Made by a program: the position numbers and the translations under genes. From Gammaproteobacteria bacterium (GTDB lineage: Bacteria; Pseudomonadota; Gammaproteobacteria; SZUA-140), in contig JACREF010000011.1 in assembly GCA_016218365.1 (NCBI GenBank), positions 197,094 through 261,093 of the forward strand: a stretch of DNA of 64,000 nucleotides, read 5' to 3'. Shown here piece by piece: positions 1-64,000 of the stretch. The notes below the pieces were generated by a model. It was not told where the DNA came from. It saw only the letters and a program-made list of their open reading frames with translations, and searched no databases. Each line of letters begins with the position of its first letter. The stretch's first letter is position 1.

Positions 1-354
1 TTCTGGCTGCAGCAGATATTGCGGACCCGGCTGGGTTTTCAGGGCGTGATCTTCAGTGATGATCTGGAGATGGCCGGGGCGGCGGTGGCCGGCGGGGTCG
101 CCGATCGGGTGCAGGCGGCGCTGGCGGCCGGTTGTGACATGGCGCTGGTGTGTCAGACCCAGCCGGCGATGATTGCGGCGCTCGATGGCCTGCCAACCTC
201 GTTCGTCCATGCACCGGCCTCGCAGCTGCGGCTGGTGCGGATGCGTGGCCGGCTGCCGCTGACCCGCGGTCAGTTGCATGCCGACCCGCAGTGGCAGGAG
301 ACCTGCCGCCGCGTCGAGGGGTATAATGCCCCGGGCACCGGTCAGCTGGTGTAA
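1..354 (+). CDS. nagZ: Beta-N-acetylhexosaminidase NagZ, C-terminal part
   Basis: The gene enters from the left edge; 117 codons are visible in frame from base 1. NagZ is a cytoplasmic glycoside hydrolase family 3 enzyme that removes N-acetylglucosamine from anhydromuropeptides during peptidoglycan recycling. The visible part holds the family motif FSDDLEM (residues 18-24 of the fragment), which carries the catalytic aspartate, followed by GCDMALVC as in NagZ C-termini. The upstream half with the substrate-binding His loop is outside the window. It is followed after 26 bases by a same-strand MscS-type channel gene. The family call is firm; completeness cannot be judged. Confidence 0.88.
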   Translation, partial: FWLQQILRTRLGFQGVIFSDDLEMAGAAVAGGVADRVQAALAAGCDMALVCQTQPAMIAALDGLPTSFVHAPASQLRLVRMRGRLPLTRGQLHADPQWQETCRRVEGYNAPGTGQLV

Positions 355-379
355 CCTTCTTTAGCGGATATCGAACGTC

Positions 380-1468
380 ATGCCGAACTCTGAACGCTGG
401 ATGTTGCAGGTCGCGATCGTTGTCGTCGTGACGCTGGTGGCGCATTTCGCCCAGCGCGTGATCCTGCGCCGGTTGAAGATTCGTGCCGAGCACACCACCA
501 ATATCTGGGATGACATGCTGGTCGAGGCGCTGCACGGGCCGGCGGCCGCCTTGATCTGGATCACCGGCATTGCCTTTGCATTGCTGATCGTCGAATCCGA
601 GACCGAGGCGGCGATCTTTGCCGCAGTGCGGCCGCTGCGTGATGTCGCGGTGCTGGTGACGCTGTGCTGGTTCGTGATCCGGATGATCTCCAGTGCCGAG
701 CGGGTATTGCTGGCGCAGCAGCACGATCCCGGCGCCGAGCACCGGCTCGATGCGACGACGATCACGGCGCTGGCGCGCTTGTCACGCATCACCGTGCTGA
801 TCATCTTCGTGCTGGTCGGGCTGCAGACGCTGGGCTTCAGCATCTCCGGCATCCTGGCCTTTGGCGGCATCGGCGGGGTGGCGGTCGGTTTTGCCGCCAA
901 GGACCTGCTGTCGAATTTCTTCGGCGGCCTGATGCTGTATCTGGACCGGCCGTTTGCCATTGGTGATCAGATCCGCTCGCCGGATCGCGAGATGGAAGGT
1001 ATCGTTGAGGCCATCGGCTGGCGCATCACCCGGATCCGCACCCCGGAGAAACGCCTGCTGTATGTGCCGAACTCGGTGTTTTCAACCGTGCTGGTCGAGA
1101 ACATCACCCGCATCACCCATCGGCTGCTCAATGAGACGATCGGTATCCGCTATGATGATGCCGACAGGATCGGCGTCATCACCGCACAGATCCACCAGAT
1201 GCTGACCCGGCATCCGGATGTTGATGCTGATGAGACGCTGGTCGTCAATTTCAATCTGATGGGACCGTCGTCGCTGGACATCCTGGTCTGGGCCTATGTG
1301 CGCAGCACTGAGCGCGAACACTACCAGCAGGTCAAGCAGCAGCTGTTGATGTCTATCTATCAGATCATCCGCCAGCACGGTGCCGAGGTGGCGTTCCCGA
1401 CCCAGACCGTGTTGATGCCGGAGGTGGTGACGGTGATCAGCCCGTCTGCGGCCGCAATCAAACAATAA
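380..1468 (+). CDS. MscS-family small-conductance mechanosensitive channel
   Basis: A 362-residue inner-membrane protein. Hydrophobic segments lie near residues 5-30, 50-75, 85-105 and 130-160. The pore-lining helix and start of the beta domain are unmistakable: GGIGGVAVGFAAKD followed by LLSNFFGGLMLYLDRPFAIGD (about residues 160-195). The downstream soluble part, with KRLLYVPNS and VENITR, is the cytoplasmic vestibule typical of MscS. Such channels open on membrane tension and release solutes under hypo-osmotic shock. It has more transmembrane sequence than E. coli MscS (286 residues), like the YnaI/YbdG-type relatives. It follows nagZ closely on the same strand and precedes the peroxidase gene by 18 bases, so co-transcription is possible. 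Confidence 0.92.
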   Translation: MPNSERWMLQVAIVVVVTLVAHFAQRVILRRLKIRAEHTTNIWDDMLVEALHGPAAALIWITGIAFALLIVESETEAAIFAAVRPLRDVAVLVTLCWFVIRMISSAERVLLAQQHDPGAEHRLDATTITALARLSRITVLIIFVLVGLQTLGFSISGILAFGGIGGVAVGFAAKDLLSNFFGGLMLYLDRPFAIGDQIRSPDREMEGIVEAIGWRITRIRTPEKRLLYVPNSVFSTVLVENITRITHRLLNETIGIRYDDADRIGVITAQIHQMLTRHPDVDADETLVVNFNLMGPSSLDILVWAYVRSTEREHYQQVKQQLLMSIYQIIRQHGAEVAFPTQTVLMPEVVTVISPSAAAIKQ

Positions 1469-1486
1469 TCCTTCCGGAGTTCACGC

Positions 1487-2512
1487 TTGAATACGTTGAT
1501 TCGTGTTGTTACGTTCTGTGGCGCGTTGTCATGGGCCGTTGTGGTGGGCGCTGAAGAATTTTCACCCTTTCAACCCTTGCCGCCCCAGCCGCCGATCCCG
1601 GCCGACAATGCCCTGAGCGATGACAAGGTCCAGCTCGGCCGTCAGCTGTATTTTGACCGGCGGCTGTCCTTCAATCAGGGCTTGTCATGCAACAGCTGTC
1701 ATGACCTGATGGCCGGCGGCGCTGACAACCGCGCGGCGGTGTCGAAGGGGGATGTCGGCCGTGCCGCCGCCCGTTCGGCGCCGACCTTGTGGAACGTCGC
1801 CTACCAGACGGTTTATTTCTGGGATGGACGTGCTGCCAGCCTCGAGGCGGCGCTCGCTGAGCATCTGACCAGTCCGACCGAGATGGCAATGCCGGATGAC
1901 AAGGCGCTGGTCGAGCGTTTGTCAGGTGCTTATAGCGATCAGTTTGAACGGGTGTTCAAAAAACAGGGTGAGTTCAATTACCAGAACATCACGCGCGCGC
2001 TGGCCAGTTATATCCGCACACTGGTGACGACCGGCAGCCGCTTTGATCGTTATCTGCAGGGCGACGGCAGCGCGATCCCGATGCAGGCGAAACAGGGCTA
2101 TCAACGCTTCATCGATGTCGGCTGCGCCTCGTGCCATTTCTGGGTCAACCTGTCCGGGCCGGTGCCGGGGCTGGCGTTCCAGATGGGCGAGGGATTTTAT
2201 GAGCTGTTCCCGAACTACCCGGGGACTGAAGAAGAAGGACGTTATGCGCTGGCCGAGGACCTGGGCCGGTATTATATCACTCAAGACGACAAGGATCGCC
2301 GCATGTGGCGGGTGCCGGTGTTGCGCAATATCGCGCTGACGGCGCCGTATTTCCATAACGGTGCGGTGCCGACGCTCGACGAGGCGGTGCGCGTGATGGC
2401 GATCACGCAGCTTGGGGTCAAGCTGACAGCGGGCGAGGTCGAGGACATCGTCGAGTTTCTGAAGACGCTGAGCGGCGAGTTCCCGCCGCAGCCGTTGCCG
2501 CGGCTGCCATGA
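1487..2512 (+). CDS. Di-haem cytochrome c peroxidase (CcpA/MauG family)
   Basis: A 341-residue secreted protein with a signal peptide (about residues 1-22, ending VVVGAEE). Two haem c attachment motifs, CNSCH (about 67-71) and CASCH (about 214-218), define the di-haem peroxidase/MauG family. The C-terminal WRVPVLRNIALTAPYFHNG segment (about 270-290) is the family signature. The likely role is periplasmic reduction of hydrogen peroxide with electrons from small cytochromes; a MauG-like oxidase role cannot be excluded. The start is TTG, preceded 7 bases upstream by CCGGAG, and gives a clean signal peptide. It closes the nagZ-side gene run and is followed by a repeat block. Confidence 0.93.
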   Translation: MNTLIRVVTFCGALSWAVVVGAEEFSPFQPLPPQPPIPADNALSDDKVQLGRQLYFDRRLSFNQGLSCNSCHDLMAGGADNRAAVSKGDVGRAAARSAPTLWNVAYQTVYFWDGRAASLEAALAEHLTSPTEMAMPDDKALVERLSGAYSDQFERVFKKQGEFNYQNITRALASYIRTLVTTGSRFDRYLQGDGSAIPMQAKQGYQRFIDVGCASCHFWVNLSGPVPGLAFQMGEGFYELFPNYPGTEEEGRYALAEDLGRYYITQDDKDRRMWRVPVLRNIALTAPYFHNGAVPTLDEAVRVMAITQLGVKLTAGEVEDIVEFLKTLSGEFPPQPLPRLP

Positions 2513-2518
2513 CGGGGG

Positions 2519-2935
2519 GTGATGTTTCCCCGTTCGTCCTGAGTGCGGCATAGCCGCGTATGGTTCGATACGGCGCTGCGCGCCTACTCACCACGAACGG
2601 TATGTTAGGGCCCGCCCTGAGTAGCGGCGTAGCCGCGTTGGTTCGATACGGCGCTCTGCGCCTACTCACCACGAACGGTATGTTAGGGCTTGCCCTGAGT
2701 GCGGCGTAGCCGCGTATGGTTCGATACGGCGCTTGAGCCTGCCCTGAGTGGCGGCGGAACGCCGTGTATCGAAGGGCGCCTACTCACCATGATCGGCATA
2801 TATTAGGGCCTGTCCTGAGTAGTGGCATAGCCGCGTATCGAAGGAGGCCTACTCACCACGAATGTCCCCCCGTTCGTCCTGAGTAGCGGCGGAACGCCGC
2901 GTATCGAAGGAGCAGCTCCCCTCTCCGACAGGTGG
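2519..2935. repeat. Intergenic repeat block, family A (TGAGTAGCGG/GTATCGAAGG)
   Basis: The 440-base gap between the peroxidase and ppiC genes consists of repeated, partly palindromic units. The core is CGTTCGTCCTGAGTAGCGGC, then GCCGCGTATCGAAGG, alternating with the inverted form (GGTTCGATACGGCGCTGCG, CGCCTACTCACCACGAACGG). At least six partial units occur here. Similar blocks lie near 6.3, 13.9, 32.8 and 51.1 kb. No gene is supported; the short open frames here simply translate the repeats. Confidence 0.9.
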
Positions 2936-2952
2936 GAGAGGGTTGCGAGGGT

Positions 2953-3768
2953 TTATTTCTTGCCGTTTGGAATCTCGATCGTGGCCTTGTCGCGCAGTGA
3001 CTTGATATAGGCCGCGACGCGCTGGTTCAGCAGGTACTGGCTGATCTGACCCTTGACGGCATCAAACGCCGGCGGTGGCGTTTCACGTGTCCCCTCAAGG
3101 CGGATGACATGCCAGCCAAAGCGGGTCTGCACCGGCGCCGGGCTGATCGCGCCGGTGTTCAGTTTGGCCACGACGGCCGCATATTGCGGCACCATCTTGT
3201 CGAGTGAGAACCAGCCGATGTCGCCACCCTTGTCGCCGGAGGTGTCGATCGATTGCGCCTTGGCCAGCGCGGCGAAATCACCCCCCTTGGCAAGTTGTGC
3301 CACGATGTCCCGGGCCGCGCCTTCAGTTTTGACCAGGATATGACGGGTATGGTACTCGGTCACCGGTTTTGAAAACTGTTCCTTGTAGACCTTCTTCAGT
3401 TCATCGTCACCCGGTGGATTGGCGGCCAGCTGGTTGATGCGGGCACCGGACAGGATGTTGAGGCGTTGATTGTTGACCTCGGTGATCACCATCGGCAGCT
3501 TGTCGAGTTGCTGGGCCAGTGCATCCTGATACAGTAGTTCCCGGTTGATGAATTCGTCCTGCAGGGCCTGCTGTTGCTGAGCATTGAGCCGTTCGGGATG
3601 GCCGTCGCTGCGCATCCTGACAAAGGCCGCATAATCGCGCTGGTTGACCGGGGTGCCGTTGATGATGGCAATGACCGGGTTGTTGTCCGAGGCATCCGCA
3701 GCCAGGGCCAGCGGGGCGGTCAGCGTCAGGCCCAGCAGCAACGCGGCAACAGGTATCGGGTAGGTCAT
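2953..3768 (-). CDS. Periplasmic parvulin-type peptidyl-prolyl isomerase
   Basis: A 271-residue protein with a signal peptide (residues 1-23, cleavage after LALA). It has a SurA/PrsA-type N-terminal helical region (about 30-125, VIAIINGTPVNQRDY) and a parvulin domain (about 138-235) with the motifs YHTRHILVKTE, GGDIGWFS and TRFGWHVIRLE. It catalyses prolyl cis-trans isomerisation and probably assists folding of exported or outer-membrane proteins. It is the last gene of a minus-strand group after yciB and a YciI-like gene, an order common in gammaproteobacteria. A short QYLLNQ...YIKSLRDKA helix ends the protein as in PpiC/PrsA relatives. Confidence 0.93.
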   Translation of the reverse strand: MTYPIPVAALLLGLTLTAPLALAADASDNNPVIAIINGTPVNQRDYAAFVRMRSDGHPERLNAQQQQALQDEFINRELLYQDALAQQLDKLPMVITEVNNQRLNILSGARINQLAANPPGDDELKKVYKEQFSKPVTEYHTRHILVKTEGAARDIVAQLAKGGDFAALAKAQSIDTSGDKGGDIGWFSLDKMVPQYAAVVAKLNTGAISPAPVQTRFGWHVIRLEGTRETPPPAFDAVKGQISQYLLNQRVAAYIKSLRDKATIEIPNGKK

Positions 3769-3808
3769 GCGCAGGTATCCTTAGTATTGGTTAACTGAAC
3801 TGTATCGT

Positions 3809-4108
3809 TCACGGCAGAACTTTTCTGAACGGCTTGACGGTGACCTGCTGGTAGATACCGGCCGTCTGGTAGGGATCGTCCTGTGCCCAGCGCTGGGCCT
3901 CGGCCAGAGAGGCAAACTCGGCCACGATCAGGCTGCCACTGAAGCCGGCCTCGCCGGGGTCTTCGCTGTCGATGGCAGGATGCGGGCCGGCCAGGATCAA
4001 CCGCCCCTGGTCACGCAGCATCTGCAAGCGTGCCAGATGGGCCGGCCGGGTCTGGCGTCGTCGCTCCAGACTGCCCGCGACATCCTCGGCCATGATCGCA
4101 TACAGCAT
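3809..4108 (-). CDS. YciI-family protein
   Basis: A 99-residue ferredoxin-like alpha-beta protein. The open frame extends further upstream, but the family start [10 protein letters not shown] is at 4108, where its ATG overlaps the TGA of the upstream yciB gene (ATGA), so that start is chosen. The motifs [35 protein letters not shown] and DPYQTAGIY are those of YciI. The family fold resembles muconolactone isomerase, but its cellular role is not settled; it is often encoded next to yciB, as here. Confidence 0.9.
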
Positions 4109-4659
4109 CACGACTCTTCCTGTTGCTTGCTTGGGTCTTCCTTGATGAAGCGGGCCAGAAACAGCGATTGGGCCAGGATGAAGACGATGGTCAATGCCGT
4201 CAGCCCGAACAGTTTGAAATTGACCCAGGTGTCGGTGTCGAAACGGTAGGCGACATACAGATTCAGGAAGCCGCTGGCGATGAAGAACAGCGCCCAGGCC
4301 AGGTTCAGCCGCTGCCAGATGGTGGCGGGCAGCTCGGTGACGCCGCCCATCAGGCGCTGGATCAGCGGTTTGCCAAACAACGGGCTGAGCAGGAACACCA
4401 GGCCGAGCAGCCAGTTGACGGCCGACGGCTTCCATTTGATGAACGCCTCGTTATGCAGCCACAGCGTCGCGCCGCCGAATACCAGCACCATCAGCAAGGT
4501 GATGATGTGCATCGATTCAATCCGGCGGTGGCGGTAATAATGGATGGCGGTCTGGGCCAGCGAGGCGACGATCGCCACCGCGGTCGCGACATAGATATCC
4601 GCCAGTTTGTAGGTGGCGAAAAACAATAAAACCGGGAACAGGTCAAACAGAAATTTCAT
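4108..4659 (-). CDS. yciB: Inner-membrane septation protein A family (YciB)
   Basis: A 183-residue membrane protein with about five or six hydrophobic segments. The family start [18 protein letters not shown] is at 4659; 12 further in-frame upstream codons are unlikely to be translated. Other family signatures are [26 protein letters not shown] and [11 protein letters not shown], then [12 protein letters not shown]. YciB homologues affect cell-envelope synthesis and division (intracellular spread in Shigella, cell elongation in E. coli). It is the first gene of the yciB-yciI-ppiC group, divergent from the PHP-domain gene 117 bases away, so the gap should hold two promoters. Confidence 0.95.
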
Positions 4660-4776
4660 CGCTCGATTCGCAGTAATGAGTTGATAAGTGTACAATCATG
4701 GCTTGGCCCTGCAGCAGCGCCCCGCTCAGCCGAACCCAGTCTAACCGAACCCAGCCGAACGCTCCATCCTTAGACC

Positions 4777-5667
4777 ATGTCCAACGCCATTTGTTTCGAT
4801 CTGCACAGTCATTCGACGATGTCGGACGGCGAGCTGCCGCCCCGTGAGCTGGTCCGGCAGGCCGCCGCCAGCGGGGTCCAGGTGCTGGCGCTGACCGATC
4901 ATGATGTCACCGACGGTGTGGCCGATGCCCAGGACGAGGCCGGTCTGGCCGGTATCCGGCTGGTCCCCGGCGTCGAGATCTCGGTGAGCTGGGCTGACCA
5001 TCTGGTGCATATCGTCGGTCTGGGTATCGATACCAGCAACAGTGCCTTGCAGCAGGGGCTGTCCGGCTTGCGTGACAAGCGGATGCAACGTGCCCAGGCC
5101 ATCGCCGAGCGGCTGGTCAAGGCCGGTATCGACGGCGCCTGGGACGGGGCGCTGCGCTACGCCGCGGGCCAGGTCGTCAGCCGCAATCATTTTGCCCGTT
5201 ACCTGGTCGAGTGTGGCCGGGCCCGCGACACCCAGCAGGCCTTCAAGCGCTACCTGTCGCGCGGCAAGCAGGGGTATGTGGCGATGCACTGGGCGACACT
5301 GGAGCAGGCGGTGGGCTGGATCACCGGGGCCGGCGGCCAGGCGGTCATCGCCCATCCGGCGCGCTACCGGATGTCGCGCACCTTGCTCAAGGCGCTGATC
5401 GAGGATTTTATCGCGGCCGGCGGGGTGGCGATCGAGGTGTTGTCGAGCAGCCACAGCCCGGCCGAGGCGCGGCAGATCGCCGCCTTGGCCCGGCAGACCG
5501 GGCTGCTGGCCTCATCAGGTTCGGATTTTCATGGCCCGGGCGCGCCGTGGGCCCGGCTCGGCAGCCTGCCGCCATTATCTATAGAGTGCACACCGGTGTG
5601 GCGCGACTGGGATCTGATGAGGGATGTGACGGCGCTGGCGCCCCCCGTATCCATCCGATCAGCCTGA
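4777..5667 (+). CDS. PHP-domain phosphoesterase (YciV/RNase AM family)
   Basis: A 296-residue PHP-domain enzyme. Metal-binding motifs run in order: DLHSHSTMSDG (residues 8-18), LTDHDVTDG (about 40-48), PGVEISVSW (about 63-71), AHPARY (about 190) and SGSDFHGP (about 247-254). Family members hydrolyse 3',5'-nucleoside bisphosphates and act as 5'-3' exonucleases that trim 5' ends of 5S and 23S rRNA. It heads the plus-strand series yciV-yciO-site-2 protease-trpS-scpA-scpB-rluB seen in gammaproteobacteria. A short GAACCCAG(C/T) repeat lies just upstream of the start (about 4732-4760). Confidence 0.92.
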   Translation: MSNAICFDLHSHSTMSDGELPPRELVRQAAASGVQVLALTDHDVTDGVADAQDEAGLAGIRLVPGVEISVSWADHLVHIVGLGIDTSNSALQQGLSGLRDKRMQRAQAIAERLVKAGIDGAWDGALRYAAGQVVSRNHFARYLVECGRARDTQQAFKRYLSRGKQGYVAMHWATLEQAVGWITGAGGQAVIAHPARYRMSRTLLKALIEDFIAAGGVAIEVLSSSHSPAEARQIAALARQTGLLASSGSDFHGPGAPWARLGSLPPLSIECTPVWRDWDLMRDVTALAPPVSIRSA

Positions 5668-5688
5668 CCATCAATCGGACCTTCAGTC

Positions 5689-6309
5689 ATGTTATTTCTG
5701 ACCCTCCACCCCGACAACCCGCAAGCCCGACTGATCAACCAGCTCGTATCGGTGATTCGCGATGGCGGTGTCATCGCCTATCCGACCGATTCCTGTTATG
5801 CGCTCGGTTGCCATATCGGTGACAAGGATGCGCTGGACCGGATACGCAGCATCCGCCAGCTCGATGACCACCACAACTTTACGCTGGTCTGTCAGGACCT
5901 GTCGGAGCTGGCCACCTATGCCCGGGTCGGCAACAGCGAGTTCCGTTTGTTGAAAGGCTGCACCCCGGGGCCGTATACCTTCATCCTGACCGCGACCAAA
6001 GAGGTGCCGCGCCGGCTGCAGCACCCCAAGCGCAAGACCATCGGCCTGCGGGTGCCCGAGCATCCGATCACGCAGGCCTTGTTGCAGGCGCTGGCCGAGC
6101 CATTGATGAGCGTGACCTTGATCCTGCCCGGCGATCAGTTGCCGATGACCGATGCAGAAGAGATCCGCGAGCGGATCGGCAAGCAGGTTGATGTCATCAT
6201 CGATGGCGGACCGTGCAGCCACGAACCGACCTCGGTCATCGACCTGACCGGCGAGGCCCCGCTCGTCATCCGCCACGGGCGTGGCGAGGTGGCGTTTTTG
6301 CAGCGTTGA
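5689..6309 (+). CDS. yciO: Sua5/YciO/YrdC family protein, YciO type
   Basis: A 206-residue single-domain YrdC-fold protein. The nucleotide-binding signatures are GGVIAYPTDSCYALGCHI (about 26-43), the RSIRQLDD region, CTPGPYTFILTATKEVPRR (about 88-108) and TIGLRVPEHP (about 116-125). The YrdC fold makes threonylcarbamoyl-AMP for tRNA t6A in Sua5/TsaC; YciO paralogues have a similar pocket but a debated role. YciO is preferred over TsaC because of the length and the position directly after the PHP gene (21-base gap). A repeat block follows. Confidence 0.85.
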   Translation: MLFLTLHPDNPQARLINQLVSVIRDGGVIAYPTDSCYALGCHIGDKDALDRIRSIRQLDDHHNFTLVCQDLSELATYARVGNSEFRLLKGCTPGPYTFILTATKEVPRRLQHPKRKTIGLRVPEHPITQALLQALAEPLMSVTLILPGDQLPMTDAEEIRERIGKQVDVIIDGGPCSHEPTSVIDLTGEAPLVIRHGRGEVAFLQR

Positions 6310-6325
6310 CCATCCGCCGCGGCTC

Positions 6326-6648
6326 AGGGTCCTTCGATACGCAGCCAAGGCTGCTACTCAGGACGAACGGGGGTGGGGGAAAACCGTTCGCGAGTAAAAC
6401 CCGGGTCAAGAGTGGAATTTTATCTAATATTTAGGAATATTTGCTCTCTGACCCAGGTTTTTCTGGGTGAGGGAAAACCGTTCGTGGTGAGTAGCGGCGC
6501 AGCCGCGTATCGAACCATGGACGGTCCTTCGCTACACAACGTCCCGTTGCTACTCAGGACAGGCTCCTTCGATACGCAGCTGTCGCTGCTACTCAGGACA
6601 GGCCCTTTGCTACGCGTTGTGCGCTGCTCAGGACGAACGGGGGAGACT
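6326..6648. repeat. Intergenic repeat block, family A
   Basis: The 391-base gap between yciO and the site-2 protease gene holds several degenerate copies of the TCCTTCGATACGCAGC...CTACTCAGGACGAACGG unit in both orientations. They are interrupted at about 6400-6460 by a short A+T-rich stretch, and near-duplicate GGTGAGGGAAAACCGTTCG / GGTGGGGGAAAACCGTTCG segments occur. No coding sequence is supported. Confidence 0.85.
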
Positions 6649-6686
6649 GCGTTCGATTTTCGGGTGTGACCCCATGCCAATACAGG

Positions 6687-6692
6687 TATAAT
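6687..6692 (+). promoter_or_regulatory. Candidate -10 box giving a near-leaderless transcript
   Basis: A perfect TATAAT lies only 8 bases before the ATG of the site-2 protease gene at 6701. Initiation at the usual distance would fall at about 6698-6700, leaving an almost leaderless mRNA. No clear -35 hexamer or Shine-Dalgarno sequence is visible, so this is tentative. Confidence 0.4.
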
Positions 6693-6700
6693 GCGGCCCC

Positions 6701-7354
6701 ATGGAAGAATTGAACCTGATCCAGAAGGTCGCGATCTGGGCGTTGCCGGTGCTGTTTGCGATCACCGCCCATGAGGTCGCCCACGGCTGGGTGGCGCTGC
6801 GTTTTGGTGACCGCACAGCGATGATGCTGGGCAGGCTGACGCTGAACCCGATCAAACATATCGATCCGATCGGCACGCTGCTGGTGCCGGGGCTGCTGCT
6901 GATGCTCGGCGGCTTTCTGTTCGGCTGGGCCAAGCCGGTGCCGGTCACGGTGCAGAACCTGCGTCACCCGAAACGCGACATGGCCTGGGTTGCGCTGGCG
7001 GGCCCTGCGGCCAACCTGTTGATGGCGATCATCTGGGTGCTGTTCATCAAGGTCGGCCTGATGATAGGTACTGCCTTACCTTGGCTGGCCAAGCCGTTGA
7101 TCTATATGGGAGGGGCCGGGGTGTCGATCAATGTCGTGCTGATGGCGCTGAACCTGCTGCCGTTGCCGCCGCTCGACGGCGGGCGGATCATGGCCAGCCT
7201 GTTGCCGGGGCCGTGGGCGTGGCGGTTCGAACGGCTTGAACCCTTCGGTTTCCTGATCCTGCTCGGGCTGATCATCACCGGGATACTGGGCAAGATCCTC
7301 GGGCCGATCGTCGGCACCTTTGAACGGCTGCTTTATCTGCTGGCCGGGGTATAA
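6701..7354 (+). CDS. Site-2 protease family (M50) membrane metalloprotease
   Basis: A 217-residue polytopic membrane protein. It has the zinc motif HEVAHG (residues 25-30) in the first conserved helix and the second M50 motif NLLPLPPLDGGRI (about 152-164), where the aspartate is the third zinc ligand. GWAKPVPV lies between (about 73-80). No PDZ domain is present, so this is the compact SpoIVFB/Rip-like group conserved beside trpS/scpA in many gammaproteobacteria. It should cleave a substrate within the membrane; the substrate is unknown. The gene reads into trpS with a 30-base gap. Confidence 0.92.
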   Translation: MEELNLIQKVAIWALPVLFAITAHEVAHGWVALRFGDRTAMMLGRLTLNPIKHIDPIGTLLVPGLLLMLGGFLFGWAKPVPVTVQNLRHPKRDMAWVALAGPAANLLMAIIWVLFIKVGLMIGTALPWLAKPLIYMGGAGVSINVVLMALNLLPLPPLDGGRIMASLLPGPWAWRFERLEPFGFLILLGLIITGILGKILGPIVGTFERLLYLLAGV

Positions 7355-7384
7355 TAACAAACTGCAATAACAGGGGATAACAGA

Positions 7385-8608
7385 TTGATTTCCACCGCAG
7401 CGGCGAACCAGCGTGTCCTGTCCGGGATGCGTCCGACCGGCCGGCTACACCTGGGCCATTATCACGGGGTGCTGAAAAACTGGGTCCGGCTGCAACACGA
7501 ATATGAATGCTTCTTCTTCGTCGCCGACTGGCATGCGCTGACCACCGACTATGACAACACCTCCGGCATCGTTACCTCATGCTGGGACATGGTCGTCGAC
7601 TGGCTGGCCTGTGGCGTCAACCCGAACAGCGCGACGCTGTTTGTGCAGTCGCAGGTGCCGGAGCATGCCGAGCTGTATCTGCTGCTGTCGATGATCACGC
7701 CACTGGGCTGGCTGGAGCGGGTGCCGAGCTACAAGGACCAGCAGGAAAAACTGAAGGAAAAGGACCTCGGCACCATCGGGTTTCTCGGCTACCCCTTGCT
7801 GCAGAGCGCCGACATCCTGATCTACAAGGCCGGCCTGGTGCCGGTCGGTGAGGATCAGGTCGCCCATATCGAGCTGACGCGCGAGATCGCCCGCCGCTTC
7901 AACCATTTTTATGGCGGTGAGCCCGATTTTGCCGCCAAGGCCGAGGCCGCGGTCGCCAACATGGGCAAGAAGAACGCCACGTTGTACCAGACCTTGCGGC
8001 GTCGCTACCAAGAGCAGGGTGACCATGAGGCGTTGGAGACGGCCAAGGCCTTGCTGACCGGCCAACAGAACCTGACGCTCTCCGACCGTGAGCGGCTGTT
8101 CGGTTATCTGGCCGGCGAGGGCAAGATCATCCTCGTCGAACCGGCGGCCTTGCTCACCGAGACCGCGAAGATGCCGGGTATCGACGGCCAGAAGATGTCC
8201 AAGTCCTATGGCAACATCATCGGGTTGCGCGAGGAGCCGCTCATTGTCGAGAAGAAGCTGCGGACGATGCCGACCGACCCGGCCCGGGTCCGTCGCACCG
8301 ATCCCGGCGACCCGGAAAAATGCCCGGTGTGGGAGTTCCACAAGGTATACTCTGACGATCAGGTCCGCGGCTGGGTCATGGACAGCTGCCGCGGTGCCAA
8401 GATCGGCTGCCTGGAATGCAAGCAGCCGGTCATCGATGCGGTGATCGCCGAGCAGGCGCCGATCCGCGAGCGGGCGCGCGAGTTTACCGATAACCCGAGC
8501 CTGGTCAAGAACATCATCAACGAGGGCTGCGAGCAGGCACGCGATGTCGCGCAGGCCACGATGGAAGAGGTGCGGGACGTGATGAAGCTGGCCAGCAACA
8601 AGTTATGA
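7385..8608 (+). CDS. trpS: Tryptophanyl-tRNA synthetase
   Basis: A 407-residue class I aminoacyl-tRNA synthetase that charges tRNA-Trp. The HIGH-type motif is GRLHLGHYHG (about 19-28) and the KMSKS motif is GQKMSKSYGN (about 269-278); DWHALTTDY and LGYPLLQSADILIYKA are typical TrpRS segments. The length exceeds E. coli TrpRS (334) because of an insert at about 180-255, which contains TLRRRYQEQGDHEALETA and is seen in a TrpRS subgroup. The start is TTG, with AGGGGATAA just upstream. A TATAAT at 7350-7355 could be its promoter. It overlaps scpA by 4 bases (ATGA). Confidence 0.96.
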   Translation: MISTAAANQRVLSGMRPTGRLHLGHYHGVLKNWVRLQHEYECFFFVADWHALTTDYDNTSGIVTSCWDMVVDWLACGVNPNSATLFVQSQVPEHAELYLLLSMITPLGWLERVPSYKDQQEKLKEKDLGTIGFLGYPLLQSADILIYKAGLVPVGEDQVAHIELTREIARRFNHFYGGEPDFAAKAEAAVANMGKKNATLYQTLRRRYQEQGDHEALETAKALLTGQQNLTLSDRERLFGYLAGEGKIILVEPAALLTETAKMPGIDGQKMSKSYGNIIGLREEPLIVEKKLRTMPTDPARVRRTDPGDPEKCPVWEFHKVYSDDQVRGWVMDSCRGAKIGCLECKQPVIDAVIAEQAPIRERAREFTDNPSLVKNIINEGCEQARDVAQATMEEVRDVMKLASNKL

Positions 8609-9471
8609 GCGAGACACAGGTGGAACTGATCGAAGCGGCCCCGGTGGCGGGAGCGGCGCAGGCCGAGGTCCAGCACGAGATGCCGTTTGCCATCGTGCAG
8701 GGCCAGCCCTATACGATGATGCCCAAGGATCTGTATATCCCGCCCGAGGCGCTCGAGGTCTTCCTCGAGGCCTTTGCCGGTCCGCTCGACCTGTTGCTGT
8801 ATCTGATCAAGCGCCAGAACCTCGATATCCTCGACATCCCGATCGCCGAGATCACCCGCCAGTACATGAGTTATGTCGAGCTGATGAAGGGGCTGGACCT
8901 GGAACTGGCGGCTGAATACCTGGTGATGGCGGCGATGCTGGCCGAGATCAAGTCGCGGATGCTGCTGCCGCGCCCGGCCGTCAGCGAGGACGAGCTGGAT
9001 CCGCGCGCCGAGCTGGTGCGCCGCTTGCAGCACTATGAACTGTTCAAGCGTGCAGCCGAGGACATCGATCAGCTGCCGCATGTCGAGCGCGACACCTTCA
9101 TCGCCAGCGCCGAGCGCCCGGATACCCGGGTGGTGCAGCTGGCGCCGAACGTCGACCTGCGCGAGATCCTGGTGGCATTCCAGAGTGTGGTGCAGCGCGC
9201 CGCGATGTTCTCGCATCATCAGGTGCAGATGGAGCCGCTGTCGGTGCGCGAGCGCATGACCGATGTGCTGTCGACGGTGCGGCGTGATGCCTTCACCGAA
9301 TTCCTGACATTGTTCAAACCCGAGGAGGGCCGCCGCGGCCTCGTCGTCACCTTGCTGGCGATCCTCGAATTGATCAAGGAGTCGCTGCTGGAGATTGTCC
9401 AGAACGAGATGTATGGCCCGATCTATGTAAAACTGCCAGGACAGGATACGCATGAACATACCGGAACTTAA
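8605..9471 (+). CDS. scpA: Segregation and condensation protein A
   Basis: A 288-residue kleisin subunit of the Smc-ScpAB condensin, which organises and segregates the chromosome. The family start of the folded part is FAGPLDLLLYLIKRQNLDIL (about 55-74), followed by YLVMAAMLAEIKSRMLLP (about 111-128); the C-terminal winged helix includes LVVTLLAILELIKE (about 250-263). An N-terminal extension of about 50 residues precedes the kleisin domain. ATG overlaps the trpS stop and the 3' end overlaps scpB by 20 bases, so the three are translationally linked. No smc gene is in the window. Confidence 0.96.
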   Translation: MSETQVELIEAAPVAGAAQAEVQHEMPFAIVQGQPYTMMPKDLYIPPEALEVFLEAFAGPLDLLLYLIKRQNLDILDIPIAEITRQYMSYVELMKGLDLELAAEYLVMAAMLAEIKSRMLLPRPAVSEDELDPRAELVRRLQHYELFKRAAEDIDQLPHVERDTFIASAERPDTRVVQLAPNVDLREILVAFQSVVQRAAMFSHHQVQMEPLSVRERMTDVLSTVRRDAFTEFLTLFKPEEGRRGLVVTLLAILELIKESLLEIVQNEMYGPIYVKLPGQDTHEHTGT

Positions 9472-10288
9472 AAATATCATCGAGGCCGCGCTGCTGGCCT
9501 CGCCGTCGCCATTGAACATCGCTGCATTGCAGACGCTGTTTGCTGAGGAACAGGTGCCGGACAAGGCGACCTTGCTGAAGGTCATCGAGCTGCTGGCCGA
9601 GGACTACGCCGGCCGCGGCATCGAGGTCAAGGAGGTGGCCAGTGGCTACCGCATCCAGGTGCGACAGCAGATGGCGCCATGGATTGCCCGGATGCAGGAA
9701 GAACGGCCGGTGCGCTATTCGCGCGCTCTGCTCGAGACGCTGGCGCTGATCGCCTACCGTCAGCCGATCACCCGTGCCGGCATCGAGGAGGTGCGCGGCG
9801 TCAGCGTCAGCACCCAGATCTTCAAGACCTTGCAGGAGCGCGAATGGATCCGCGTCGTCGGCCACCGCGATGTGCCGGGCAAGCCGGCATTGTACGGCAC
9901 CACGCGCCAGTTCCTCGATTATTTCAATCTGAAGGGTCTCGGTGACCTGCCGCCGCTGGCCGAGATGCGCAGCATCGACACCATCCAGCAGGAATTTGAT
10001 CTGAAGCTCGGTGCGGCGCTGCAGGGCGAGGGGCTGCCTGCGCCGGAAGATGCCGCTGATCCGTTCTCCGAGGCGGCTGAACAGGTGGCCGTGGCCAGTG
10101 CCCAGCTGGCCGAGGACGGGGCGTTCAGCGAGGATGTCGCGCTCAGCGAACCGGTCGAGTCGCAGATCGGGGATGTGGCGGGGGAATCTGAGGCGGCATG
10201 GGCCGCCGATCATCCTGATCAATTTGATCCCGATGCGACGATCGATGCCAGTGTCGAGCGCCAGGATGAACTGGCGCCGGCCGTTTGA
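9452..10288 (+). CDS. scpB: Segregation and condensation protein B
   Basis: A 278-residue partner of ScpA with two winged-helix domains (about 5-175): IIEAALLASPSPLNI, YRIQVRQQMAPWI, YSRALLETLALIAYRQPITR, then EEVRGVSVSTQI and PGKPALYGTT. After the family core comes a roughly 90-residue acidic, low-complexity tail (about 185-278, rich in E, A, D) of the kind often found in proteobacterial ScpB. It overlaps scpA by 20 bases. A family B repeat separates it from rluB. Confidence 0.96.
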   Translation: MNIPELKNIIEAALLASPSPLNIAALQTLFAEEQVPDKATLLKVIELLAEDYAGRGIEVKEVASGYRIQVRQQMAPWIARMQEERPVRYSRALLETLALIAYRQPITRAGIEEVRGVSVSTQIFKTLQEREWIRVVGHRDVPGKPALYGTTRQFLDYFNLKGLGDLPPLAEMRSIDTIQQEFDLKLGAALQGEGLPAPEDAADPFSEAAEQVAVASAQLAEDGAFSEDVALSEPVESQIGDVAGESEAAWAADHPDQFDPDATIDASVERQDELAPAV

Positions 10289-10317
10289 GCGCGCCCCGAA
10301 TGCCGATTACACCTCTA

Positions 10318-10432
10318 CGGTCATTCCGCACCAACGACTGGATTCCGGGTCTCGCGATGCTTGCCCGGAATGACATCTATAAACTCCTGTCTTTCCGGAC
10401 GCCGCGTCTGCGGCGATCCGGAATCCATGATT
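10318..10432. repeat. Palindromic intergenic repeats, family B (GTCATTCC...GGAATGAC)
   Basis: Between scpB and rluB lies GGTCATTCCGCACC..., then TGGATTCCGGGTCTCGCGATG and CTTGCCCGGAATGACATC, followed by a second imperfect inverted repeat (TTTCCGGACGCCGCG and CGGCGATCCGGAATCCATG). These are palindromic REP-type units of the same family seen near 49.6-50.5, 52.7, 53.7 and 57.1 kb. Confidence 0.8.
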
Positions 10433-10446
10433 TCAGTTAGGGCATC

Positions 10447-11292
10447 ATGAAACAACGGCTGCAAAAGGTGCTGGCGAATGCCGGGCTCGGTTCACGGCGC
10501 GAGATCGATGCCTGGATCGCGGCCGGTCGGGTCGTCGTCAATGGAATCGTCGCCGAACCGGGTCTGAAGGTCGATACCACCGACAAGATCCTGGTCGACG
10601 GTAAATTGCTGCGGCTGGACCAGACCACACCGACCCGTACGCGCGTCATTGCCTATAACAAGCCGGCCGGTGAGGTCTGCACCCGTTCCGACCCTGAAAG
10701 GCGGCCGACGATCTTTGACCACCTGCCGGTATTGCGTCAGGGGCGCTGGCTGTCGGTGGGCCGTCTCGACATCACGACACTCGGCCTGCTGCTGCTGACC
10801 AATGACGGCGATCTCGCCAACAAGTTGATGCATCCCTCCTCCGGCATCGAGCGAGAATACGCGGTGCGTATCCTGGGTCAGGTGGATCAGGACATGCTGC
10901 AACGTCTCGCCGACGGTGTGCAGCTCGACGATGGCAAGGCGGCCTTTGAAGACATCCGTGACGCCGGTGGCGAGGGTGCCAATCACTGGTATCATGTCAC
11001 GCTGCGCGAGGGACGCAACCGCGAGGTGCGGCGGATGTGGGAATCACAGGGCGTCAAGGTCAGCCGGCTGATCCGGGTGCGTTATGCGGCGATCGAACTG
11101 CCGCGCGACCTGAAACCCGGCGCGTGGCTGGAGCTGGAGCCGGCGCAGGTCAATGACCTGAAGCGGCTGGTCGGTATGACGGTAAAATCACTGTCGCATG
11201 ACAAGGCGCCGCAGCAGGGCGAACCGCGGCCGCGGCGGCGCACTGCCCGCCCGTCCCCCGGCGCGCGGCGGCCGCGCCGTCGCAGTGAGTGA
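10447..11292 (+). CDS. rluB: 23S rRNA pseudouridine(2605) synthase RluB
   Basis: A 281-residue pseudouridine synthase. It has an N-terminal S4 RNA-binding domain (about 2-60, RLQKVLANAGLGSRREID) and a catalytic domain with the nucleophile-bearing motif GRLDITTLGLLLLTNDGDLA (about 101-120), then REGRNREVRRMWESQG (about 190-205). The motifs and the position after scpAB fit RluB, which modifies 23S rRNA near the peptidyl transferase centre. The last 40 residues are a basic Arg/Pro-rich tail (about 255-281), a common RluB feature. Its stop overlaps the start of the next gene (TGATG). Confidence 0.94.
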   Translation: MKQRLQKVLANAGLGSRREIDAWIAAGRVVVNGIVAEPGLKVDTTDKILVDGKLLRLDQTTPTRTRVIAYNKPAGEVCTRSDPERRPTIFDHLPVLRQGRWLSVGRLDITTLGLLLLTNDGDLANKLMHPSSGIEREYAVRILGQVDQDMLQRLADGVQLDDGKAAFEDIRDAGGEGANHWYHVTLREGRNREVRRMWESQGVKVSRLIRVRYAAIELPRDLKPGAWLELEPAQVNDLKRLVGMTVKSLSHDKAPQQGEPRPRRRTARPSPGARRPRRRSE

Positions 11293-11987
11293 TGCGGCTG
11301 CTGACGGTCTTCAACCGGCTGTTTGAATGGTATGGCCCGCAACACTGGTGGCCTGGCGACACCCCGTTTGAGATCATCGTCGGCGCGGTGCTGACGCAGA
11401 ACACCGCCTGGAGCAATGTCGAGAAGGCGATCGCCAGCCTGAAACAGCACCAGGCGCTCGACCCGCAGCGCATTGTCGCCACCGATGCCGCGACCCTCGG
11501 TCTATGGATCCGTTCGGCCGGTTATTTCAACGTCAAGGCCGTGCGGCTGCACCACGTCTGCCGCTGGTATCTGGCGCAGCATGAAGATGACCTGGCCCGC
11601 ATGGACACGGCGGCGCTGCGCTCGGCCCTGCTGGCCGTCAACGGCATCGGTCCCGAGACCGCTGACGACATCGTGCTCTATGCCTACCAGCGTCCGGTGT
11701 TTGTCATCGACGCCTATACGCGGCGGATCTTCTCGCGGCTCGGTCATCCGCCGGCCGCCGACGGTTATGAGGCCTTGCGCCATTATTTCGAGGATACGCT
11801 GACCCGCCAGATGACGGTCACCGTCTGCACCGGCCAGCGCCGCCGCCCGTCCGCGCCGCGGCTGACCCGGCTGTTCAATGAATACCATGCATTGATCGTC
11901 CGCCATGGCAAGGACGTGTGCAAGACCCGGCCGCGTTGTAGCGCATGTTGTCTGCGCCGTGATTGCCCGTCACAGACGGTGCAGTGA
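11292..11987 (+). CDS. Endonuclease III-like DNA glycosylase (MagIII type)
   Basis: A 231-residue HhH-GPD protein with a 4Fe-4S cluster motif, presumably a base-excision repair glycosylase. The domain starts PFEIIVGAVLTQNTAWSNVE (about 25-44). The helix-hairpin-helix LLAVNGIGPETADDIV is at 113-128 and the catalytic aspartate is D140 in FVIDAYTRR. The position of Nth's Schiff-base lysine (GRKTA) is glutamate here (GPETA, E122), pointing to a monofunctional 3-methyladenine-type enzyme such as MagIII rather than an AP lyase. The cluster cysteines are spaced CX5CX2CX5C, one residue shorter than in Nth. A basic insert (TGQRRRPSAPR, about 175-185) is unusual. ATG at 11292 overlaps the rluB stop; a GTG one codon earlier is possible. 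Confidence 0.85.
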   Translation: MRLLTVFNRLFEWYGPQHWWPGDTPFEIIVGAVLTQNTAWSNVEKAIASLKQHQALDPQRIVATDAATLGLWIRSAGYFNVKAVRLHHVCRWYLAQHEDDLARMDTAALRSALLAVNGIGPETADDIVLYAYQRPVFVIDAYTRRIFSRLGHPPAADGYEALRHYFEDTLTRQMTVTVCTGQRRRPSAPRLTRLFNEYHALIVRHGKDVCKTRPRCSACCLRRDCPSQTVQ

Positions 11988-12014
11988 ACGGCATGATCAT
12001 GGTTAAATAGCCCC

Positions 12015-13265
12015 ATGTTCAAACCCCTCGAGCTCTTCATCGGCCTGCGTTACACCCGCGCCAAGCGCCGCAATCATTTCATCTCGTTCATCTCGCTGGC
12101 CTCGATGGCCGGCATCGCGCTCGGTGTCATGGCGCTGATCACCGTGCTGTCGGTGATGAACGGGTTTGAACAGCAATTGCGGGCCAGGATCCTCGGCGTG
12201 GTATCGCATGCGACGGTGCAGGGCAGTGGCGGCGCCGGTATCCGCGACTGGCAGGCCTTGCGCCAGCAGCTTGAGCATTATCCCGGCATCAGCGGCAGCG
12301 CGCCGTATATCCAGGCCGAGGGTCTGCTGTCACAGGGGCAACGCACCCACGGGGTGTTGGTGCGTGCCGTCGAGCCGGCGCTCGAACATCAGGTATCGGA
12401 TCTGGCACAGCGGGTGATCGCCGGCCGTTTCGACAGCCTGACGCCCGGCAGTTATCACATCGTGCTCGGCGCGGAGCTGGCCTATGCGCTCGGCGTGTCG
12501 GTCGGGGACAGCGTGACCTTGATCACGCCGCAGGCGACGCTGTCGCCGGTCGGTATACTGCCACGGCTGAAACGCTTCACCGTCACCGGCATTGTCGAGA
12601 TCGGTATGTATGAATACGACAGCGGGCTGGCGATCATGCACCTTGACGATGCCCGGGTATTGTTCCGCACCGGTGATGAGGTCAGCGGGCTGCGCCTGAA
12701 ACTGCAGGACCTGTTCAAGGCGGCGGAGCTGACTGAAGGATTGCAGCAACGGCTGCCGCCCGGTTACCAGGCGGTAGACTGGACCACGCAGCATGCGAAT
12801 TTCTTCCGCGCGGTGCGGATGGAGAAGATGGTGATGTTCGTCATCCTGCTGCTGATCGTGGCTGTGGCGGCCTTCAACCTGGTGTCGAGCCTGGTGATGA
12901 TGGTGACCGACAAGCAGAGCGACATCGCGATCCTGCGCACGCTGGGCGCCAGTCCGGCCAGTATCATGGGGATCTTTGTCGTGCAGGGGACGATCGTTGG
13001 CGTCATCGGCACCGTGCTCGGTGTCATCGGCGGCGTGCTGCTGGCCAGCAATATCGAGACACTGGTACCGGCACTCGAACAGCTGCTCGGCTTCAAGTTC
13101 CTGGCGCCCGATGTCTATTATATCTCCGACCTGCCATCGGACATGCGCTGGCGGGATGTGGGCAATATTACCGTTGCTGCCTTGCTGATGTGTCTGCTGG
13201 CCACCCTGTATCCGGCCTGGCGCGCCTCACGCACCCAGCCTGCCGAGGCCTTGCGTTATGAATGA
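12015..13265 (+). CDS. Lipoprotein-releasing ABC transporter permease (LolC/E/F type)
   Basis: A 416-residue inner-membrane permease. It has an N-terminal transmembrane helix (about 25-47), a large periplasmic domain (about 50-265) and three C-terminal helices (about 270-400). Signatures are [21 protein letters not shown] at the start, [36 protein letters not shown] and [16 protein letters not shown]. With LolD it extracts mature lipoproteins from the inner membrane and hands them to LolA. Only one permease gene precedes lolD here, so it may be a LolF-type homodimeric permease rather than separate LolC and LolE; a second one could lie outside the window. It overlaps lolD by 8 bases. Confidence 0.94.
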
Positions 13266-13932
13266 CATCGTGTTGTCGGCGCGCAGCGTCAGTCGCCATT
13301 TCGATGAGGCCGGCGGCCGGCTGACGGTGCTCGATCAGGTATCACTGGACATCCGCCGCGGTGAGCGGGTCGCGATCATGGGCCCATCCGGCGCTGGCAA
13401 GAGCACACTGCTGCACATCCTTGGCGGCCTCGATACGCCGAGCAGCGGCGAGGTGTTGTTGGGCAACGATACGATGTCGGCGCTCGATGAAACGACACGC
13501 GGCCGGTTGCGCAACCGCATGCTCGGTTTTGTCTATCAGTTCCACCACCTGCTGCCGGAGTTCACGGCGCTGGAGAACGTCGCCTTGCCGCTGCTGATCG
13601 GCGGCCTCGCACCTCAGCCTGCGTTGCAGCAGGCATCACAGCTGCTGCAGCGGGTTGGTCTGGGTGCGCGGCTGACCCACAAACCCGGCGCCTTGTCCGG
13701 CGGCGAGCGGCAACGCGCTGCAGTGGCGCGGGCGCTGGTGACCCAGCCGCAGTGTGTGCTGGCCGATGAGCCAACCGGCAATCTCGACCGCGATAATGCC
13801 CAGCGGGTGTTTGACCTGATGCTGGAACTCAATGCCGAGCGTCAGACCAGCCTGATCGTTGTCACCCACGAGGCCACGCTGGCGCAACGCATGGACCGGG
13901 TGCTGCGGCTCGAGAATGGCAGGGTGCAGTGA
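13258..13932 (+). CDS. lolD: Lipoprotein-releasing system ATP-binding protein LolD
   Basis: A 224-residue ABC ATPase. Walker A is [18 protein letters not shown] (about 41-58), the signature is [16 protein letters not shown] (about 145-160), Walker B is [12 protein letters not shown] (about 165-176) and the switch histidine is in VVTHEATLA. The [20 protein letters not shown] stretch is characteristic of LolD. It powers lipoprotein release with the preceding permease, with which it overlaps by 8 bases. A family A repeat block follows. Confidence 0.96.
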
Positions 13933-13947
13933 TATCTTTGTAATCGT

Positions 13948-14285
13948 TCATGGTTCGATACGGCGCTCTGCGCCTACTCACCACGAACGGCCGCTCATTT
14001 CCGATCATCCGACTCCGTTCGTCCTGAGTAGCGCTGCACAGCAGCGCGTATCGAAGGACTGCGTGTGGTTCGATACGGTGCTCTGCGCCTACTGGTATAT
14101 GTTAGGGCCTGCCCTGAGTAGTGGCATGGGCCGCATATCGAAGGGCCTGTCCTGAGTAGCGGCGTAGCCGCGTATCGAAGGGCGCCTACTCACCACGAAC
14201 GGCTGCTCATTTCCGATCATCCTGACCCCGTTCGTCCTGAGTAGCGCTGCTTAGCAGCGCGTATCGAAGGACTGCATATGGTTTC
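13948..14285. repeat. Intergenic repeat block, family A
   Basis: The 504-base gap between lolD and the convergent porin gene is mostly repeat units of the GGTTCGATACGGCGCTCTGC / TGAGTAGCGGCGTAGCCGCG type. One longer segment is duplicated: CTCATTTCCGATCATCC occurs at about 13994 and 14206, each time followed by a C-rich stretch and TTCGTCCTGAGTAGCGCTGC. The remainder (14286-14376) has no recognisable feature except a short C-rich/G-rich inverted pair (about 14336-14355). Confidence 0.88.
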
Positions 14286-14376
14286 GATGTGGTGGGTCCT
14301 GCGCCCAATCTTAGTCCGCAACATACCGGTAATATCCCCCGCAAGCGGGAGAGGGCCGCACCTTTGCAGCCCGCAT

Positions 14377-14409
14377 AAAAAAACCCGATGGCCGTTACCG
14401 GCCATCGGG
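14377..14409 (-). terminator. Rho-independent terminator of the porin gene
   Basis: An 11-base-pair stem, CCCGATGGCCG (14384-14394) pairing with CGGCCATCGGG (14399-14409), with a TTAC loop. On the minus strand it is followed by a run of seven T (the A-run at 14377-14383). It lies 28 bases beyond the porin stop codon, exactly where its transcript should end. Confidence 0.93.
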
Positions 14410-14436
14410 CTGTCATGCAGTTACAAAAACAGCGCG

Positions 14437-15564
14437 TTAGAATGACACCTGTGACCAGACGCCGATCTCGTTATAGGTGCCATCGGTCGTACCGCCGATG
14501 GTGCCGTTCGAGGTCGAGATCGAGCCGTTTTCAACGGTCTCCTGTTTGTAGACCAGTGCCAGATCGATATTCTTGCGCGGCTGATAACCTATACCAACGT
14601 TGTAGTAAGTATCGGTCAGGTTTGGTGCGGTGGTCTTGTTCGGGTTGGCGCTATCATAGCGGGCAAATACCGATACGTTATCCTGCAGCTTGTACGAACC
14701 ATACAGCGACGAGCCGTCCGCCTTGTCTGCCGCCTTGGTGGTATCCAGGCCATTTTCAGCGCTGAAGTATTCGGCACCGACGCTATATTGATCCGTTTTG
14801 TAGGCCGCGACAGCGGTGAGCCGGCTGGCAGTTTCGACAGTAGCCGTCGTACCGGTGTAGTCCTTGCCGAGTTTGCCATTGTAATAGCCGATCCCCAGGT
14901 CGAGACCGTTGATCGGCCTGAAGCCGACACGTGCCTCGATATCCATGCCCTTGGTGCGGCTGGTGCTGGCAGCAGTGACGGGGTCTTTAGCGGCGCCAGC
15001 ATCTGACGTGTTAACGTACGGTTTCTGCGTCACCGTCAGCGGATTCTTGAAGCCGCCGCCATTGATCAGCGACACCGCGTAGTTGACTGTGCCATCACTG
15101 GTCTTGCCGAACAGGTGCAGGCCCCAGTCGGACGAGGTGCTGAATTTCAGGCGGTCGAGCAGCGTATTCTCGACATAACGCATGCCATACAGGCCTTCGA
15201 CATAGGGTCCCCACGGCATGTCGGCGGCGCCGGCACGGACCGTCACGGCATCGGAGACCTTGGCCTGGACATAGGCCTTTTTGACGAAGACCTGGGTCAG
15301 GCCGGCGTAGCTGTCATAGCCGAAATCGCTGGTCAGGTTGGCCGACCACATATCACCAAAATCCTTGTTGACGCCGAGGTAGAAGCGCTTGACGTCCATC
15401 CCCATGCCACTGGGGGCGATCTCGGTGCTGTTGCTTTCCTGGGTCAGGCTGGTGACATCGGCGAACATCTTGCCGCTGATCGTCGTCGACTCGTCGGCGC
15501 TGGCATTCAGGCTGATCCCGGCGCAGGCGATCATTACAGCGGTGGTCAATAATCTGTTACGCAT
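14437..15564 (-). CDS. Outer-membrane porin
   Basis: A 375-residue outer-membrane beta-barrel. The signal peptide (residues 1-23, MRNRLLTTAVMIACAGISLN then ASA) leads to alternating hydrophobic/polar strands rich in Tyr, Gly and Asn. The last residue is Phe after WSQVS, the usual outer-membrane insertion signal. Central segments (GAADMPWGPYVEGLYGMRYV, LHLFGKTSD, YAVSLINGGG) resemble phosphate-selective or general porins of non-enteric proteobacteria, but substrate cannot be assigned. AGGAG lies 8-9 bases upstream of the ATG. It has its own terminator, and the gene behind it (SQR) is separated by about 190 bases, so it is probably monocistronic. Confidence 0.85.
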   Translation of the reverse strand: MRNRLLTTAVMIACAGISLNASADESTTISGKMFADVTSLTQESNSTEIAPSGMGMDVKRFYLGVNKDFGDMWSANLTSDFGYDSYAGLTQVFVKKAYVQAKVSDAVTVRAGAADMPWGPYVEGLYGMRYVENTLLDRLKFSTSSDWGLHLFGKTSDGTVNYAVSLINGGGFKNPLTVTQKPYVNTSDAGAAKDPVTAASTSRTKGMDIEARVGFRPINGLDLGIGYYNGKLGKDYTGTTATVETASRLTAVAAYKTDQYSVGAEYFSAENGLDTTKAADKADGSSLYGSYKLQDNVSVFARYDSANPNKTTAPNLTDTYYNVGIGYQPRKNIDLALVYKQETVENGSISTSNGTIGGTTDGTYNEIGVWSQVSF

Positions 15565-15709
15565 TTACTCGGCTCCTGTTGTGGTTGCGGTTAGCAATGA
15601 CGTGAGTCTCTGCCAGACCCGCACAGTATGTAAACACTTTGTTACAGATTGATGACTGCCAAGTGACAGGAGTGTGAAGCTTGTCCGGGGGGTGGCCGAT
15701 GAGCCGGAG

Positions 15710-15738
15710 GGAGGGCGGGGTTGGCCTTCCCGCCCTCC
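15710..15738 (-). terminator. GC-rich hairpin after the SQR gene
   Basis: GGAGGGCGGG (15710-15719) pairs perfectly with CCCGCCCTCC (15729-15738) around a 9-base loop, 19 bases past the stop of the sulfide:quinone oxidoreductase gene. No T-run follows on the minus strand, so termination may be weak, or the hairpin may instead protect a 3' end. Confidence 0.45.
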
Positions 15739-15756
15739 ACGGCCGCGGGGGTAAAC

Positions 15757-16962
15757 CTATTCGCCGCCGAGGGTATGGCCCTTGAGCAGGCCGTACCAGT
15801 AGAACGGCGGCAGGATATAGCGTTTCAGCCAGTACATGCTGAGCCGTTCCTTGCCCTGGTCGAACGGGAAGGTCTCCATCGGCTTCATGTCGTAATCGAA
15901 TTCGGCCAGCACCAGCTTGCCATAGCCGGTGATCAGCGGGCATGAGGCATAGCCGTTGTAGTGTTCAGTGGCAGTGCCGTTGCGCATCACCGCCAGCAGG
16001 TTCTTGACCAGCACCGGCATCTGGCGGCGGATCGCCGCGGCGGTCTTTGAGTTCGGCGTGTTGGTGCAGTCGCCGAGCCCGAATACGTTCGGATAGCGCA
16101 CATGCTGCAGCGTATGTTTGTGCACATCGACCCAGCCGGCGGCATCGGCCAGCGGGCTGCGCTTGAGAAAGTCAGGCGCACCCATCGGCGGCGTCACATG
16201 CAGCAGGTCGTAGTTGATGATCTCCTGCGCGCCGTCGGCGATGTTCTCGATGATGGCCTCGCAGCTGTCTGCGCGCACCTCGATCAGGTGATGCTGGAAT
16301 TTGACTTGCAGGCCCTTGCGTGCGATGACCTGGTTCAAGGTGTCGGCATATTTCTTGACCGGGAAGATGCCGGGCGCGGCCGAGCGGAACAGCACCTGGC
16401 TGCTGTCGCGCACCCGGTTGCGACGGAAGGCATCGTCGGCCAGATACATGATCTTCTGTGCTGCACCCGGGCATTTGAACGGTGGCTTGGGTTGGGTGAA
16501 CAAGGCGGTGCCGCCCTTGAAGCCGTTGATCATCTGCCACGTCGTTTCACTGCACCTGTAATCATAGATGCTGCAGACGCCGTTTTTGCCCAAGGTCTCC
16601 GGCAGTCCCTTGACCGCGCCCCAGTTGATCTGGATGCCGGCGGCGGTGATCAGATAGTCGTAGTTGATGGTGGCGCCGCTCTGGGTGACGATCTGGTTGC
16701 TGTCGGGACGGATGTCGGTGACGGCGTCACGTATCCATTGCACGCCATGTGGTATCAGCTCGGCGGTGCTGCGCAAGGTAAATTCCTTGTCGATGATGCC
16801 GCCGCCGACCAGTGTCCAGCCGGGTTGGTAATAATGACACTCGGACGGTTCGATGATTGCGATGTCTGCGGAGGCCAGCGCGCGCTGCAGTCGCGCGGCG
16901 ACGGCAATCCCGCCGGTGCCTCCGCCAATGATGACGATCTGATGATGTGATGTTCCGTTCAT
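15757..16962 (-). CDS. Sulfide:quinone oxidoreductase, type II (SQOR-like)
   Basis: A 401-residue flavoprotein that oxidises sulfide and passes electrons to the quinone pool at the membrane. The N-terminal FAD-binding fold is IVIIGGGTGGIAVAARLQ (9-26). Both redox cysteines expected for the mitochondrial-SQOR-like type II are visible: C164 in PFKCPGAAQKIMYL and C299 in FGLGDCTNTPNSKTAAA. These contexts match type II rather than type I enzymes. The C-terminal amphipathic stretch KRYILPPFYWYGLLKG (about 380-395) would anchor it to the membrane. It is transcribed away from the Cyc2-like cytochrome gene, 334 bases apart, so the two may share regulation. The call as SQR is strong; physiological direction is inferred. 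Confidence 0.92.
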   Translation of the reverse strand: MNGTSHHQIVIIGGGTGGIAVAARLQRALASADIAIIEPSECHYYQPGWTLVGGGIIDKEFTLRSTAELIPHGVQWIRDAVTDIRPDSNQIVTQSGATINYDYLITAAGIQINWGAVKGLPETLGKNGVCSIYDYRCSETTWQMINGFKGGTALFTQPKPPFKCPGAAQKIMYLADDAFRRNRVRDSSQVLFRSAAPGIFPVKKYADTLNQVIARKGLQVKFQHHLIEVRADSCEAIIENIADGAQEIINYDLLHVTPPMGAPDFLKRSPLADAAGWVDVHKHTLQHVRYPNVFGLGDCTNTPNSKTAAAIRRQMPVLVKNLLAVMRNGTATEHYNGYASCPLITGYGKLVLAEFDYDMKPMETFPFDQGKERLSMYWLKRYILPPFYWYGLLKGHTLGGE

Positions 16963-17046
16963 CGTCGATCCATTTTTTTATTATTATTTGAAGCGCCGGG
17001 TCACTCATGCTGAAACCCCCGGAGCATGTCCATATGTCACAACAAC

Positions 17047-17063
17047 CTCTGAATAAATCAGAG
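17047..17063. promoter_or_regulatory. Inverted repeat in the SQR / Cyc2-like divergent promoter region
   Basis: The 334-base gap 16963-17296 between the two divergent redox genes holds no gene. It contains a palindrome CTCTGA-ATAAA-TCAGAG and an A+T-rich stretch (about 17080-17160, ATATCCATATATACGATC) suited to promoters. The palindrome could be an operator for either gene, but nothing in the sequence identifies a regulator. Confidence 0.35.
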
Positions 17064-17296
17064 ACTGTTAATCTACTATATCGTTTACGCGACGAGTAGC
17101 CGTTTATCAAGAATAATCTGTTATATCCATATATACGATCTTGTTGTAGACAATATGCCGCCAGAAAATTACAGCGGGCTTGTGGACAGGATTAATCCCT
17201 GATGGTGGATGCTGCACCAATGAAGTGCGTTCTTGCCAAGTCACCCGCTGCATGTCAGCATGAACGCCACATCACAAGGCACAGGGAGACGTCACA

Positions 17297-18586
17297 GTGG
17301 ATAAAAATATAACAGTATGGCCGCTACGGCCCGTCATTGTCATGGCGCTGCTGTTTACCATCATCGGTGTGCTGGCGCCGTTGCCGGCCAACGCGGTTCC
17401 GGCCTTTGCCCGGCAGACCGGCGCCACCTGCGACAGCTGTCATTTTCAGCATTTCCCGGCCTTGAACAGTTTTGGCCGTGCCTTCAAGCAAACGGCCTAC
17501 ACGATGTCCGGCACTGAGGAAAACGTCGAGACGAATAATCTGTCGCTGCCGCGTGATCTGAGCGCATCGTTGATCACCAAGGTCCGCTATCAGAAATCCA
17601 ATGGTACAGGCACGGCGACCGACACCGGTGAGCTGCAGTTCCCCGATGAGGCGGCGCTGCTGATCGGCGGTCGCGGCGGCAACAACCTCGGCTTTCTGTT
17701 TGAGTTCGTGACCTTTGGCGCAGCCGATACCGGTACTGGAGAGATCACAGTGGGGCCACCTGATGTTGCTGATACCGGTAGTGGTGATGTCTCATTGTTC
17801 GGCTCCTTCAAGGCCCATTTCAACCATCAGGTCAAGGGTACCAATGTCGGTGCGGTGCTCTTTACCACCGACAGCGGCGGGGTGTCATACGGCTTTGAGC
17901 TGCTGAACACCGGCGCCCAGCGTTTCCTGCGTCCGGCCGAGGACCGTCAGGCCACGTCGGCACAACAGTGGCTGAACCTGGGATCGGGTGCGGCCGAGGG
18001 GGTGGCGCTGGTGGCCTCCAATGACACCGGCTTTGCCAATCTGACGCTGTGGACACCGAATCACGGCAACGCCGCCGTCAACGGCACGGCGACCTATCTG
18101 CGCGCGGCCTGGATGCCGATGCTCGGCGGCTGGGACAGTGGTCTTGGGTTTCAGTACTTCAGTGGTTCAGCTTCACGTAACGCCGGCAGTGGCGGGGATG
18201 TTGACACCGACGGCTGGGCCATCGATGCCCAGTCGCAGGGGATGCTGGGCAAAAAACCGGCCGGTGTGTATCTGAGTTATGCCACTGTAGACGCTGGCTC
18301 TCGTAATCTGTTCAATCAGGACACGAATGCCAACAAGAAACAGGCATGGTCGGTGCTCGGTGAGCTGGGTGTCATCCCTGATCGAATGACGGTGCAACTG
18401 GGTTATCTCGATGGTGATAGCGGTGCAGTGACCGGCAGCAGCGATCAACGCTGGATGACCGGTATCACCTGGCTGGTGGCGCAGAATGCCCAGCTGGTGT
18501 TGTGGAACACCCAGTACAGCGGCGACGTCAAACTGGACGGCGGCGGGGATAACATCACCTCAGTGATGCTGTTTGCGGCGTTCTGA
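17297..18586 (+). CDS. Cyc2-like monohaem cytochrome fused to an outer-membrane porin
   Basis: A 429-residue exported protein. A signal peptide (about 1-33, ending PANA) is followed by VPAFARQTGATCDSCHFQHF (about 34-53), with one haem c motif CDSCH. FGRAFKQTAYTM comes next, then roughly 360 residues of beta-strand-rich sequence typical of an outer-membrane barrel ending in MLFAAF (C-terminal Phe). One N-terminal CXXCH within an FARQTG context plus a porin is the layout of Cyc2, the outer-membrane cytochrome of iron oxidisers and a biocathode electron-uptake candidate. The length (about 400-480 in the family) fits. The start is GTG with GGAG 8 bases upstream. Alternative: an uncharacterised haem-binding outer-membrane protein. 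Divergent from SQR. Confidence 0.65.
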   Translation: MDKNITVWPLRPVIVMALLFTIIGVLAPLPANAVPAFARQTGATCDSCHFQHFPALNSFGRAFKQTAYTMSGTEENVETNNLSLPRDLSASLITKVRYQKSNGTGTATDTGELQFPDEAALLIGGRGGNNLGFLFEFVTFGAADTGTGEITVGPPDVADTGSGDVSLFGSFKAHFNHQVKGTNVGAVLFTTDSGGVSYGFELLNTGAQRFLRPAEDRQATSAQQWLNLGSGAAEGVALVASNDTGFANLTLWTPNHGNAAVNGTATYLRAAWMPMLGGWDSGLGFQYFSGSASRNAGSGGDVDTDGWAIDAQSQGMLGKKPAGVYLSYATVDAGSRNLFNQDTNANKKQAWSVLGELGVIPDRMTVQLGYLDGDSGAVTGSSDQRWMTGITWLVAQNAQLVLWNTQYSGDVKLDGGGDNITSVMLFAAF

Positions 18587-18587
18587 C

Positions 18588-18790
18588 AGTTTGTTTGGGG
18601 TCAGAGTAGAATGGCACTTACTTCTAGTTTGTTTGGGGTCAGAGTAGAATGGCACTTACTTCTTAAGCGTTTTTGATAGGAGGTAACCTGGGTTGAACGG
18701 AGTGAAACCCGGGTTTCGCTGTCGCTTAACCCAGGCTACCCGCCGGCTACCTCTTTAAGTGCGATGAGTTTTTACTCTGACCCCAAACTG
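18588..18790. repeat. RAYT-type composite element with inverted ends and an internal REPIN
   Basis: The element begins with two tandem 38-base copies (18588-18625 and 18626-18663) containing GTTTGGGGTCAGAGTAGAAT. It ends with an inverted version of that motif (TTTACTCTGACCCCAAACTG, to 18790). Inside lies a head-to-head REP pair (18683-18739: GTAACCTGGGTTGAACGG ... TTAACCCAGGCTAC). A near-identical segment in the opposite orientation is at 56338-56439, and single REP copies flank the RAYT transposase at 42.3-42.8 kb. No gene lies in this 225-base gap. Confidence 0.85.
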
Positions 18791-18811
18791 AACTGCAAAC
18801 TGATTCTGCTG

Positions 18812-19342
18812 CTAGCCCCTGGACTTCACCCGCCGCAGCTGGCGGCGCTGCTGCCAGCTGCGGCGGATCTGCCATACCCACAAGGCGCGGACCAGCAGAT
18901 AGCCGAGGATGGCGCTGACCAGGCTGAGTAACAAGCAGCCTATCAGGAACGGTTGCCAGATGCGGGCAAAGGTGGTGGTCAGCCAGTTGAAGGTCATTTC
19001 GAACGGCACATCATGCGGGGCGATCTGCATGATCCAGGCGCCGGCATGGTAGGCAAAATAGAACACCGGTGCGATGGTCACCGGGTTGTTGATCCATACG
19101 GTTGCCACGGCCAGCGGGATGTTGACGCGCAGCATCACGGCCAGTGCCGCGGCCAGCAGCATGTGAAACGGCAACGGCAGGAAGGCAATGAACAGGCCGA
19201 TCGCAATGCTGCCTGGTACCGAGTGCCGGTTCATGTGCCACAGGTTCGGGTGATGCAGCAGCGTGCCGAAGCGGGACAGCACCTGGTGGTTGCGCAGCCT
19301 GGTCTGGTCCGGGATTAGCCGTTTAAGCAGTTTTTTTGGCAT
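18812..19342 (-). CDS. DUF2062 membrane protein
   Basis: A 176-residue inner-membrane protein of the DUF2062 family. The family start is MPKKLLKRLIPD; the open frame allows five more codons to 19357. Signatures are HMNRHSVPGSIAIGLFIAFL then PLPFHMLLAA (about 40-70), WINNPVTIAPVFYFAYHAG (about 82-100) and a C-terminal transmembrane segment (about 135-158) followed by a basic Arg/Gln tail. The role of the family is unknown. It is divergent from comEC, with start codons only about 35 bases apart, a common neighbour relationship in gammaproteobacteria. Confidence 0.9.
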   Translation of the reverse strand: MPKKLLKRLIPDQTRLRNHQVLSRFGTLLHHPNLWHMNRHSVPGSIAIGLFIAFLPLPFHMLLAAALAVMLRVNIPLAVATVWINNPVTIAPVFYFAYHAGAWIMQIAPHDVPFEMTFNWLTTTFARIWQPFLIGCLLLSLVSAILGYLLVRALWVWQIRRSWQQRRQLRRVKSRG

Positions 19343-19377
19343 ACTGGACGCGAACATCTTCCCAGGGACGGGACATC

Positions 19378-21708
19378 ATGCGCAATGGAACGCTGGCATT
19401 CCTGGCGGGCATCGTTGCCGTACAGTTGCTGCCGCAGCTCCCTGATGTACGCTGGGCATGGTGGCTGTTCCCGATCGTTATTATTGTCTGCCTTCCGTGG
19501 TCGCGCCGTCTGCGCATCCCGCTGCTGATCGGCGGCGGCTTCCTCTACGCACTATGGCGTGCCGATCTGATCTTGTCAAATCGCCTGCCCGAGGCGCTGT
19601 CCGGCCAGGATCTGCAGGTGACCGGTGTCATCGCGGATCTACCCGATCGCAGCCGCGAACGCGTCAGTTTCACGCTGCGTGTTGAAAAGATCATGACTGA
19701 TGGCCGGCCGATCAGCGGGCCACAGCGGCTGCGCATCAGCTGGTATCCGCGGACCGGGTACCTGCCTGCAGTGCACGCGGCGCAGCGCTGGCAGTTGTCC
19801 GTGCGCGTCAAAACACCGCATGGCATGATGAACCCTGGCGGATTTGATTATGAGGGTTACCTGTTCCGCGCGCGCATCGATGCCACCGGCTATGTGCGTG
19901 ACGGGGCTGGCGAGGTCAATCGGCATCTGGGTGTGGCCACGGATCCACGGTCGCGATTGCAGCAGTTTCGTGACCAGTTGTCGCAGCGGATCGCCGGGCA
20001 ATTGCAGGGCAGGGCCTGTGCCGGCATCGTCCGGGCGCTGGTGGTCGGTGATACCGGGGCGATCACGTATACCCAGTGGCAGGTGTTTCGTGATACCGGC
20101 ACTGTCCATTTGATCGCGATCTCGGGCATGCATGTCACATTGATCGCCGGTGCCGCGTATGTCCTGATGCGGTGGTTATGGCGGCTGACGGGGCGCTGGT
20201 GCCTGCGCTGGCCGGCCCCGCAGGTTGCAGCATTGGCCGGTATGCTGGTGGCGGTGATCTATGCGGCGCTGGCCGGTTTCACGATCCCGACCCAACGGGC
20301 GCTGGTGATGACGACGGTGCTGATGCTGGCCGTGTGGCGGCGCTGTACCGTGTTGCCCGGCCATACCTTGAGTGTGGCGTTGATGCTGGTGTTGCTGCTC
20401 GATCCGCTGGCGGTGCTGGCCGGTGGTTTCTGGCTGTCGTTTGTCGCCGTGGCCGTCATCTGTTATGCAATGATGTACCGGATCAGTGATCGCGGCCTGT
20501 GGTGGCGCTGGGGCCGGTTGCATCTGCTGATGATGATCGGGCTGATGCCGGCCTTGCTGTTGCTGTTCCAGCAACTGCCATGGCTGTCGCCGCTGGCCAA
20601 TTTCATTGCGATCCCGTGGATCGATGTGCTGGTGGTGCCGGCGGCACTGCTCGGCGGCCTGCTCTCTGGCGTGTTTCCTTTTTTAAGCAAGATATTATTG
20701 TTGTTTTCTAATCTTATGCTCGAAGGTCTGTGGCCGTTGTTGCATGCCCTGGCCGATGTGCGCGGCGGGCAATGGTGGCAGCACCATCCGCCGCTGTGGT
20801 CGCTGTTGCCGGCGCTGATCGGTGTGGCGTTGCTGCTGGCACCGCGCGGCTGGCCTGGGCGCTGGCTGGGGGTGATCTGGCTGCTACCGCTGGTGACGTA
20901 TACAGCCCCCAGGCCGGCGCCGGGCGCAGTATGGTTTAGCTTGCTCGATGTCGGTCAGGGTCTGGCCGCGGTGATCCAGACCTCACAGCATACGCTGGTC
21001 TATGACACCGGCCCGCGTCTTGGTGAAACGCTCGATAGCGGGCGCACGGTGCTGCTGCCGTATCTGCGCGACCATGGTGTCGGGCGTGTCGATGTGCTGA
21101 TGATCGGCCACAGCGATCTTGATCATCGCGGGGGTGCCGAGTCGCTGTATCAGGGCATCCCGGTCCGCGATGTCCTGGGCAGCGAACCCGGGCGTCTGCC
21201 GGCCATGCTGCACAGCCGCCGTTGCCAGGCAGGTCAGCGCTGGTCATGGGATCAGGTGGAGCTCGCCGTTATCCATCCGCAACCGGGCAGTTTCTTCACC
21301 GGCAATAATGGTTCCTGTGTATTGCAGGTCACGGCACGCGGTGGCCGCGTGTTGCTGGCCGGTGATATCGAGGCACCTGCGGAGCGGCAGCTGCTTGCCG
21401 GCATGGGTACAGCGCTGCGTGCCGACATCCTGGTGGCGCCGCACCACGGCAGCCGCACCTCATCGACACCCGAGTTCATCGATCAGGTACAACCCCGTTA
21501 TGTGCTGTTTGCCGCCGGGTACCTGAACCGCTTTCATCTGCCACGCGATGACATCGTTGACCGCTATCGCCGGCACCAGGCCATGCTGCTGTCCAGCGGT
21601 TTGCACGGCGCGGTGATGTTTCATATCGATGATCAGGGTATCGCGCCACCCGGTCTGTACCGGCAGCAGGGGCGGCGTTACTGGCACCGCCCGCCGGGGC
21701 GCTTTTGA
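19378..21708 (+). CDS. comEC: DNA internalisation protein ComEC/Rec2
   Basis: A 776-residue inner-membrane protein forming the channel through which single-stranded DNA enters during natural transformation. It has an N-terminal membrane and OB-fold region (about 1-200), the competence membrane domain (about 210-480) with GLRA-type core VRALVVGDTGAI, HLIAISGMHVTLIAG and ALAGFTIPTQRALVM, and a C-terminal metallo-beta-lactamase-like domain (about 515-760) with FSLLDVGQGLA, IGHSDLDHRGG and APHHGSRTS. ATG at 19378 is preceded by GGGACGGGA and gives the family N-terminus; 14 further upstream codons (TTG start) are unlikely. It leads the comEC-exbB-exbD-msbA-lpxK-trm112-kdsB run. Confidence 0.95.
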   Translation: MRNGTLAFLAGIVAVQLLPQLPDVRWAWWLFPIVIIVCLPWSRRLRIPLLIGGGFLYALWRADLILSNRLPEALSGQDLQVTGVIADLPDRSRERVSFTLRVEKIMTDGRPISGPQRLRISWYPRTGYLPAVHAAQRWQLSVRVKTPHGMMNPGGFDYEGYLFRARIDATGYVRDGAGEVNRHLGVATDPRSRLQQFRDQLSQRIAGQLQGRACAGIVRALVVGDTGAITYTQWQVFRDTGTVHLIAISGMHVTLIAGAAYVLMRWLWRLTGRWCLRWPAPQVAALAGMLVAVIYAALAGFTIPTQRALVMTTVLMLAVWRRCTVLPGHTLSVALMLVLLLDPLAVLAGGFWLSFVAVAVICYAMMYRISDRGLWWRWGRLHLLMMIGLMPALLLLFQQLPWLSPLANFIAIPWIDVLVVPAALLGGLLSGVFPFLSKILLLFSNLMLEGLWPLLHALADVRGGQWWQHHPPLWSLLPALIGVALLLAPRGWPGRWLGVIWLLPLVTYTAPRPAPGAVWFSLLDVGQGLAAVIQTSQHTLVYDTGPRLGETLDSGRTVLLPYLRDHGVGRVDVLMIGHSDLDHRGGAESLYQGIPVRDVLGSEPGRLPAMLHSRRCQAGQRWSWDQVELAVIHPQPGSFFTGNNGSCVLQVTARGGRVLLAGDIEAPAERQLLAGMGTALRADILVAPHHGSRTSSTPEFIDQVQPRYVLFAAGYLNRFHLPRDDIVDRYRRHQAMLLSSGLHGAVMFHIDDQGIAPPGLYRQQGRRYWHRPPGRF

Positions 21709-21764
21709 CCCCGGTGAAAATCCAGTATCATGGCCGTTGGATTTAACCAGAAGGTGCGCGCAAC

Positions 21765-22400
21765 GTGTGGGAGATAGTGGTATCCGGCGGCTGGGTCATG
21801 CTGCCGATCATCCTGGGGTCGGTCGTGGCGGTGGCCATCATCGGTGAACGGTTCTGGTTCCTGCAACGCAAAAAGATCTGCCCGGCCGATCTGGTGCCGA
21901 ACATCCTCAAATGGATCAAGAACGGCCAGCTCGATGCCCAGCGCATTGGCATGCTGCGTGACGGCTCACCGCTGGGCCGGATCCTGGCCGCCGGGCTGGT
22001 CAACCGCCAGCATGGCCGCGAGGTCGTCAAGGAGAGCATCGAGGACGCCGGCCGCCATGTCGTCGCCGATCTCGAACGTTACCTGCCATCGCTGGGCATG
22101 ATCGCCTCGGTCGAGCCGTTGCTCGGTCTGCTGGGCACGGTATTCGGCATGATCCAGATCTTCACCGTCATTACCACCTCCGGCATCGGCAATCCGACGG
22201 TGCTGGCCGGCGGCATCGCCCAGGCGCTGATCACCACCGCCGCCGGGCTGCTGGTCGCGATCCCGACGCTGCTGTTCTATCACTACCTGCGCAGCCGCGT
22301 CGAGGCGCTGGTGCTCGGCATGGAGCAGGAGGCGATCAAATTGGTCGAGATCATCATGAATGAGCGCGAGAATGATATCGAGGCAGGACGCCGCAAGTGA
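21765..22400 (+). CDS. exbB: MotA/TolQ/ExbB proton-channel family protein
   Basis: A 211-residue inner-membrane protein with three transmembrane segments (about 8-30, 105-130, 150-175). Family motifs are EDAGRHVVADLERYLPSLG, ASVEPLLGLLGTVFGMIQIF and GGIAQALITTAAGLLVAIPT. It forms, with the following ExbD-type protein, a proton-driven energy module; in this msbA-linked location its client is unknown and probably not classical TonB. The start is GTG, 56 bases after comEC. It overlaps the exbD gene by 4 bases. Confidence 0.93.
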   Translation: MWEIVVSGGWVMLPIILGSVVAVAIIGERFWFLQRKKICPADLVPNILKWIKNGQLDAQRIGMLRDGSPLGRILAAGLVNRQHGREVVKESIEDAGRHVVADLERYLPSLGMIASVEPLLGLLGTVFGMIQIFTVITTSGIGNPTVLAGGIAQALITTAAGLLVAIPTLLFYHYLRSRVEALVLGMEQEAIKLVEIIMNERENDIEAGRRK

Positions 22401-22810
22401 ACCTGCGACCGTTGCGCCGTCACCAGGAGCCGGAGATCAGCCTTGCGCCGCTGATCGATGTGGTGTTTCTGCTGCTGATCTTCTTCATGGTGACGGCGAG
22501 TTTCACCCGTGAGGCGGAGCTGTCGATTGATCTGCCGGAGGCCTCCTCAGCGACACCGCCGCAGGACCAGAACACGATCGATGTGACGATCGACGTCCAG
22601 GGACGGTTTTATGTCAACCAGAAACTGGTTGTCAACCGCAAGCTCGACAGCCTGAAACAGGCGCTGCAACAGCTCACCAAGCCGGACAGTGAACCATTGC
22701 TGGTGATCACGGCCGATGCCAACACCCCGCATCAGGCCGTGGTGATGGTGATGGATGCCGCACGCCAGCTCGGCATCCTGCATGTCTCGCTGGCGACCCG
22801 GCAGCCCTGA
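22397..22810 (+). CDS. exbD: Biopolymer transport protein ExbD/TolR family
   Basis: A 137-residue protein with one N-terminal transmembrane segment (about 16-38, LAPLIDVVFLLLIFFMVTAS). This segment carries the conserved aspartate of the proton path, and a periplasmic domain follows (about 45-135). The GTG start overlaps the preceding exbB stop (GTGA). msbA begins 5 bases after its stop, indicating a shared mRNA. Pairing with the upstream gene is the main evidence for function as a proton-driven stator-like complex. Confidence 0.93.
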   Translation: MNLRPLRRHQEPEISLAPLIDVVFLLLIFFMVTASFTREAELSIDLPEASSATPPQDQNTIDVTIDVQGRFYVNQKLVVNRKLDSLKQALQQLTKPDSEPLLVITADANTPHQAVVMVMDAARQLGILHVSLATRQP

Positions 22811-22815
22811 TCCTG

Positions 22816-24594
22816 ATGACCGACGACACCGAGATCCACGACGGTCTGGTGATCTATCGCCGCCTGCTGGCCTATGCGCGCAGTTATGTCGGTATCTTTG
22901 CACTGGCGGCGCTGGCGATGGTGATCCAGGCGGCGACCAATGCCAGCCTGTCGGTGGTCATGAAGCCGATGCTCGATGGCAGCTTCGTCGACAAGGATCC
23001 GTTCTGGATCGGCCTGATCCCGCTGGCACTGATCGCCATTGCCGTGGTCCGTGGCGCCAGCGGTTTTGCCGTGACCTATCTGATGTCGTGGATCGGACGC
23101 CAGGTGATCCGCCGGCTGCGCGGCGAGATCTTCGACCGGCTGTTGCGGCTGCCGGCAGCCTATTTTGACCGCAGTTCGACCGGTACGCTGGTATCGAAGA
23201 TGACCTTTGATGTCGAGCAGGTGTCGATGGCGGTGACCCAGACCATCAAGATCCTGATCCTCGATCTGCTGACGGTGCTGTTTCTGCTCGGCTGGATGTT
23301 CTATCTGAACTGGAAGCTGTCCTTGCTGTTCTTTCTGCTCGGACCGGTGGTGGCAGGGCTGGTGTTGTACGTCAACCGCCGTTTCCGCCGCATCAGCACC
23401 CGGATCCAGAATTCGATGGGTGATGTGACCCAGGTGACCGAACAGGCGATTGCCGGTCATCGCATCGTCCGGATCTTTGGTGGCCGCGTGCAGGAAAACC
23501 ACGTCTTTTCCCGTGCCAATGAGCTGAACCAGAAACAGAACATGAAGTTGACGGTGACCGGTGAGACCAGTGTCCAGGTCATCCAGCTGGTGGTGGCGCT
23601 GTGTCTGGCCGGTGTCATCTACCTGTCGACCGTCAATACCATGCTGGCGTCGATCTCGGTCGGTACCTTTGTCTCGTTCATCATGGCGATGATGATGCTG
23701 TTGTCGCCGATCAAGCGTCTGACCACCGTCAATGCGGCGCTGCAGCGTGGCATCTCGGCGGCGCAAAGCATCTTTACACTGATCGATCATCCGTGTGAAC
23801 AGGACAGCGGCACACGCTGCATCGAGAGGGTGCGCGGCGAGGTCGAGTACCGGGATGTCAGTTTCAGTTATGATGACAGCAAGGGCGATGTGCTGCGTCA
23901 TATCAATCTGCGGGTGTTACCCGGCCAGAGTGTGGCCTTCGTCGGCCGCTCCGGCAGTGGCAAGAGTACGCTGGTCAATCTGCTGCCGCGCTTTTATGAA
24001 TTGCAGCAGGGACAGCTGTTGCTCGATGGCATCGACATCCGTGAACTGACGCTCGACAGCCTGCGCGACCAGATCGCCCTGGTCAGTCAGGAGGTGACGT
24101 TGTTCAACGACACTATCGCCAACAATATCGCCTACGGCAAGCTGGCCACCGCCAGCCGTGAACATATCCTGCAGGTGGCGCAGGCCGCGCGGCTGATGGA
24201 GTTCATCGAGCGCCTGCCGCAGGGGCTTGATACCGTCATCGGCGAGCGCGGCATGTTGCTGTCGGGTGGCCAGCGGCAGCGCATCGCCATCGCCCGCGCG
24301 CTGCTGAAGGACGCGCCGATCCTGATCCTTGATGAGGCAACCTCGGCGCTCGATACCGAGTCCGAGCGCTATATCCAGGCGGCGCTGGAGGCATTGATGA
24401 AGAACCGCACCACCTTTGTCATCGCCCACCGGCTGTCGACGATCGAATCCTGTGACATCATCCATGCCATGGAGCAGGGGCGTATCGTCGAGTCGGGTAC
24501 CCATCGCGAGCTGCTGGCGCGCGGCGGCTATTACGCCAGCCTGTACGCCATGCAGTTTTCGGCCAGTCCTGATCCAGTGGTGCTGGCGGACTGA
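22816..24594 (+). CDS. msbA: Lipid A export ATP-binding/permease protein MsbA
   Basis: A 592-residue ABC half-transporter that flips core-lipid A across the inner membrane. The membrane domain (about 1-320, six helices) includes LRGEIFDRLLRLPAAYFDR. The ATPase domain (about 345-580) has Walker A FVGRSGSGKSTLVNLLPRFY, signature LLSGGQRQRIAIARALLKDA, Walker B ILILDEATSALD and the switch in FVIAHRLST. The order msbA-lpxK-trm112-kdsB is the classical lipopolysaccharide cluster and supports MsbA over other exporters. Confidence 0.96.
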   Translation: MTDDTEIHDGLVIYRRLLAYARSYVGIFALAALAMVIQAATNASLSVVMKPMLDGSFVDKDPFWIGLIPLALIAIAVVRGASGFAVTYLMSWIGRQVIRRLRGEIFDRLLRLPAAYFDRSSTGTLVSKMTFDVEQVSMAVTQTIKILILDLLTVLFLLGWMFYLNWKLSLLFFLLGPVVAGLVLYVNRRFRRISTRIQNSMGDVTQVTEQAIAGHRIVRIFGGRVQENHVFSRANELNQKQNMKLTVTGETSVQVIQLVVALCLAGVIYLSTVNTMLASISVGTFVSFIMAMMMLLSPIKRLTTVNAALQRGISAAQSIFTLIDHPCEQDSGTRCIERVRGEVEYRDVSFSYDDSKGDVLRHINLRVLPGQSVAFVGRSGSGKSTLVNLLPRFYELQQGQLLLDGIDIRELTLDSLRDQIALVSQEVTLFNDTIANNIAYGKLATASREHILQVAQAARLMEFIERLPQGLDTVIGERGMLLSGGQRQRIAIARALLKDAPILILDEATSALDTESERYIQAALEALMKNRTTFVIAHRLSTIESCDIIHAMEQGRIVESGTHRELLARGGYYASLYAMQFSASPDPVVLAD

Positions 24595-24600
24595 TCGGCT

Positions 24601-25605
24601 GTGGGCAGGCCGCCTTCTGATCGTGCCAGTCAGCAACGCCCCGCTTACGGCGAGCGCTGGGGCGTCGTGTCGGTGCTGGTGTGGCCGCTGAGCCTGCTGT
24701 TCCGGGCGGTGGCCAGCCTGCGTCGGCGTCTATACCGCAACGGCATGCTGACGGTCGTTAGATTGCCGGTGCCGGTCATCATTGTCGGCAATATCACCGC
24801 CGGTGGCACCGGCAAGACCCCGCTGGTCATCCATCTGGTCCAGATCCTTCGCAAGGCCGGCTACCGGCCGGGTGTCATCGCCCGCGGCTATCGCGGTCGC
24901 GCCCGTCACTGGCCGCAGGCCGTCAGCGCTGGCAGTGATCCATCGCAGGTGGGTGATGAGCCGGTGTTGATCGCGCTACGCGGCGATTGTCCGGTGATGG
25001 TCGGACCGGACCGGGTTGCCGCCGCGCAGGCGCTGCTGGCCAGTCACGATTGCAATGTGCTGATCAGCGATGACGGCCTGCAGCACTACCGTCTCGGTCG
25101 CAACATCGAGATCGTCGTGATCGACGGCCTGCGTCGCTTCGGCAATGGCGGATTTCTGCCGGCGGGTCCATTGCGTGAACCGTTATCGCGCTTGGCCGAG
25201 GCCGACGCCATCGTCACCCATGGCGGCACGCCGCATCGCCATGACTTTGCGATGCAGCTCAGACCGGGCGTATTCTACAACCTCACCAATCCGGCGCAGC
25301 AGCTGGAGCTGACGGCCTTCACACAGCGCCAGGTGCATGCCGTGGCCGGGATCGGCCACCCGGCACGATTCTTTGCCGCGCTGCGTGCGCTGGGGTGTGT
25401 GGTGCAGGAACATCCCTTTGCCGATCACCATCCGTTTGCCGCCAGTGACATCGACTTTGGTGATGCGTTGCCGGTCATCATGACCGAAAAGGACGCGGTC
25501 AAATGCCGCGGCTTCGCCGGCGCCACTGTCTGGGTGTTGCAGGTCGAGGCCGAGCTGTCGGCCAGCTTTGATCAACGGGTCTTTGCCCTGCTGGCCGAGT
25601 GTTGA
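24601..25605 (+). CDS. lpxK: Tetraacyldisaccharide 4'-kinase LpxK
   Basis: A 334-residue kinase that phosphorylates the 4' position of the lipid A disaccharide at the inner membrane. The P-loop region is VPVIIVGNITAGGTGKTPL (about 57-75), followed by YRPGVIARGYRGR (about 88-100) and LISDDGLQHYRLGRNIEIVV (about 153-172), all diagnostic. A hydrophobic N-terminal segment (about 20-38) would anchor it. It starts with GTG six bases after msbA. Confidence 0.96.
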   Translation: MGRPPSDRASQQRPAYGERWGVVSVLVWPLSLLFRAVASLRRRLYRNGMLTVVRLPVPVIIVGNITAGGTGKTPLVIHLVQILRKAGYRPGVIARGYRGRARHWPQAVSAGSDPSQVGDEPVLIALRGDCPVMVGPDRVAAAQALLASHDCNVLISDDGLQHYRLGRNIEIVVIDGLRRFGNGGFLPAGPLREPLSRLAEADAIVTHGGTPHRHDFAMQLRPGVFYNLTNPAQQLELTAFTQRQVHAVAGIGHPARFFAALRALGCVVQEHPFADHHPFAASDIDFGDALPVIMTEKDAVKCRGFAGATVWVLQVEAELSASFDQRVFALLAEC

Positions 25606-25654
25606 AAGAGGGCTGATTTGCTAGAATGTATCGGCAGTCTGTCGAGGAGATGAT

Positions 25655-25861
25655 ATGGACAAAAGATTACTGGAGATCCTGGCCTGCCCGTTGTGCAAGG
25701 GGCCGCTGGTCTATCATAAGGGTGGGCATAAGGGTGGGCACAACGCCGAACAGGAACTGATCTGCAAGATCGACCGCCTGGCCTATCCGGTACGTGATGG
25801 CATCCCGGTCATGCTGCAGGATGAGGCGCGGCAGTTGCCGGCGGATGAGGAGGTTGAATGA
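25655..25861 (+). CDS. Trm112-family small zinc-binding protein (YcaR-like)
   Basis: A 68-residue protein with the Trm112 fold: [16 protein letters not shown] (5-20) and [20 protein letters not shown] (36-55). GAGGAG lies upstream of the ATG. Proteobacterial YcaR proteins sit between lpxK and kdsB as here; their role is unclear. An exact 12-base tandem duplication (25715-25726 and 25727-25738) adds the residues HKGG a second time, lengthening the loop where many homologues have a few residues. Its stop overlaps the kdsB start (ATGA). Confidence 0.92.
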
Positions 25862-26613
25862 AGTTTACCGTGGTCATCCCGGCGCGGCATGGCTCCAGCC
25901 GCCTGCCGGGCAAACCGTTGCTCGATATTGCCGGCAAACCGATGATCCAGCATGTCCATCAGCGCGCGCTGGACAGCGGTGCACGTCAGGTGATCATCGC
26001 CACCGATGACCGGCGGATCGCCGAGGTCGCGCAGCAGTTTGGCGCCATGGTCTGCATGACCTCGGCCGATCACCCGACCGGCACCGACCGGCTGGCCGAG
26101 GTCATCGAGACCATGAAGATTGATGAAGACAGCATCGTTGTCAATCTGCAGGGTGATGAGCCGCTGATGCCCGCTGCGCTGATCCACCAGGTGGCGGAGG
26201 GCTTGCAGCATCACCCGCAGGCCAGTGTCGCGACCTTGTGTGTGCAGATCCATGAGGCCGCGGAATTGTTCGATCCGCATGCCGTCAAGGTGGTCATGGA
26301 CAAGGACGGCTATGCCTTGTATTTCAGCCGTGCGGCGATGCCGTGGGACCGCGATGCCTTCAGTGTCAGCACCGACAGCCTGCCGCAGCGTTCGGAACAT
26401 TACCGCCATCTCGGTCTGTATGCCTACCGCGCCGGGTTTGTCCGCCAGTATGTGCATCTGGCGCGCTGCGCACTCGAGGAGATGGAGTCACTGGAACAGC
26501 TGCGGGTGTTATGGCACGGCTATCGCATTCACGTCGGCATCGCCCGCGAACGCCCGGGGCACGGTGTCGACACCGCCAGCGACCTGGAACGGGTCCGGCA
26601 GTTGATGCAATGA
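25858..26613 (+). CDS. kdsB: 3-deoxy-manno-octulosonate cytidylyltransferase (CMP-Kdo synthetase)
   Basis: A 251-residue nucleotidyltransferase that activates Kdo with CTP for addition to lipid A. Signature motifs are [17 protein letters not shown] (4-20), [14 protein letters not shown] (about 44-57), [12 protein letters not shown] (about 76-87) and [12 protein letters not shown] (about 98-109), plus [13 protein letters not shown]. The ATG overlaps the Trm112 stop by 4 bases. It is the last lipopolysaccharide gene of the cluster. Confidence 0.97.
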
Positions 26614-26681
26614 TGTGGCGTCTTGCCGAGGGCACGCGGGTGTGACATCCTGCATCACAGGATATTGAAATTGGAGGCAGT

Positions 26682-26921
26682 ATGTACGGAGAAAAGCACG
26701 ACCTGGTCCATGAATTTCCCGAGTACCGGGAGCGGATTCATCAGTTGAAGAGCAGCAATCACCATTTCGCCCGGCTGTTCGACGAATATCACCAGGTCGA
26801 TCACGAGATCCGCCGTATCGAGGAAGAGGTCGAGACCCCGTCCGACAGCTACACCGAGAGCGTCAAGGCCAAACGACTGAAACTCAAGGATGAGTTATAC
26901 GCGATGCTGACCGCCAAATAA
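26682..26921 (+). CDS. YdcH family (DUF465) small helical protein
   Basis: A 79-residue, almost wholly alpha-helical charged protein. The DUF465/YdcH signatures are HHFARLFDEYHQVDHEIRRI (about 27-46) and KAKRLKLKDELYAML (about 62-76). GGAGG lies 9 bases before the ATG. Function is not established; the family forms small coiled coils. It stands alone between kdsB and a convergent gene. Confidence 0.9.
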   Translation: MYGEKHDLVHEFPEYRERIHQLKSSNHHFARLFDEYHQVDHEIRRIEEEVETPSDSYTESVKAKRLKLKDELYAMLTAK

Positions 26922-26933
26922 TCCGGCCAGCTG

Positions 26934-26965
26934 AAAAAGCAGCGGGGCATCACTCGATGCCCCGC
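26934..26965 (-). terminator. Rho-independent terminator of the cNMP-binding protein gene
   Basis: GCGGGGCATC (26942-26951) pairs with GATGCCCCGC (26956-26965). On the minus strand the stem is followed by TGCTTTTTC (A-run 26935-26939). It lies 30 bases past the stop of the minus-strand gene at 26995 and also between convergent genes, so it could act in both directions. Confidence 0.85.
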
Positions 26966-26994
26966 GTCGTGTTTACAGGCTATAAGAATCTGTA

Positions 26995-27534
26995 TCAGTA
27001 CCGCCCGTTGCTCCTGATGATGTAGTTGGAAAGCTGTTCGGTTTCCATGTTCATCCGCATCAGATTGTTATGCGTGACCTTGAACAGTGCCCGCATCACC
27101 TTGTACACCAGGTGCGGGTGGCTGGACAGCAGCAGTTCAAAGGATTCCGGTTCCAGCGTATAGACCACCGCGTTGGTGGCGGCACGCAACGTGGCCTGAC
27201 GCGGCTTCTGCTCGACAAAGGCGCGGCGGCCGGCGCATTCACCCGGACTCATCGTATACACAACCTTCTCACCGCTGGCCGCGCTGTTATCGCCGTCGCG
27301 GGTGATCACCAGCTTGCCCTTGGCCAACACAAACAGGGTGGTATGGGTGTCGCCGTTGCTGGACAGCAGCTCGCCGCTGTTCAGGTGATGGACGCCCATG
27401 ATGCCGGCCAGCGTGCGGCTCTCATCAATGGTCAGCTCTTCACCCAGTGATGAATTGCGCACCAGCGCAGCATCGACCTGTGTGTCTTCGGCGAAGATAT
27501 TATTGTTTTGAAACAGTGAGTGTATGTTGGTCAT
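26995..27534 (-). CDS. Cyclic nucleotide-binding domain protein lacking a DNA-binding domain
   Basis: A 179-residue cytoplasmic protein. Residues about 40-150 form a Crp/Fnr-type beta-roll: LNSGELLSSNGDTHTTLFVL, GKLVITRDGD, MSPGECAGRRAFVEQKPRQA, TLRAATNAVVYTLEPESF. It ends soon after the dimer helix (HLVYKVMRALFKVTHNNLMR), with no helix-turn-helix, so it is unlikely to bind DNA itself. The GECAGRRAFVEQ loop only loosely matches the cyclic-nucleotide phosphate-binding cassette, so its ligand is uncertain. Both flanks are A+T-rich intergenic sequence; a terminator follows. Confidence 0.85.
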   Translation of the reverse strand: MTNIHSLFQNNNIFAEDTQVDAALVRNSSLGEELTIDESRTLAGIMGVHHLNSGELLSSNGDTHTTLFVLAKGKLVITRDGDNSAASGEKVVYTMSPGECAGRRAFVEQKPRQATLRAATNAVVYTLEPESFELLLSSHPHLVYKVMRALFKVTHNNLMRMNMETEQLSNYIIRSNGRY

Positions 27535-27765
27535 AACAAGCAGCCTCTCGCATGATTAGGTAAGTGGTCAAACCGCCCGTACAAACAAGGCCTTAAGTGA
27601 CAGAAAGCATAACCGCTGCTGATTAAATACATATTAAATACTAAATAACTTCATGATTTATAAATGAAACTAAGCATAGATGATGGCGGATGGGGCGGCG
27701 CCGCAGCCGCGCTATCAGCGGCCAAGTACTATATATGTGCGCACCCGGCCTTGTAGCGGGGCGGC

Positions 27766-29454
27766 TCAGCCTGCGATCTTGCGCTGCGCCAGCTCCAGCG
27801 CCTCTTTGACGGTCCATGTAAAATGATCGGCCCCGAGCTGCTGATAGAGGCCCGAGCGTTTCATGACGTCGATGACCGGGCCGATGGCCTCGGCGATGTA
27901 GATAGCGATGCCGCGCTGGGCCAGCTCCTCGAAGATCTCATGCAGCACGGCATCGGCCGACGAATCGAGCTGGGTGACGCTGCCGGCATCGATGATCAGC
28001 GCTTGCACCGGCACGCTGGCGGTCTTGATCTGGCCGCAGATGAACTCCCGGAGGAAGCTGGCGTTGCCGAAGTAGAACTGGGCATCGATGCGGACCATCA
28101 GGATGCCCGGGATGGTCTGGGCCCGCGGGTGGCGGCGGATGTTGCGGAACACATCGCGGTCCGGAAACTTGCCGAGCACGGCGGTGTGGGGGCGGGTGGT
28201 ACGGACGACAAACCACACCAACGAGGCACTGATACCGGCCAGGATGCCGTATTCGACACCGCTCAGCAGGGTCGCGATAAAGGTTATGGCCAGCAGTGCC
28301 AGGTCGCTGCGTTTGATCCGGTACAGATGACGCACCTCGTGCAGATCGATCAGCGTCAATGCCGCCATGATGATGGTTGCGGCCAGCACCGCTTTGGGCA
28401 GGTAATAAAACAATGAGGTGAAAAACATCAGCACCAGTGCGATGACCAGCGCGGTGATGATCGAGGCCAGCCCGGTCCTGCCACCGGCCGCGGCATTGAC
28501 AGCGGTACGGGAAAAGCCGCCGGTCACTGGCATGGCCCGGAACAGGCCGCTGGTGATATTGGCGATACCGAGCGCCACCAGTTCGCGGTTGGCCTGGATG
28601 TCATAGCGGTTTTTACGGGCAAAGACCTTGGCCACCGAGATCGCCTCGACAAAACCGACCAAGGCGATGGCCAGTGCCGAGGGCGCCAGCAGCAGCACAC
28701 TGCCTGCATCGACGTCGGGCAGTGCCGGCCACGGTAGCCCGCCCGGTACCGGACCGACCAGTGCGATGCCGGTTTGCCCGAGGTCAAACAGCCACGTGAA
28801 GACGGTTGCGATGACCATGGCCGTCAGGGCGGCCGGAAATAACGGCTTCCACCCTTTCAGCACCATCATGAAGGCCAGTGAACTGATGCCGACCAGCAAG
28901 GTGGGCAGGTGGGTATGGTCGAGGTGTCGCAGGATGGCGCCCAGCATCACCAGCAGTTGGTCAGTGTTGGGCACCTCGATATTCAGCAGATTCTTCAGCT
29001 GGCCGACGATGATGACGATGGCGGCGGCCGATGAAAAACCGCTGACCACCGGATGTGACAGAAAGTTGACCAGAAATCCGAAGCGCAGCACCCCCATCAG
29101 CAGCTGCAGCACGCCGACCATCAGCGCCAGCAGGATCACCAGCGTCAGATAATCCGCGGATCCCGGGCTGGCATGGGCCCCGACACTGGCCGCTGTCATC
29201 AGCGCGAGGATCGCCACCGGGCCGACTGCCAGCTGGCGTGAGCTGCCGAGCAGCGCATAGACGATCAGCGGCACGATCGAGGCGTACAGGCCGACCTCCG
29301 GCGACAAGCCGATCAGCATCGCATAGGCCATCGATTGCGGGATCAGCATCACCGCCGTCGTCAGCCCGGCGGTCAGGTCCGGACGCAGCAGCGCCTGCCG
29401 GTAGTCTCGTAGCCAATGGTTAGCCGGCAGCAATCCGTGTATCACAGCCTTCAA
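27766..29454 (-). CDS. SulP family anion transporter with STAS domain
   Basis: A 562-residue inner-membrane transporter. The N-terminal part is LRPDLTAGLTTAVMLIPQSMAYAML (about 28-52), the classical SulP signature. Ten or more membrane segments run to about residue 410, including ITSGLFRAMPVTGGFSRTAV. The C-terminal STAS domain (about 440-555) has ILMVRIDAQFYFGNASFLRE and LIIDAGSVTQLDSSADAVLHE, matching anti-sigma antagonist-like folds. SulP proteins carry sulfate, bicarbonate or other anions; bicarbonate uptake would suit an autotroph but the sequence does not decide. The gene stands alone. Confidence 0.93.
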   Translation of the reverse strand: MKAVIHGLLPANHWLRDYRQALLRPDLTAGLTTAVMLIPQSMAYAMLIGLSPEVGLYASIVPLIVYALLGSSRQLAVGPVAILALMTAASVGAHASPGSADYLTLVILLALMVGVLQLLMGVLRFGFLVNFLSHPVVSGFSSAAAIVIIVGQLKNLLNIEVPNTDQLLVMLGAILRHLDHTHLPTLLVGISSLAFMMVLKGWKPLFPAALTAMVIATVFTWLFDLGQTGIALVGPVPGGLPWPALPDVDAGSVLLLAPSALAIALVGFVEAISVAKVFARKNRYDIQANRELVALGIANITSGLFRAMPVTGGFSRTAVNAAAGGRTGLASIITALVIALVLMFFTSLFYYLPKAVLAATIIMAALTLIDLHEVRHLYRIKRSDLALLAITFIATLLSGVEYGILAGISASLVWFVVRTTRPHTAVLGKFPDRDVFRNIRRHPRAQTIPGILMVRIDAQFYFGNASFLREFICGQIKTASVPVQALIIDAGSVTQLDSSADAVLHEIFEELAQRGIAIYIAEAIGPVIDVMKRSGLYQQLGADHFTWTVKEALELAQRKIAG

Positions 29455-29965
29455 GATGACCTCATCGATCTGACCCGGCCTGTGTCATGGCAGGGCGTGT
29501 GGCCCATTATGCGTTAACTAATTATCGATTTCTAATACAGAAAGCTTAGCAATCGGTGGCAGTGGAAGGTGGGACCGTACAGCGTGGAGGGCAGAGGGCC
29601 GCAAGTTTTACAAGGAAGCGAGATTGCGTTGGAACTTTGGCTGTTTCGGCGTGTCTGAGTTGCAGATGTGATGAGATTGATGGCGGGCTGGCAGACTCAG
29701 CACCCCATACGGTTATCAGGCGGCGCAGGATGCGTCGCCCCCCCTTTCCCCCCGCAGTTGCAGTGAACTCCCCTCTGATGTGTTGGCCAAGGATGGCCTC
29801 TTTTTTCCACTGCCATACCTGCCTGATGTCCCGGTAGGCTTAATCAAGAATTAATCCGTATCTAAGTTAAGCTTAATAGTGTGCACCAATAATCATAATC
29901 ATGACGGTTGTGATGCTGTCTGGATGGAAACAGGTGTTTCGCAGTCATCTACAGTGGAGGTGTCT
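29455..29965. other. 511-base gap without a recognisable gene
   Basis: Between the SulP gene and the next plus-strand gene. It contains A+T-rich patches suitable for promoters (about 29515-29550 for SulP on the minus strand; about 29838-29885, AAGAATTAATCCGTATC, for the plus strand). The open frame at 29556-29837 has no family match I recognise, no good ribosome-binding site and atypical composition, so it is not called. Confidence 0.5.
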
Positions 29966-30178
29966 ATGAATAGAGGGTCAGGGCAACAGGACAGTATCCC
30001 CAGTGATATCAGCGGCCAGTTGATGGCGCTGGATGTTGATGAGGACCAGCTGGCGGCCAATGATGATGACGGGGCAGAGCTCCATATCAATGCCTCGGCG
30101 CGCAAAAGGATCGAACAGATGGCCGAGCGTCGCCGCTTGCGCCGTGATCTGGAAAACTTCCAGCATTTCAATATCTGA
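29966..30178 (+). CDS. PA3496-family small protein
   Basis: A 70-residue protein starting at ATG 29966, with GGAGG 5-9 bases upstream; the frame is open further 5' but this start has the ribosome-binding site. The N-terminal half is acidic (LDVDEDQLAANDDDGAELHI). The C-terminal part INASARKRIEQMAERRRLRR is a basic helix resembling the short PA3496-like proteins annotated as putative envelope-integrity proteins in gammaproteobacteria. Experimental function is unknown, and the family match is based on this helix only. Confidence 0.65.
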   Translation: MNRGSGQQDSIPSDISGQLMALDVDEDQLAANDDDGAELHINASARKRIEQMAERRRLRRDLENFQHFNI

Positions 30179-30190
30179 GTTTCGCACACC

Positions 30191-30214
30191 GCCCGGCCCG
30201 TTGACGGGCCGGGC
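30191..30214 (+). terminator. Perfect GC-rich hairpin after the PA3496-family gene
   Basis: GCCCGGCCCG (30191-30200) pairs with CGGGCCGGGC (30205-30214) around TTGA, 12 bases after the stop. There is no T-run on the plus strand, so it may be a weak terminator or a transcript-end stabiliser. Confidence 0.5.
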
Positions 30215-30282
30215 ATCGCAATCCCCGAATGTAACTTCGAGAGCCTCGTGCGGATCGATGCGTGGCAGGCATCCCTGGTAAT

Positions 30283-30290
30283 GCTATAAT
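30283..30290 (+). promoter_or_regulatory. Extended -10 promoter upstream of ygiQ
   Basis: TGCTATAAT is a perfect extended -10 element (TG one base before a consensus TATAAT at 30285-30290). No good -35 box is visible, as is usual for extended -10 promoters. It would give an approximately 100-base leader before the YgiQ start at 30397. Confidence 0.55.
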
Positions 30291-30396
30291 CTGCCGGCCG
30301 GTTGCATTTCCTTTTTTTAAAACCGGTTTAATACATCACTATAACCCCATATTAGTATGTGGGTTATTTTCACGGCAGCCTCACCATTGTGCAGCG

Positions 30397-32703
30397 ATGA
30401 GCCACGGTCCCCTCAGTTATAGCCAGCCACCCGCGATGCCCGCCGCGCGCGGCCTGTTCAGTTATCGCAAATACTGGGCACGTCGTTTCGGCCCTGCGCC
30501 GCAGCTGCCGATGTCGCGCGCCGAGATGGAGGCGCTGGGCTGGGACAGCTGCGACATCATCATCGTCAGCGGCGATGCCTATGTTGATCATCCGAGTTTC
30601 GGCATGGCGGTCATCGGCCGTGTGCTCGAGGCCCAGGGCTTTCGCGTCGGCATCATCGCCCAGCCCGACTGGCACTCAACCGAGGCCTTCAGCGCGCTGG
30701 GCCGGCCGAACCTGTTCTTCGGCGTGACCGCCGGCAATATGGACTCGATGGTCAATCATTACACCGCCGACCGGCGTATCCGCTCCGACGACGCCTATAC
30801 GCCGGAGGCCGCGGCCGGCAAACGCCCGGACCGTGCCGTCATCGTTTATACCCAGCGTTGTCGCCAGGCCTACAAGGAGGTGCCGGTCATCATCGGCGGC
30901 ATCGAGGCCAGCCTGCGCCGCATTGCCCATTACGACTATTGGTCGGAGAAGGTGCGGCGTTCGGTGCTGATCGACAGCAAGGCCGACCTGCTGGTCTATG
31001 GCAATGCCGAGCGGCAGATCGTCGACATCGCGCACCGGTTGGCGGCCGGGGAGAATATCGCACAACTGACCGACATCCGTGGCACCGCCTTGATCCGTGC
31101 CACGCTGCCCGAGGACTGGACCGTCGTCGATTCCTCGGACATCGACACGCCGGGGGCCGTGACGCCAGTTCATAATCCATATCAGGACATCACTGCAAGC
31201 ACCTGTAAAGACAAGCCAGACTCCAAGGATAAAGTGGTGACCCTGCAGCCGCGGCGCATCCTTGCCGACCGCGCGAGCACTGTAGTGCGGCTGCCGGGGT
31301 TTGAGCGCGTCGTCAGCGACCCGGTGCTGTATGCCCATGCCTCACGGGTCATGCACCTGGAGACCAATCCCGGCAATGCGCGGGCCTTGGTGCAGCGCCA
31401 TGGCGTACGTGAGCTGTGGATCAATCCACCACCGGTGCCGCTGTCCAGCGAGGAGATGGATGCGGTGTTCGGCCTGCCGTATTCGCGGGTGCCGCACGCC
31501 AGCTATGGTCAGGTCAAACTGCCGGCCTATGAGATGATCCGCTTCTCGGTCAACATCATGCGCGGCTGTTTCGGCGGTTGCACCTTCTGCTCGATCACCG
31601 AACACGAGGGACGGATCATCCAGAGCCGCTCCGAAGGGTCGATCATCGACGAGATCGAGGCAATCCGCGACAAGACGCCGGGTTTCACCGGCGTGATCTC
31701 GGACCTGGGCGGGCCGACCGCCAATATGTACCGGCTCTCCTGCAGCAGCCGGGCCATCGAGGCCGCGTGCCGCAAACCGTCCTGCGTCTATCCCGACATC
31801 TGCTCCAACCTGAACACCGACCACACGCCGCTGATCAAGCTGTACCGCCGCGCCCGCGCCTTGCCGGGCATCAAGCGGATCTTCATCGCCTCCGGGTTGC
31901 GCTACGACCTGGCCGTCCGCTCGCCGGAATACGTACGCGAGCTGGCCACCCATCATGTTGGAGGTTACTTGAAGATTGCGCCGGAACATACTGAAGAAGG
32001 TCCGCTTTCGCTGATGATGAAGCCGGGCATCGGCAGTTATGAGCACTTCAAGCAGATGTTCGACCGCTACTCGGCGGAGGCCGGCAAGGAGCAGTACCTG
32101 ATCCCGTATTTCATCGCCGCCCACCCTGGCACCACCGACGAGGACATGCTGAACCTGGCCTTGTGGCTGAAACGCCATGGCCTGCGTGCCGATCAGGTGC
32201 AGACCTTTTTGCCGTCGCCGATGGCGACCGCGACCGCGATGTACCATTCGGGCCGCAATCCGCTGCGCGCGATCCGTCGCAACAGTGAGCAGCTGCCGAT
32301 CCCGCGCGGCCTGAAGGTGCGGCGCTTGCACAAGGCCTTCCTGCGTTATCACGATGCCAACAACTGGCCGCTGCTGCGCGAGGCGCTGCAACGGATGGGG
32401 CGCAGCGAGCTGATCGGCAATGGCAAACAGCATCTGGTGCCGCGCCGGCAGCCGGCCGGCACTGGCGGGGAGCCCGAAGGCAAACGTTCAGGTGCACGGC
32501 CGTTTGCCACCCAGCACACCGGCCTGCCGGCACCGCCGGTCGCATCATCGCGCAACAAGGCCACCGCCAGGACCAAGGCCCCAGGCAAGGTCAGTGGCAA
32601 ATCCGGCAAGCCACAGACTGCGGCACCCGCACGCGGCAAGCCCCGGCCACCTGCGGCGCACAAGCCAGCCAAGTCATCACGCCCGAAACCGCGGTCGCGT
32701 TGA
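30397..32703 (+). CDS. YgiQ family radical SAM protein
   Basis: A 768-residue radical S-adenosylmethionine protein. The family N-terminus is [18 protein letters not shown] (about 18-35), followed by a B12-binding-like region (about 50-180, [13 protein letters not shown]). The radical SAM domain (about 375-620) has the 4Fe-4S cysteines in [13 protein letters not shown] (CX3CX2C, about 389-399), then GPTANMYRL and [13 protein letters not shown]. The C-terminal 80 residues are a Lys/Ala/Pro-rich basic tail typical of YgiQ. The reaction is unknown. The ATG at 30397 gives the family start; 45 upstream codons are not used by homologues. A repeat block follows. Confidence 0.94.
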
Positions 32704-32767
32704 CCGTGGTTGCAGAGGCGCAGCTGCGCCAAGTACCTTGGCAGCCGAGCGGATACCGGCCTGCCGT

Positions 32768-33168
32768 CCATGGTTCGATACGGCGCTCTGCGCCTACTCA
32801 CCACGAACGGCATGTTGCTATGCTGCCTGTCCTGAGTAGCGGCACAGCCGCGTATCGAATAGCCTGCCCTGAGTAGCGACATAGTCGCGTATCGAAGGGC
32901 CTGCTCACCACGATCGGAGCATTCACCGTTCATCCTGAGTAGCGGCGTCAGCCGCGTATCGAAGGATCGAAGGGCCTGTCCTGAGTAGTGGCGTCAGCCA
33001 TGTATCGAAGGGCCTGTCCTGAGTAGCGGCGGAACGCCGCATACCGAAGGACGCCTACTCACCACGAACGGCCTTCCCACACTCCGTTCGCCCTGAGTAG
33101 CGCTGCATGGCAGCGCGTATCGAAGGGTCCGTCCTGAGTGGCAGCGGAACGCTGCGTATCGAAGGAGC
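32768..33168. repeat. Intergenic repeat block, family A
   Basis: Seven or more partial copies of the TGAGTAGCGGC...GCGTATCGAAGG unit in mixed orientation fill the gap between ygiQ and the aminopeptidase gene. Internal units are tandem (AAGGATCGAAGGGCCTGTCC then TGAGTAGTGGCG). The last unit ends just before the -35 box of the aminopeptidase promoter. Confidence 0.9.
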
Positions 33169-33171
33169 CAT

Positions 33172-33199
33172 TTGATGGAAGGGGATGAATTGCTATACT
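33172..33199 (+). promoter_or_regulatory. Sigma-70 promoter of the M18 aminopeptidase gene
   Basis: TTGATG (33172-33177), a 16-base spacer, then TATACT (33194-33199). Start of transcription would fall near 33206-33208, about 20 bases before the ATG at 33228. This also argues against use of the TTG at 33207 as start codon. Confidence 0.7.
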
Positions 33200-33227
33200 C
33201 AAGACTTTGACTACAGACCGCGAACCC

Positions 33228-34523
33228 ATGACCCCACTCAATAGCAAACTGCTCGATTTCCTGCATCACTCATCGACGCCGTTCCACGCCGTCGTACGCC
33301 TTGGCGCCGAACTGCAACAGGCCGGTTACCAGCGTTTGCACGAGGGCGATCGCTGGAATATAAAACCCGCCGGCAAGTATTACGTCACGCGTGGTGAGTC
33401 TTCGCTGTGTGCCTTTGCGCTTGGCACGAGCTCAGCGGTCGACAGCGGCGTGCGCATCGTTGGCGCCCACACCGACAGCCCGTGCCTGAAGATCAAGCCG
33501 CAGCCCGACCTGCATCGCAAGGGTTATTATCAGTTGGGTGTCGAACCGTACGGTGGCGTGTTGCTGAATCCGTGGTTTGACCGCGAGCTGGCCATCGCCG
33601 GCCGCGTTAGTTATCTGGACAACAATGGACAGATGGCTGCCACGCTGATCGACTTCGCCCGCCCAGTCGCGGTGATCCCGAGCCTGGCGATCCACCTCGA
33701 CCCCGACAGCAACAAGAATCGCAGCGTCAACGCCCAGACCGACATCGTGCCGCTGCTGCTGACCACCGACAGCGATATCAAATACGATCTGCGCAAGCTA
33801 CTGCTCGCGCAGATGCAACAGCAACAGATCACGCCGCATGCGGTCGAGATCCTCGATTACGATCTGTTTCTCTATGACTGTCAGCCGCCCAACATCATTG
33901 GACTCAACGGTGACTTCATCGCCGGTGCACGGCTCGACAACCTGCTCAGCTGTTATGTCGGCCTGCAGGGTCTGCTGGCCGCTGACAACGACGTGACGAC
34001 GCGGCTGCTGATCTGCAGCGATCATGAAGAGGTCGGCAGCACCTCACATGCCGGCGCCAAGGGCACCTTCCTCGCTGCAACACTGGAACGTATCGCCGGC
34101 ACGCGTGAAGACCTGACGCGGATGTGCAGTCGATCATTAATGATCTCGGCCGACAACGCCCACGGCGTCCATCCGAATTATTCCAGCAAACATGATGACA
34201 ATCACGGTCCGGTGCTCAATGGCGGACCGGTGATCAAGGTCAACGCCAATCAGCGCTATGCGACCAGCGGTGACACTGCGGCATTCTTTCGTTATCTATG
34301 CCGCAAGGCGGACATCCCGGTGCAGAGCTTTGTCACGCGCAGCGACATGGGATGCGGCAGCACGATCGGACCATTGACGGCGGCCAAGATCGGTGTGCGC
34401 ACGCTCGATGTCGGTGTGCCGACCTTTGCGATGCATTCGATCCGCGAACTTGCCGGCAGCCGTGACACTGATTATCTGCAGCGGGTGCTGACGGAGTTCT
34501 ATCGCAGCGCTGTGGTGAGCTGA
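33228..34523 (+). CDS. apeB: M18 family aminopeptidase
   Basis: A 431-residue di-zinc aminopeptidase of the M18 family (PepC/aspartyl aminopeptidase type). Family motifs include LDFLHHSSTPFHAV (8-21), VGAHTDSPCLKIKP (about 79-92, zinc-binding His/Asp), GARLDNL (about 231-237, Asp), CSDHEEVGS (about 264-272, catalytic and zinc Glu), SADNAHGVHPNY and the C-terminal MHSIRELAG (zinc His). It removes N-terminal residues, often acidic, from peptides in the cytoplasm. The start at 33228 is chosen over TTG 33207 because of the promoter position and homologue N-termini. Confidence 0.95.
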   Translation: MTPLNSKLLDFLHHSSTPFHAVVRLGAELQQAGYQRLHEGDRWNIKPAGKYYVTRGESSLCAFALGTSSAVDSGVRIVGAHTDSPCLKIKPQPDLHRKGYYQLGVEPYGGVLLNPWFDRELAIAGRVSYLDNNGQMAATLIDFARPVAVIPSLAIHLDPDSNKNRSVNAQTDIVPLLLTTDSDIKYDLRKLLLAQMQQQQITPHAVEILDYDLFLYDCQPPNIIGLNGDFIAGARLDNLLSCYVGLQGLLAADNDVTTRLLICSDHEEVGSTSHAGAKGTFLAATLERIAGTREDLTRMCSRSLMISADNAHGVHPNYSSKHDDNHGPVLNGGPVIKVNANQRYATSGDTAAFFRYLCRKADIPVQSFVTRSDMGCGSTIGPLTAAKIGVRTLDVGVPTFAMHSIRELAGSRDTDYLQRVLTEFYRSAVVS

Positions 34524-34841
34524 GCGGGTGTGTCCAGGCGCTGTGTTGCCGGGCACTGTGGCGGTGCGATGTCGAAACCCGCTCGCGGGGCCGACATGAG
34601 CAATTATTACCCACTGCTGACCAGGAGGCGAACAATATTGATCAGTTTTGTCTCTTTCACACGATGTCGATAAAAGTAATTTTTTGAAATAGCCCGTTTG
34701 GGTTATTCCAAATCAGATTATTTCTGTTAACCTCGAAGCGTAGGTTTTCGAAGTGTTAACCGCGTTCTGCTGAGCCAGTGCAACGCCTCCACGCTGCACT
34801 GGCAGGCAGTTTTGACTCATGGATGATGTCGGCACGATGCG
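34524..34841. other. 318-base gap before the Rhs gene
   Basis: No gene is visible. A nested hairpin (ATGTCG ... CGACAT enclosing CCCGCTCGCGGG, about 34570-34596) may end the aminopeptidase transcript, although no T-run follows. The segment 34660-34760 is A+T-rich and includes an imperfect hairpin AATAGCCC-GTTT-GGGTTATT (34688-34707), probably within the Rhs promoter region. Confidence 0.45.
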
Positions 34842-37800
34842 ATGGATCGCATGCTGGTGACAAAACGCTATCTTCACAGTTGCCGCAACGGCTGGTTGTG
34901 GCTGTCGTTATTTATTCTCTATCACCTTCCTGCGCAGGCCGGGCTGTTTGATGCCTTCGGTCCGCAAACATTTGTCCGTCAGACCGGCGCCCCGAGCGCG
35001 GTCACGACGGCCTTCAGGATCAAGAATCCGAATACACTGTATAACCTGCAGCTGACCAGCGGTGTGGTTGCCGGCGGTGACCTGCGGGCGGCATCGAGTG
35101 CGGTAGTGCTGCTGAATGGTGTGCGGGTGTTCGACCGGGTCCATTTCTACCGCAATGACGATCTCGATGATGTGCATGACGATGAGTTCGAGGACCTGGA
35201 TGACAACCTGCTGGTCCTCGAAAGGTCAGTGATACTGAAGACCGACAATGTGCTGTCGGTCAAGGTGCGCGGCCGGCGCGGCGCCGGCCTGACGGTCCGG
35301 ATCATCGGGGTTGATAATGATCTGCCACTGATTACCGCGCGGATTGATCCAGTAGCCAACAGTCTCGGCTGGCATAATCAGCCACCGACGATCAATTTCA
35401 CCTGTGACGACATCACATCTGCAATCAGCCAGTGTTCACAAGCTGTTATTGCCGGCCAGCAGGGTGCGCAGCGGTTGTTCACCGGGACGGCCGTCGACAG
35501 CGCAGGCAATTCCGCCACAACGTCGGTCGTTGTCAATCTCGATCAGACCGCTCCGGTCATCAGCGCGCAGGCGACGACCAGTCCTAATGGCGTGGGCTGG
35601 TATAATCATGACGTCACCGTGACCTTCAGTTGTCATGATGAATTGTCGGGCATACTGAGCTGCCAGGCGCCAGCCACCATTGCCAGTGAAGATCAGGGGC
35701 AACTGGTCAGCGGCGTCGCTGTTGATCGCGCCAACAACAGTGCGCAGTCAGCGCTGCTGCTGAACATCGACAAGACAGCGCCGGTCATCTCGCTGTCAGG
35801 TCCGCTCGATGGTGCGACGGTCTCCGAGCCGCTGCAGACACTGACCGGACAGATCTTCGATGATAATGCGATCGCCTCGGTCACCGTCAATGGTCACCCA
35901 GTGACGATGAATGGTGATGCGGCGTTCTCTTATCCGTTGCGGCTGCAGGTCGGCATCAATCCGATCACCGTCAGCGCGACCGATATCGCCGGCAACCTGT
36001 CGACGATGCAGTTGTCGATGACACTGGCCGACCCGCTGCCTGCCGACCCGGCCACCGTCGCACCGCCCGTCAATACCACCTCAATGCCGTCGATGCTGGA
36101 CAGCGTGTCGTTCCTGTTCACCGGCAGTGACCCGATACAGAGCGGTGTCAACAGCGGGATCATCGATGCCGGACGGGTCGCGGTATTGCGCGGTCAGGTG
36201 CAGTCCCGCGACGGCATGGCGCTGGGCGGTGTTGAGATCAGCGTCCATGGTCACCCCGAATTCGGCCGGACGCTGACGCGCCGCGATGGCATGTTTGATC
36301 TGGCCGTCAATGGTGGTGGCCGCTTGATCATCGACTACCACAAGGATGGTTACCTTGATGTGCAGCGCTCGATCGAGTCACCGTGGCGTGACTACGCCTG
36401 GCTGCCGGATGTCGTATTGCTGCAACCGGACAGCCTGGTGAGCAGTGTCGATCTGCCATCCGCTGCGCTGCAACGGGCGCAGGGCAGCATCATCCGCGAT
36501 GGTGATGGCGAGCGCAGATTGACGGTCATGTTCCCCGCTGGCACCACAGCAACCATGGTCATGGCCGATGGCTCATCCTCGCCATTGCCTACACTGCATG
36601 TCCGTGCCACCGAGGCCACGGTCGGCGTCCATGGCCAGCAGAGCATGCCGGCGGAATTGCCGCCGGCGAGTGGTTATACCTATGCCGTCGACATCAATGC
36701 CGACGAGGCGGTTGCGGCCGGGGCGGCGTCAGTACAATTTTCCAATCCGCTGCCGGTGTATGTCGAAAACTTCCTGGGCTTCCCGGTCGGTGAGCGGGTG
36801 CCGGTCGGTCATTACGATCTGCAGCAGGCGGCATGGATCGCGGCCGACAATGGCCGCATTGTCAAGATTCTCGCCAGCGATGCCGCCGGGCGTGCCGAGC
36901 TGGATCTCGACGGCAGCGGCATCGCCGCTGACAGCGGTGCATTGGCAGCCTTTGGCATCAGCGATGATGAACGGATACAGCTTATGACGCTGTATCCGGT
37001 CGGGCAGACCTTGTGGCGGGTGTCGATCCGGCATTTCTCGTCGTGGGATTTCAACTGGCCGTGGGGTGTGAACACGGCCGGCTGGGGCGATGAGATCTAT
37101 CCGAATCCCAAGGCGACGACCAATCTGTCGGATAAGCGCAACCAGCCATGCCTGTCGGCGGGTTCAGTCATCGCCTGCCAGAACCAGACCCTGGGTGAAG
37201 TGGAGCCAGTGACCGGCACACCGTTCACACTGCATTATCACAGTGACCGCGTGCCGGGCCGCAGCGACGCGGCGACATTGCAGATCCCGCTGACCGGCAG
37301 CGTCATTCATCCCGATTTGATGGAGATCAACGTCAACGTCGAGGTTGCCGGGCGCCGCTTTGACTATTCGACCAGCGACCTGACAGCGAATCGATATTAT
37401 ACATTGACGTGGGATGGTCGCGATGGCTATGGCCGCCGTGTGCAGGGCAGCCAGAGGGCAACCGTCACCATCGCCTATGTCTATCGCGCCGTCTACTTCC
37501 GGTCTGCCAGTGATCTGCAGCGCAGCTTTGACCGCTATCCGGCTGACGCCACCGTCATCCGCCGTGGCGGCGGTGCGGTGGACAGCGCCCGGGTCGTCAC
37601 CATCGCGCGTACTGCCTATTTCAATCTCGGCATCCTTGGTGATTGGGATGCGACATTACAGGGCCTCGGCGGCTGGACGCTGGACGTCCAGCATGCCTAT
37701 GACCCGATCCGCCGCAAACTGATCCTCGGTGATGGCCGGCAGCGCGACGCCGCCGAGCTGCCCTGGGTCATCCATACCATCGCCGGTAGCGGTGTCGCCG

Positions 37801-40800
37801 GCAATGGCGGCGATGGGGGTGCAGCGCTGATGGCGCAGTTCAACCGGCCGTTTATCGTCAGGACTGCTGCCGATGGCAGTGTGTATGTGGTCGACAATGA
37901 CGTCGTTGGCGCCAACAATCATCGCGTACGGCGCATGCGTCCCGACGGCACGGTGACGACGCTGCTGCGTGACGGCAATATCTATGATGTACAGCTCGAC
38001 GGTGATGGCCGCATATACTGGATCAGCGGGGGCAGTCCGAGCTATCGCATCAAGCGCCGCGAGGCCAGTGGTACGATCACCGTCATCGCCGGCGGTGGGA
38101 GTGTGCTCGGCGACAACGGACCTGCCACCTCGGCATTGCTGGATCGTGCCAACAGCCTGGCCCTCGCAGCGGATGGCAGTGTGTATATCTCGGACGGTGG
38201 CAACAAGCGTATCCGCAAGGTGACGACAGACGGGATCATCTACACCGTGGCCGGAGGCGGGACGCAGACACCGTATTACAACACGGTCGATGGGGCCAGG
38301 GCGACTGGGCTGCTGTTGTACGGCCCGGGTAATGTCGCTACTGCCAACGATGGCGGTTTCTATTTCACCAATAGCGATCCCTATCTGCTGTTGCATGTCG
38401 ACAATACCGGCCGCACCCGCCGTATCGCCGGGCAGAGCGGCAAGCAATATGCGGAGGCCGGTGTCAATGTCAAAAACGTCAACATACCCGCTATGTCGGA
38501 TCTGGCGCAGACGGCAAGCGGTGAGCTGGTATTTGCCGATGAGACCTATGACCGGATACTGCGCATCGACAGCAATGGGATACTGCGGGTCGTCGCCGGC
38601 AAGGGCACGAGCTGGTATGGTGATCCGGGCGGCTTTAGTGGTGACAACGGGCCGGCACCGGACGCACAGATCGATACGCCGGCAAGCATCAGCTTCGACA
38701 ACGATGGCATGTTATATATAGCTGACCTGGCGAATCACCGGCTCCGCCGTGTCGGCATCGCCTTGCCCGGCTACGACGGTGATGGTCACCATCTGCTGGC
38801 CGCCGAAGACGGTCATGAGGTCTATGAGTTTGATGCCAGTGGCCGACAGCTGCGGACCATCAATGCGCTGACCGGCGCCGATCTCTACCGGTTTGGTTAT
38901 GACGGCGCGGGTTATCTGGAGCGGATCAGCGACGGTGACGGTAACATCACCCGCATCGAACGTAGCGGCGCGACACCGTATGCCATCGTTGCGGCCGATG
39001 GCCAGCGCACGATGCTGTCGGTGGATGTCAACGGCTATCTGGCATCGATATCCAATCCGGCGGGTGAACGGGTGTCCTATCAGTACACCCCCGATGGACT
39101 GCTGACGATGCGAACCGACGCCCGCAACAATTCATCGACGATGGGGTATGACCAGTATGGCAGGCTGGGCAGCGACAGCAACGCTGCCGGGGGAGGGTGG
39201 TCGCTGGTACGCAGCACGCTGTCAGACGGCTATGTTGTCGACAAGCGCTCGGCACTGGGCCGCACCACCCGTTATGTCGAGCGCAACCTGAGCGATGGCA
39301 GTCATCGCAGTGTCATCACCGCGCCGGACACCACCCAGACGGTTACTCTGGTGACTGTCAATGGCACCCGCACCACGACTATGGCCAATGGTTCGCTGGC
39401 GACCGCGGTGTACAGCGCCGATCCACGCTTTGGCATGCAATCACCGGTCGCCCGGTCAACAACGCTCAAGATGCCGTCGGGGCTGCTGCACAGCGCGGCA
39501 GAGCAGCGTTCTGCAAACTATGATTATCTGGGAAATCTGACTGCGCTGACCAATACCATGAACATCAATGGCCGGGTGTCGGCATCGCGCTATGATGTCA
39601 ATGCTGCGCTGTTGACGACCACCACAGCAGCCGGACGTGCCAATGTCGTGACGGTCGATGGCCAGGGCCGGCCGTTGCGGTCGCGTTATGCCGATCTTGC
39701 AACCCGTCAGTACAGCTATGACTGGCGTGGCCGGTTGACCCGGATCTCAGATGACAATGGTGCACGGAGTAGCGGATTCAGTTACGGGCCGGATGGGAAT
39801 CTGCATCTTGTCACAGATCCGCTGGATCGGATCACCCGGTATGAATATGATGTCGCGGGCCGCATCAGTCGCCAGATTCTACCGGATGGGCGGGAGCTCC
39901 AATTCAACTATGATGGCAACGGCAATATGATTGCATTGGTCACACCCAGTGGTGCCGTACATCGCTTCCGCTATGATGCCGTCGATCAGGCCGACAGCTA
40001 TACGCCGCCATTGCTGCCGGGGAGTGATCCAGCCACTTACTATAATATGAATCTCGATGGTCAGCTGGAACTGGTTACCCGCCCCGATGGCCGGCAGCTC
40101 GATGATGTTTATGACAATGCCGGGCGGCTCAGCCAGCAGATTGCCGGGACCGGTGTCATCGACTATGCTTATCACAGCAAGACCGGGCAACTGGTCACGA
40201 TCACTGCCACGGAGGGACTGGATACGGCCACGCTCAGCTACAGTTATGATGGACGACTCCCGGTCAGCGAGTCGATGACCGGGCCGGTGACCGGCAGCGT
40301 CACGCAGCGCTACGACAGCAACCTCTGGATCAGTGCCTTGACCGTGGCAGCCGGTGGCCAGGGCACGACGATCAATTATAGTTATGATAAAGATGGTTTG
40401 CTGACTCAGGCCGGCGCCTTGGCCATTACCCGCAATCTGACCAACGGCCTGATCAGCGGCACGGCGCTCGGCGCGGTCGCGAGCACTCCGTCCTATAATA
40501 GTTTTGGTGAACTGAGCGCTGACAGCGCCAGCGTTGCCGGCAGCACGGTGCTCGATACCCGCTACCGCCGTGATGCGCTGGGCCGCATCACGGAACAATC
40601 CGACACCATCGCTGGCATCACGATGACGAGCGGTTATGAATATGATGCTGCCGGCCGGCTGTCTTCCGTCAACAGCCCGGGCCAGATCACCACGTATCAA
40701 TACGATGCCAACGGCAACCGAACCCATGTCAACGGCCTGCCCGTTGCCAGCTATGACGCCCAGGACCGGATGACATCGTACGGCGGAACGGCCTATACCT

Positions 40801-41813
40801 ACACCGCCAATGGCGAGCGCCAGACCAAAAATGACGGCGGGGCGGTCACGCACTATCAGTACGATGTGCTCGGTAATCTCCGCAGCGTCGTGCTGCCGGG
40901 TGACCTGACGATCGACTACATCATCGATGGCCGCAATCGCCGGATCGGCAAGCGGATCAATGGTACCCTGACCCAGGGTTTGCTGTATCAGGACCAACTC
41001 CGGCCGGTGGCCGAGCTCGATGGCAGCGGGCGTATCGTGTCGCTCTTTATATATGGCACCCGGTCGAATATCCCGGACTATATGGTCAGAAATGGCCTGA
41101 CCTATCGAATCCTGTCCGATCACCTCGGCAGTCCGCGATTGATCATCAACAGCAGCGACGGCAGCATCGCCCAGCGTATCGACTATGATCCCTGGGGCAC
41201 TATCACCAATGACAGCAACCCCGGCTTTCAGCCCTTTGGTTTTGCCGGCGGAATATATGATTATCACACCGGCCTGATCCGCTTTGGCGCCCGCGACTAC
41301 GACCCGCAAACCGGCCGTTGGACCGCGAAGGACCCGATAGGGTTTGGGGGAGGGGATGTGAATTTGTATGGGTATGTGTTGAATGATCCGGTGAATTACA
41401 TTGACTCAATAGGATTATGGTCTATTGGATTTGAAGCTTATACGGGGCTTGGAGGTGGAGTGACGTTTGGGATAGACGATAATACAGGGCAACCATTCCT
41501 AACTATGCGAATAGGATATGGCTTAGGTGGCGGCCTCGATTACACGCCATTTTCAAAAAGACCAGGTTCAGATCCATGTGATATTAGCAGCGGAGAAGCA
41601 GTGGGACTATATGGAAAAACAGGTGGCCGTATTGGTCCAATAAAAGTAGGCCTAGGTTTTGTTGCTGGCATGGAAAATGGAGCGTCTCCATATTTAATAA
41701 ATCCATATGGATCATTTGCGGGCCCAAAGATCTCATTTACGAATCGCGGAGCGAGTGTAGCTTTAGGTGCATCGACCGGAATTGAATTTACAATTTTCGG
41801 GCGTGGAATTTAG
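34842..41813 (+). CDS. Giant teneurin-like Rhs/YD-repeat protein with polymorphic C-terminal tip
   Basis: A 2,323-residue exported protein. Signal peptide about 1-33 (ending PAQA). About 165-310: two Ig-like repeats with paired cysteines (GWYNHDVTVTFSC). About 310-385: a further bacterial Ig-like domain. About 445-530: a carboxypeptidase-regulatory-like domain (LRGQVQSRDGMALGGVEISV). About 975-1305: NHL beta-propeller repeats (IHTIAGSGVAGNGGDGG). About 1310-2085: many YD repeats. About 2090-2193: the Rhs core ending DHLGSPRLI ... RFGARDYDPQTGRW ... NYIDSIGLW. The last 130 residues form a Gly-rich tip encoded by A+T-rich DNA unlike the rest, the usual sign of exchange of Rhs tips. The toxin activity of the tip is not recognisable. 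A small gene starting 2 bases after the stop is a candidate immunity gene. Confidence 0.93.
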   Translation: MDRMLVTKRYLHSCRNGWLWLSLFILYHLPAQAGLFDAFGPQTFVRQTGAPSAVTTAFRIKNPNTLYNLQLTSGVVAGGDLRAASSAVVLLNGVRVFDRVHFYRNDDLDDVHDDEFEDLDDNLLVLERSVILKTDNVLSVKVRGRRGAGLTVRIIGVDNDLPLITARIDPVANSLGWHNQPPTINFTCDDITSAISQCSQAVIAGQQGAQRLFTGTAVDSAGNSATTSVVVNLDQTAPVISAQATTSPNGVGWYNHDVTVTFSCHDELSGILSCQAPATIASEDQGQLVSGVAVDRANNSAQSALLLNIDKTAPVISLSGPLDGATVSEPLQTLTGQIFDDNAIASVTVNGHPVTMNGDAAFSYPLRLQVGINPITVSATDIAGNLSTMQLSMTLADPLPADPATVAPPVNTTSMPSMLDSVSFLFTGSDPIQSGVNSGIIDAGRVAVLRGQVQSRDGMALGGVEISVHGHPEFGRTLTRRDGMFDLAVNGGGRLIIDYHKDGYLDVQRSIESPWRDYAWLPDVVLLQPDSLVSSVDLPSAALQRAQGSIIRDGDGERRLTVMFPAGTTATMVMADGSSSPLPTLHVRATEATVGVHGQQSMPAELPPASGYTYAVDINADEAVAAGAASVQFSNPLPVYVENFLGFPVGERVPVGHYDLQQAAWIAADNGRIVKILASDAAGRAELDLDGSGIAADSGALAAFGISDDERIQLMTLYPVGQTLWRVSIRHFSSWDFNWPWGVNTAGWGDEIYPNPKATTNLSDKRNQPCLSAGSVIACQNQTLGEVEPVTGTPFTLHYHSDRVPGRSDAATLQIPLTGSVIHPDLMEINVNVEVAGRRFDYSTSDLTANRYYTLTWDGRDGYGRRVQGSQRATVTIAYVYRAVYFRSASDLQRSFDRYPADATVIRRGGGAVDSARVVTIARTAYFNLGILGDWDATLQGLGGWTLDVQHAYDPIRRKLILGDGRQRDAAELPWVIHTIAGSGVAGNGGDGGAALMAQFNRPFIVRTAADGSVYVVDNDVVGANNHRVRRMRPDGTVTTLLRDGNIYDVQLDGDGRIYWISGGSPSYRIKRREASGTITVIAGGGSVLGDNGPATSALLDRANSLALAADGSVYISDGGNKRIRKVTTDGIIYTVAGGGTQTPYYNTVDGARATGLLLYGPGNVATANDGGFYFTNSDPYLLLHVDNTGRTRRIAGQSGKQYAEAGVNVKNVNIPAMSDLAQTASGELVFADETYDRILRIDSNGILRVVAGKGTSWYGDPGGFSGDNGPAPDAQIDTPASISFDNDGMLYIADLANHRLRRVGIALPGYDGDGHHLLAAEDGHEVYEFDASGRQLRTINALTGADLYRFGYDGAGYLERISDGDGNITRIERSGATPYAIVAADGQRTMLSVDVNGYLASISNPAGERVSYQYTPDGLLTMRTDARNNSSTMGYDQYGRLGSDSNAAGGGWSLVRSTLSDGYVVDKRSALGRTTRYVERNLSDGSHRSVITAPDTTQTVTLVTVNGTRTTTMANGSLATAVYSADPRFGMQSPVARSTTLKMPSGLLHSAAEQRSANYDYLGNLTALTNTMNINGRVSASRYDVNAALLTTTTAAGRANVVTVDGQGRPLRSRYADLATRQYSYDWRGRLTRISDDNGARSSGFSYGPDGNLHLVTDPLDRITRYEYDVAGRISRQILPDGRELQFNYDGNGNMIALVTPSGAVHRFRYDAVDQADSYTPPLLPGSDPATYYNMNLDGQLELVTRPDGRQLDDVYDNAGRLSQQIAGTGVIDYAYHSKTGQLVTITATEGLDTATLSYSYDGRLPVSESMTGPVTGSVTQRYDSNLWISALTVAAGGQGTTINYSYDKDGLLTQAGALAITRNLTNGLISGTALGAVASTPSYNSFGELSADSASVAGSTVLDTRYRRDALGRITEQSDTIAGITMTSGYEYDAAGRLSSVNSPGQITTYQYDANGNRTHVNGLPVASYDAQDRMTSYGGTAYTYTANGERQTKNDGGAVTHYQYDVLGNLRSVVLPGDLTIDYIIDGRNRRIGKRINGTLTQGLLYQDQLRPVAELDGSGRIVSLFIYGTRSNIPDYMVRNGLTYRILSDHLGSPRLIINSSDGSIAQRIDYDPWGTITNDSNPGFQPFGFAGGIYDYHTGLIRFGARDYDPQTGRWTAKDPIGFGGGDVNLYGYVLNDPVNYIDSIGLWSIGFEAYTGLGGGVTFGIDDNTGQPFLTMRIGYGLGGGLDYTPFSKRPGSDPCDISSGEAVGLYGKTGGRIGPIKVGLGFVAGMENGASPYLINPYGSFAGPKISFTNRGASVALGASTGIEFTIFGRGI

Positions 41814-41814
41814 C

Positions 41815-42177
41815 ATGCTAAAAATATCAGGTAAAAAAATCACCAAAATATTTCTCATAGTTATTTTTATAATATTTCTGTCATATCTAATTAGTTATAT
41901 TGCAGTAGAAAGAAGCGATGCGTTTCTATCAGTTGAAAACTACATAGCAGAATCAGTAATAGTTAATAATGAATTAGGGGGTAATATTGAAATTCAATTG
42001 TCACCCTTTGGGTATGAGCTTGAATATTCCGGCGATCAAGGAAGCGCAAAGTTTCAATGCATTATCCAAGGAAAAAAAGGTCAAGGAAAGGGATTTTTTG
42101 TATTAAACAAAATTAATAACATATGGAAAATTGAAGCGGCGATATTCTATGCTAATGGCAAGCAGATAAATATATAG
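41815..42177 (+). CDS. Small membrane protein, Coa1-like; candidate immunity protein
   Basis: A 120-residue A+T-rich gene whose ATG lies 2 bases after the Rhs stop. It has one N-terminal transmembrane segment (about 10-30, IFLIVIFIIFLSYLISYIAV) and a small domain with the pattern GSAKFQCIIQGKKGQGKGFF ... NNIWKIEAAIF, resembling the Coa1/Tim21-like domain found in bacterial Coa1-family proteins. Position directly behind the Rhs tip, shared composition and a membrane anchor suggest it protects against the tip. That role is inferred from context; the Coa1 resemblance rests on a few residues. Confidence 0.7.
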   Translation: MLKISGKKITKIFLIVIFIIFLSYLISYIAVERSDAFLSVENYIAESVIVNNELGGNIEIQLSPFGYELEYSGDQGSAKFQCIIQGKKGQGKGFFVLNKINNIWKIEAAIFYANGKQINI

Positions 42178-42189
42178 CTGGAAGAAATC

Positions 42190-42224
42190 GTAGCCTGGGT
42201 TGAGCGTAGTTTGCGAAACCCGGG
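42190..42224. repeat. REP copy 5' of the RAYT gene
   Basis: GTAGCCTGGGTTGAGCGTAG, followed by a short loop and GCGAAACCCGGG: an imperfect palindromic REP sequence. An inverted copy is at 42828-42862 on the other side of the RAYT gene. It matches the REPINs at 18683-18739 and 56338-56394. Confidence 0.88.
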
Positions 42225-42270
42225 GAGCTAAAGAAAGGCATAACAACGAGCATGATGTATTGATAACGAA

Positions 42271-42801
42271 ATGGTCGCCTATCGCCGCAATGTGATACCT
42301 GGGGCAGGTTACTTCTTCACCGTTACCTTGCTTGATCGTGCCTCGTCGTTGCTGGTCGAACACATTGCCGATCTGCGTTTGGCCATGATATCGGTACAAA
42401 CCGAACGACCTTTTGAAATCGATGCCGTGGTGGTACTGCCTGATCATCTGCACTGTATCTGGACGCTGCCGCCTGGCGATGCAGATTATGCGTTGCGCTG
42501 GCGCGAGATCAAATCACGATTTTCGAGGCGGATACCGGCGAGTGATCGCCGCACCCTTGCGCGCATGAACAAAGCTGAGCGAGGCATCTGGCAGCGGCGG
42601 TATTGGGAACACACGCTGCGTGATGAAGGTGATATGGAGCGGCATATGGATTACATTCATTACAACCCCGTCAAGCACGGATATGTAACCCGGGTTGCGG
42701 ACTGGCCATATTCATCGTTTCACCGCTGGGTGCGGAAGGGTGTATATTCGCTGGATTGGGCCGGCGATGCTATCCCGGAAGCTGGTGAGTTTGGTGAATG
42801 A
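42271..42801 (+). CDS. REP-associated tyrosine transposase (RAYT, Y1/IS200-like)
   Basis: A 176-residue single-strand transposase of the Y1 (HUH) family. The HUH motif is H59-L60-H61 in LPDHLHCIW, and the catalytic tyrosine is in the conserved MDYIHYNPVKHGYV (about 126-139). The reading frame is intact. RAYTs are domesticated relatives of IS200/IS605 transposases thought to mobilise REP sequences. Here the gene sits between two inverted REP copies (42190-42224, 42828-42862), and matching REPINs occur elsewhere in the window, so it is probably or recently active. The whole REP-RAYT-REP unit lies between two Rhs tip/immunity modules. Confidence 0.94.
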   Translation: MVAYRRNVIPGAGYFFTVTLLDRASSLLVEHIADLRLAMISVQTERPFEIDAVVVLPDHLHCIWTLPPGDADYALRWREIKSRFSRRIPASDRRTLARMNKAERGIWQRRYWEHTLRDEGDMERHMDYIHYNPVKHGYVTRVADWPYSSFHRWVRKGVYSLDWAGDAIPEAGEFGE

Positions 42802-43109
42802 GGCGAAGAGAGCTGCAAGATGATCATCCCGGGTTTCGCGCACTACGCTCAACCCAGGCTACGCTACTTGGTGTGGTTGCAGATGTTGGGTTTTCTGCTG
42901 GATTGTCTGATCTAAGCGGCTCAGGTGGGGTGTGTGCTGGAAATACAATCAGTCTTGGTGCTGGACGATATGCTGGGGCGCAGATTACCTTTCGCCAATC
43001 TCAAGATCAAACAAAATCGATATTTAACCCTTTGCGTTATATTGACGGCGTAACAATTGGTTTGGGACTTGGAGTTGCTACCCCCATCTCACTTAGCAGG
43101 GGATTTTAG
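42798..43109 (+). pseudogene. Detached Rhs C-terminal tip fragment
   Basis: The open frame starts at an ATG overlapping the RAYT stop and runs through the REP; only the part after about 42864 looks like real protein. That part (GVVADVGFSAGLSDLSGSGG ... ITFRQSQ ... FNPLRYIDGVTIGLGLGVAT) is a Gly-rich, A+T-rich C-terminal fragment resembling the tip of the Rhs protein upstream (GYGLGGG, VGLGFVAG patterns). No Rhs core precedes it. It is best read as an orphan or displaced second tip, cut off by the RAYT element and no longer joined to a delivery protein. Its stop overlaps the start of the next gene (TAGTG), as in a tip/immunity pair. Confidence 0.6.
42828..42862. repeat. REP copy 3' of the RAYT gene (inverted)
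   Basis: CCCGGGTTTCGCGCACTACG then CTCAACCCAGGCTAC: the inverted counterpart of the REP at 42190-42224. Together they bracket the transposase gene. Confidence 0.88.
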
Positions 43110-43510
43110 TGAGTCCTGATATCTTGACACTTGCTGGTGTAGTGGGCATTGGAGCCTTTCTTCTGTGGGCAATGTTGATAATGCCTCAACGAAAATTACC
43201 AGAGGAGAAAGAAAGAAAACCTCTATATGAGGAGAGATGTTCAGCAATTTGGCGTTTTGGTGAAGCGGTACTGATCATTGGGGGTAATATCCCTATTGCG
43301 AGAATTTCATTCTATGATGATTTTTTTGTTGTTTCATTAGGAAGAATAATAAAAATTCCATATTCAGAAATTCTATCAGCGTCCTTTAAGCGCAGATGGT
43401 TCTCGAATTCAATTACGATCAGGCTAGATAGAAAGCGAAGTCTGTTGATTCATCCGAGAAACTTTAAAAAAGTTCAATTATTTATTGAAAATCACATGAC
43501 TCGTGATTAG
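43109..43510 (+). CDS. Membrane protein with PH-like domain; candidate immunity protein
   Basis: A 133-residue protein beginning with GTG that overlaps the stop of the detached Rhs tip. It has an N-terminal transmembrane segment (about 5-26, TLAGVVGIGAFLLWAMLIM), a charged linker, then a small beta-rich domain (about 55-130: ISFYDDFFVVSLGRIIKIPY ... ITIRLDRKRSLLIHPRNF) with the strand pattern of bacterial pleckstrin-homology-like domains. The A+T-rich DNA matches the tip. The translational overlap suggests it is the immunity partner of that tip; this is inference. No family is recognised with confidence. Confidence 0.7.
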   Translation: MSPDILTLAGVVGIGAFLLWAMLIMPQRKLPEEKERKPLYEERCSAIWRFGEAVLIIGGNIPIARISFYDDFFVVSLGRIIKIPYSEILSASFKRRWFSNSITIRLDRKRSLLIHPRNFKKVQLFIENHMTRD

Positions 43511-43516
43511 AACTTA

Positions 43517-43647
43517 AGGAGGCTCTGATTAATTCGTATTGTCGTCACGCCCGCGGAAGCGGGCATCCATAACTACCTGCAATACCTGGATTCCCGCTTT
43601 CGCGGGAATGACGGCCGTAGTAATTTTTGAATTAATCAGAGTTTCCT
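43517..43647. mobile_element. MITE copy 1 (inverted relative to copies 2 and 3)
   Basis: A 131-base element with inverted ends AGGAGGCTCTGATTAATTC and GAATTAATCAGAGTTTCCT, flanked on both sides by TA (43515-43516, 43648-43649). The interior has two GC-rich hairpins (CCCGCGGAAGCGGG; ATTCCCGCTTTCGCGGGAAT). The shorter interior than copies 2 and 3 is due to loss of the GTCGACCCGATCGG part. No coding capacity. Confidence 0.85.
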
Positions 43648-43656
43648 TAATTCCTA

Positions 43657-43696
43657 CGCCCCCTCCCAGCCCTCTCCCGCATGCGGGAGAGGGTAC
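43657..43696. repeat. CTCTCCCGC/GCGGGAGAG palindrome, family D
   Basis: CCCTCTCCCGCATGCGGGAGAG is a perfect palindromic unit of a family also seen at about 48560 (inside hrpB), 54150-54300 and 59239-59262. It lies in the gap before the BolA-family gene. Confidence 0.7.
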
Positions 43697-43744
43697 TGAT
43701 ATACATCGCGGGGCAAGGGAGATATATTTGCTGCCGGGAGCGGT

Positions 43745-43750
43745 TATAAT
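43745..43750 (+). promoter_or_regulatory. Candidate -10 box of the BolA-family gene
   Basis: A perfect TATAAT 35 bases before the ATG at 43786. The -35 region is unclear. It lies immediately after the repeat-rich gap. Confidence 0.4.
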
Positions 43751-43785
43751 GATCCAGGCAATCCATTCAATCCCGGCACAGGCCC

Positions 43786-44118
43786 ATGACCACCCAGCAG
43801 ACCATCGAGCGCAAACTGACGACTGAGTTTTCTCCTTCCTACCTTGAAGTCATCAACGAAAGCGGTAATCATAACGTCCCCAAGGGTTCGGAGTCGCACT
43901 TTCTGGTCAAGCTGGTCAGTCAACGCTTTACCGGTCTGCCGCTGCTGGCACGTCACCGTTTAGTTAATGCGGTGCTGGCCGATGAACTGGCCGGGGCGGT
44001 TCATGCGTTGACGATGCGGCTGTACACCGCCCAGGAGTGGCAGCAGAGCGGGGGAGAGACGCTGGCCTCACCGCCGTGTCTGGGCGGCAGCGCCCAGGAG
44101 CAGGGCGCCGGGAAATAA
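43786..44118 (+). CDS. BolA family protein
   Basis: A 110-residue protein. The BolA fold occupies residues 1-90: IERKLTTEFSPSYLEVINES, SHFLVKLVSQRFTGLPLLAR and HRLVNAVLADELAGAVHALT. BolA proteins pair with monothiol glutaredoxins in iron-sulfur cluster and iron regulation, and BolA itself affects cell shape and stress response. The conserved HFLVKLVSQRF segment and the His in NHNVP/HRLV fit the canonical BolA subgroup rather than IbaG. The tail is about 20 residues of low complexity with two cysteines absent from most homologues. Confidence 0.9.
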   Translation: MTTQQTIERKLTTEFSPSYLEVINESGNHNVPKGSESHFLVKLVSQRFTGLPLLARHRLVNAVLADELAGAVHALTMRLYTAQEWQQSGGETLASPPCLGGSAQEQGAGK

Positions 44119-44159
44119 TTACATATATATAGAATCAACAGGAATCAGCGAGAGGCACC

Positions 44160-44444
44160 ATGGCAGCAACGATCGACGAACTGACAATGAATTATGAAGA
44201 AGACGGCGTGCAGCTGGTCAAGGAGCTGGACAAGGAGGTGCTGACCAAGGGCGCGTGGTCGACGATCATGTACCGTTACCAGGACTGGGACAAGGCCAAG
44301 CAGGAGTTCGGCCCGGAGAAATATTCGGTGCGCCGCTATCAGAAGCGCAACGGTGTCTATATGCAGAAATCGAAGTTCAATATCTCCGGCAAGGATCAGG
44401 CCCTGCAGATCATCGGGGTGCTGCAGCGCTGGACCAAGGACTGA
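44160..44444 (+). CDS. Conserved protein of unknown function (94 residues)
   Basis: A small charged soluble protein: MNYEEDGVQLVKELDKEVLT (residues 10-29), then KGAWSTIMYRYQDWDKAKQE, FGPEKYSVRRYQKRNGVYMQ and KSKFNISGKDQALQIIGVL. The same pattern occurs in a widespread uncharacterised bacterial family, and I do not recognise a function. GAGAGG lies 8 bases before the ATG. It follows the BolA gene by 41 bases and is convergent with the PilZ gene. Confidence 0.75.
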   Translation: MAATIDELTMNYEEDGVQLVKELDKEVLTKGAWSTIMYRYQDWDKAKQEFGPEKYSVRRYQKRNGVYMQKSKFNISGKDQALQIIGVLQRWTKD

Positions 44445-44467
44445 TCAAACGCCCTTCCATGACCTGA

Positions 44468-44770
44468 TCAGCGGATATTGGCGTTGCTGGTCAGAAACTG
44501 CAGACCGATCTGATAATGTGAAGAGTCCTGTTCGTGATGCTTGACCCAGCACACGGCGGCCTCGATGGGCGAGCCGGTGCTGTCCATGCCTTCGAGCCAG
44601 ACTCGTTCCATCGGGCGGTGCGGATAGTTAACGCGCAAACCGACGCCGCCCTTGCTGCGGTTGATGATGATGCCGGGATAATACATGCGCTCGGCCTTGT
44701 CATCTTCAGAAAAATAAATCGTTTCGATCTTGGTGGGAAAGCGTGGATACTGCCGTTTGTCGCTGCCCAT
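44468..44770 (-). CDS. PilZ-domain protein
   Basis: A 100-residue stand-alone PilZ domain. It has RQYPRFPTKIETIYF (6-20), where the R-x-x-x-R-like basic N-terminus precedes the barrel, then IIINRSKGGVGLRVNYP (about 35-51), corresponding to the D/NxSxxG motif, and YQIGLQFL. These motifs bind cyclic di-GMP, so the protein is a probable c-di-GMP effector. The first position of the second motif is N rather than D, which is tolerated in the family. It is divergent from the HDOD gene. Confidence 0.9.
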   Translation of the reverse strand: MGSDKRQYPRFPTKIETIYFSEDDKAERMYYPGIIINRSKGGVGLRVNYPHRPMERVWLEGMDSTGSPIEAAVCWVKHHEQDSSHYQIGLQFLTSNANIR

Positions 44771-44944
44771 ATACCAACCCCCGTGTTGGAGTCAAGAAGT
44801 AGTAAATCAGGTATACAATAACCCAGCCTCTGATTCAATAACCAGAATGCCTATCTTTGACTTAAGCAAACCGCCAAGAGTTCCGCTACATAGACAATCT
44901 CTTGTAATTAAAAGAGAATGGACACAAGAAGGGAGGGGATTACC

Positions 44945-45796
44945 ATGGATGTGAATGCATTGATCACCGATGCCACCAGGGTGGTTTCTCTGCCGTCGAC
45001 CTACCTGAGATTGACTGAAATCCTCAACAAACCAAGCCATACTGCTCAGGAAATCGCCAAGCTCATCGAGCAGGACCCAGGGCTGAGTGTCCGGCTATTG
45101 AAGATCGCCAACAGTGCCGCCTATGGGTTGAGTCGCAAGGTCGACTCGATCAGCCGTGCCGTGACGCTGCTCGGCAATGATCCGCTGCGTGATCTGGTTC
45201 TGTCGACCCAGGTCGTTGACAGCTTCGACGGCATCCCGAATGATCTGGTGACCATGCAGGACTTCTGGTATCACAGTATTGCATGCGCTATCGGTTCCAA
45301 GTATCTGGCGCAACGGGCAAAGATCCCGGATGCAGACTCGGCCTTCATCGCTGGGTTGCTTCATGACATCGGGCAGCTGGTGATGTTTAATGCCCTGCCT
45401 GAGCAATCGCGTCAGAGCCTGCTGATGTCGATTGATGATGAGCTCAACCTGGAGCATGAGCAGTGTGAGCGTCAGCTCATTGGCTTTGATCATGCCGAAC
45501 TCGGCGCCGCGCTGGCCCAGAAATGGAACCTGCCGGAGCTGTTGCAGGAGGCGATTGCCTGCCACCATCAACCCGAGCAGGCCAAAAATCACCCGCGTCT
45601 GGTGGCCGCTGTACATATCGCCAATATCCTGGCCGTGCTGGCCGAGATCCGCAGCACCAATCCTGAGGATGCGGCCCCGATCCATCCCGCCGCCTGGAAG
45701 ACCTTGGGGCTCAATCCTGTCGACACCCTTGGCGAGGCCATCAACTACATCCGCGAAAATGTCGCCAGCCTGCAATCCTTGCTGAGCGGACGCTGA
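44945..45796 (+). CDS. HDOD-domain signalling protein
   Basis: A 283-residue protein. The HDOD domain covers about residues 10-205: LPSTYLRLTEILNKPSHTAQ, LIEQDPGLSVRLLKIANSAA and FIAGLLHDIGQLVMFNALPE. The domain has the fold of HD phosphohydrolases without the full catalytic set and acts in signalling and regulation. The ATG at 44945 has an excellent AGGGAGGGG 6-8 bases upstream; an ATG 27 bases earlier is less likely. The gene is divergent from the PilZ gene, suggesting both belong to second-messenger control of surface or growth behaviour. Confidence 0.9.
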   Translation: MDVNALITDATRVVSLPSTYLRLTEILNKPSHTAQEIAKLIEQDPGLSVRLLKIANSAAYGLSRKVDSISRAVTLLGNDPLRDLVLSTQVVDSFDGIPNDLVTMQDFWYHSIACAIGSKYLAQRAKIPDADSAFIAGLLHDIGQLVMFNALPEQSRQSLLMSIDDELNLEHEQCERQLIGFDHAELGAALAQKWNLPELLQEAIACHHQPEQAKNHPRLVAAVHIANILAVLAEIRSTNPEDAAPIHPAAWKTLGLNPVDTLGEAINYIRENVASLQSLLSGR

Positions 45797-45858
45797 TGCT
45801 CAGTTTCTGAGGGGTCTGATTGCGATGTTAGTTTACAGCCTCGGCAACCACTCTGACG

Positions 45859-46185
45859 CTATCGTAGAGCGCTGGTGGTATGACGCTGGATCAGCGCCGG
45901 TTGTGCGTCCAGCCATTCCTTCAGCGCTTCGTCCACGCGCTTCTGCCAGCCGGGGCCGGATGATCTGAACCTGTCCACGACCTCGGGTGACAGGCGCAGA
46001 TTCACCGACACCTTGGGGGCTTTCTTTTGTGGACCACGCTGGCCGGGGCGGCGCTTGGGCAGGACCGCTAGCAGCTCAGACGGCAGTACCTTTTCTGCCG
46101 GGCCCGCGTGCTTGAACCACTCTGAGTCCAGCTCCGGGGCATCGTCGCTGATTAGTTCAGGGTTGGGTTTTTTGGGCTTTTTCAT
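45859..46185 (-). CDS. BrnA-family antitoxin, orphan
   Basis: A 108-residue BrnA-type antitoxin. The N-terminus is Lys/Pro-rich, followed by the conserved DSEWFKHAGPAEKVLP region (about 20-36) and a ribbon-helix-helix DNA-binding domain (about 57-95: KVSVNLRLSPEVVDRFRSSG then PGWQKRVDEALKEWL). BrnA neutralises the BrnT ribonuclease and represses their shared promoter. Here the toxin gene that should precede it survives only as a C-terminal remnant (46157-46231), so this antitoxin is without its partner at this locus. Confidence 0.9.
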   Translation of the reverse strand: MKKPKKPNPELISDDAPELDSEWFKHAGPAEKVLPSELLAVLPKRRPGQRGPQKKAPKVSVNLRLSPEVVDRFRSSGPGWQKRVDEALKEWLDAQPALIQRHTTSALR

Positions 46186-46231
46186 AGTGTCGCACCTCTC
46201 TGCGGTTGGCCTTGCGAAAGCTGATCACCTT
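46157..46231 (-). pseudogene. BrnT toxin remnant (last 24 codons)
   Basis: Immediately upstream of brnA, in another frame and overlapping its start, the minus strand encodes KVISFRKANRREVRHYEKAQ, then KTQP and a stop. This matches the end of BrnT toxins (ISxRxAxxxErxxYE). Just before it the frame runs into the palindrome and a stop codon, so the catalytic body of BrnT is deleted. Confidence 0.75.
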
Positions 46232-46280
46232 GTATATACAAAAAGCTTAATCCGTATCCGTCAAGCTTTTTGTATATACA
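46231..46280. promoter_or_regulatory. Perfect 18-bp inverted repeat (candidate BrnA operator)
   Basis: TGTATATACAAAAAGCTT (46231-46248) and AAGCTTTTTGTATATACA (46263-46280) are exact inverted copies separated by 14 bases; each arm holds the smaller palindrome TGTATATACA. Placed directly before the truncated brnT and brnA, it is probably the autoregulatory operator/promoter of the original locus, or a duplication of it created with the deletion. Confidence 0.6.
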
Positions 46281-46624
46281 GTTTTGGGGTGGCCGCATGC
46301 GCCGGCGGCATCTGCGACGCTCGTACTTCGTATAATGTATATTATGTTAAATTATATATGGACAGAGATGTCTGAACAGGCAGGATTGCCGGGATAGATC
46401 ACCCTGCTGCAGATCCCGGGCATGTTTGCGGTGATCAGGCCTATCCTCAAATATGGCCTGCCATTGAGAATATATTTAGTTATTACATGTAAATAAGATA
46501 GATACTTCACTTGAATCATAGTTAACGGTGAGCTCAGGCGAGGTAGTTTGCTGCGGCGCACAGCTTGCCAGAAGGTGCTAATTTCTCCATGCTAGCGGGG
46601 CTCAAACAACTTGATCAAGGAACC
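46281..46624. other. A+T-rich gap with no recognisable gene
   Basis: Between the truncated brnTA locus and the next exported-protein gene. It includes TATAAT at 46330-46335 and a run of A/T (TTATGTTAAATTATATATGG, 46344-46363). It is probably promoter sequence plus remnants of a lost region; no family is recognisable in the short open frames. Confidence 0.45.
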
Positions 46625-46972
46625 ATGATGAAAGCGATACTTACCCTGCTGGTACTGCTTGGTTGCACCGGCCCCGTTGCCGCGGCGCCGAACCATCCGG
46701 CTGTTGATGCCAGCGGTCAGGCGCCGGCCCACGCCGCGTTTCCAACCCCGAACAAGGGCACGGTCCAGGATGTCATCCATACCGATACCTATAGTTATAT
46801 CCAGGTCAGCGGCGCAAACGGTCCGGTATGGATCGCGACGCTGAAACTCGATGTCGCCAAGGGCACACACATTGCCTACTCTGAGGGCACGGTGATGACG
46901 GATTTTGTCAGCAAGACACTGAACCGGACCTTCAAGTCGATCATCTTCGTCGAGAAGGTCATCGTCGAATAA
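46625..46972 (+). CDS. Exported OB-fold protein, NrfJ-like
   Basis: A 115-residue protein with a signal peptide (about 1-20, LTLLVLLGCTGPVAAAP; the LLGC could be a lipobox but fits poorly). The mature part is one small domain: GTVQDVIHTDTYSYIQVSGA, VWIATLKLDVAKGTHIAYSE and TVMTDFVSKTLNRTFKSIIF. This closely resembles the NrfJ-type periplasmic domain found near nitrite-reductase and other cytochrome genes. The precise role is unknown, and nothing beside it suggests nitrite metabolism. ATG ATG start; the open frame extends upstream but the signal peptide begins here. Confidence 0.75.
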   Translation: MMKAILTLLVLLGCTGPVAAAPNHPAVDASGQAPAHAAFPTPNKGTVQDVIHTDTYSYIQVSGANGPVWIATLKLDVAKGTHIAYSEGTVMTDFVSKTLNRTFKSIIFVEKVIVE

Positions 46973-47026
46973 GCACCGGCCGGGCGAGCCTCCACTATTA
47001 CCCAAGGAGCACTCCCCTCGCAGCCC

Positions 47027-49585
47027 ATGACCACTGCCTTGCCGATAGACCAGATCCTGCCGCAGTTAAAAGAGACGCTGCGCAGCCGTCATCATGCGGT
47101 GGTCCAGGCCGAACCGGGCGCCGGCAAGACGACACGTATTCCGCTCGCGCTGCTTGAAGAGCCCTGGCTGGCCGGGCAGCGCATCATCATGCTGGAGCCG
47201 CGCAGGCTCGCGGCGCGCTCGGCGGCCTGGTTCATGTCCACGGAGCTGGGCAGCGAGGTCGGTGAACGGATTGGCTATCGGGTGCGGCTCGACAGCCGGG
47301 TCAGTGCGCGGACCCGGATCGAGATCGTCACTGAAGGGGTGCTGACACGGATGCTGCAGGAGGACCCGGCGCTGACCGGTGTCGGACTGGTCATCTTCGA
47401 TGAATTCCACGAACGCAGCCTGCAGGCCGACCTCGCCCTGGCCTTGTGCCTGGAGACCCAGCAGGCATTGCGTGAGGAGCTGCGGTTGCTGGTCATGTCG
47501 GCCACGCTCGATGGCGCGGCGGTCGCACAGCTGCTCGGTGATGCGCCCATCATCAGCAGTACTGGTCGCAGCCATCCGGTTGAGACCGTATACGCCCCAC
47601 CACTGCGCCCGGCCGAGGGTCTGACCGTGCTGCAGCATGTCGTGACGATCATCAAACGCGCCTTGAACGAACAGCCCGGCAGCCTGCTGGTGTTCCTGCC
47701 CGGGGTCGGCGAGATCAAACGGGTTGAGGCATTATTGATGGAGGCGGGGATCGGTCCGCAGGTTAGCGTCTGTCCGTTATACAGCGACCTGGCGCTGGAT
47801 GCCCAAGAGCAGGCGATCCGCCCTGCCCCCGATGGCCGGCGCAAGATCGTGCTGGCGACCTCGATCGCCGAGACCAGTCTGACGATAGAGGGCGTCCGTG
47901 TCGTCATCGACAGCGGCGCCGCCCGTGTGCCGCGCTTTGACCCATCGAGTGGCCTGACGCGATTGATGACGGTCGCCGCATCGCAGGCGGCGGCCGAGCA
48001 ACGCCGTGGCCGCGCTGGCCGTCTTGAGCCGGGCGTCTGCTACCGCTTGTGGAGTGCCGAGTCACACAGACAACGCCCCGATTTTGAACGGCCGGAGATC
48101 CTCGATGCCGATCTGGCGCCGCTGGCGCTGGACCTCGCGCAGTGGGGGGTCGCAGATCCGGCAACGCTGGCGTGGCTCGACCCGCCACCGGCCGCGCATT
48201 ATGCCCAGGCCTGCGACCTGCTGCAGCATCTGGGCGCGCTCGATGCACGCCGCACCATCACATCGCATGGCAAGAAGATGGCGCAACTGGCGATGCATCC
48301 ACGACTTTCTCACATGATATTGCGAGGGCTGGAGCTGGGTTGGGGAGCGCTGGCCTGTGATCTCGCCGCCGTGCTCGGTGAGCGCGATCTGATTAAGGGG
48401 CCACGTGACGCCGACCTCGCCGTGCGGCTCGACGTGCTGCAGGGCCGCGGCGCACCGCCCGGCACCGATCGCGGGGCCGTCACCCGCGCGCGCAAGAATG
48501 CCGACACCTGGCGCCGTCAGCTCGGGATCAAACCGGATGGTGGCGGCAAGAAGTCGTCCTTCTCCCCTCTCCCGCTTGCCGGAGAGGGACCATCAAGTAG
48601 ATCGGCGGAGAGGGAGCGTGCGCGTCCCGGCATCCTGCTCGCCTTCGCCTACCCTGATCGCATCGCGCAGCGCCGCCCCGGCAGCGAACCGCGTTACCTG
48701 CTGGCCAACGGCCGCGGCGCGTTGTTCACGCAACACGAGGCACTGTGCAATGAAGACTACATCGTGGCTGCATACCTCGATGGCAATGCGCGTGAGGCGC
48801 GGATTTTTCTTGCCGCGGCATTGGATCGCAGTGCGCTCGATGAGTATTTTGCAGAGCAGATCACCGAGCTCGACATTATCGAATGGGACGCCCGCAACGA
48901 GCTGGTGCAGGCGCGGGGCCAGCAACGCCTTGATGCCCTGGTCCTCAGTGATAAACCTTTAGAAAAAGCGGATGTAAAGAAGATAGCTCATGCAATGCTC
49001 GAAGGTATTCGAGCGCTTGGACTGGTTTGCCTGCCATGGACCGACGGGCTGCGGACCTGGCAGCGCCGTGTCATGCTGCTGCAGCGCCTGGAACCTGCGG
49101 TCTGGCCTGATGTGTCCGACGCCGCGTTGCTGGCCACATTGGAGGACTGGCTGGCACCCTATCTGAACGGTGTCACGCGTCGCAGCCATCTGGCGAACAT
49201 CGATCTGCACAGTGCATTGACCGGGAGGCTGGCCTGGGACAAACAAAAGATGCTCGATGAACAGGCGCCGACCCACCTGACGGTGCCGAGTGGCTCGCGG
49301 GTCGCGATCGATTACGACAATGACCCGCCGGTGCTTGCGGTCCGGCTACAGGAGATGTTTGGCCTTGCCGACACCCCGCGCATCGCGGGCGGCCGCGTCG
49401 CGCTGCTGCTGCACCTGTTATCCCCGGCGCGCCGCCCGGTGCAGGTCACGCAGGACCTGGCTGGTTTCTGGGCGCGCAGCTATCACGACGTCAAGAAGGA
49501 TCTCAAGGGCCGCTACCCGAAACACTACTGGCCAGATGACCCGCTGCAGGCCGAACCGACGGCGCGCGCCAAGCCGCGGTCGTGA
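47027..49585 (+). CDS. hrpB: ATP-dependent helicase HrpB
   Basis: An 852-residue DEAH-type helicase. Walker A is AEPGAGKTTRIPLALLE (about 29-45), the DExH box is IFDEFHERSLQADLALA (about 124-140), motif III is LVMSATLDG, and motif VI is AAAEQRRGRAGRLEPG (about 322-337). The HrpB C-terminal domain ends RYPKHYWPDDP. The substrate is unknown in general. About 25 residues (near 508-535, SSFSPLPLAGEGPSSRSAER) are encoded by a CTCTCCCGC-type repeat inserted in frame (about 48558-48620) at a surface linker, so the reading frame has absorbed a repeat without breaking. Confidence 0.95.
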   Translation: MTTALPIDQILPQLKETLRSRHHAVVQAEPGAGKTTRIPLALLEEPWLAGQRIIMLEPRRLAARSAAWFMSTELGSEVGERIGYRVRLDSRVSARTRIEIVTEGVLTRMLQEDPALTGVGLVIFDEFHERSLQADLALALCLETQQALREELRLLVMSATLDGAAVAQLLGDAPIISSTGRSHPVETVYAPPLRPAEGLTVLQHVVTIIKRALNEQPGSLLVFLPGVGEIKRVEALLMEAGIGPQVSVCPLYSDLALDAQEQAIRPAPDGRRKIVLATSIAETSLTIEGVRVVIDSGAARVPRFDPSSGLTRLMTVAASQAAAEQRRGRAGRLEPGVCYRLWSAESHRQRPDFERPEILDADLAPLALDLAQWGVADPATLAWLDPPPAAHYAQACDLLQHLGALDARRTITSHGKKMAQLAMHPRLSHMILRGLELGWGALACDLAAVLGERDLIKGPRDADLAVRLDVLQGRGAPPGTDRGAVTRARKNADTWRRQLGIKPDGGGKKSSFSPLPLAGEGPSSRSAERERARPGILLAFAYPDRIAQRRPGSEPRYLLANGRGALFTQHEALCNEDYIVAAYLDGNAREARIFLAAALDRSALDEYFAEQITELDIIEWDARNELVQARGQQRLDALVLSDKPLEKADVKKIAHAMLEGIRALGLVCLPWTDGLRTWQRRVMLLQRLEPAVWPDVSDAALLATLEDWLAPYLNGVTRRSHLANIDLHSALTGRLAWDKQKMLDEQAPTHLTVPSGSRVAIDYDNDPPVLAVRLQEMFGLADTPRIAGGRVALLLHLLSPARRPVQVTQDLAGFWARSYHDVKKDLKGRYPKHYWPDDPLQAEPTARAKPRS
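48558..48622. repeat. Family D palindrome inserted in frame in hrpB
   Basis: CCCCTCTCCCGCTTGCCGGAG followed by AGGGACCATCAAGTAG and GGCGGAGAGGGAGCGTG: the same palindromic unit found in intergenic positions at 43.66, 54.2 and 59.24 kb. It encodes the low-complexity SPLPLAGEGPSSRSAERERA stretch of HrpB. Confidence 0.75.
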
Positions 49586-49613
49586 TCGCCCTGTCTCACC
49601 TGCAGCTTTGATG

Positions 49614-50036
49614 AATAATGGATTCCAGCTTTCGCTGGAATGACGGCAAATATCCCACCCGTCATTCCGGGGCGCAGCGCATGCGTAGACCTGGACCCCA
49701 GTCTTCTGGCATGGCCTTAATCATGGATTCCCGCTTTTGCTGGTGACGGTAAATATCCCACTCGTCACTCCGGCGCAGCGCATGCGTAGACCCGGACTCC
49801 GGTTTTCTGGCATTGCCTTAATCATGGATTCCCGCTTTTGCTGGTGACGGCAAATATCCCACCCGTCATTTCGGGCGTAGCGTACGCGTAGACCCGGACT
49901 CCGGTCTTCTGATATTGCCTTAATCATGGATTCCCGCTTTTGCTGGTGACGGTAAACATCCCACCCGTCATTCCGGGCGCGCGTAAGCGGCGACCCGGAA
50001 TCCAGCTGTTCTACGTTAATGACCTTGGGTCCAGGA
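49614..50036. repeat. 101-102 bp tandem repeat array, four units (family B)
   Basis: Four head-to-tail units start near 49614, 49716, 49817 and 49919. Each contains ATGGATTCC(C/A)GCTTT, a GTGACGG(C/T)AAAT(A)TCCCAC-type stretch, GTCATTCCGGGCGCAGCGC and GACCCGGACTCCGG. The unit contains two arms of the family B palindrome. It ends directly at the 3' end of the GIY-YIG gene; related copies follow on the other side (50338-50545). Confidence 0.9.
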
Positions 50037-50038
50037 GA

Positions 50039-50329
50039 TTAGATGATATCTTCCCATAAATCCCGCCATGTCGGGTTGACCTTTTCAATCAACTCGATCT
50101 TCCACGCGCGATGCCAGCTCTTCAGCTGCTTCTCACGCTGAATGGCCTGGATCATATTGTCGCATTGTTCGAAGTAGACCAGATCATGGACGTGATACCG
50201 GCTGATAAATCCCGCTACAGCATCCTGCCTGTGTTCCCACACACGCTTGACGAGGTCTGACGTTACGCCAACATAGAGCGTGCCATATTTCTTGCTGGCG
50301 AGGATGTATACCGCAGGCTGTCTTGTCAT
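50039..50329 (-). CDS. GIY-YIG nuclease-family protein
   Basis: A 96-residue single-domain GIY-YIG protein. It has AVYILASKKYGTLYVGVTSD (about 6-25, the GIY-YIG signature in its YIL/YVG form), LVKRVWEHR (about 26-34, catalytic Arg) and VYFEQCDNMIQAIQREKQLK (about 55-74, catalytic Glu). The start is MTRQPAVY at 50329; an open frame runs 19 codons further through a repeat. Small proteins of this UPF0213-like group occur widely in repeat-rich proteobacterial genomes; their role is unknown. The gene sits inside an array of family B repeats, which abut it on both sides. Confidence 0.9.
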   Translation of the reverse strand: MTRQPAVYILASKKYGTLYVGVTSDLVKRVWEHRQDAVAGFISRYHVHDLVYFEQCDNMIQAIQREKQLKSWHRAWKIELIEKVNPTWRDLWEDII

Positions 50330-50337
50330 GACAGGTA

Positions 50338-50545
50338 CCTGAGGGCTGGATTCCCGCTTTCGCGGGAATGACTGAGAATATCCCATCCGTCATTCCAGGG
50401 TAGCGCACGAGTAGGCCCGGAGTTCAGTTTTGTGGCGTTGACTCAATCATGGATTCCCGCTTTCGCGGGAATGATGGAGAATATCCCATCCGTCATTCCG
50501 GGCGTAGCGTACGCGTAGACCCGGAATCCAGTCTATCTCCTCTTG
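50338..50545. repeat. Family B repeats upstream of the GIY-YIG gene
   Basis: Two further units of the same family: GGATTCCCGCTTTCGCGGGA and ATGACTGAGAATATCCCATCC, then GTCATTCCAGGGTAGCGC, with a repeat at about 50448-50545. They match the array on the other side of the GIY-YIG gene (49614-50036) and overlap the 5' extension of its reading frame. Confidence 0.85.
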
Positions 50546-50562
50546 TACATTAACAATGGCGC

Positions 50563-50931
50563 TTACTTCATCAAGTCCTGCAACTTGCTGCGATCCGATG
50601 CGCTGGGCTTGTGACTGATGTTCAGCATGATCTTGGCCAGGTCACGCACTGCACCTGATGCGCCCGCGTCATCTGCAATCTGTCTGACCTTGCCGCGATC
50701 GGCATTTGCAACATTGTGATTCATATTGCTGATGGCAGCCGCCAGCACGCGTTCTTGCTCGGTGCTGTCGGTGCTGGCCGCGATATTTTTGAGGGTGACC
50801 TTCTCGGCATCGCTGGGATAATGTTCAAGCCCGATCAAGATCCCGGCCATCTCGCGTATGGCACCACCGGCCGCCAGCGCCGAGTGTGTGATGGCCAGCA
50901 GACATATCAGCAACAGTGCTCTGATCAGCAT
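50563..50931 (-). CDS. Small exported helical-repeat protein of unknown function
   Basis: A 122-residue protein with a signal peptide (about 1-21, ending SALA) and a perfect AAGGAGG ribosome-binding site before its ATG at 50931. The mature part has three similar roughly 33-residue helical repeats, each with a pattern like LEHYPSDAEKVTLKNI (about 36-51), MNHNVANADRGKVRQI and ISHKPSASDRSKLQDL. This suggests an all-helical periplasmic repeat domain. I do not recognise an established family. Confidence 0.8.
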   Translation of the reverse strand: MLIRALLLICLLAITHSALAAGGAIREMAGILIGLEHYPSDAEKVTLKNIAASTDSTEQERVLAAAISNMNHNVANADRGKVRQIADDAGASGAVRDLAKIMLNISHKPSASDRSKLQDLMK

Positions 50932-51111
50932 GGTACACCTCCTTATGAAAAAAATTGGGCAAGGGCCAGAATCGAGAACATCTGAGGATAATAATCGTAC
51001 TCCTTCCGCGAGAAAAAGAAAGGAGTCGATCTGGCGGCGACACGAGGAAGTTGCTGGGCGCCACACGCTGTTGCAGCGGTGCCGCTGCTTATATATCTTA
51101 TATATAAGGTT

Positions 51112-51286
51112 AGGCCCTTCGATACGTGCTGCGCACTACTCAGGACGAACGGAGAGGGAGGGATAGCCGTTCGCCCTGAGTAGCAGCGGAACGCCGCGTA
51201 TCGAAGGGCCGCTACTCGGGGCGAACGGATAGTGGAGGCCGTTCGTGGTGAGTAGCGCCACCTAGCGGCGCGTATCGAACCATGCG
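51112..51286. repeat. Intergenic repeat block, family A
   Basis: Three to four units (CCTTCGATACGTGCTGCGC / TGAGTAGCAGCGGAACGCC / GGTGAGTAGCGCCACCTAGC) fill the gap between the exported repeat protein and the spermidine-synthase-like gene. No gene is supported in 50932-51304. Confidence 0.88.
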
Positions 51287-51304
51287 CGAATGAGAGAATC
51301 AGGG

Positions 51305-51991
51305 CTACGCCGGGCGGCGCGCCACCCAGATCACATGCCGCGGGCCTTTGTTGCCACGGGCACGGACCACGACCTCTTCGGGGACAAACCCGGTCTTCAG
51401 TAGGCGGCCGGTAAAGGATGGGCTGCGGCCGGCTGACCACACCGCGTATACACCACCGGGACGCAATGCGTTATAGGCGGCGGTCAGGCCTTCCTCGCCA
51501 TACAGCCAGTTGTTGCCGTCATAGGTCAGGCCTTCCGGCCCGTTGTCGACGTCGAGCAGGATCGCATCATAGCAGCCATGTTTGCCGAGGATATGCTGGG
51601 CGACATCCCCTTCGACAACCTGGGCGCGCGGGTCGGTCAGTGGATGGCCGGCCAGCGGGCTCAGCGGCCCGCGGTTCCATTCGATGACATCCGGCACCAG
51701 CTCGGCCACCGTCACCCGGGCCGTGGTGCCAAAGGCGCGCAAGGCAGCGGCCAGCGTGTAGCCCATACCCAGGCCGCCGATCAGCACCTGCGGCGCACCG
51801 TGCTGGCGCGCGGCCATGCGGGCGCTGGCGAGTTCGGCCAGTCGCTCCTCGGAGCCATGGCTGCGGCTGTTCATCAACTCGCCGTCACGCCCGCCAAGGC
51901 GGATCGAATACTCGGTATCGCGCTGGTACAGCGACAGCCGCTTGCCGTCACTCGCTACCCGTGTCTCGCCAAGCAATACCCATGGAAACAT
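51305..51991 (-). CDS. Spermidine synthase-like methyltransferase-fold protein
   Basis: A 228-residue protein of the spermidine-synthase/SAM-methyltransferase fold. It has the binding loop LIGGLGMGYTLAAALRAFG (about 70-88), then VTVAELVPDVIEWNRG (about 95-110) and YDAILLDVDNGPEGL (about 142-156). The N-terminus (YSIRLGGRDGELMNSRSHGS) follows the SpeE-like pattern. There is no clear decarboxylated-AdoMet/putrescine site, so the activity is not set. ATG at 51991 is preceded by GGGAG; a GTG one codon earlier is possible. Confidence 0.85.
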   Translation of the reverse strand: MFPWVLLGETRVASDGKRLSLYQRDTEYSIRLGGRDGELMNSRSHGSEERLAELASARMAARQHGAPQVLIGGLGMGYTLAAALRAFGTTARVTVAELVPDVIEWNRGPLSPLAGHPLTDPRAQVVEGDVAQHILGKHGCYDAILLDVDNGPEGLTYDGNNWLYGEEGLTAAYNALRPGGVYAVWSAGRSPSFTGRLLKTGFVPEEVVVRARGNKGPRHVIWVARRPA

Positions 51992-52111
51992 CACTGGCTC
52001 CCGGAATGAGGATTAATCCCACTATATACCATAGACCTGCTGCCCAACTTAAGGGGGTATGACAGCCTGCTATTCCCCTTCAAGACATATGGAATATGAG
52101 TTGTAATAACA

Positions 52112-52384
52112 TCAGCTTAGCTCCCCGCTGCCGCGTGCCGGGTTTGGGGAGAGGGAATGAGGGGCTGCGAACGCCGTCGCTTTATACAGGCCCTCGACCT
52201 TGTCGCGCGCCCACGGCGTGCGCCGCAGAAAGGTCAGGCTCGACTTGATGCTGGGATCGACGGTGAAACACTTGATGTTGATCCGGCTGCCCAGCCCGTC
52301 CCAGCCATAGCGCTCGACGAGACGGGTCACCATCATCTCCAGTGTCACGCCGTGCAGCGGATTGTTGATCTGACGTTCGGTCAC
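52112..52384 (-). CDS. VF530-family DNA-binding protein
   Basis: A 90-residue protein of the VF530/DUF2132 family: [20 protein letters not shown] (about 8-27), then [20 protein letters not shown] and [18 protein letters not shown]. The family folds into a small alpha-helical DNA-binding domain. It starts with GTG overlapping the stop of the RRM gene (GTGA), indicating co-translation; the long upstream frame is a shadow of that gene. Confidence 0.88.
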
Positions 52385-52656
52385 TGCGCGGCGCCCGGCT
52401 CGCCGGCCGTGTCCTTGCCGTCCTCGGCCTTCTTGACCCGGATCTTGCTGCCACCGATCTCCGCGGCATTGAGGCGTTTGATCGCCAGCTTGGCCTCGCC
52501 GACCTTCGGCATCTCGACAAAGGCAAAGCCCTTGGACTGGCCGGTCTCCTTGTCCATGATCAGCGTGCAATATTGCACCGCGCCAAAGCCCTTGAACAGT
52601 TCCAGCAGCTCGTCCTGTGTCGTGTCGCGCGACAGATTGCGCACCAATATCTTCAT
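52381..52656 (-). CDS. RRM-domain RNA-binding protein
   Basis: A 91-residue protein with one RNA-recognition motif: RNP2 ILVRNLS (3-9) and RNP1 SKGFAFVEM (about 41-49), and a C-terminal tail [15 protein letters not shown]. Such single-RRM proteins in bacteria resemble cold-shock-related RNA-binding proteins of cyanobacteria and proteobacteria. It is followed, with a 4-base overlap, by the VF530-type gene. Confidence 0.92.
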
Positions 52657-52721
52657 CGTTTCACCATTATTAATGTTTGTTCTGGATAGTACCAGCCATC
52701 ATTCCCAGCCACAGAAAAATA

Positions 52722-52762
52722 CTGGATTCCGGGTCTACGCTGCGCGATGCCCGGAATGACGG
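52722..52762. repeat. Family B repeat, single copy
   Basis: CTGGATTCCGGGTCTACGCT then GCGATGCCCGGAATGACGGG, a single imperfect palindrome upstream of the RRM gene. It is followed at 52775-52817 by a one-ended remnant of the MITE. Confidence 0.75.
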
Positions 52763-52774
52763 GTGAGATATTCA

Positions 52775-52820
52775 TTGTCACGGGGATGACGGCCATGCGA
52801 ATCAATCAGAGCCTCCCTAG
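52775..52820. mobile_element. One-ended MITE remnant
   Basis: GACGGCCATGCGAATCAATCAGAGCCTCCCTAG matches, base for base in most positions, the right end of MITE copies 2 and 3 (GAATTAATCAGAGCCTCCCTAG). The left end is missing. Confidence 0.6.
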
Positions 52821-52826
52821 TATAAC

Positions 52827-53642
52827 CTAGCCCTTGACCGCCAACACCCCGTCGCCGCTCAGCTCGGTGCGAAAGCCGGCCGTGCGCAGCCGTTTCGCCA
52901 CCTCATTCGGCACATCGCGGCCGCTGGTCAGCGTATTCGGTGTGCCGGTGTAATGGAACAACCGGCCGCGGCGCTTCAGCACCCGGAACAGCTGGTCATA
53001 AAAGACCTGTGAATAGAGTTCACCAGCGATGCCAAAACGCGGCGGGTCGTGCAGGATCGCATCGAACGATTCAGCTTCCAAGGTTGAGATCAACTGACTG
53101 ATGTCGCCGTGCGTCAAGCTCAAGGCCCCGCCGACTGGTGGCGACCACGGGTTCAGGCTGCGCAGCCAGATGACATCGGGGTTCTTCTCAAACGACATGA
53201 TCTGCTGTGCCCCGCCCGCCAGACACCAGGCAGCGAAATAGCCGAGCCCACCGCAGCAATCGAGGATCACCTTGCCGCGCGGTGCGATCAGCGCGACCTT
53301 GTTGCGTGCATCGTCATAGGGCGAGAGCTGCGCGGTCGGCAGCATCTTGATGCCGTCGATCTCGAAGGTTGGCGGCCCCCAGTCGGTGGGGACCAGCTTG
53401 ATCAGCGCGGTCGTGAAGCGCGCGACCGGGGCAAAGTCCTCATCGACCCAGTGATAGATCGTCCGCTCCTTGCAGGTCTTCATGTAAGGATAAACCTGGC
53501 CTTGCCAGCGCCAGCCCTCGGCGAGCAGTTCAACCGTCGTCACCGTGTGATCCAGATCCAGCGAGATCTCAACAGAAGGTAAACCGTCACGCAGCGCTGC
53601 TTGCAGCTGCTGATTGACCTTCAGTGTTAACAGTGGACCCAT
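52827..53642 (-). CDS. Predicted class I SAM-dependent methyltransferase
   Basis: A 271-residue protein. A short N-terminal domain (1-130) precedes a methyltransferase fold: GKVILDCCGGLGYFAAWCLA (about 128-147), QIMSFEKNPDVIWL (about 151-164) and FDAILHDPPRFG (about 195-206). The last has the DPP motif of N- or C-directed methyltransferases. The pattern follows the predicted methyltransferase group COG2521 rather than a known rRNA enzyme. Substrate unknown. Confidence 0.82.
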   Translation of the reverse strand: MGPLLTLKVNQQLQAALRDGLPSVEISLDLDHTVTTVELLAEGWRWQGQVYPYMKTCKERTIYHWVDEDFAPVARFTTALIKLVPTDWGPPTFEIDGIKMLPTAQLSPYDDARNKVALIAPRGKVILDCCGGLGYFAAWCLAGGAQQIMSFEKNPDVIWLRSLNPWSPPVGGALSLTHGDISQLISTLEAESFDAILHDPPRFGIAGELYSQVFYDQLFRVLKRRGRLFHYTGTPNTLTSGRDVPNEVAKRLRTAGFRTELSGDGVLAVKG

Positions 53643-53682
53643 TGTATCCTGAGATGCTCTGTGAGTAATGGTTCGTCATCCG

Positions 53683-53818
53683 TCCCCGATTGCGGTCCCG
53701 GGCAGACGACAGCGAGAATGCCATCATACCTAAAAACTGGATTCCGGGTCGCAGCCACGCTGCGCCCGGAATGACAGTTAAGGAGATGTTGTCATTCCCG
53801 CGACAGCGGGAATCCAGT
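53683..53818. repeat. Family B repeats
   Basis: GGATTCCGGGTCGCAGCCACG and CTGCGCCCGGAATGACAG, then GTCATTCCCGCGACAGCGGG / AATCCAGTC: two palindromic units filling the gap between the methyltransferase and the thiamine-binding-like gene. Confidence 0.8.
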
Positions 53819-53832
53819 CTTTTGTTATTCTC

Positions 53833-54111
53833 TCACAACCGCTTCCCCGCCAAGGTCGGTGCCTTATCGGTGCGTGTTTCCAGTTTCAGATAACTGACCA
53901 GCCGCACCGTACCTTGCTGATGCAGCCGCGTGTGGATCTCCTCGATCGCGGCCAGGATCTCGGCCAGCTCACCTTCGATATTGGTGCCCGAGGCGTGGGG
54001 CTCGACGATGAAATCATGCGCCTGCAAAATCTCGATCACACGACGGATCTCGGCGCGCACCGAGACGCCGCTGCCAATCGGCACAACCTGCAGCTCAGCG
54101 GTGGCCTTCAC
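53833..54111 (-). CDS. MTH1187/YqgV family thiamine-binding-like protein
   Basis: A 92-residue ferredoxin-like protein of the MTH1187 (DUF77) family: AELQVVPIGSGVSVRAEIRR (about 5-24), HASGTNIEGELAEILAAIEE (about 39-58) and the C-terminal RLVSYLKLETR. Family members bind thiamine or similar ligands and often occur near thiamine genes; none are in view here. Confidence 0.9.
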   Translation of the reverse strand: MKATAELQVVPIGSGVSVRAEIRRVIEILQAHDFIVEPHASGTNIEGELAEILAAIEEIHTRLHQQGTVRLVSYLKLETRTDKAPTLAGKRL

Positions 54112-54149
54112 AGTAATAACCTTTTGATGCGTTCATGTTGTGCCGCCCT

Positions 54150-54302
54150 CTGCTACCTTCTCCCCAATCCTCTCCCCAACCCTCTCCCATATGGGAGAGG
54201 GGGTATATGTACTCGTTACAACCCTCCCCGTTTACACAAGGAGGGGATGGAAAGACAGATACTCTCCCTCTCCCGTTCGCGGGAGAGGGTTGGGGAGAGG
54301 GC
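54150..54302. repeat. Family D palindromes
   Basis: A run of CTCTCCC-type units: CCCTCTCCCATATGGGAGAG, CCCTCTCCCGTTCGCGGGAG and a CCCTCCCC...GGAGGGG pair. No gene is supported in 54112-54310. Confidence 0.8.
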
Positions 54303-54310
54303 ACGCTGCT

Positions 54311-54685
54311 TCACTCCCCTTTGGATTTTCCTTCCAGCTTGGCCTTCAGATCGGCAAAGGGATTGAACGTCGCCGCCGCACCTTTGTCGCCACCCACCTT
54401 GGCATGGCCCTTTGACGCCTCCAGATGACGTTGATGTTCGTTATCATGGCAATACATGCACAGCAACTCCCAGTTGCTGCCATCGGGCGGATTATTGTCG
54501 TGATCGTGGTCGCGATGATGCACCGTCAACTCATGCAGGGTCTTGCGATCAAACTCGCGGCAGCAACGGCCGCAGATCGGCGGATACAACTTCAGCGCCT
54601 GCTCGCGGTAACCCTGTTCGCGGGCATCCCGCGCCCGCCGCGATTCGCTGACGATCTGATCCAGCTTGTTATTGTCTCGTTTCAC
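54311..54685 (-). CDS. YajD-family HNH nuclease
   Basis: A 124-residue HNH protein of the YajD family. The zinc cysteines are CGRCC and CMYCHD, and the HNH core lies around HHRDHDHDNNPPDGSNWELL. The N-terminal RRARDAREQGYREQALKLYP is typical. The start is taken as GTG at 54685 (VKRDNNKLDQ); the frame stays open far upstream but that stretch lacks family similarity. YajD homologues are small metal-dependent DNases of uncertain role. Confidence 0.88.
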   Translation of the reverse strand: MKRDNNKLDQIVSESRRARDAREQGYREQALKLYPPICGRCCREFDRKTLHELTVHHRDHDHDNNPPDGSNWELLCMYCHDNEHQRHLEASKGHAKVGGDKGAAATFNPFADLKAKLEGKSKGE

Positions 54686-54808
54686 TGCCCTGCCCTCACG
54701 CCGGGAATAACCTGATGATCCCTGATGACCCAAGAATAGCCGCAATCGTCGTGGCGATCCAGCCGCGCCCGGCTCAACCCGCACCCCAAAACATGTAGAA
54801 TAGCGCTT

Positions 54809-55423
54809 ATGTATAAAGGCGAACGGTTCAACGGCATCAGTCACCTGATCGGCGCGGTGTGCGCGCTGGCCGGTACTGCGGTCCTCGTCAGCTTCGCGGC
54901 CATTGATGGTGATGCCCGCCGCATCATAGTCTTCAGTGTCTACGGCTTCACGCTGTTTCTGCTCTATCTGATCTCGACCTTGTATCACAGCCTGCGCGGT
55001 CGCGCCAAACGGATCTTTCAAATGCTGGACCACCAGGCGATCTATCTGCTGATCGCCGGCACCTATACCCCGTACACCTTGCTGGTGCTCAAAGGCACTC
55101 TGGGCTGGTGGATGTTTGGCATTATCTGGGGACTGGCACTGCTGGGCATCGTGCTCGACGCCTTGCCGAACAAGGGGAAGCGGGTGCTGCCGTTGATCAT
55201 CTATCTGGTCATGGGCTGGCTGTGTCTGTTCGCCTTGCAACCCTTGCTCGCCGCCCTGCCAGCGGCGGGCTTCGACTGGTTGCTGGCCGGTGGCCTCTTG
55301 TACACGATAGGTATCATCTTCTATATCTTGGACCGCTGGTATCCGCGCATGCACGGCGTCTGGCATCTGTTCGTACTGGCCGGCAGCGTCAGCCACTACT
55401 TTGCCATCCTGCTGTACGTGTGA
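54809..55423 (+). CDS. Haemolysin III family (PAQR/YqfA) membrane protein
   Basis: A 204-residue protein with seven transmembrane segments. The haemolysin III signatures are KGERFNGISHLIGAVCAL (3-20), YHSLRGRAKRIFQMLDHQAI (about 59-78), YTPYTLLVLKG and the C-terminal HGVWHLFVLAGSVSHYFAI, which holds conserved metal-binding histidines. Bacterial members (YqfA) affect membrane fatty-acid composition; haemolytic activity should not be assumed. Confidence 0.93.
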   Translation: MYKGERFNGISHLIGAVCALAGTAVLVSFAAIDGDARRIIVFSVYGFTLFLLYLISTLYHSLRGRAKRIFQMLDHQAIYLLIAGTYTPYTLLVLKGTLGWWMFGIIWGLALLGIVLDALPNKGKRVLPLIIYLVMGWLCLFALQPLLAALPAAGFDWLLAGGLLYTIGIIFYILDRWYPRMHGVWHLFVLAGSVSHYFAILLYV

Positions 55424-55550
55424 CCGTTGTTTAAAAAACAGGGGCAGAGCGGATGTTCAATGAATTACCGCGGCGGTCAGATCGCCGTGTCTTTAACAGG
55501 GCATGGCATGATTGTATAGTAACTGCTGATGCACACCCGTGAGCCATGAC

Positions 55551-56243
55551 ATGAACACCACCGAGGCCAAGATCTACAGCGGCTTCAGCCGCCAGCTGCA
55601 GCTGTGGCGCGATGAGGTCGTGCGCCATGAGCAGCGGCTGGGCTGGAAGGTCGGCTTTGCGCTGCCGGTCGACCAGCAGCGTTTCGAGCTGCCGTCGGCG
55701 CTGGTCGGTTACCTGACGCAGGCGCGCCATCTGAGCTCTGGTCAGTGCTATCGGGCCCCCGCCACCGCGATGCTCAAGGTCGAACCCGAGGTTGCGGTGC
55801 TGATCGGTCGCGATGTTTCCGTCGGCGCCAGCCTTGAGCAGGCGCAGGCCGCGATCGCCAGCTATGCACCGGCACTGGAACTGGTCGACAGCACACGCTC
55901 TGTCCACGATGACATCGAGGCCATCCTCGCCGGCAACATGTTTCATGAGGCGGTGCTGCTGGGTGCGCCGCTGCCCGCCCGCGCCTATGATCGCAAACAT
56001 CTTGAGCTATCCTTGGCCATCAATGGCAAAGAAACCAGCACGCTGGAGCACCAGCGGGTGCCACAGGATTTTTCAGCGCTGATCCTGACGGTTGCCGGTC
56101 TGCTCGAGGCCCAGGGTGAGCGCTTGCTGCGCGGCGACTGGATCATCACCGGTGCGGCCGCCACACCGGTGCCGGTGCAAGGTGGTGACAGTATCGCATT
56201 GGACATGGGATTCATGGGGAAGCTGAAGCTGACGATTGGGTAG
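55551..56243 (+). CDS. 2-keto-4-pentenoate hydratase / fumarylacetoacetate hydrolase family
   Basis: A 230-residue protein of the MhpD/FAH-fold family. It has GWKVGFALPVDQQRFELPSA (about 27-46), VEPEVAVLIGRDV (about 82-94, metal-binding Glu pair), ALELVDSTRS and IITGAAATPVPVQGGDSI. These match 2-hydroxy-2,4-pentadienoate hydratase-like enzymes of meta-cleavage pathways. No other aromatic-degradation gene is nearby, so the substrate is open. An in-frame GTG at 55539 would add four residues; the ATG at 55551 is preferred. Confidence 0.85.
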   Translation: MNTTEAKIYSGFSRQLQLWRDEVVRHEQRLGWKVGFALPVDQQRFELPSALVGYLTQARHLSSGQCYRAPATAMLKVEPEVAVLIGRDVSVGASLEQAQAAIASYAPALELVDSTRSVHDDIEAILAGNMFHEAVLLGAPLPARAYDRKHLELSLAINGKETSTLEHQRVPQDFSALILTVAGLLEAQGERLLRGDWIITGAAATPVPVQGGDSIALDMGFMGKLKLTIG

Positions 56244-56337
56244 TGCAGCCTGCGGAATGACCGTTAAGGAGATTTCGTTATTCCCGTGAACGCGCACTGC
56301 TGTCCGGGATAATTTTATGTAAAGCGCTCAAAGGCGG

Positions 56338-56439
56338 GTAGCCTGGGTTGAGCGACAGCGAAACCCGGGTTTCACTCCGTTCAACCCAGGCTACCTCCTA
56401 TCAAAAACGCTTAAGTAAGTACCATTCCACTCTGACCCC
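56338..56439. repeat. RAYT-type REPIN, inverted copy of the element at 18.6 kb
   Basis: GTAGCCTGGGTTGAGCGACA then CAGCGAAACCCGGGTTTCAC and CTCCGTTCAACCCAGGCTAC form a head-to-head REP pair (56338-56394). It is followed by CTCCTATCAAAAACGCTTAAG and CATTCCACTCTGACCCC, the exact reverse complement of the segment at about 18605-18683. Confidence 0.88.
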
Positions 56440-56447
56440 GATCTCTG

Positions 56448-56954
56448 CTACAACTTCCCCAGATAATCATTCTTGCCGATCTCGACGCCATTGTGGCGCA
56501 GGATGCCGTAGGCGACGGTGCTGTGAAAATAGATGTTCGGCAGCGCACGGTTCAACAGGAAGGTCAGGCCATCCTGGCTGACGACCTGGTCGCGCACCTT
56601 CAGTGTGACGGTGCGGCCTTCGGAACCATCGATCTGTTCCGGCGTCAGGGTCTTGAGGAACTCAACCGTCTTGTTCAGCCGCTCGATCAATTCGCCAAAA
56701 CCCTTCTCATTGTCGTCGAATTTTGGCGGCTCCATGCCGGCCAGCCGCGCCCCGCCGCCCTTGGCGGTGTCAGAGACGATCTGTACCTGCCGCGTCAGTG
56801 CAAACATGTCCGGATACAAGCGGGCATTCAGCAGCACGCTCGGGTCGATCTTTTTGGTCTCGGCATGGGCCGCGGCCTTGGCCAGGATCCCGGCCAGATT
56901 GTTCAGCGCACGGATAAACACCGGCACCGAGGCTTGGTACATCGAAATCGTCAT
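56448..56954 (-). CDS. DUF1993 (DinB-like fold) protein
   Basis: A 168-residue helical protein of the DUF1993 family: MYQASVPVFIRALNNLAGIL (5-24), NARLYPDMFALTRQVQIVSD (about 43-62) and LPNIYFHSTVAYGILRHNGV (about 139-158). The fold is a DinB-like four-helix bundle. Function unknown, often annotated as a stress-related protein. It stands alone among repeats. Confidence 0.87.
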   Translation of the reverse strand: MTISMYQASVPVFIRALNNLAGILAKAAAHAETKKIDPSVLLNARLYPDMFALTRQVQIVSDTAKGGGARLAGMEPPKFDDNEKGFGELIERLNKTVEFLKTLTPEQIDGSEGRTVTLKVRDQVVSQDGLTFLLNRALPNIYFHSTVAYGILRHNGVEIGKNDYLGKL

Positions 56955-57055
56955 GGATGGTCTCCTGTTGATTTATAACGGCTTTGTTAAAACCGGTATC
57001 ACTGCGAAGTAATTTGATGTTAGAGAATCGCAGATTCATTCGTTCAAAATTACCA

Positions 57056-57160
57056 CGACCGTCATTCCCGCGAAAGCGGGAATCCATAATCAAGTTCCTG
57101 ATCTATTAAATATGGATTCCGGGTCGCAGCGCGGCTGCGCCCGGAATGACAGTAAGTGAC
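57056..57160. repeat. Family B repeats
   Basis: GTCATTCCCGCGAAAGCGGG and AATCCATAATC, then TATGGATTCCGGGTCGCAGC and CTGCGCCCGGAATGACAG: two palindromic units between the DUF1993 gene and MITE copy 2. The 385-base gap 56955-57339 contains these repeats and the MITE, no gene. Confidence 0.85.
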
Positions 57161-57182
57161 TCATTATCCACATCACTGTCTA

Positions 57183-57335
57183 GGGAAACTCTGATTAATT
57201 CAAAAATTACCACGGCCGTCATTCCCGCGAAAGCGGGAATCCAGATATTACAATTATTTATGGATGCCCGCTGCAGCCTGCCGTCGACCCGATCGGGGGC
57301 GGCATGACGACAATACGAATTAATCAGAGCCTCCC
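57183..57335. mobile_element. MITE copy 2, beside the topoisomerase IB stop codon
   Basis: A 153-base element with inverted ends GGGAAACTCTGATTAATTC and GAATTAATCAGAGCCTCCC, bracketed by TA (57181-57182, 57336-57337). The interior has ATTCCCGCGAAAGCGGGAAT and CTGCCGTCGACCCGATCGG hairpins. The end lies 4 bases from the topoisomerase IB stop. Same orientation as copy 3. Confidence 0.88.
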
Positions 57336-57339
57336 TAGG

Positions 57340-58425
57340 TCATTTCGGTGCAGATTGCACTTCAGGCACAGACTGCTGCAGGAATTGCAACACCGCGACC
57401 TCATCGCGCCTCAATGCAGCGGCAGGTCTGTCGCGCCGCATACCGCGTGGCTGCGACGCTGAGGGAACGGGCGCCGTCAGCCCCATGTGATAGGCCTCCA
57501 GCAGACCCGGGTGTACATAGTATTTGCGACACACGGTGCGGGTATTGCCGAGTCGCTCCGCCACCGCGTCCAGCGCGCGCACAATATTGCGGTCGGCCTC
57601 ACGCCGGCTGGTGGCAGGCCCTGCCACGTGCAAGGCCACGGCCGCCACCATGGTTCCGCCCCAGGTGCGAAAATCCTTGGCGGTGACCTCGCGCCCGCTG
57701 ATCTCGCGCAGATAGTCATTCACATCGTCCGAGCTGATCGGATGGCGTTTACCAAAGACGTCGAGGTACTGGAACAACTCCTGGCCCGGGATATCCTGGC
57801 AGCGCTGCACGATGCGGGCGATGCGCGGGTCGTTGAGCGATACCGAATGTTCGACGCCGCTCTTGCCACGAAAGCTGAAATGCAACTGCCCACCCTTAAC
57901 CTCGACATGCTTGCGGCGCAGCGTCGTCAGCCCATAGGAACGATTCTCGCGCGCGTATTCATCATTGCCGACGCGGATCAGCGTCTTGTCGAGCAGCCGC
58001 ACCACGGTGGCCAGGATCTGGCACCGCGTCAGTTCGCCGGCGCGCAGGTCGCGTTCGACACGCTCGCGCAGCCTGGGCAGGATCTCGCTGAACTCCAGCA
58101 TGCGGCGAAACTTCGATTGATCACGGGTGGCGCGGTATGACGGATGGTAGCGATACTGTTTGCGGCCGCGCGCATCCCGCGCCGTCACCTGGATATGGCC
58201 CTCGGGATCGGGGCAGATCCACACCTCCGACCAGGCCGGCGGGATCGCCAGTGCATTGATCCGTGCCCGCTCGGCCGGGTCGACGATGCGCGCGCCGGCC
58301 GCATCGTAAAAACTCCAGCCCTTGCCGGAGCGGCGACGCGTGATACCGGGGACGCCATCGGTCACATAGTGCAGACCGGCATGGTCTGCCGACCTGCGAT
58401 ATTCGTGGTGTTTCGAAGAACTCAC
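57340..58425 (-). CDS. DNA topoisomerase IB (poxvirus type)
   Basis: A 361-residue bacterial type IB topoisomerase that relaxes supercoils by nicking one strand. It has AGLHYVTDGVPGITRRRSGK (about 16-35), RYHPSYRATRDQSKFRRMLE (about 91-110), RVGNDEYARENRSYGLTTLR and KDFRTWGGTMVA, and the catalytic tyrosine lies in VCRKYYVHPG (about 309-318). GTG at 58425 is chosen as start because a duplicated copy of this 5' end (at 59427) preserves it. The gene is bracketed by two MITE copies in the same orientation (57183-57335, 58493-58646). Confidence 0.9.
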   Translation of the reverse strand: MSSSKHHEYRRSADHAGLHYVTDGVPGITRRRSGKGWSFYDAAGARIVDPAERARINALAIPPAWSEVWICPDPEGHIQVTARDARGRKQYRYHPSYRATRDQSKFRRMLEFSEILPRLRERVERDLRAGELTRCQILATVVRLLDKTLIRVGNDEYARENRSYGLTTLRRKHVEVKGGQLHFSFRGKSGVEHSVSLNDPRIARIVQRCQDIPGQELFQYLDVFGKRHPISSDDVNDYLREISGREVTAKDFRTWGGTMVAAVALHVAGPATSRREADRNIVRALDAVAERLGNTRTVCRKYYVHPGLLEAYHMGLTAPVPSASQPRGMRRDRPAAALRRDEVAVLQFLQQSVPEVQSAPK

Positions 58426-58492
58426 CGTGCGGCTTGCCTCATTAAAACGCCGTGTGCGCAGGGACAGCCCAGTCCGGCCCCGCAACCCGTTA

Positions 58493-58646
58493 AGGAAACA
58501 CTGATTAATTTGAAAATTACCACGGCCGTCACCCCCGCGAAAGCGGGAATCCAGGTATTACAGGCCTTTATGGATGCCCGCTGCAGCCTGCCCTCGACCC
58601 GATCGGGGGCGGGCATGACGACAATACGAATTAATCAGAGCCTCCT
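58493..58646. mobile_element. MITE copy 3, in the topoisomerase IB upstream region
   Basis: A 154-base element (AGGAAACACTGATTAATTT ... GAATTAATCAGAGCCTCCT) inserted after TA (58491-58492), with a mutated GA at the right flank (58647-58648). The uninterrupted target is preserved at 59521-59545 (GCAAGCCGTTAATTCTATCC), which proves the insertion and its TA target. The interior is the same as copy 2 with a few differences. Confidence 0.9.
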
Positions 58647-58762
58647 GAATTCTATCCGAAACCGGCATTGCCGGTATCCATTCAGCCTGCATTCAGCGTT
58701 GGAGGTTCAATCTTGTAGCTGAGGAAGGCGGTAAATCCTGGTTAATAAAAAAGGAGACAACC

Positions 58763-59236
58763 ATGAACCCCAGGCTACTCAACAGCGCAGTACTGGCCCT
58801 CGTCACCACGCTTGCCACGCCGCTGGCATTGGCCGATCGCGGCGACCGCGATGATGATCGTGCTGAACGAGGGTATCAGGTGGAGGAGCATTATTCACGT
58901 CATGAATACCGGCCGCAGCGCCATTGGCGCGATGATGACCATCACCGTCATCACCGGCCGCGCGGTCATCACCGCGAGGTGGTGCAGCGCGGCGACAGTG
59001 ACTACCGTGAGTATCGTGTATATCGTCACGATGATGATTACGACCATGACCGTCGCAGCGGCCGGGCTCGGGTCGAGTATGATCCGCAGTACCAGGCCCG
59101 TTCGCCGGCACCGATCATCCTCGGCGGCTTCATCGGCAGCGTGGTCGGCAATGAGATCGGCCACGGTAACCCCGGTCATACCGCGGTGGGTTCGATTATC
59201 GGTACACTGATAGGCTACGATATCGCGCGGCGCTGA
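58763..59236 (+). CDS. Exported His/Asp-rich protein with C-terminal glycine zipper
   Basis: A 157-residue protein. Signal peptide about 1-24 (ending LALA). The middle (about 25-112) is extremely rich in His, Asp, Arg and Tyr (RHWRDDDHHRHHRPRGHHRE), suggesting metal or nucleic-acid binding. The C-terminal segment IILGGFIGSVVGNEIGHGNP is a glycine-zipper of the type found in outer-membrane lipoproteins. There is no lipobox. Function is not recognised. It lies between two copies of the topoisomerase IB 5' region. Confidence 0.8.
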   Translation: MNPRLLNSAVLALVTTLATPLALADRGDRDDDRAERGYQVEEHYSRHEYRPQRHWRDDDHHRHHRPRGHHREVVQRGDSDYREYRVYRHDDDYDHDRRSGRARVEYDPQYQARSPAPIILGGFIGSVVGNEIGHGNPGHTAVGSIIGTLIGYDIARR

Positions 59237-59238
59237 CC

Positions 59239-59262
59239 CTCTCCCGCACCTGGGAGAGGGGG
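59239..59262. repeat. Family D hairpin after the glycine-zipper gene
   Basis: CCCTCTCCC-GCACCT-GGGAGAGGG directly behind the stop codon of the preceding gene; it may double as its terminator, although no T-run follows. Confidence 0.65.
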
Positions 59263-59284
59263 GATGATCGCCGGGGTGTTGAGC

Positions 59285-59425
59285 TTACTGCAGCGCCCTG
59301 GCCCTGAACGCCCGCCCCTTCAGCTTGCCCTTGTTCAGTTGCGTCAGCGCGCGTTGCAGCTGCGCGCGCTCGATCGCGACATAGGCCTGGCGGTCGAACA
59401 GGTCGATCTTGCCGACACTGCTGGC
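59285..59425 (-). pseudogene. dbpA 3'-end fragment, duplicated
   Basis: The minus strand encodes VGKIDLFDRQAYVAIERAQL, then QRALTQLNKGKLKGRAFRAR and ALQ-stop, nearly identical to the end of the DbpA helicase gene at the right window edge (63842-64000, ending FRARKL-stop). There is no upstream helicase body. At 59425-59427 it joins the topoisomerase IB 5' copy. Confidence 0.88.
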
Positions 59426-59426
59426 T

Positions 59427-59604
59427 GGCATGGTCCGTCGACGTGCGATACTCGTGGTGCTGCAAAGAACTCACCGTGCAATCTGCCTCATTTAAGCGCC
59501 TTGTGCGCAGGGATATCCAGTCCGACCCCGCAAGCCGTTAATTCTATCCGATACCGGCACGGCCGGAATCCATCCAGCCTGGATTCAGCTTCGGAGGTTT
59601 GCCA
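59427..59604. repeat. Duplicate of the topoisomerase IB 5' end and upstream region
   Basis: This segment matches 58378-58492 plus 58649-58712 (about 85 percent by eye). It includes the GTG start and first 17 codons of the topoisomerase (SSLQHHEYRTSTDHA here, SSSKHHEYRRSADHA there) and the sequence beyond. It lacks the MITE, so it represents the pre-insertion form. Confidence 0.85.
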
Positions 59605-59614
59605 TCGATCAAAT

Positions 59615-60718
59615 TTAACTCAGTTGTAAACCGAAGCCAAGTCGTTCTGCGATCCCTGTAGTATCAATATCTAGTCGGCCACCCACTCCAAACTTAAGTT
59701 CAGGGCTACACATGTCATAATCGAGCAGATAGGTGCCGAATGCACCCTCTTGAGCGAGTAAAATATCGCGTGTGGCATTGGCAAGAGTTAGCGCAGCACG
59801 CGTCAACAAACTGGTTTCGCCGACCTGTGCTCCGATGATGACTGGTAGTTGCCGCGTCCTACAGTCTTTGATGACATCCAAAGACCGTAGCAACCCACCC
59901 ATTTTCGACACCCGCAAGTTAACAATCCAGCGACTAGCATCGCTTGTGATGCTGTCTAGGTGTTCACGCCGGTTCACGCTCTCATCAAGAATGATCCTGG
60001 TATCACAAATCTCGGCAAGCTTAGACATTAAATCAAATTGGCCGACCTTAAAGGGCTCTTCAACGGCAAACAAAGGAGTATTAAGTTGTTCAAGATAGTC
60101 GCATGCCGATCCCAGATCGGACCAAAGATTATTGGCATCTACGCGTAATCGCTCGGCACCAGCTGTTCGTACCAGAGCAAGGTTAGCGCGGTCTGATTCT
60201 AAGTTTCCAGATAGCTTTAGTTTGAAATCCACAATTTTGAGCTTTTTGTATTGTGACAGAAGTACCGCGCATTTTTCTGCGCTGGTCACACCAATGACTG
60301 CAGTATAGATATATGGTCCATGCAAACGCGGCAGCCCGAGAAAGTCTTCGACTGGCTGGCCGACTGATTGCGCCATTAGATCAAGCAGCGCTAACTCAAT
60401 TGCACACCATGCGGCAGGATTTATCTCAATAACATCATGATGTTCAAGCATCCATTCTTTCAGCGAACCCAGATCACGCACAATCTCAAGCAAAGATTCC
60501 CGGTATTGCTCAATAAAAATCAATGCACTGCGCACCGATTCACCGGTTACATATTCTCGTGGACAACCTTCACCGTAGCCCACTAGACCATCAAATCCAC
60601 TTGCTGTCACCCATAACGCCGCAGCCTGGTCTCGGACAGCCGATGCATGACGAAAACTGTGCCGGAACGGGATCTCAAGAATCCGGCCATCAAGGCCGAT
60701 TAGTGGGCAGGTATGCAT
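59615..60718 (-). CDS. Enolase-superfamily protein (dipeptide epimerase / N-acylamino acid racemase type)
   Basis: A 367-residue member of the muconate-lactonising enzyme subgroup. The motif VDFKLKLSG supplies the KxK pair (K166, K168). Metal ligands are D194 (RVDANNLWS), E220 (AVEEPF) and D245 (ILDESVN). The position where dipeptide epimerases carry the second catalytic lysine (NIK-x-x-KxGG) reads NLRVSKMGG, so that lysine appears to be R269. Typical members epimerise Ala-Glu-like dipeptides or racemise N-acylamino acids; the substitution may mean altered or one-sided chemistry. It is the third gene of a minus-strand operon, 16 bases after the desaturase-GH3 fusion, and shares its A+T-richer composition. 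Confidence 0.85.
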   Translation of the reverse strand: MHTCPLIGLDGRILEIPFRHSFRHASAVRDQAAALWVTASGFDGLVGYGEGCPREYVTGESVRSALIFIEQYRESLLEIVRDLGSLKEWMLEHHDVIEINPAAWCAIELALLDLMAQSVGQPVEDFLGLPRLHGPYIYTAVIGVTSAEKCAVLLSQYKKLKIVDFKLKLSGNLESDRANLALVRTAGAERLRVDANNLWSDLGSACDYLEQLNTPLFAVEEPFKVGQFDLMSKLAEICDTRIILDESVNRREHLDSITSDASRWIVNLRVSKMGGLLRSLDVIKDCRTRQLPVIIGAQVGETSLLTRAALTLANATRDILLAQEGAFGTYLLDYDMCSPELKFGVGGRLDIDTTGIAERLGFGLQLS

Positions 60719-60734
60719 CGTGTTTTCGTCGTCA

Positions 60735-63302
60735 TCAGATCAGAAATGGTTCGAATGAAAAGTTAAACCGGTTTTTATATTGCAGTGTTACTGTCTTAAA
60801 CTGTCCCTCGCGTTGCCCGCTGGCAAGACAGTGATACTGGTATGCCTCGCCAGCACCTGATTTAAGCCAGTATAGTTGTAGCGGTGCCAGCCGACCACTG
60901 GCACGCTTTGCACCATATTCGATATTTATCTGTCCAAGCCGGATGTCGATCTGAGATTCGAGCAATGCACGCATTGACGCAGATGCCAAAGTTGGTTCGC
61001 CTTCGAGATATAGTCGGTAATGTGCGGCGTCTTCATCGGCGAGCGCCATGGTAAACACCGCGGCAAATCCTATTTCCTTCGCGGCCTCAGCTACCGCCTG
61101 CAGTAACTGGCTTTCATAAAGCTTCTCGCCAGTGATACTGGTCACGCCACGACCCTTTTGCAGAAAGCGAATCATCGGGGTTGCGTCAAAAAACCCATTG
61201 ACCCGCACGATGTCATTCATGAAATAACGATATAGTCCAGAACGGCTTGTGACGACAACATAATAGTCGACTCCATCCTGAAGCTCATGAAGAAGGTGAA
61301 AATTACGTTGCCCAGCCTCCCAATGTGCTGGCTCAATGAATTCAAAGAAATGCTGTTGCAAGGTCGGTACGCCGGCACCGCTGCGTGGTTCGACGGTAAT
61401 TGAACCATGCAGCTCACTGGCAAGGTAGCCAAGCTCCATGTACTTGGTCACTGCAGGCATGCGGCGCTTCAGTGCATCCAGCGCAATGCCACAACTGCCG
61501 CCGGTCCAGACTGCAAGCAGCCTTATTTCAGGCCAAATTTCGGCATAACTGACCTCCGATGTCGCAGAAAGTGCTCGCAATTTCGTTGCACGCTCCGGTG
61601 CAGCTCGGAAATGCGGTTCAAGCTGCAACACCATATCTGCAGCCAGTCCAGGTATACCGGCCAGCGTGCCGTGTTCGACGCAATCAGCAATCAAGTCCCG
61701 TGACTGGCTCAGAACCTCAAGCAAGCGCAAGAACGACGATGGATTTGCCCCAATCAGGTAGGTGATCTGCGGTTCGGCAACTGCAAAACACAGCATCACT
61801 TGATATTTAACCAAGGGCTCATGGATTTCATAAATAGCTGGTGGCAGGACGGTGCTGGCACGCATCAATCCCGGGCGATTGGCGTACAACTGGCCAGAGA
61901 CCGTACCATACGGCAACCCCGACGGGCGATAGCCTTCAACCGCAGCTCCAGAAATCACCAACAATTTACCGGTGAATGCCATCGGACAATAGCGATAATG
62001 CATATACGCCTGCAGCCGTTGTACACGGCGGTAATCGGCGATCGTTTCTTCAAGTATTGGCAGGAATTTTGGCTCACCAGTTGTCCCGCTGGTTACTGCA
62101 TACATGAACGGCGCCTCCCTGGTTAGCGCCGGAGTTTGCGTGGTTTCCTGCCGCAAGATGTATGGCCGCAAATCCTCATAGTCCTGTACCGGCAACGCAG
62201 CGATAAATCCGGCATAATCAGTGATACGCTCAAAACCATGATCAGCGCTAAAAGCAGTGTCAGAATTAGCATGCAGAATATCTTGCAACACATATAGTTG
62301 TGTAGCCTGTGGATTTCGAGTCGCACGTCTGAAACGCGAATATTCGACTGCAGCGACCCAGCGCATCACCAGCCAGGCTAGCCATCGACCAATAACTCGG
62401 CGCAGTCCTTGTAGCGGCACGTCACGATACAACACATCCGGTGTAAACGGCGCACGCAGCTGCTGCCAGAAATTCATTGGATAAGACCGGTTGATCAATC
62501 CGAGCTCAGCAACTACCCGGTCGCGCGGGTGAAAAAATGTTCCAAACAATAGGTCCCATAAAATAATGTTGTTCCCGTAATTGGTATTTGACTCCTTGAC
62601 CTTACGGGAATGATGCCAGCGGTGCAGCTCAGCACTACTGATAAGATAATTCAGCCAGCCAAAACGCAGCCGGATATTACAATGCTGGAAAAAGCCGTTC
62701 ACCGCGTAAAATACAAAATACAAGGTAACAACCTCGCCGGACACGCCCATGAGGATAAAAGGCAGGCTATCGAGCATGAACTGCAGCAACTTGTCAATCG
62801 GGTGGAAGCGCCCGACATTGAACCAATAAAGACGTTGTGGCGAATGGTGCACGGCATGAAACCGCCACAACAATTCTGTCTCATGCGCCGCGCGGTGCAG
62901 CCAGTAGCGAAAGAAATCGGCGACCAATACCATTAGCACCATCTGCCAACCGACTGGCCATTGGTGCGGCCATAAGGACCATAGTTCAGTAGTATGGGCC
63001 TGTGAGGTATCGAGTACTGCCAGGACAACAATAATTCCTAGCAGCTTTGGCAATACAATCTGCACCAGCACCATGAACAACGCATCAGTGCCAATATCGC
63101 GGTCAGCTGGCCACCATTCGGTACGCTCGGGCATTCGCCATTCCAGCAGGGTAACCAACACGCCGCCGATCACAACCGGCAAATAACCAGCAAGCCATAA
63201 CGGCTGTGCGGCCTGAAGCATCAGAAAATGCAACACAACGACCACGGCTATCGTTGCCGGATACACCAGCCACGGCAATGCGGAAGCGGCCAGAGACCTC
63301 AT
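60735..63302 (-). CDS. Fatty acid hydroxylase/sterol desaturase fused to a GH3-type acyl-amino acid synthetase
   Basis: An 855-residue two-domain membrane protein. Residues about 10-285 form a di-iron membrane hydroxylase of the sterol-desaturase type with hydrophobic segments and the three His clusters HRAAH (136-140), HAVHH (149-153) and HRWHH (227-231). Residues about 330-855 match the GH3 family of acyl-adenylating, amide-forming enzymes: ATP motif YAVTSGTTGEPKFLPI (401-416), a YMELGYLASE region (GH3 motif II) and GLYRYFMNDIVRV (motif III). GH3 enzymes join acyl acids to amino acids, as plant JAR1 does with jasmonate. Such a fusion would hydroxylate a lipid acid and conjugate it on one chain. 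The operon is visibly A+T-richer than its neighbours. Substrate unknown. Confidence 0.85.
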   Translation of the reverse strand: MRSLAASALPWLVYPATIAVVVVLHFLMLQAAQPLWLAGYLPVVIGGVLVTLLEWRMPERTEWWPADRDIGTDALFMVLVQIVLPKLLGIIVVLAVLDTSQAHTTELWSLWPHQWPVGWQMVLMVLVADFFRYWLHRAAHETELLWRFHAVHHSPQRLYWFNVGRFHPIDKLLQFMLDSLPFILMGVSGEVVTLYFVFYAVNGFFQHCNIRLRFGWLNYLISSAELHRWHHSRKVKESNTNYGNNIILWDLLFGTFFHPRDRVVAELGLINRSYPMNFWQQLRAPFTPDVLYRDVPLQGLRRVIGRWLAWLVMRWVAAVEYSRFRRATRNPQATQLYVLQDILHANSDTAFSADHGFERITDYAGFIAALPVQDYEDLRPYILRQETTQTPALTREAPFMYAVTSGTTGEPKFLPILEETIADYRRVQRLQAYMHYRYCPMAFTGKLLVISGAAVEGYRPSGLPYGTVSGQLYANRPGLMRASTVLPPAIYEIHEPLVKYQVMLCFAVAEPQITYLIGANPSSFLRLLEVLSQSRDLIADCVEHGTLAGIPGLAADMVLQLEPHFRAAPERATKLRALSATSEVSYAEIWPEIRLLAVWTGGSCGIALDALKRRMPAVTKYMELGYLASELHGSITVEPRSGAGVPTLQQHFFEFIEPAHWEAGQRNFHLLHELQDGVDYYVVVTSRSGLYRYFMNDIVRVNGFFDATPMIRFLQKGRGVTSITGEKLYESQLLQAVAEAAKEIGFAAVFTMALADEDAAHYRLYLEGEPTLASASMRALLESQIDIRLGQINIEYGAKRASGRLAPLQLYWLKSGAGEAYQYHCLASGQREGQFKTVTLQYKNRFNFSFEPFLI

Positions 63303-63312
63303 GACGCTATCC

Positions 63313-63747
63313 TCAAGGTTGCTGGTGGCAATGGTAATGACCGAGTGTCAGTACCATCCCGGACAGAACAAGGTGAAAAATTGCCGGGACCGGTTTAGCA
63401 AACCATGGATAATCGGCCAGCACGGTAACTCCCAATATCAGTCTGGCGAACATTATAACGAAGTAGAGAATGCCAAACATCCATAATATTTTTCCAAGGC
63501 GCCGTCTAGGGATCAGGCTGCCGGCATGTATCCTAAATGCCAATATGGTTACCAAAACGATAATCACCAGCTGGCTACTAAGTAGCACGGTGTACGGTAA
63601 ATCGCTACCCTGCCACGATTCGAGCAAGGGCAAAAAATCCACAGGAGAGGTAATCTGTATTAACTGACCAATCACGCGCAATGAAAACATCGCCAGCAGT
63701 ATGCTTAACAAAAAGGCATAACGACGTCTATCAGATCGGTGATACAT
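63313..63747 (-). CDS. Small four-helix membrane protein, first gene of the GH3 operon
   Basis: A 144-residue protein with four predicted transmembrane segments (about 9-29, 53-73, 82-104, 118-138). RRRLGKILWMFGILYFVIMF lies in the third. ATG at 63747 has GGTGGA upstream; a GTG four codons earlier is possible. No family is recognised. Its stop is 10 bases before the fusion gene start, so the three genes form one operon. It could help deliver substrate to, or export product of, the membrane enzyme. Confidence 0.75.
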   Translation of the reverse strand: MYHRSDRRRYAFLLSILLAMFSLRVIGQLIQITSPVDFLPLLESWQGSDLPYTVLLSSQLVIIVLVTILAFRIHAGSLIPRRRLGKILWMFGILYFVIMFARLILGVTVLADYPWFAKPVPAIFHLVLSGMVLTLGHYHCHQQP

Positions 63748-63841
63748 AAGTATTTCCACCAGATAAAAATAATGATCGATTTATCTCGTAATGATTAAGA
63801 GATCGAATAAACCGGAGCAGCCCCGCCACTGACCCCTCGCC

Positions 63842-64000
63842 TCAAAGCTTCCGCGCCCTGAACGCCCGCCCCTTCAGCTTGCCCTTGTTCAGTTGCGTCA
63901 GCGCCCGTTGCAGCTGCGCGCGCTCGATCGCGACATAGGCCTGGCGGTCGAACAGGTCGATCTTGCCGACACTGCTGGCGGCGATGCCGCCGTCGCCGGT
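63842..64000 (-). CDS. dbpA: DEAD-box RNA helicase DbpA, C-terminal end (partial)
   Basis: The gene enters from the right edge. Its last 52 codons read GDGGIAASSVGKIDLFDRQA, then YVAIERAQLQRALTQLNKGK and LKGRAFRARKL-stop. This is the DbpA RNA-binding domain that recognises hairpin 92 of 23S rRNA. A second copy of this end is at 59285-59425. Confidence 0.9.
   Translation of the reverse strand, partial: TGDGGIAASSVGKIDLFDRQAYVAIERAQLQRALTQLNKGKLKGRAFRARKL

Follow-up and report, generated by a model that had tools for sequence, protein, structure and literature searches.

The participation of GH3 enzymes in bacterial aminolipid synthesis was reported in 2025, in planctomycetes, and the products of most bacterial GH3 proteins are unknown (PMC12493201). 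The GH3 enzyme OlsH makes N-acyl ornithine, the precursor of ornithine lipid, from free fatty acid, ornithine, and ATP in vitro, and the ornithine-derived lipids of Singulisphaera are lost when OlsH is deleted (PMC12493201). The main text of that study mentions no hydroxylase, fusion, racemase, or enolase. In ornithine lipid, the ornithine moiety is hydroxylated by OlsE (PMC3972451). Within the enolase superfamily, the N-succinylamino acid racemases have two lysines that serve as bases (PMC8142540). No operon in which a GH3 enzyme is accompanied by an enolase or by a fatty acid hydroxylase is described in the literature searched, which covers subscription journals poorly, and nothing in it links Nitrospina or Nitrosomonas to such lipids. 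An operon of this kind, previously undescribed in that literature and assembled from known component families, is analysed here in a stretch of 64,000 nucleotides of gammaproteobacterial DNA, referred to as the window.

Organization of the Operon

The first-pass annotation described a three-gene operon in which a four-helix membrane protein gene is followed by a fatty acid hydroxylase-GH3 fusion and an enolase-superfamily gene. ORF calling found these three ORFs on the minus strand, with intergenic gaps of 10 bases (four-helix protein/fusion) and 16 bases (fusion/enolase), exactly as described. The AlphaFold model of the first protein supports four helices (pLDDT 88.7), and Pfam detected both MR_MLE_N and MR_MLE_C in the third. 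The following features were delimited:

63313..63747, minus strand: four-helix membrane protein, the operon's first gene, 144 aa from ATG
60735-63302, minus strand: hydroxylase-GH3 fusion, 855 aa (ORF and Pfam)
62400..63302, minus strand: OlsE-like integral-membrane di-iron hydroxylase domain, fusion residues 1-301 (PF04116, 2.8e-32)
62330..62430, minus strand: fusion junction, about residues 291-324, a continuous frame with no homopolymer
60735..62420, minus strand: GH3 acyl acid-amido synthetase domain, fusion residues 295-855 (PF03321, PF23571, PF23572)
59615..60718, minus strand: enolase-superfamily enzyme of the muconate-lactonizing subgroup, 367 aa (Pfam PF13378, PF02746)

A GTG at 63759 is an alternative start of the four-helix gene. 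No RNA families were found in the flanks of the operon. Further away, at 57340-58485 on the minus strand, lies an ORF that resembles DNA topoisomerase IB when judged by eye.

Catalytic Domains and the Four-Helix Protein

The N-terminal, middle, and C-terminal GH3 domains were found by Pfam above its cut-off at fusion residues 322-840 (2e-53, 9e-18, and 5e-13). All three nucleotide-binding motifs that had been noticed as adenylation motifs are intact in the window (TSGTTGEPK, ELGYLASE, and GLYRYFMND) and, with rare exceptions, across the 17 genomes described below. The GH3 fold is confirmed by profile search and by structure prediction. The best solved relative in the profile search is the plant GH3 6avh (5e-40), and the GH3 half of the AlphaFold model (pLDDT around 90) has plant GH3.5 as its best Foldseek match (5kod; E 3e-31, TM-score to target 0.79-0.82). 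The substrates of the solved GH3 relatives are jasmonate, auxin, and benzoates. OlsH is the only NCBIfam family matched by the operon GH3 domains, and all 13 match it; their scores of about 94-112 bits (99.1 bits in the window) are far below the equivalog cut-off of 620 bits, and membership in OlsH is thereby ruled out. OlsH is the nearest characterised relative of the domain. The role suggested for it, the linking of an acyl group with an amino acid, is judged likely. Among other bacterial GH3 genes, ORFs of 974 codons (L113), 759 codons (L011), and 742 codons (L050) have 200-460 extra N-terminal codons and may be further GH3 fusions with unidentified partners. A GH3 gene on a Streptomyces plasmid (L112 4938-6608) lies in a polyketide-type cluster with a P450, an aminotransferase, and an LLM oxidoreductase, where it can be read as a putative tailoring amide ligase of a natural-product pathway.

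The other half of the fusion is, as first described, a complete three-cluster di-iron membrane hydroxylase. FA_hydroxylase (PF04116) was found at fusion residues 121-255 (2.8e-32), and the clusters HRAAH, HAVHH, and HRWHH, which constitute the eight-histidine signature of this family, are intact in the window, with all cluster residues invariant in an alignment of 13 rows. OlsE is the top NCBIfam match of the operon hydroxylases in 13 of 13 scanned, with about 150-210 bits (209.6 bits in the window) against an equivalog cut-off of 475 bits. Rhizobial OlsE, used as a positive control, scores 517.8 bits and passes this cut-off, so the comparison is calibrated; membership of the operon proteins in OlsE proper is ruled out by their scores. 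Action on membrane lipids or sterols had been proposed for this domain. Its closest relative is OlsE, which acts on the headgroup of ornithine lipid, rather than any sterol enzyme. AlphaFold modelled this half poorly, most of it with a pLDDT of about 50-65, because the model was informed by only 13 sequences. In the fusion of genome G1155 (L125 5931-8540), the third cluster reads NRWHH, with Asn replacing the first His; the hydroxylase there is perhaps inactive, or the Asn is possibly a sequence error.

The enolase is the most unexpected partner in the operon. It matches PF13378 (MR_MLE_C, 2e-22) and PF02746 (MR_MLE_N, 6e-6), and it has the KxK motif, the D/E/D metal ligands, and the catalytic lysine after the fifth metal-bearing strand that characterise the muconate-lactonizing subgroup, whose substrates are carboxylates. 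These catalytic and metal-binding residues are in register with those of E. coli YcjG (L-Ala-D/L-Glu epimerase), and K166, K168, D194, E220, D245, and K272 are invariant in 13 of 13 sequences, including both lysine positions used by N-succinylamino acid racemases (n = 13). The best solved relatives are the dipeptide epimerases 3jva and 1jpm. Near the barrel end, the DxD motif of E. coli YcjG is replaced by E-G-A in all aligned members, in a stretch whose alignment was assessed by eye. Three NCBIfam models bear on the assignment. DgcA (N-acetyl-Glu racemase) matches all 13 enolases, with 84.3 bits for the window protein and a cut-off of 400; the cis-3-hydroxyproline dehydratase model also matches 13 of 13; and the best match of the window enolase is muconate cycloisomerase, with 91 bits. 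All scores are far below the cut-offs, which rules out membership in any NCBIfam enolase equivalog. Judged by these comparisons, epimerase, racemase, eliminase, and cycloisomerase are all candidate activities. Of the original proposal that the enolase epimerises or cyclises the conjugate, the subgroup is upheld; the missing DxD and the failure to reach any equivalog cut-off leave the reaction itself less certain.

The four-helix protein belongs to no Pfam or NCBIfam family, and Pfam gave stray hits only. Its orthologues are present in 14 of the 17 operon genomes, and R24, Q28, P40, W45, Q59, R102, W115, and H125 are invariant in the first ten aligned. The model places the helices at residues 4-33, 52-75, 82-108, and 119-141. 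No fold match in the PDB stands out (best Foldseek E 1.4), and the best VIA-align Z of 8.2, for a VKOR-like protein, is within the noise for helical bundles.

Conservation of the Operon across Genomes

The operon occurs in the same gene order in at least 17 genomes from three phyla, Pseudomonadota, Poribacteria, and Nitrospinota. Hydroxylase and GH3 are fused in 5 carriers and unfused, in adjacent genes, in the remaining 12; the two halves are not separate and unlinked in any of these genomes. The count is a lower bound, as the scan of a genome collection (GTDB contigs) used two peptide patterns only and yielded three loci, in one Poribacterium, one Nitrosomonas assembly, and one Nitrospinaceae genome. 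Unfused carriers were found by whole-genome searches in 2 of 85 Poribacteria, 6 of 77 Nitrospinota, three members of the genus Nitrosomonas, and the gammaproteobacterium G471. In G339, found in a search of the class, a GH3 protein 42% identical to that of the window is encoded between separate hydroxylase and enolase genes; this genome is placed in Nitrosomonas because G389, of the same genus, is the assembly of Nitrosomonas sp. Bin_38_1. The unfused order is (four-helix protein)-hydroxylase-GH3-enolase; the genes usually overlap and are otherwise separated by no more than 24 bases, and the four-helix gene is missing from the three Nitrosomonas genomes. Nitrifiers are among the carriers, and at least one such genome, from Nitrosomonas, consists of a single contig. 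Nitrospinota are nitrite-oxidising, and Nitrosomonas is ammonia-oxidising.

In trees that also include non-operon members of each family, the operon proteins form one group, with support of 96/98 for GH3, 99/99 for the enolase, and a weaker 86/51 for the hydroxylase. Both these trees and the alignments of invariant hydroxylase and enolase residues comprise the 13 operon proteins known before four further fusions were found. Since each of the three groups together, joint evolution of the partners seems likely.

Several neighbouring genes were observed beside the operon. An alpha/beta-hydrolase gene of the S15/CocE type (X-Pro dipeptidyl-peptidase family) adjoins it in both Poribacteria and in the gammaproteobacterium G940, at differing positions, which suggests an occasional fifth member:

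L055 10737-12560: S15/CocE-type hydrolase gene
L085 4186-6033: S15/CocE-type hydrolase gene
L122 8105-9886: S15/CocE-type hydrolase gene

OlsI, which serves as O-acyltransferase in the OlsH pathway, likewise belongs to the alpha/beta-hydrolases. In two Nitrospinota genomes, the operon is immediately followed by methyltransferase genes (L089 4643-5293 and L057 10749-11480) that resemble UbiE or lipid N-methyltransferases by eye.

Proposed Product and Alternative Readings

What follows on the substrates, the sequence of steps, the product, the enolase chemistry, and the part played by the four-helix protein is our inference. With a probability of roughly 0.5, the product of the operon is a modified N-acyl amino acid, i.e., an aminolipid or lipid-like amide, to which the GH3 enzyme, the hydroxylase, and the enolase would all contribute. 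The GH3 domain would adenylate a fatty acid at the expense of ATP and then, at the membrane, link the acid with an amino acid. The hydroxylase, in the window covalently attached to GH3, would place a hydroxyl on the amino-acid headgroup within the membrane, and the occurrence of a natural fusion suggests that hydroxylase and synthetase act side by side there. The enolase, through a carboxylate-bound metal ion and two lysines, would remove the proton at the alpha carbon of the N-acyl amino acid and put it back, and so change the stereochemistry of this compound by racemisation or epimerisation. The four-helix protein may assist the membrane enzyme as an accessory partner. The first-pass annotation had the acid hydroxylated first and conjugated afterwards. 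Conjugation is retained, but the order is not: since OlsE, rather than a sterol enzyme, is the closest relative of the hydroxylase, hydroxylation would most likely occur alongside or after conjugation, on the amino-acid part.

Some observations weigh against this reading. The matches to OlsE, OlsH, and the enolase families, on which the prediction draws, are far below equivalog cut-offs, the enolase lacks the DxD of the E. coli epimerase, and an OlsB/OlsF-type N-acyltransferase domain (PF13444) was also found in each of the five gammaproteobacterial carriers searched for it. This domain was found in none of eight Poribacteria and Nitrospinota carriers, so in these GH3 would not be redundant with OlsB/OlsF routes. 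The operon includes no dedicated O-acyltransferase of the OlsA, OlsI, or OlsF type; a two-chain aminolipid is therefore not evident. A more specific form of the proposal can be put forward only tentatively, with odds well short of even: the operon may specify an undescribed class of headgroup-hydroxylated, alpha-inverted N-acyl amino acids (lipids of D- or allo-amino acids) in Nitrospinota, Nitrosomonas, Poribacteria, and scattered gammaproteobacteria, having spread between these lineages by transfer of the whole operon. An enolase in apparent lipid synthesis would mean that stereochemical or elimination chemistry takes place on a lipid headgroup. The operon also gives one deep GH3 clade specific, conserved partners from which its product can be predicted, and it adds an uncharacterised membrane protein family.

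It is rather unlikely that the acyl part is an isoprenoid, aromatic, or polyketide acid that is hydroxylated as such and conjugated by GH3 to give a diffusible signal or surfactant. The diversity of acids accepted by GH3 enzymes, with jasmonate, auxin, and benzoates among the solved relatives, would allow this, as would the missing O-acyltransferase, and the Streptomyces GH3 gene beside a P450 and an aminotransferase offers a parallel in a polyketide cluster. However, the nearest relative of the hydroxylase, OlsE, acts on an aminolipid headgroup, and no acid-forming gene recurs beside the operons, whose flanks lack any recurring polyketide synthase, terpene cyclase, or aromatic pathway gene.

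A comparably small chance attaches to an enolase that eliminates water from the hydroxylated N-acyl amino acid, or cyclises it, to give a dehydroamino acid, lactone, or lactam. The hydroxylase is always in the operon, so a hydroxyl may be available; muconate cycloisomerase (91 bits) is the best NCBIfam match of the window enolase, the cis-3-hydroxyproline dehydratase model fits 13 of 13, and E-G-A stands in place of the DxD of the E. coli epimerase. The nearest solved relatives are nevertheless dipeptide epimerases, and the usual enolase elimination requires a hydroxyl beta to the carboxylate. If the hydroxyl were at C4, where an OlsE study cited in PMC12493201 places it in its title, it would not be beta.

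The degradation or recycling of N-acyl amino acids or dipeptides by the operon is very improbable. An S15/CocE-type hydrolase gene adjoins it in two Poribacteria and one gammaproteobacterial genome, and the enolase has cell-wall dipeptide epimerases among its relatives, but the hydrolase is adjacent in only 3 of 17 genomes. To our knowledge, every characterised case of GH3 enzymes and di-iron hydroxylases is biosynthetic.

Origin of the Fusion and of the Insert

In addition to the window, the fusion is present in four genomes, G940, G1037, G1042, and G1155, each from another gammaproteobacterial family, drawn from a sample of 398 Pseudomonadota and relatives of G471. Their GH3 domains lie in open frames of 862-889 codons, with the four-helix gene upstream and the enolase gene downstream in all four, and in G940 the hydrolase gene intervenes between operon genes. 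The linkers are similarly basic and helical, and an in-frame GTG (V295) at the junction in the window takes the position of the GH3 start codon in unfused genes. The reading of the fusion as one real frame has withstood a test for a frameshift, of which there was none. An assembly or sequencing artefact is next to impossible: a single indel could join the frames where hydroxylase and GH3 overlap by 4 bases, as in several unfused operons, but the junction has no homopolymer, four genomes of different families share the architecture and gene order, and all five lie on one side of a fully supported branch of the GH3 and enolase trees. A frameshift or assembly origin is thus ruled out by the four further genomes.

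The branch that separates the five fusions has support of 100/99 for GH3, 100/99 for the enolase, and 96/91 for the hydroxylase, a pattern that would fit one fusion event. The trees have no root, however, and a later split in the unfused lineages is also conceivable. We regard the fusion as a gammaproteobacterial derivative of a conserved unit of four genes, most copies of which keep hydroxylase and GH3 as separate, overlapping genes.

The operon was recently acquired by the window genome. Its higher A+T content, noticed at the outset, is confirmed by a G+C content of 50.4% compared with 59.3% for the window, and the third-position G+C values of the enolase (0.44) and the fusion (0.54) are the two lowest among 27 long ORFs (median 0.76). 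The rearrangement suspected around it proved to be a duplication of the 3' end of dbpA:

59301..59425, minus strand: duplicate of part of the dbpA 3' end that borders the insert on the left, 124 of 125 bases matching the right-hand copy
63855..63979, minus strand: 3' end of intact dbpA, right flank of the insert, stop codon at 63842-63844

The operon stands between these two copies of a 125-bp stretch, whose 99% identity indicates that the event that placed it was recent. The foreign composition and the duplication together support acquisition by transfer. The intact dbpA ORF runs past the window end (L002 5936-7363, minus strand, 475 aa). dbpA is present in several members of the same family, its orthologues in relatives being 57-61% identical, and no GH3 gene of the operon kind was found in the other searched members of the family. 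Between the dbpA copies there is neither an integrase nor a transposase. In the trees, the proteins of the window have long branches, so the immediate donor is unsampled. Carriage by a plasmid was rejected, as coverage of the fusion by PLSDB records does not exceed about 60% and enolase matches there are distant, and viral carriage was rejected because IMG/VR holds no relative. Families of short direct repeats lie next to the insert (window 57046-57338, 58370-58707, and 59419-59599); they include a 41-bp element with an inverted core (CGTCATTCCCGCGAAAGCGGGAATCCA) and a pair of 60-100 bp, and related sequence also occurs upstream of dbpA.

Comparison with Related Systems

The overall fold (TM-score about 0.8) and the adenylation motifs are shared with the plant GH3 enzymes JAR1, GH3.12, and GH3.15. 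Identity to these is about 20%, however, and the plant proteins form hormone conjugates and carry no fused membrane hydroxylase. Like AEE, DgcA, and NSAR, the operon enolase is of the muconate-lactonizing subgroup and conserves the KxK, D, E, D, and second lysine residues, but it forms a separate clade and has no DxD at the substrate-binding end of the barrel. The hydroxylase shares its family, FA_hydroxylase, and its His clusters with OlsE of Rhizobium and Agrobacterium (PMC3972451), with 33-38% identity to the rhizobial proteins over the domain; OlsE acts with OlsB and OlsA, whereas the operon hydroxylase is encoded beside GH3 or fused to it.

The system that comes closest is the OlsH-OlsG-OlsI operon of Singulisphaera acidiphila (PMC12493201), in which a GH3 enzyme with the same three nucleotide motifs is likewise placed beside lipid-modifying enzymes. 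As in OlsH, the reaction expected here would be the ATP-dependent formation of an N-acyl amino acid. In contrast to that operon, the GH3 proteins described here form a separate clade, and the OlsG methyltransferase and the OlsI acyltransferase are missing; an OlsE-like hydroxylase, an enolase, and the four-helix protein are present in their place.
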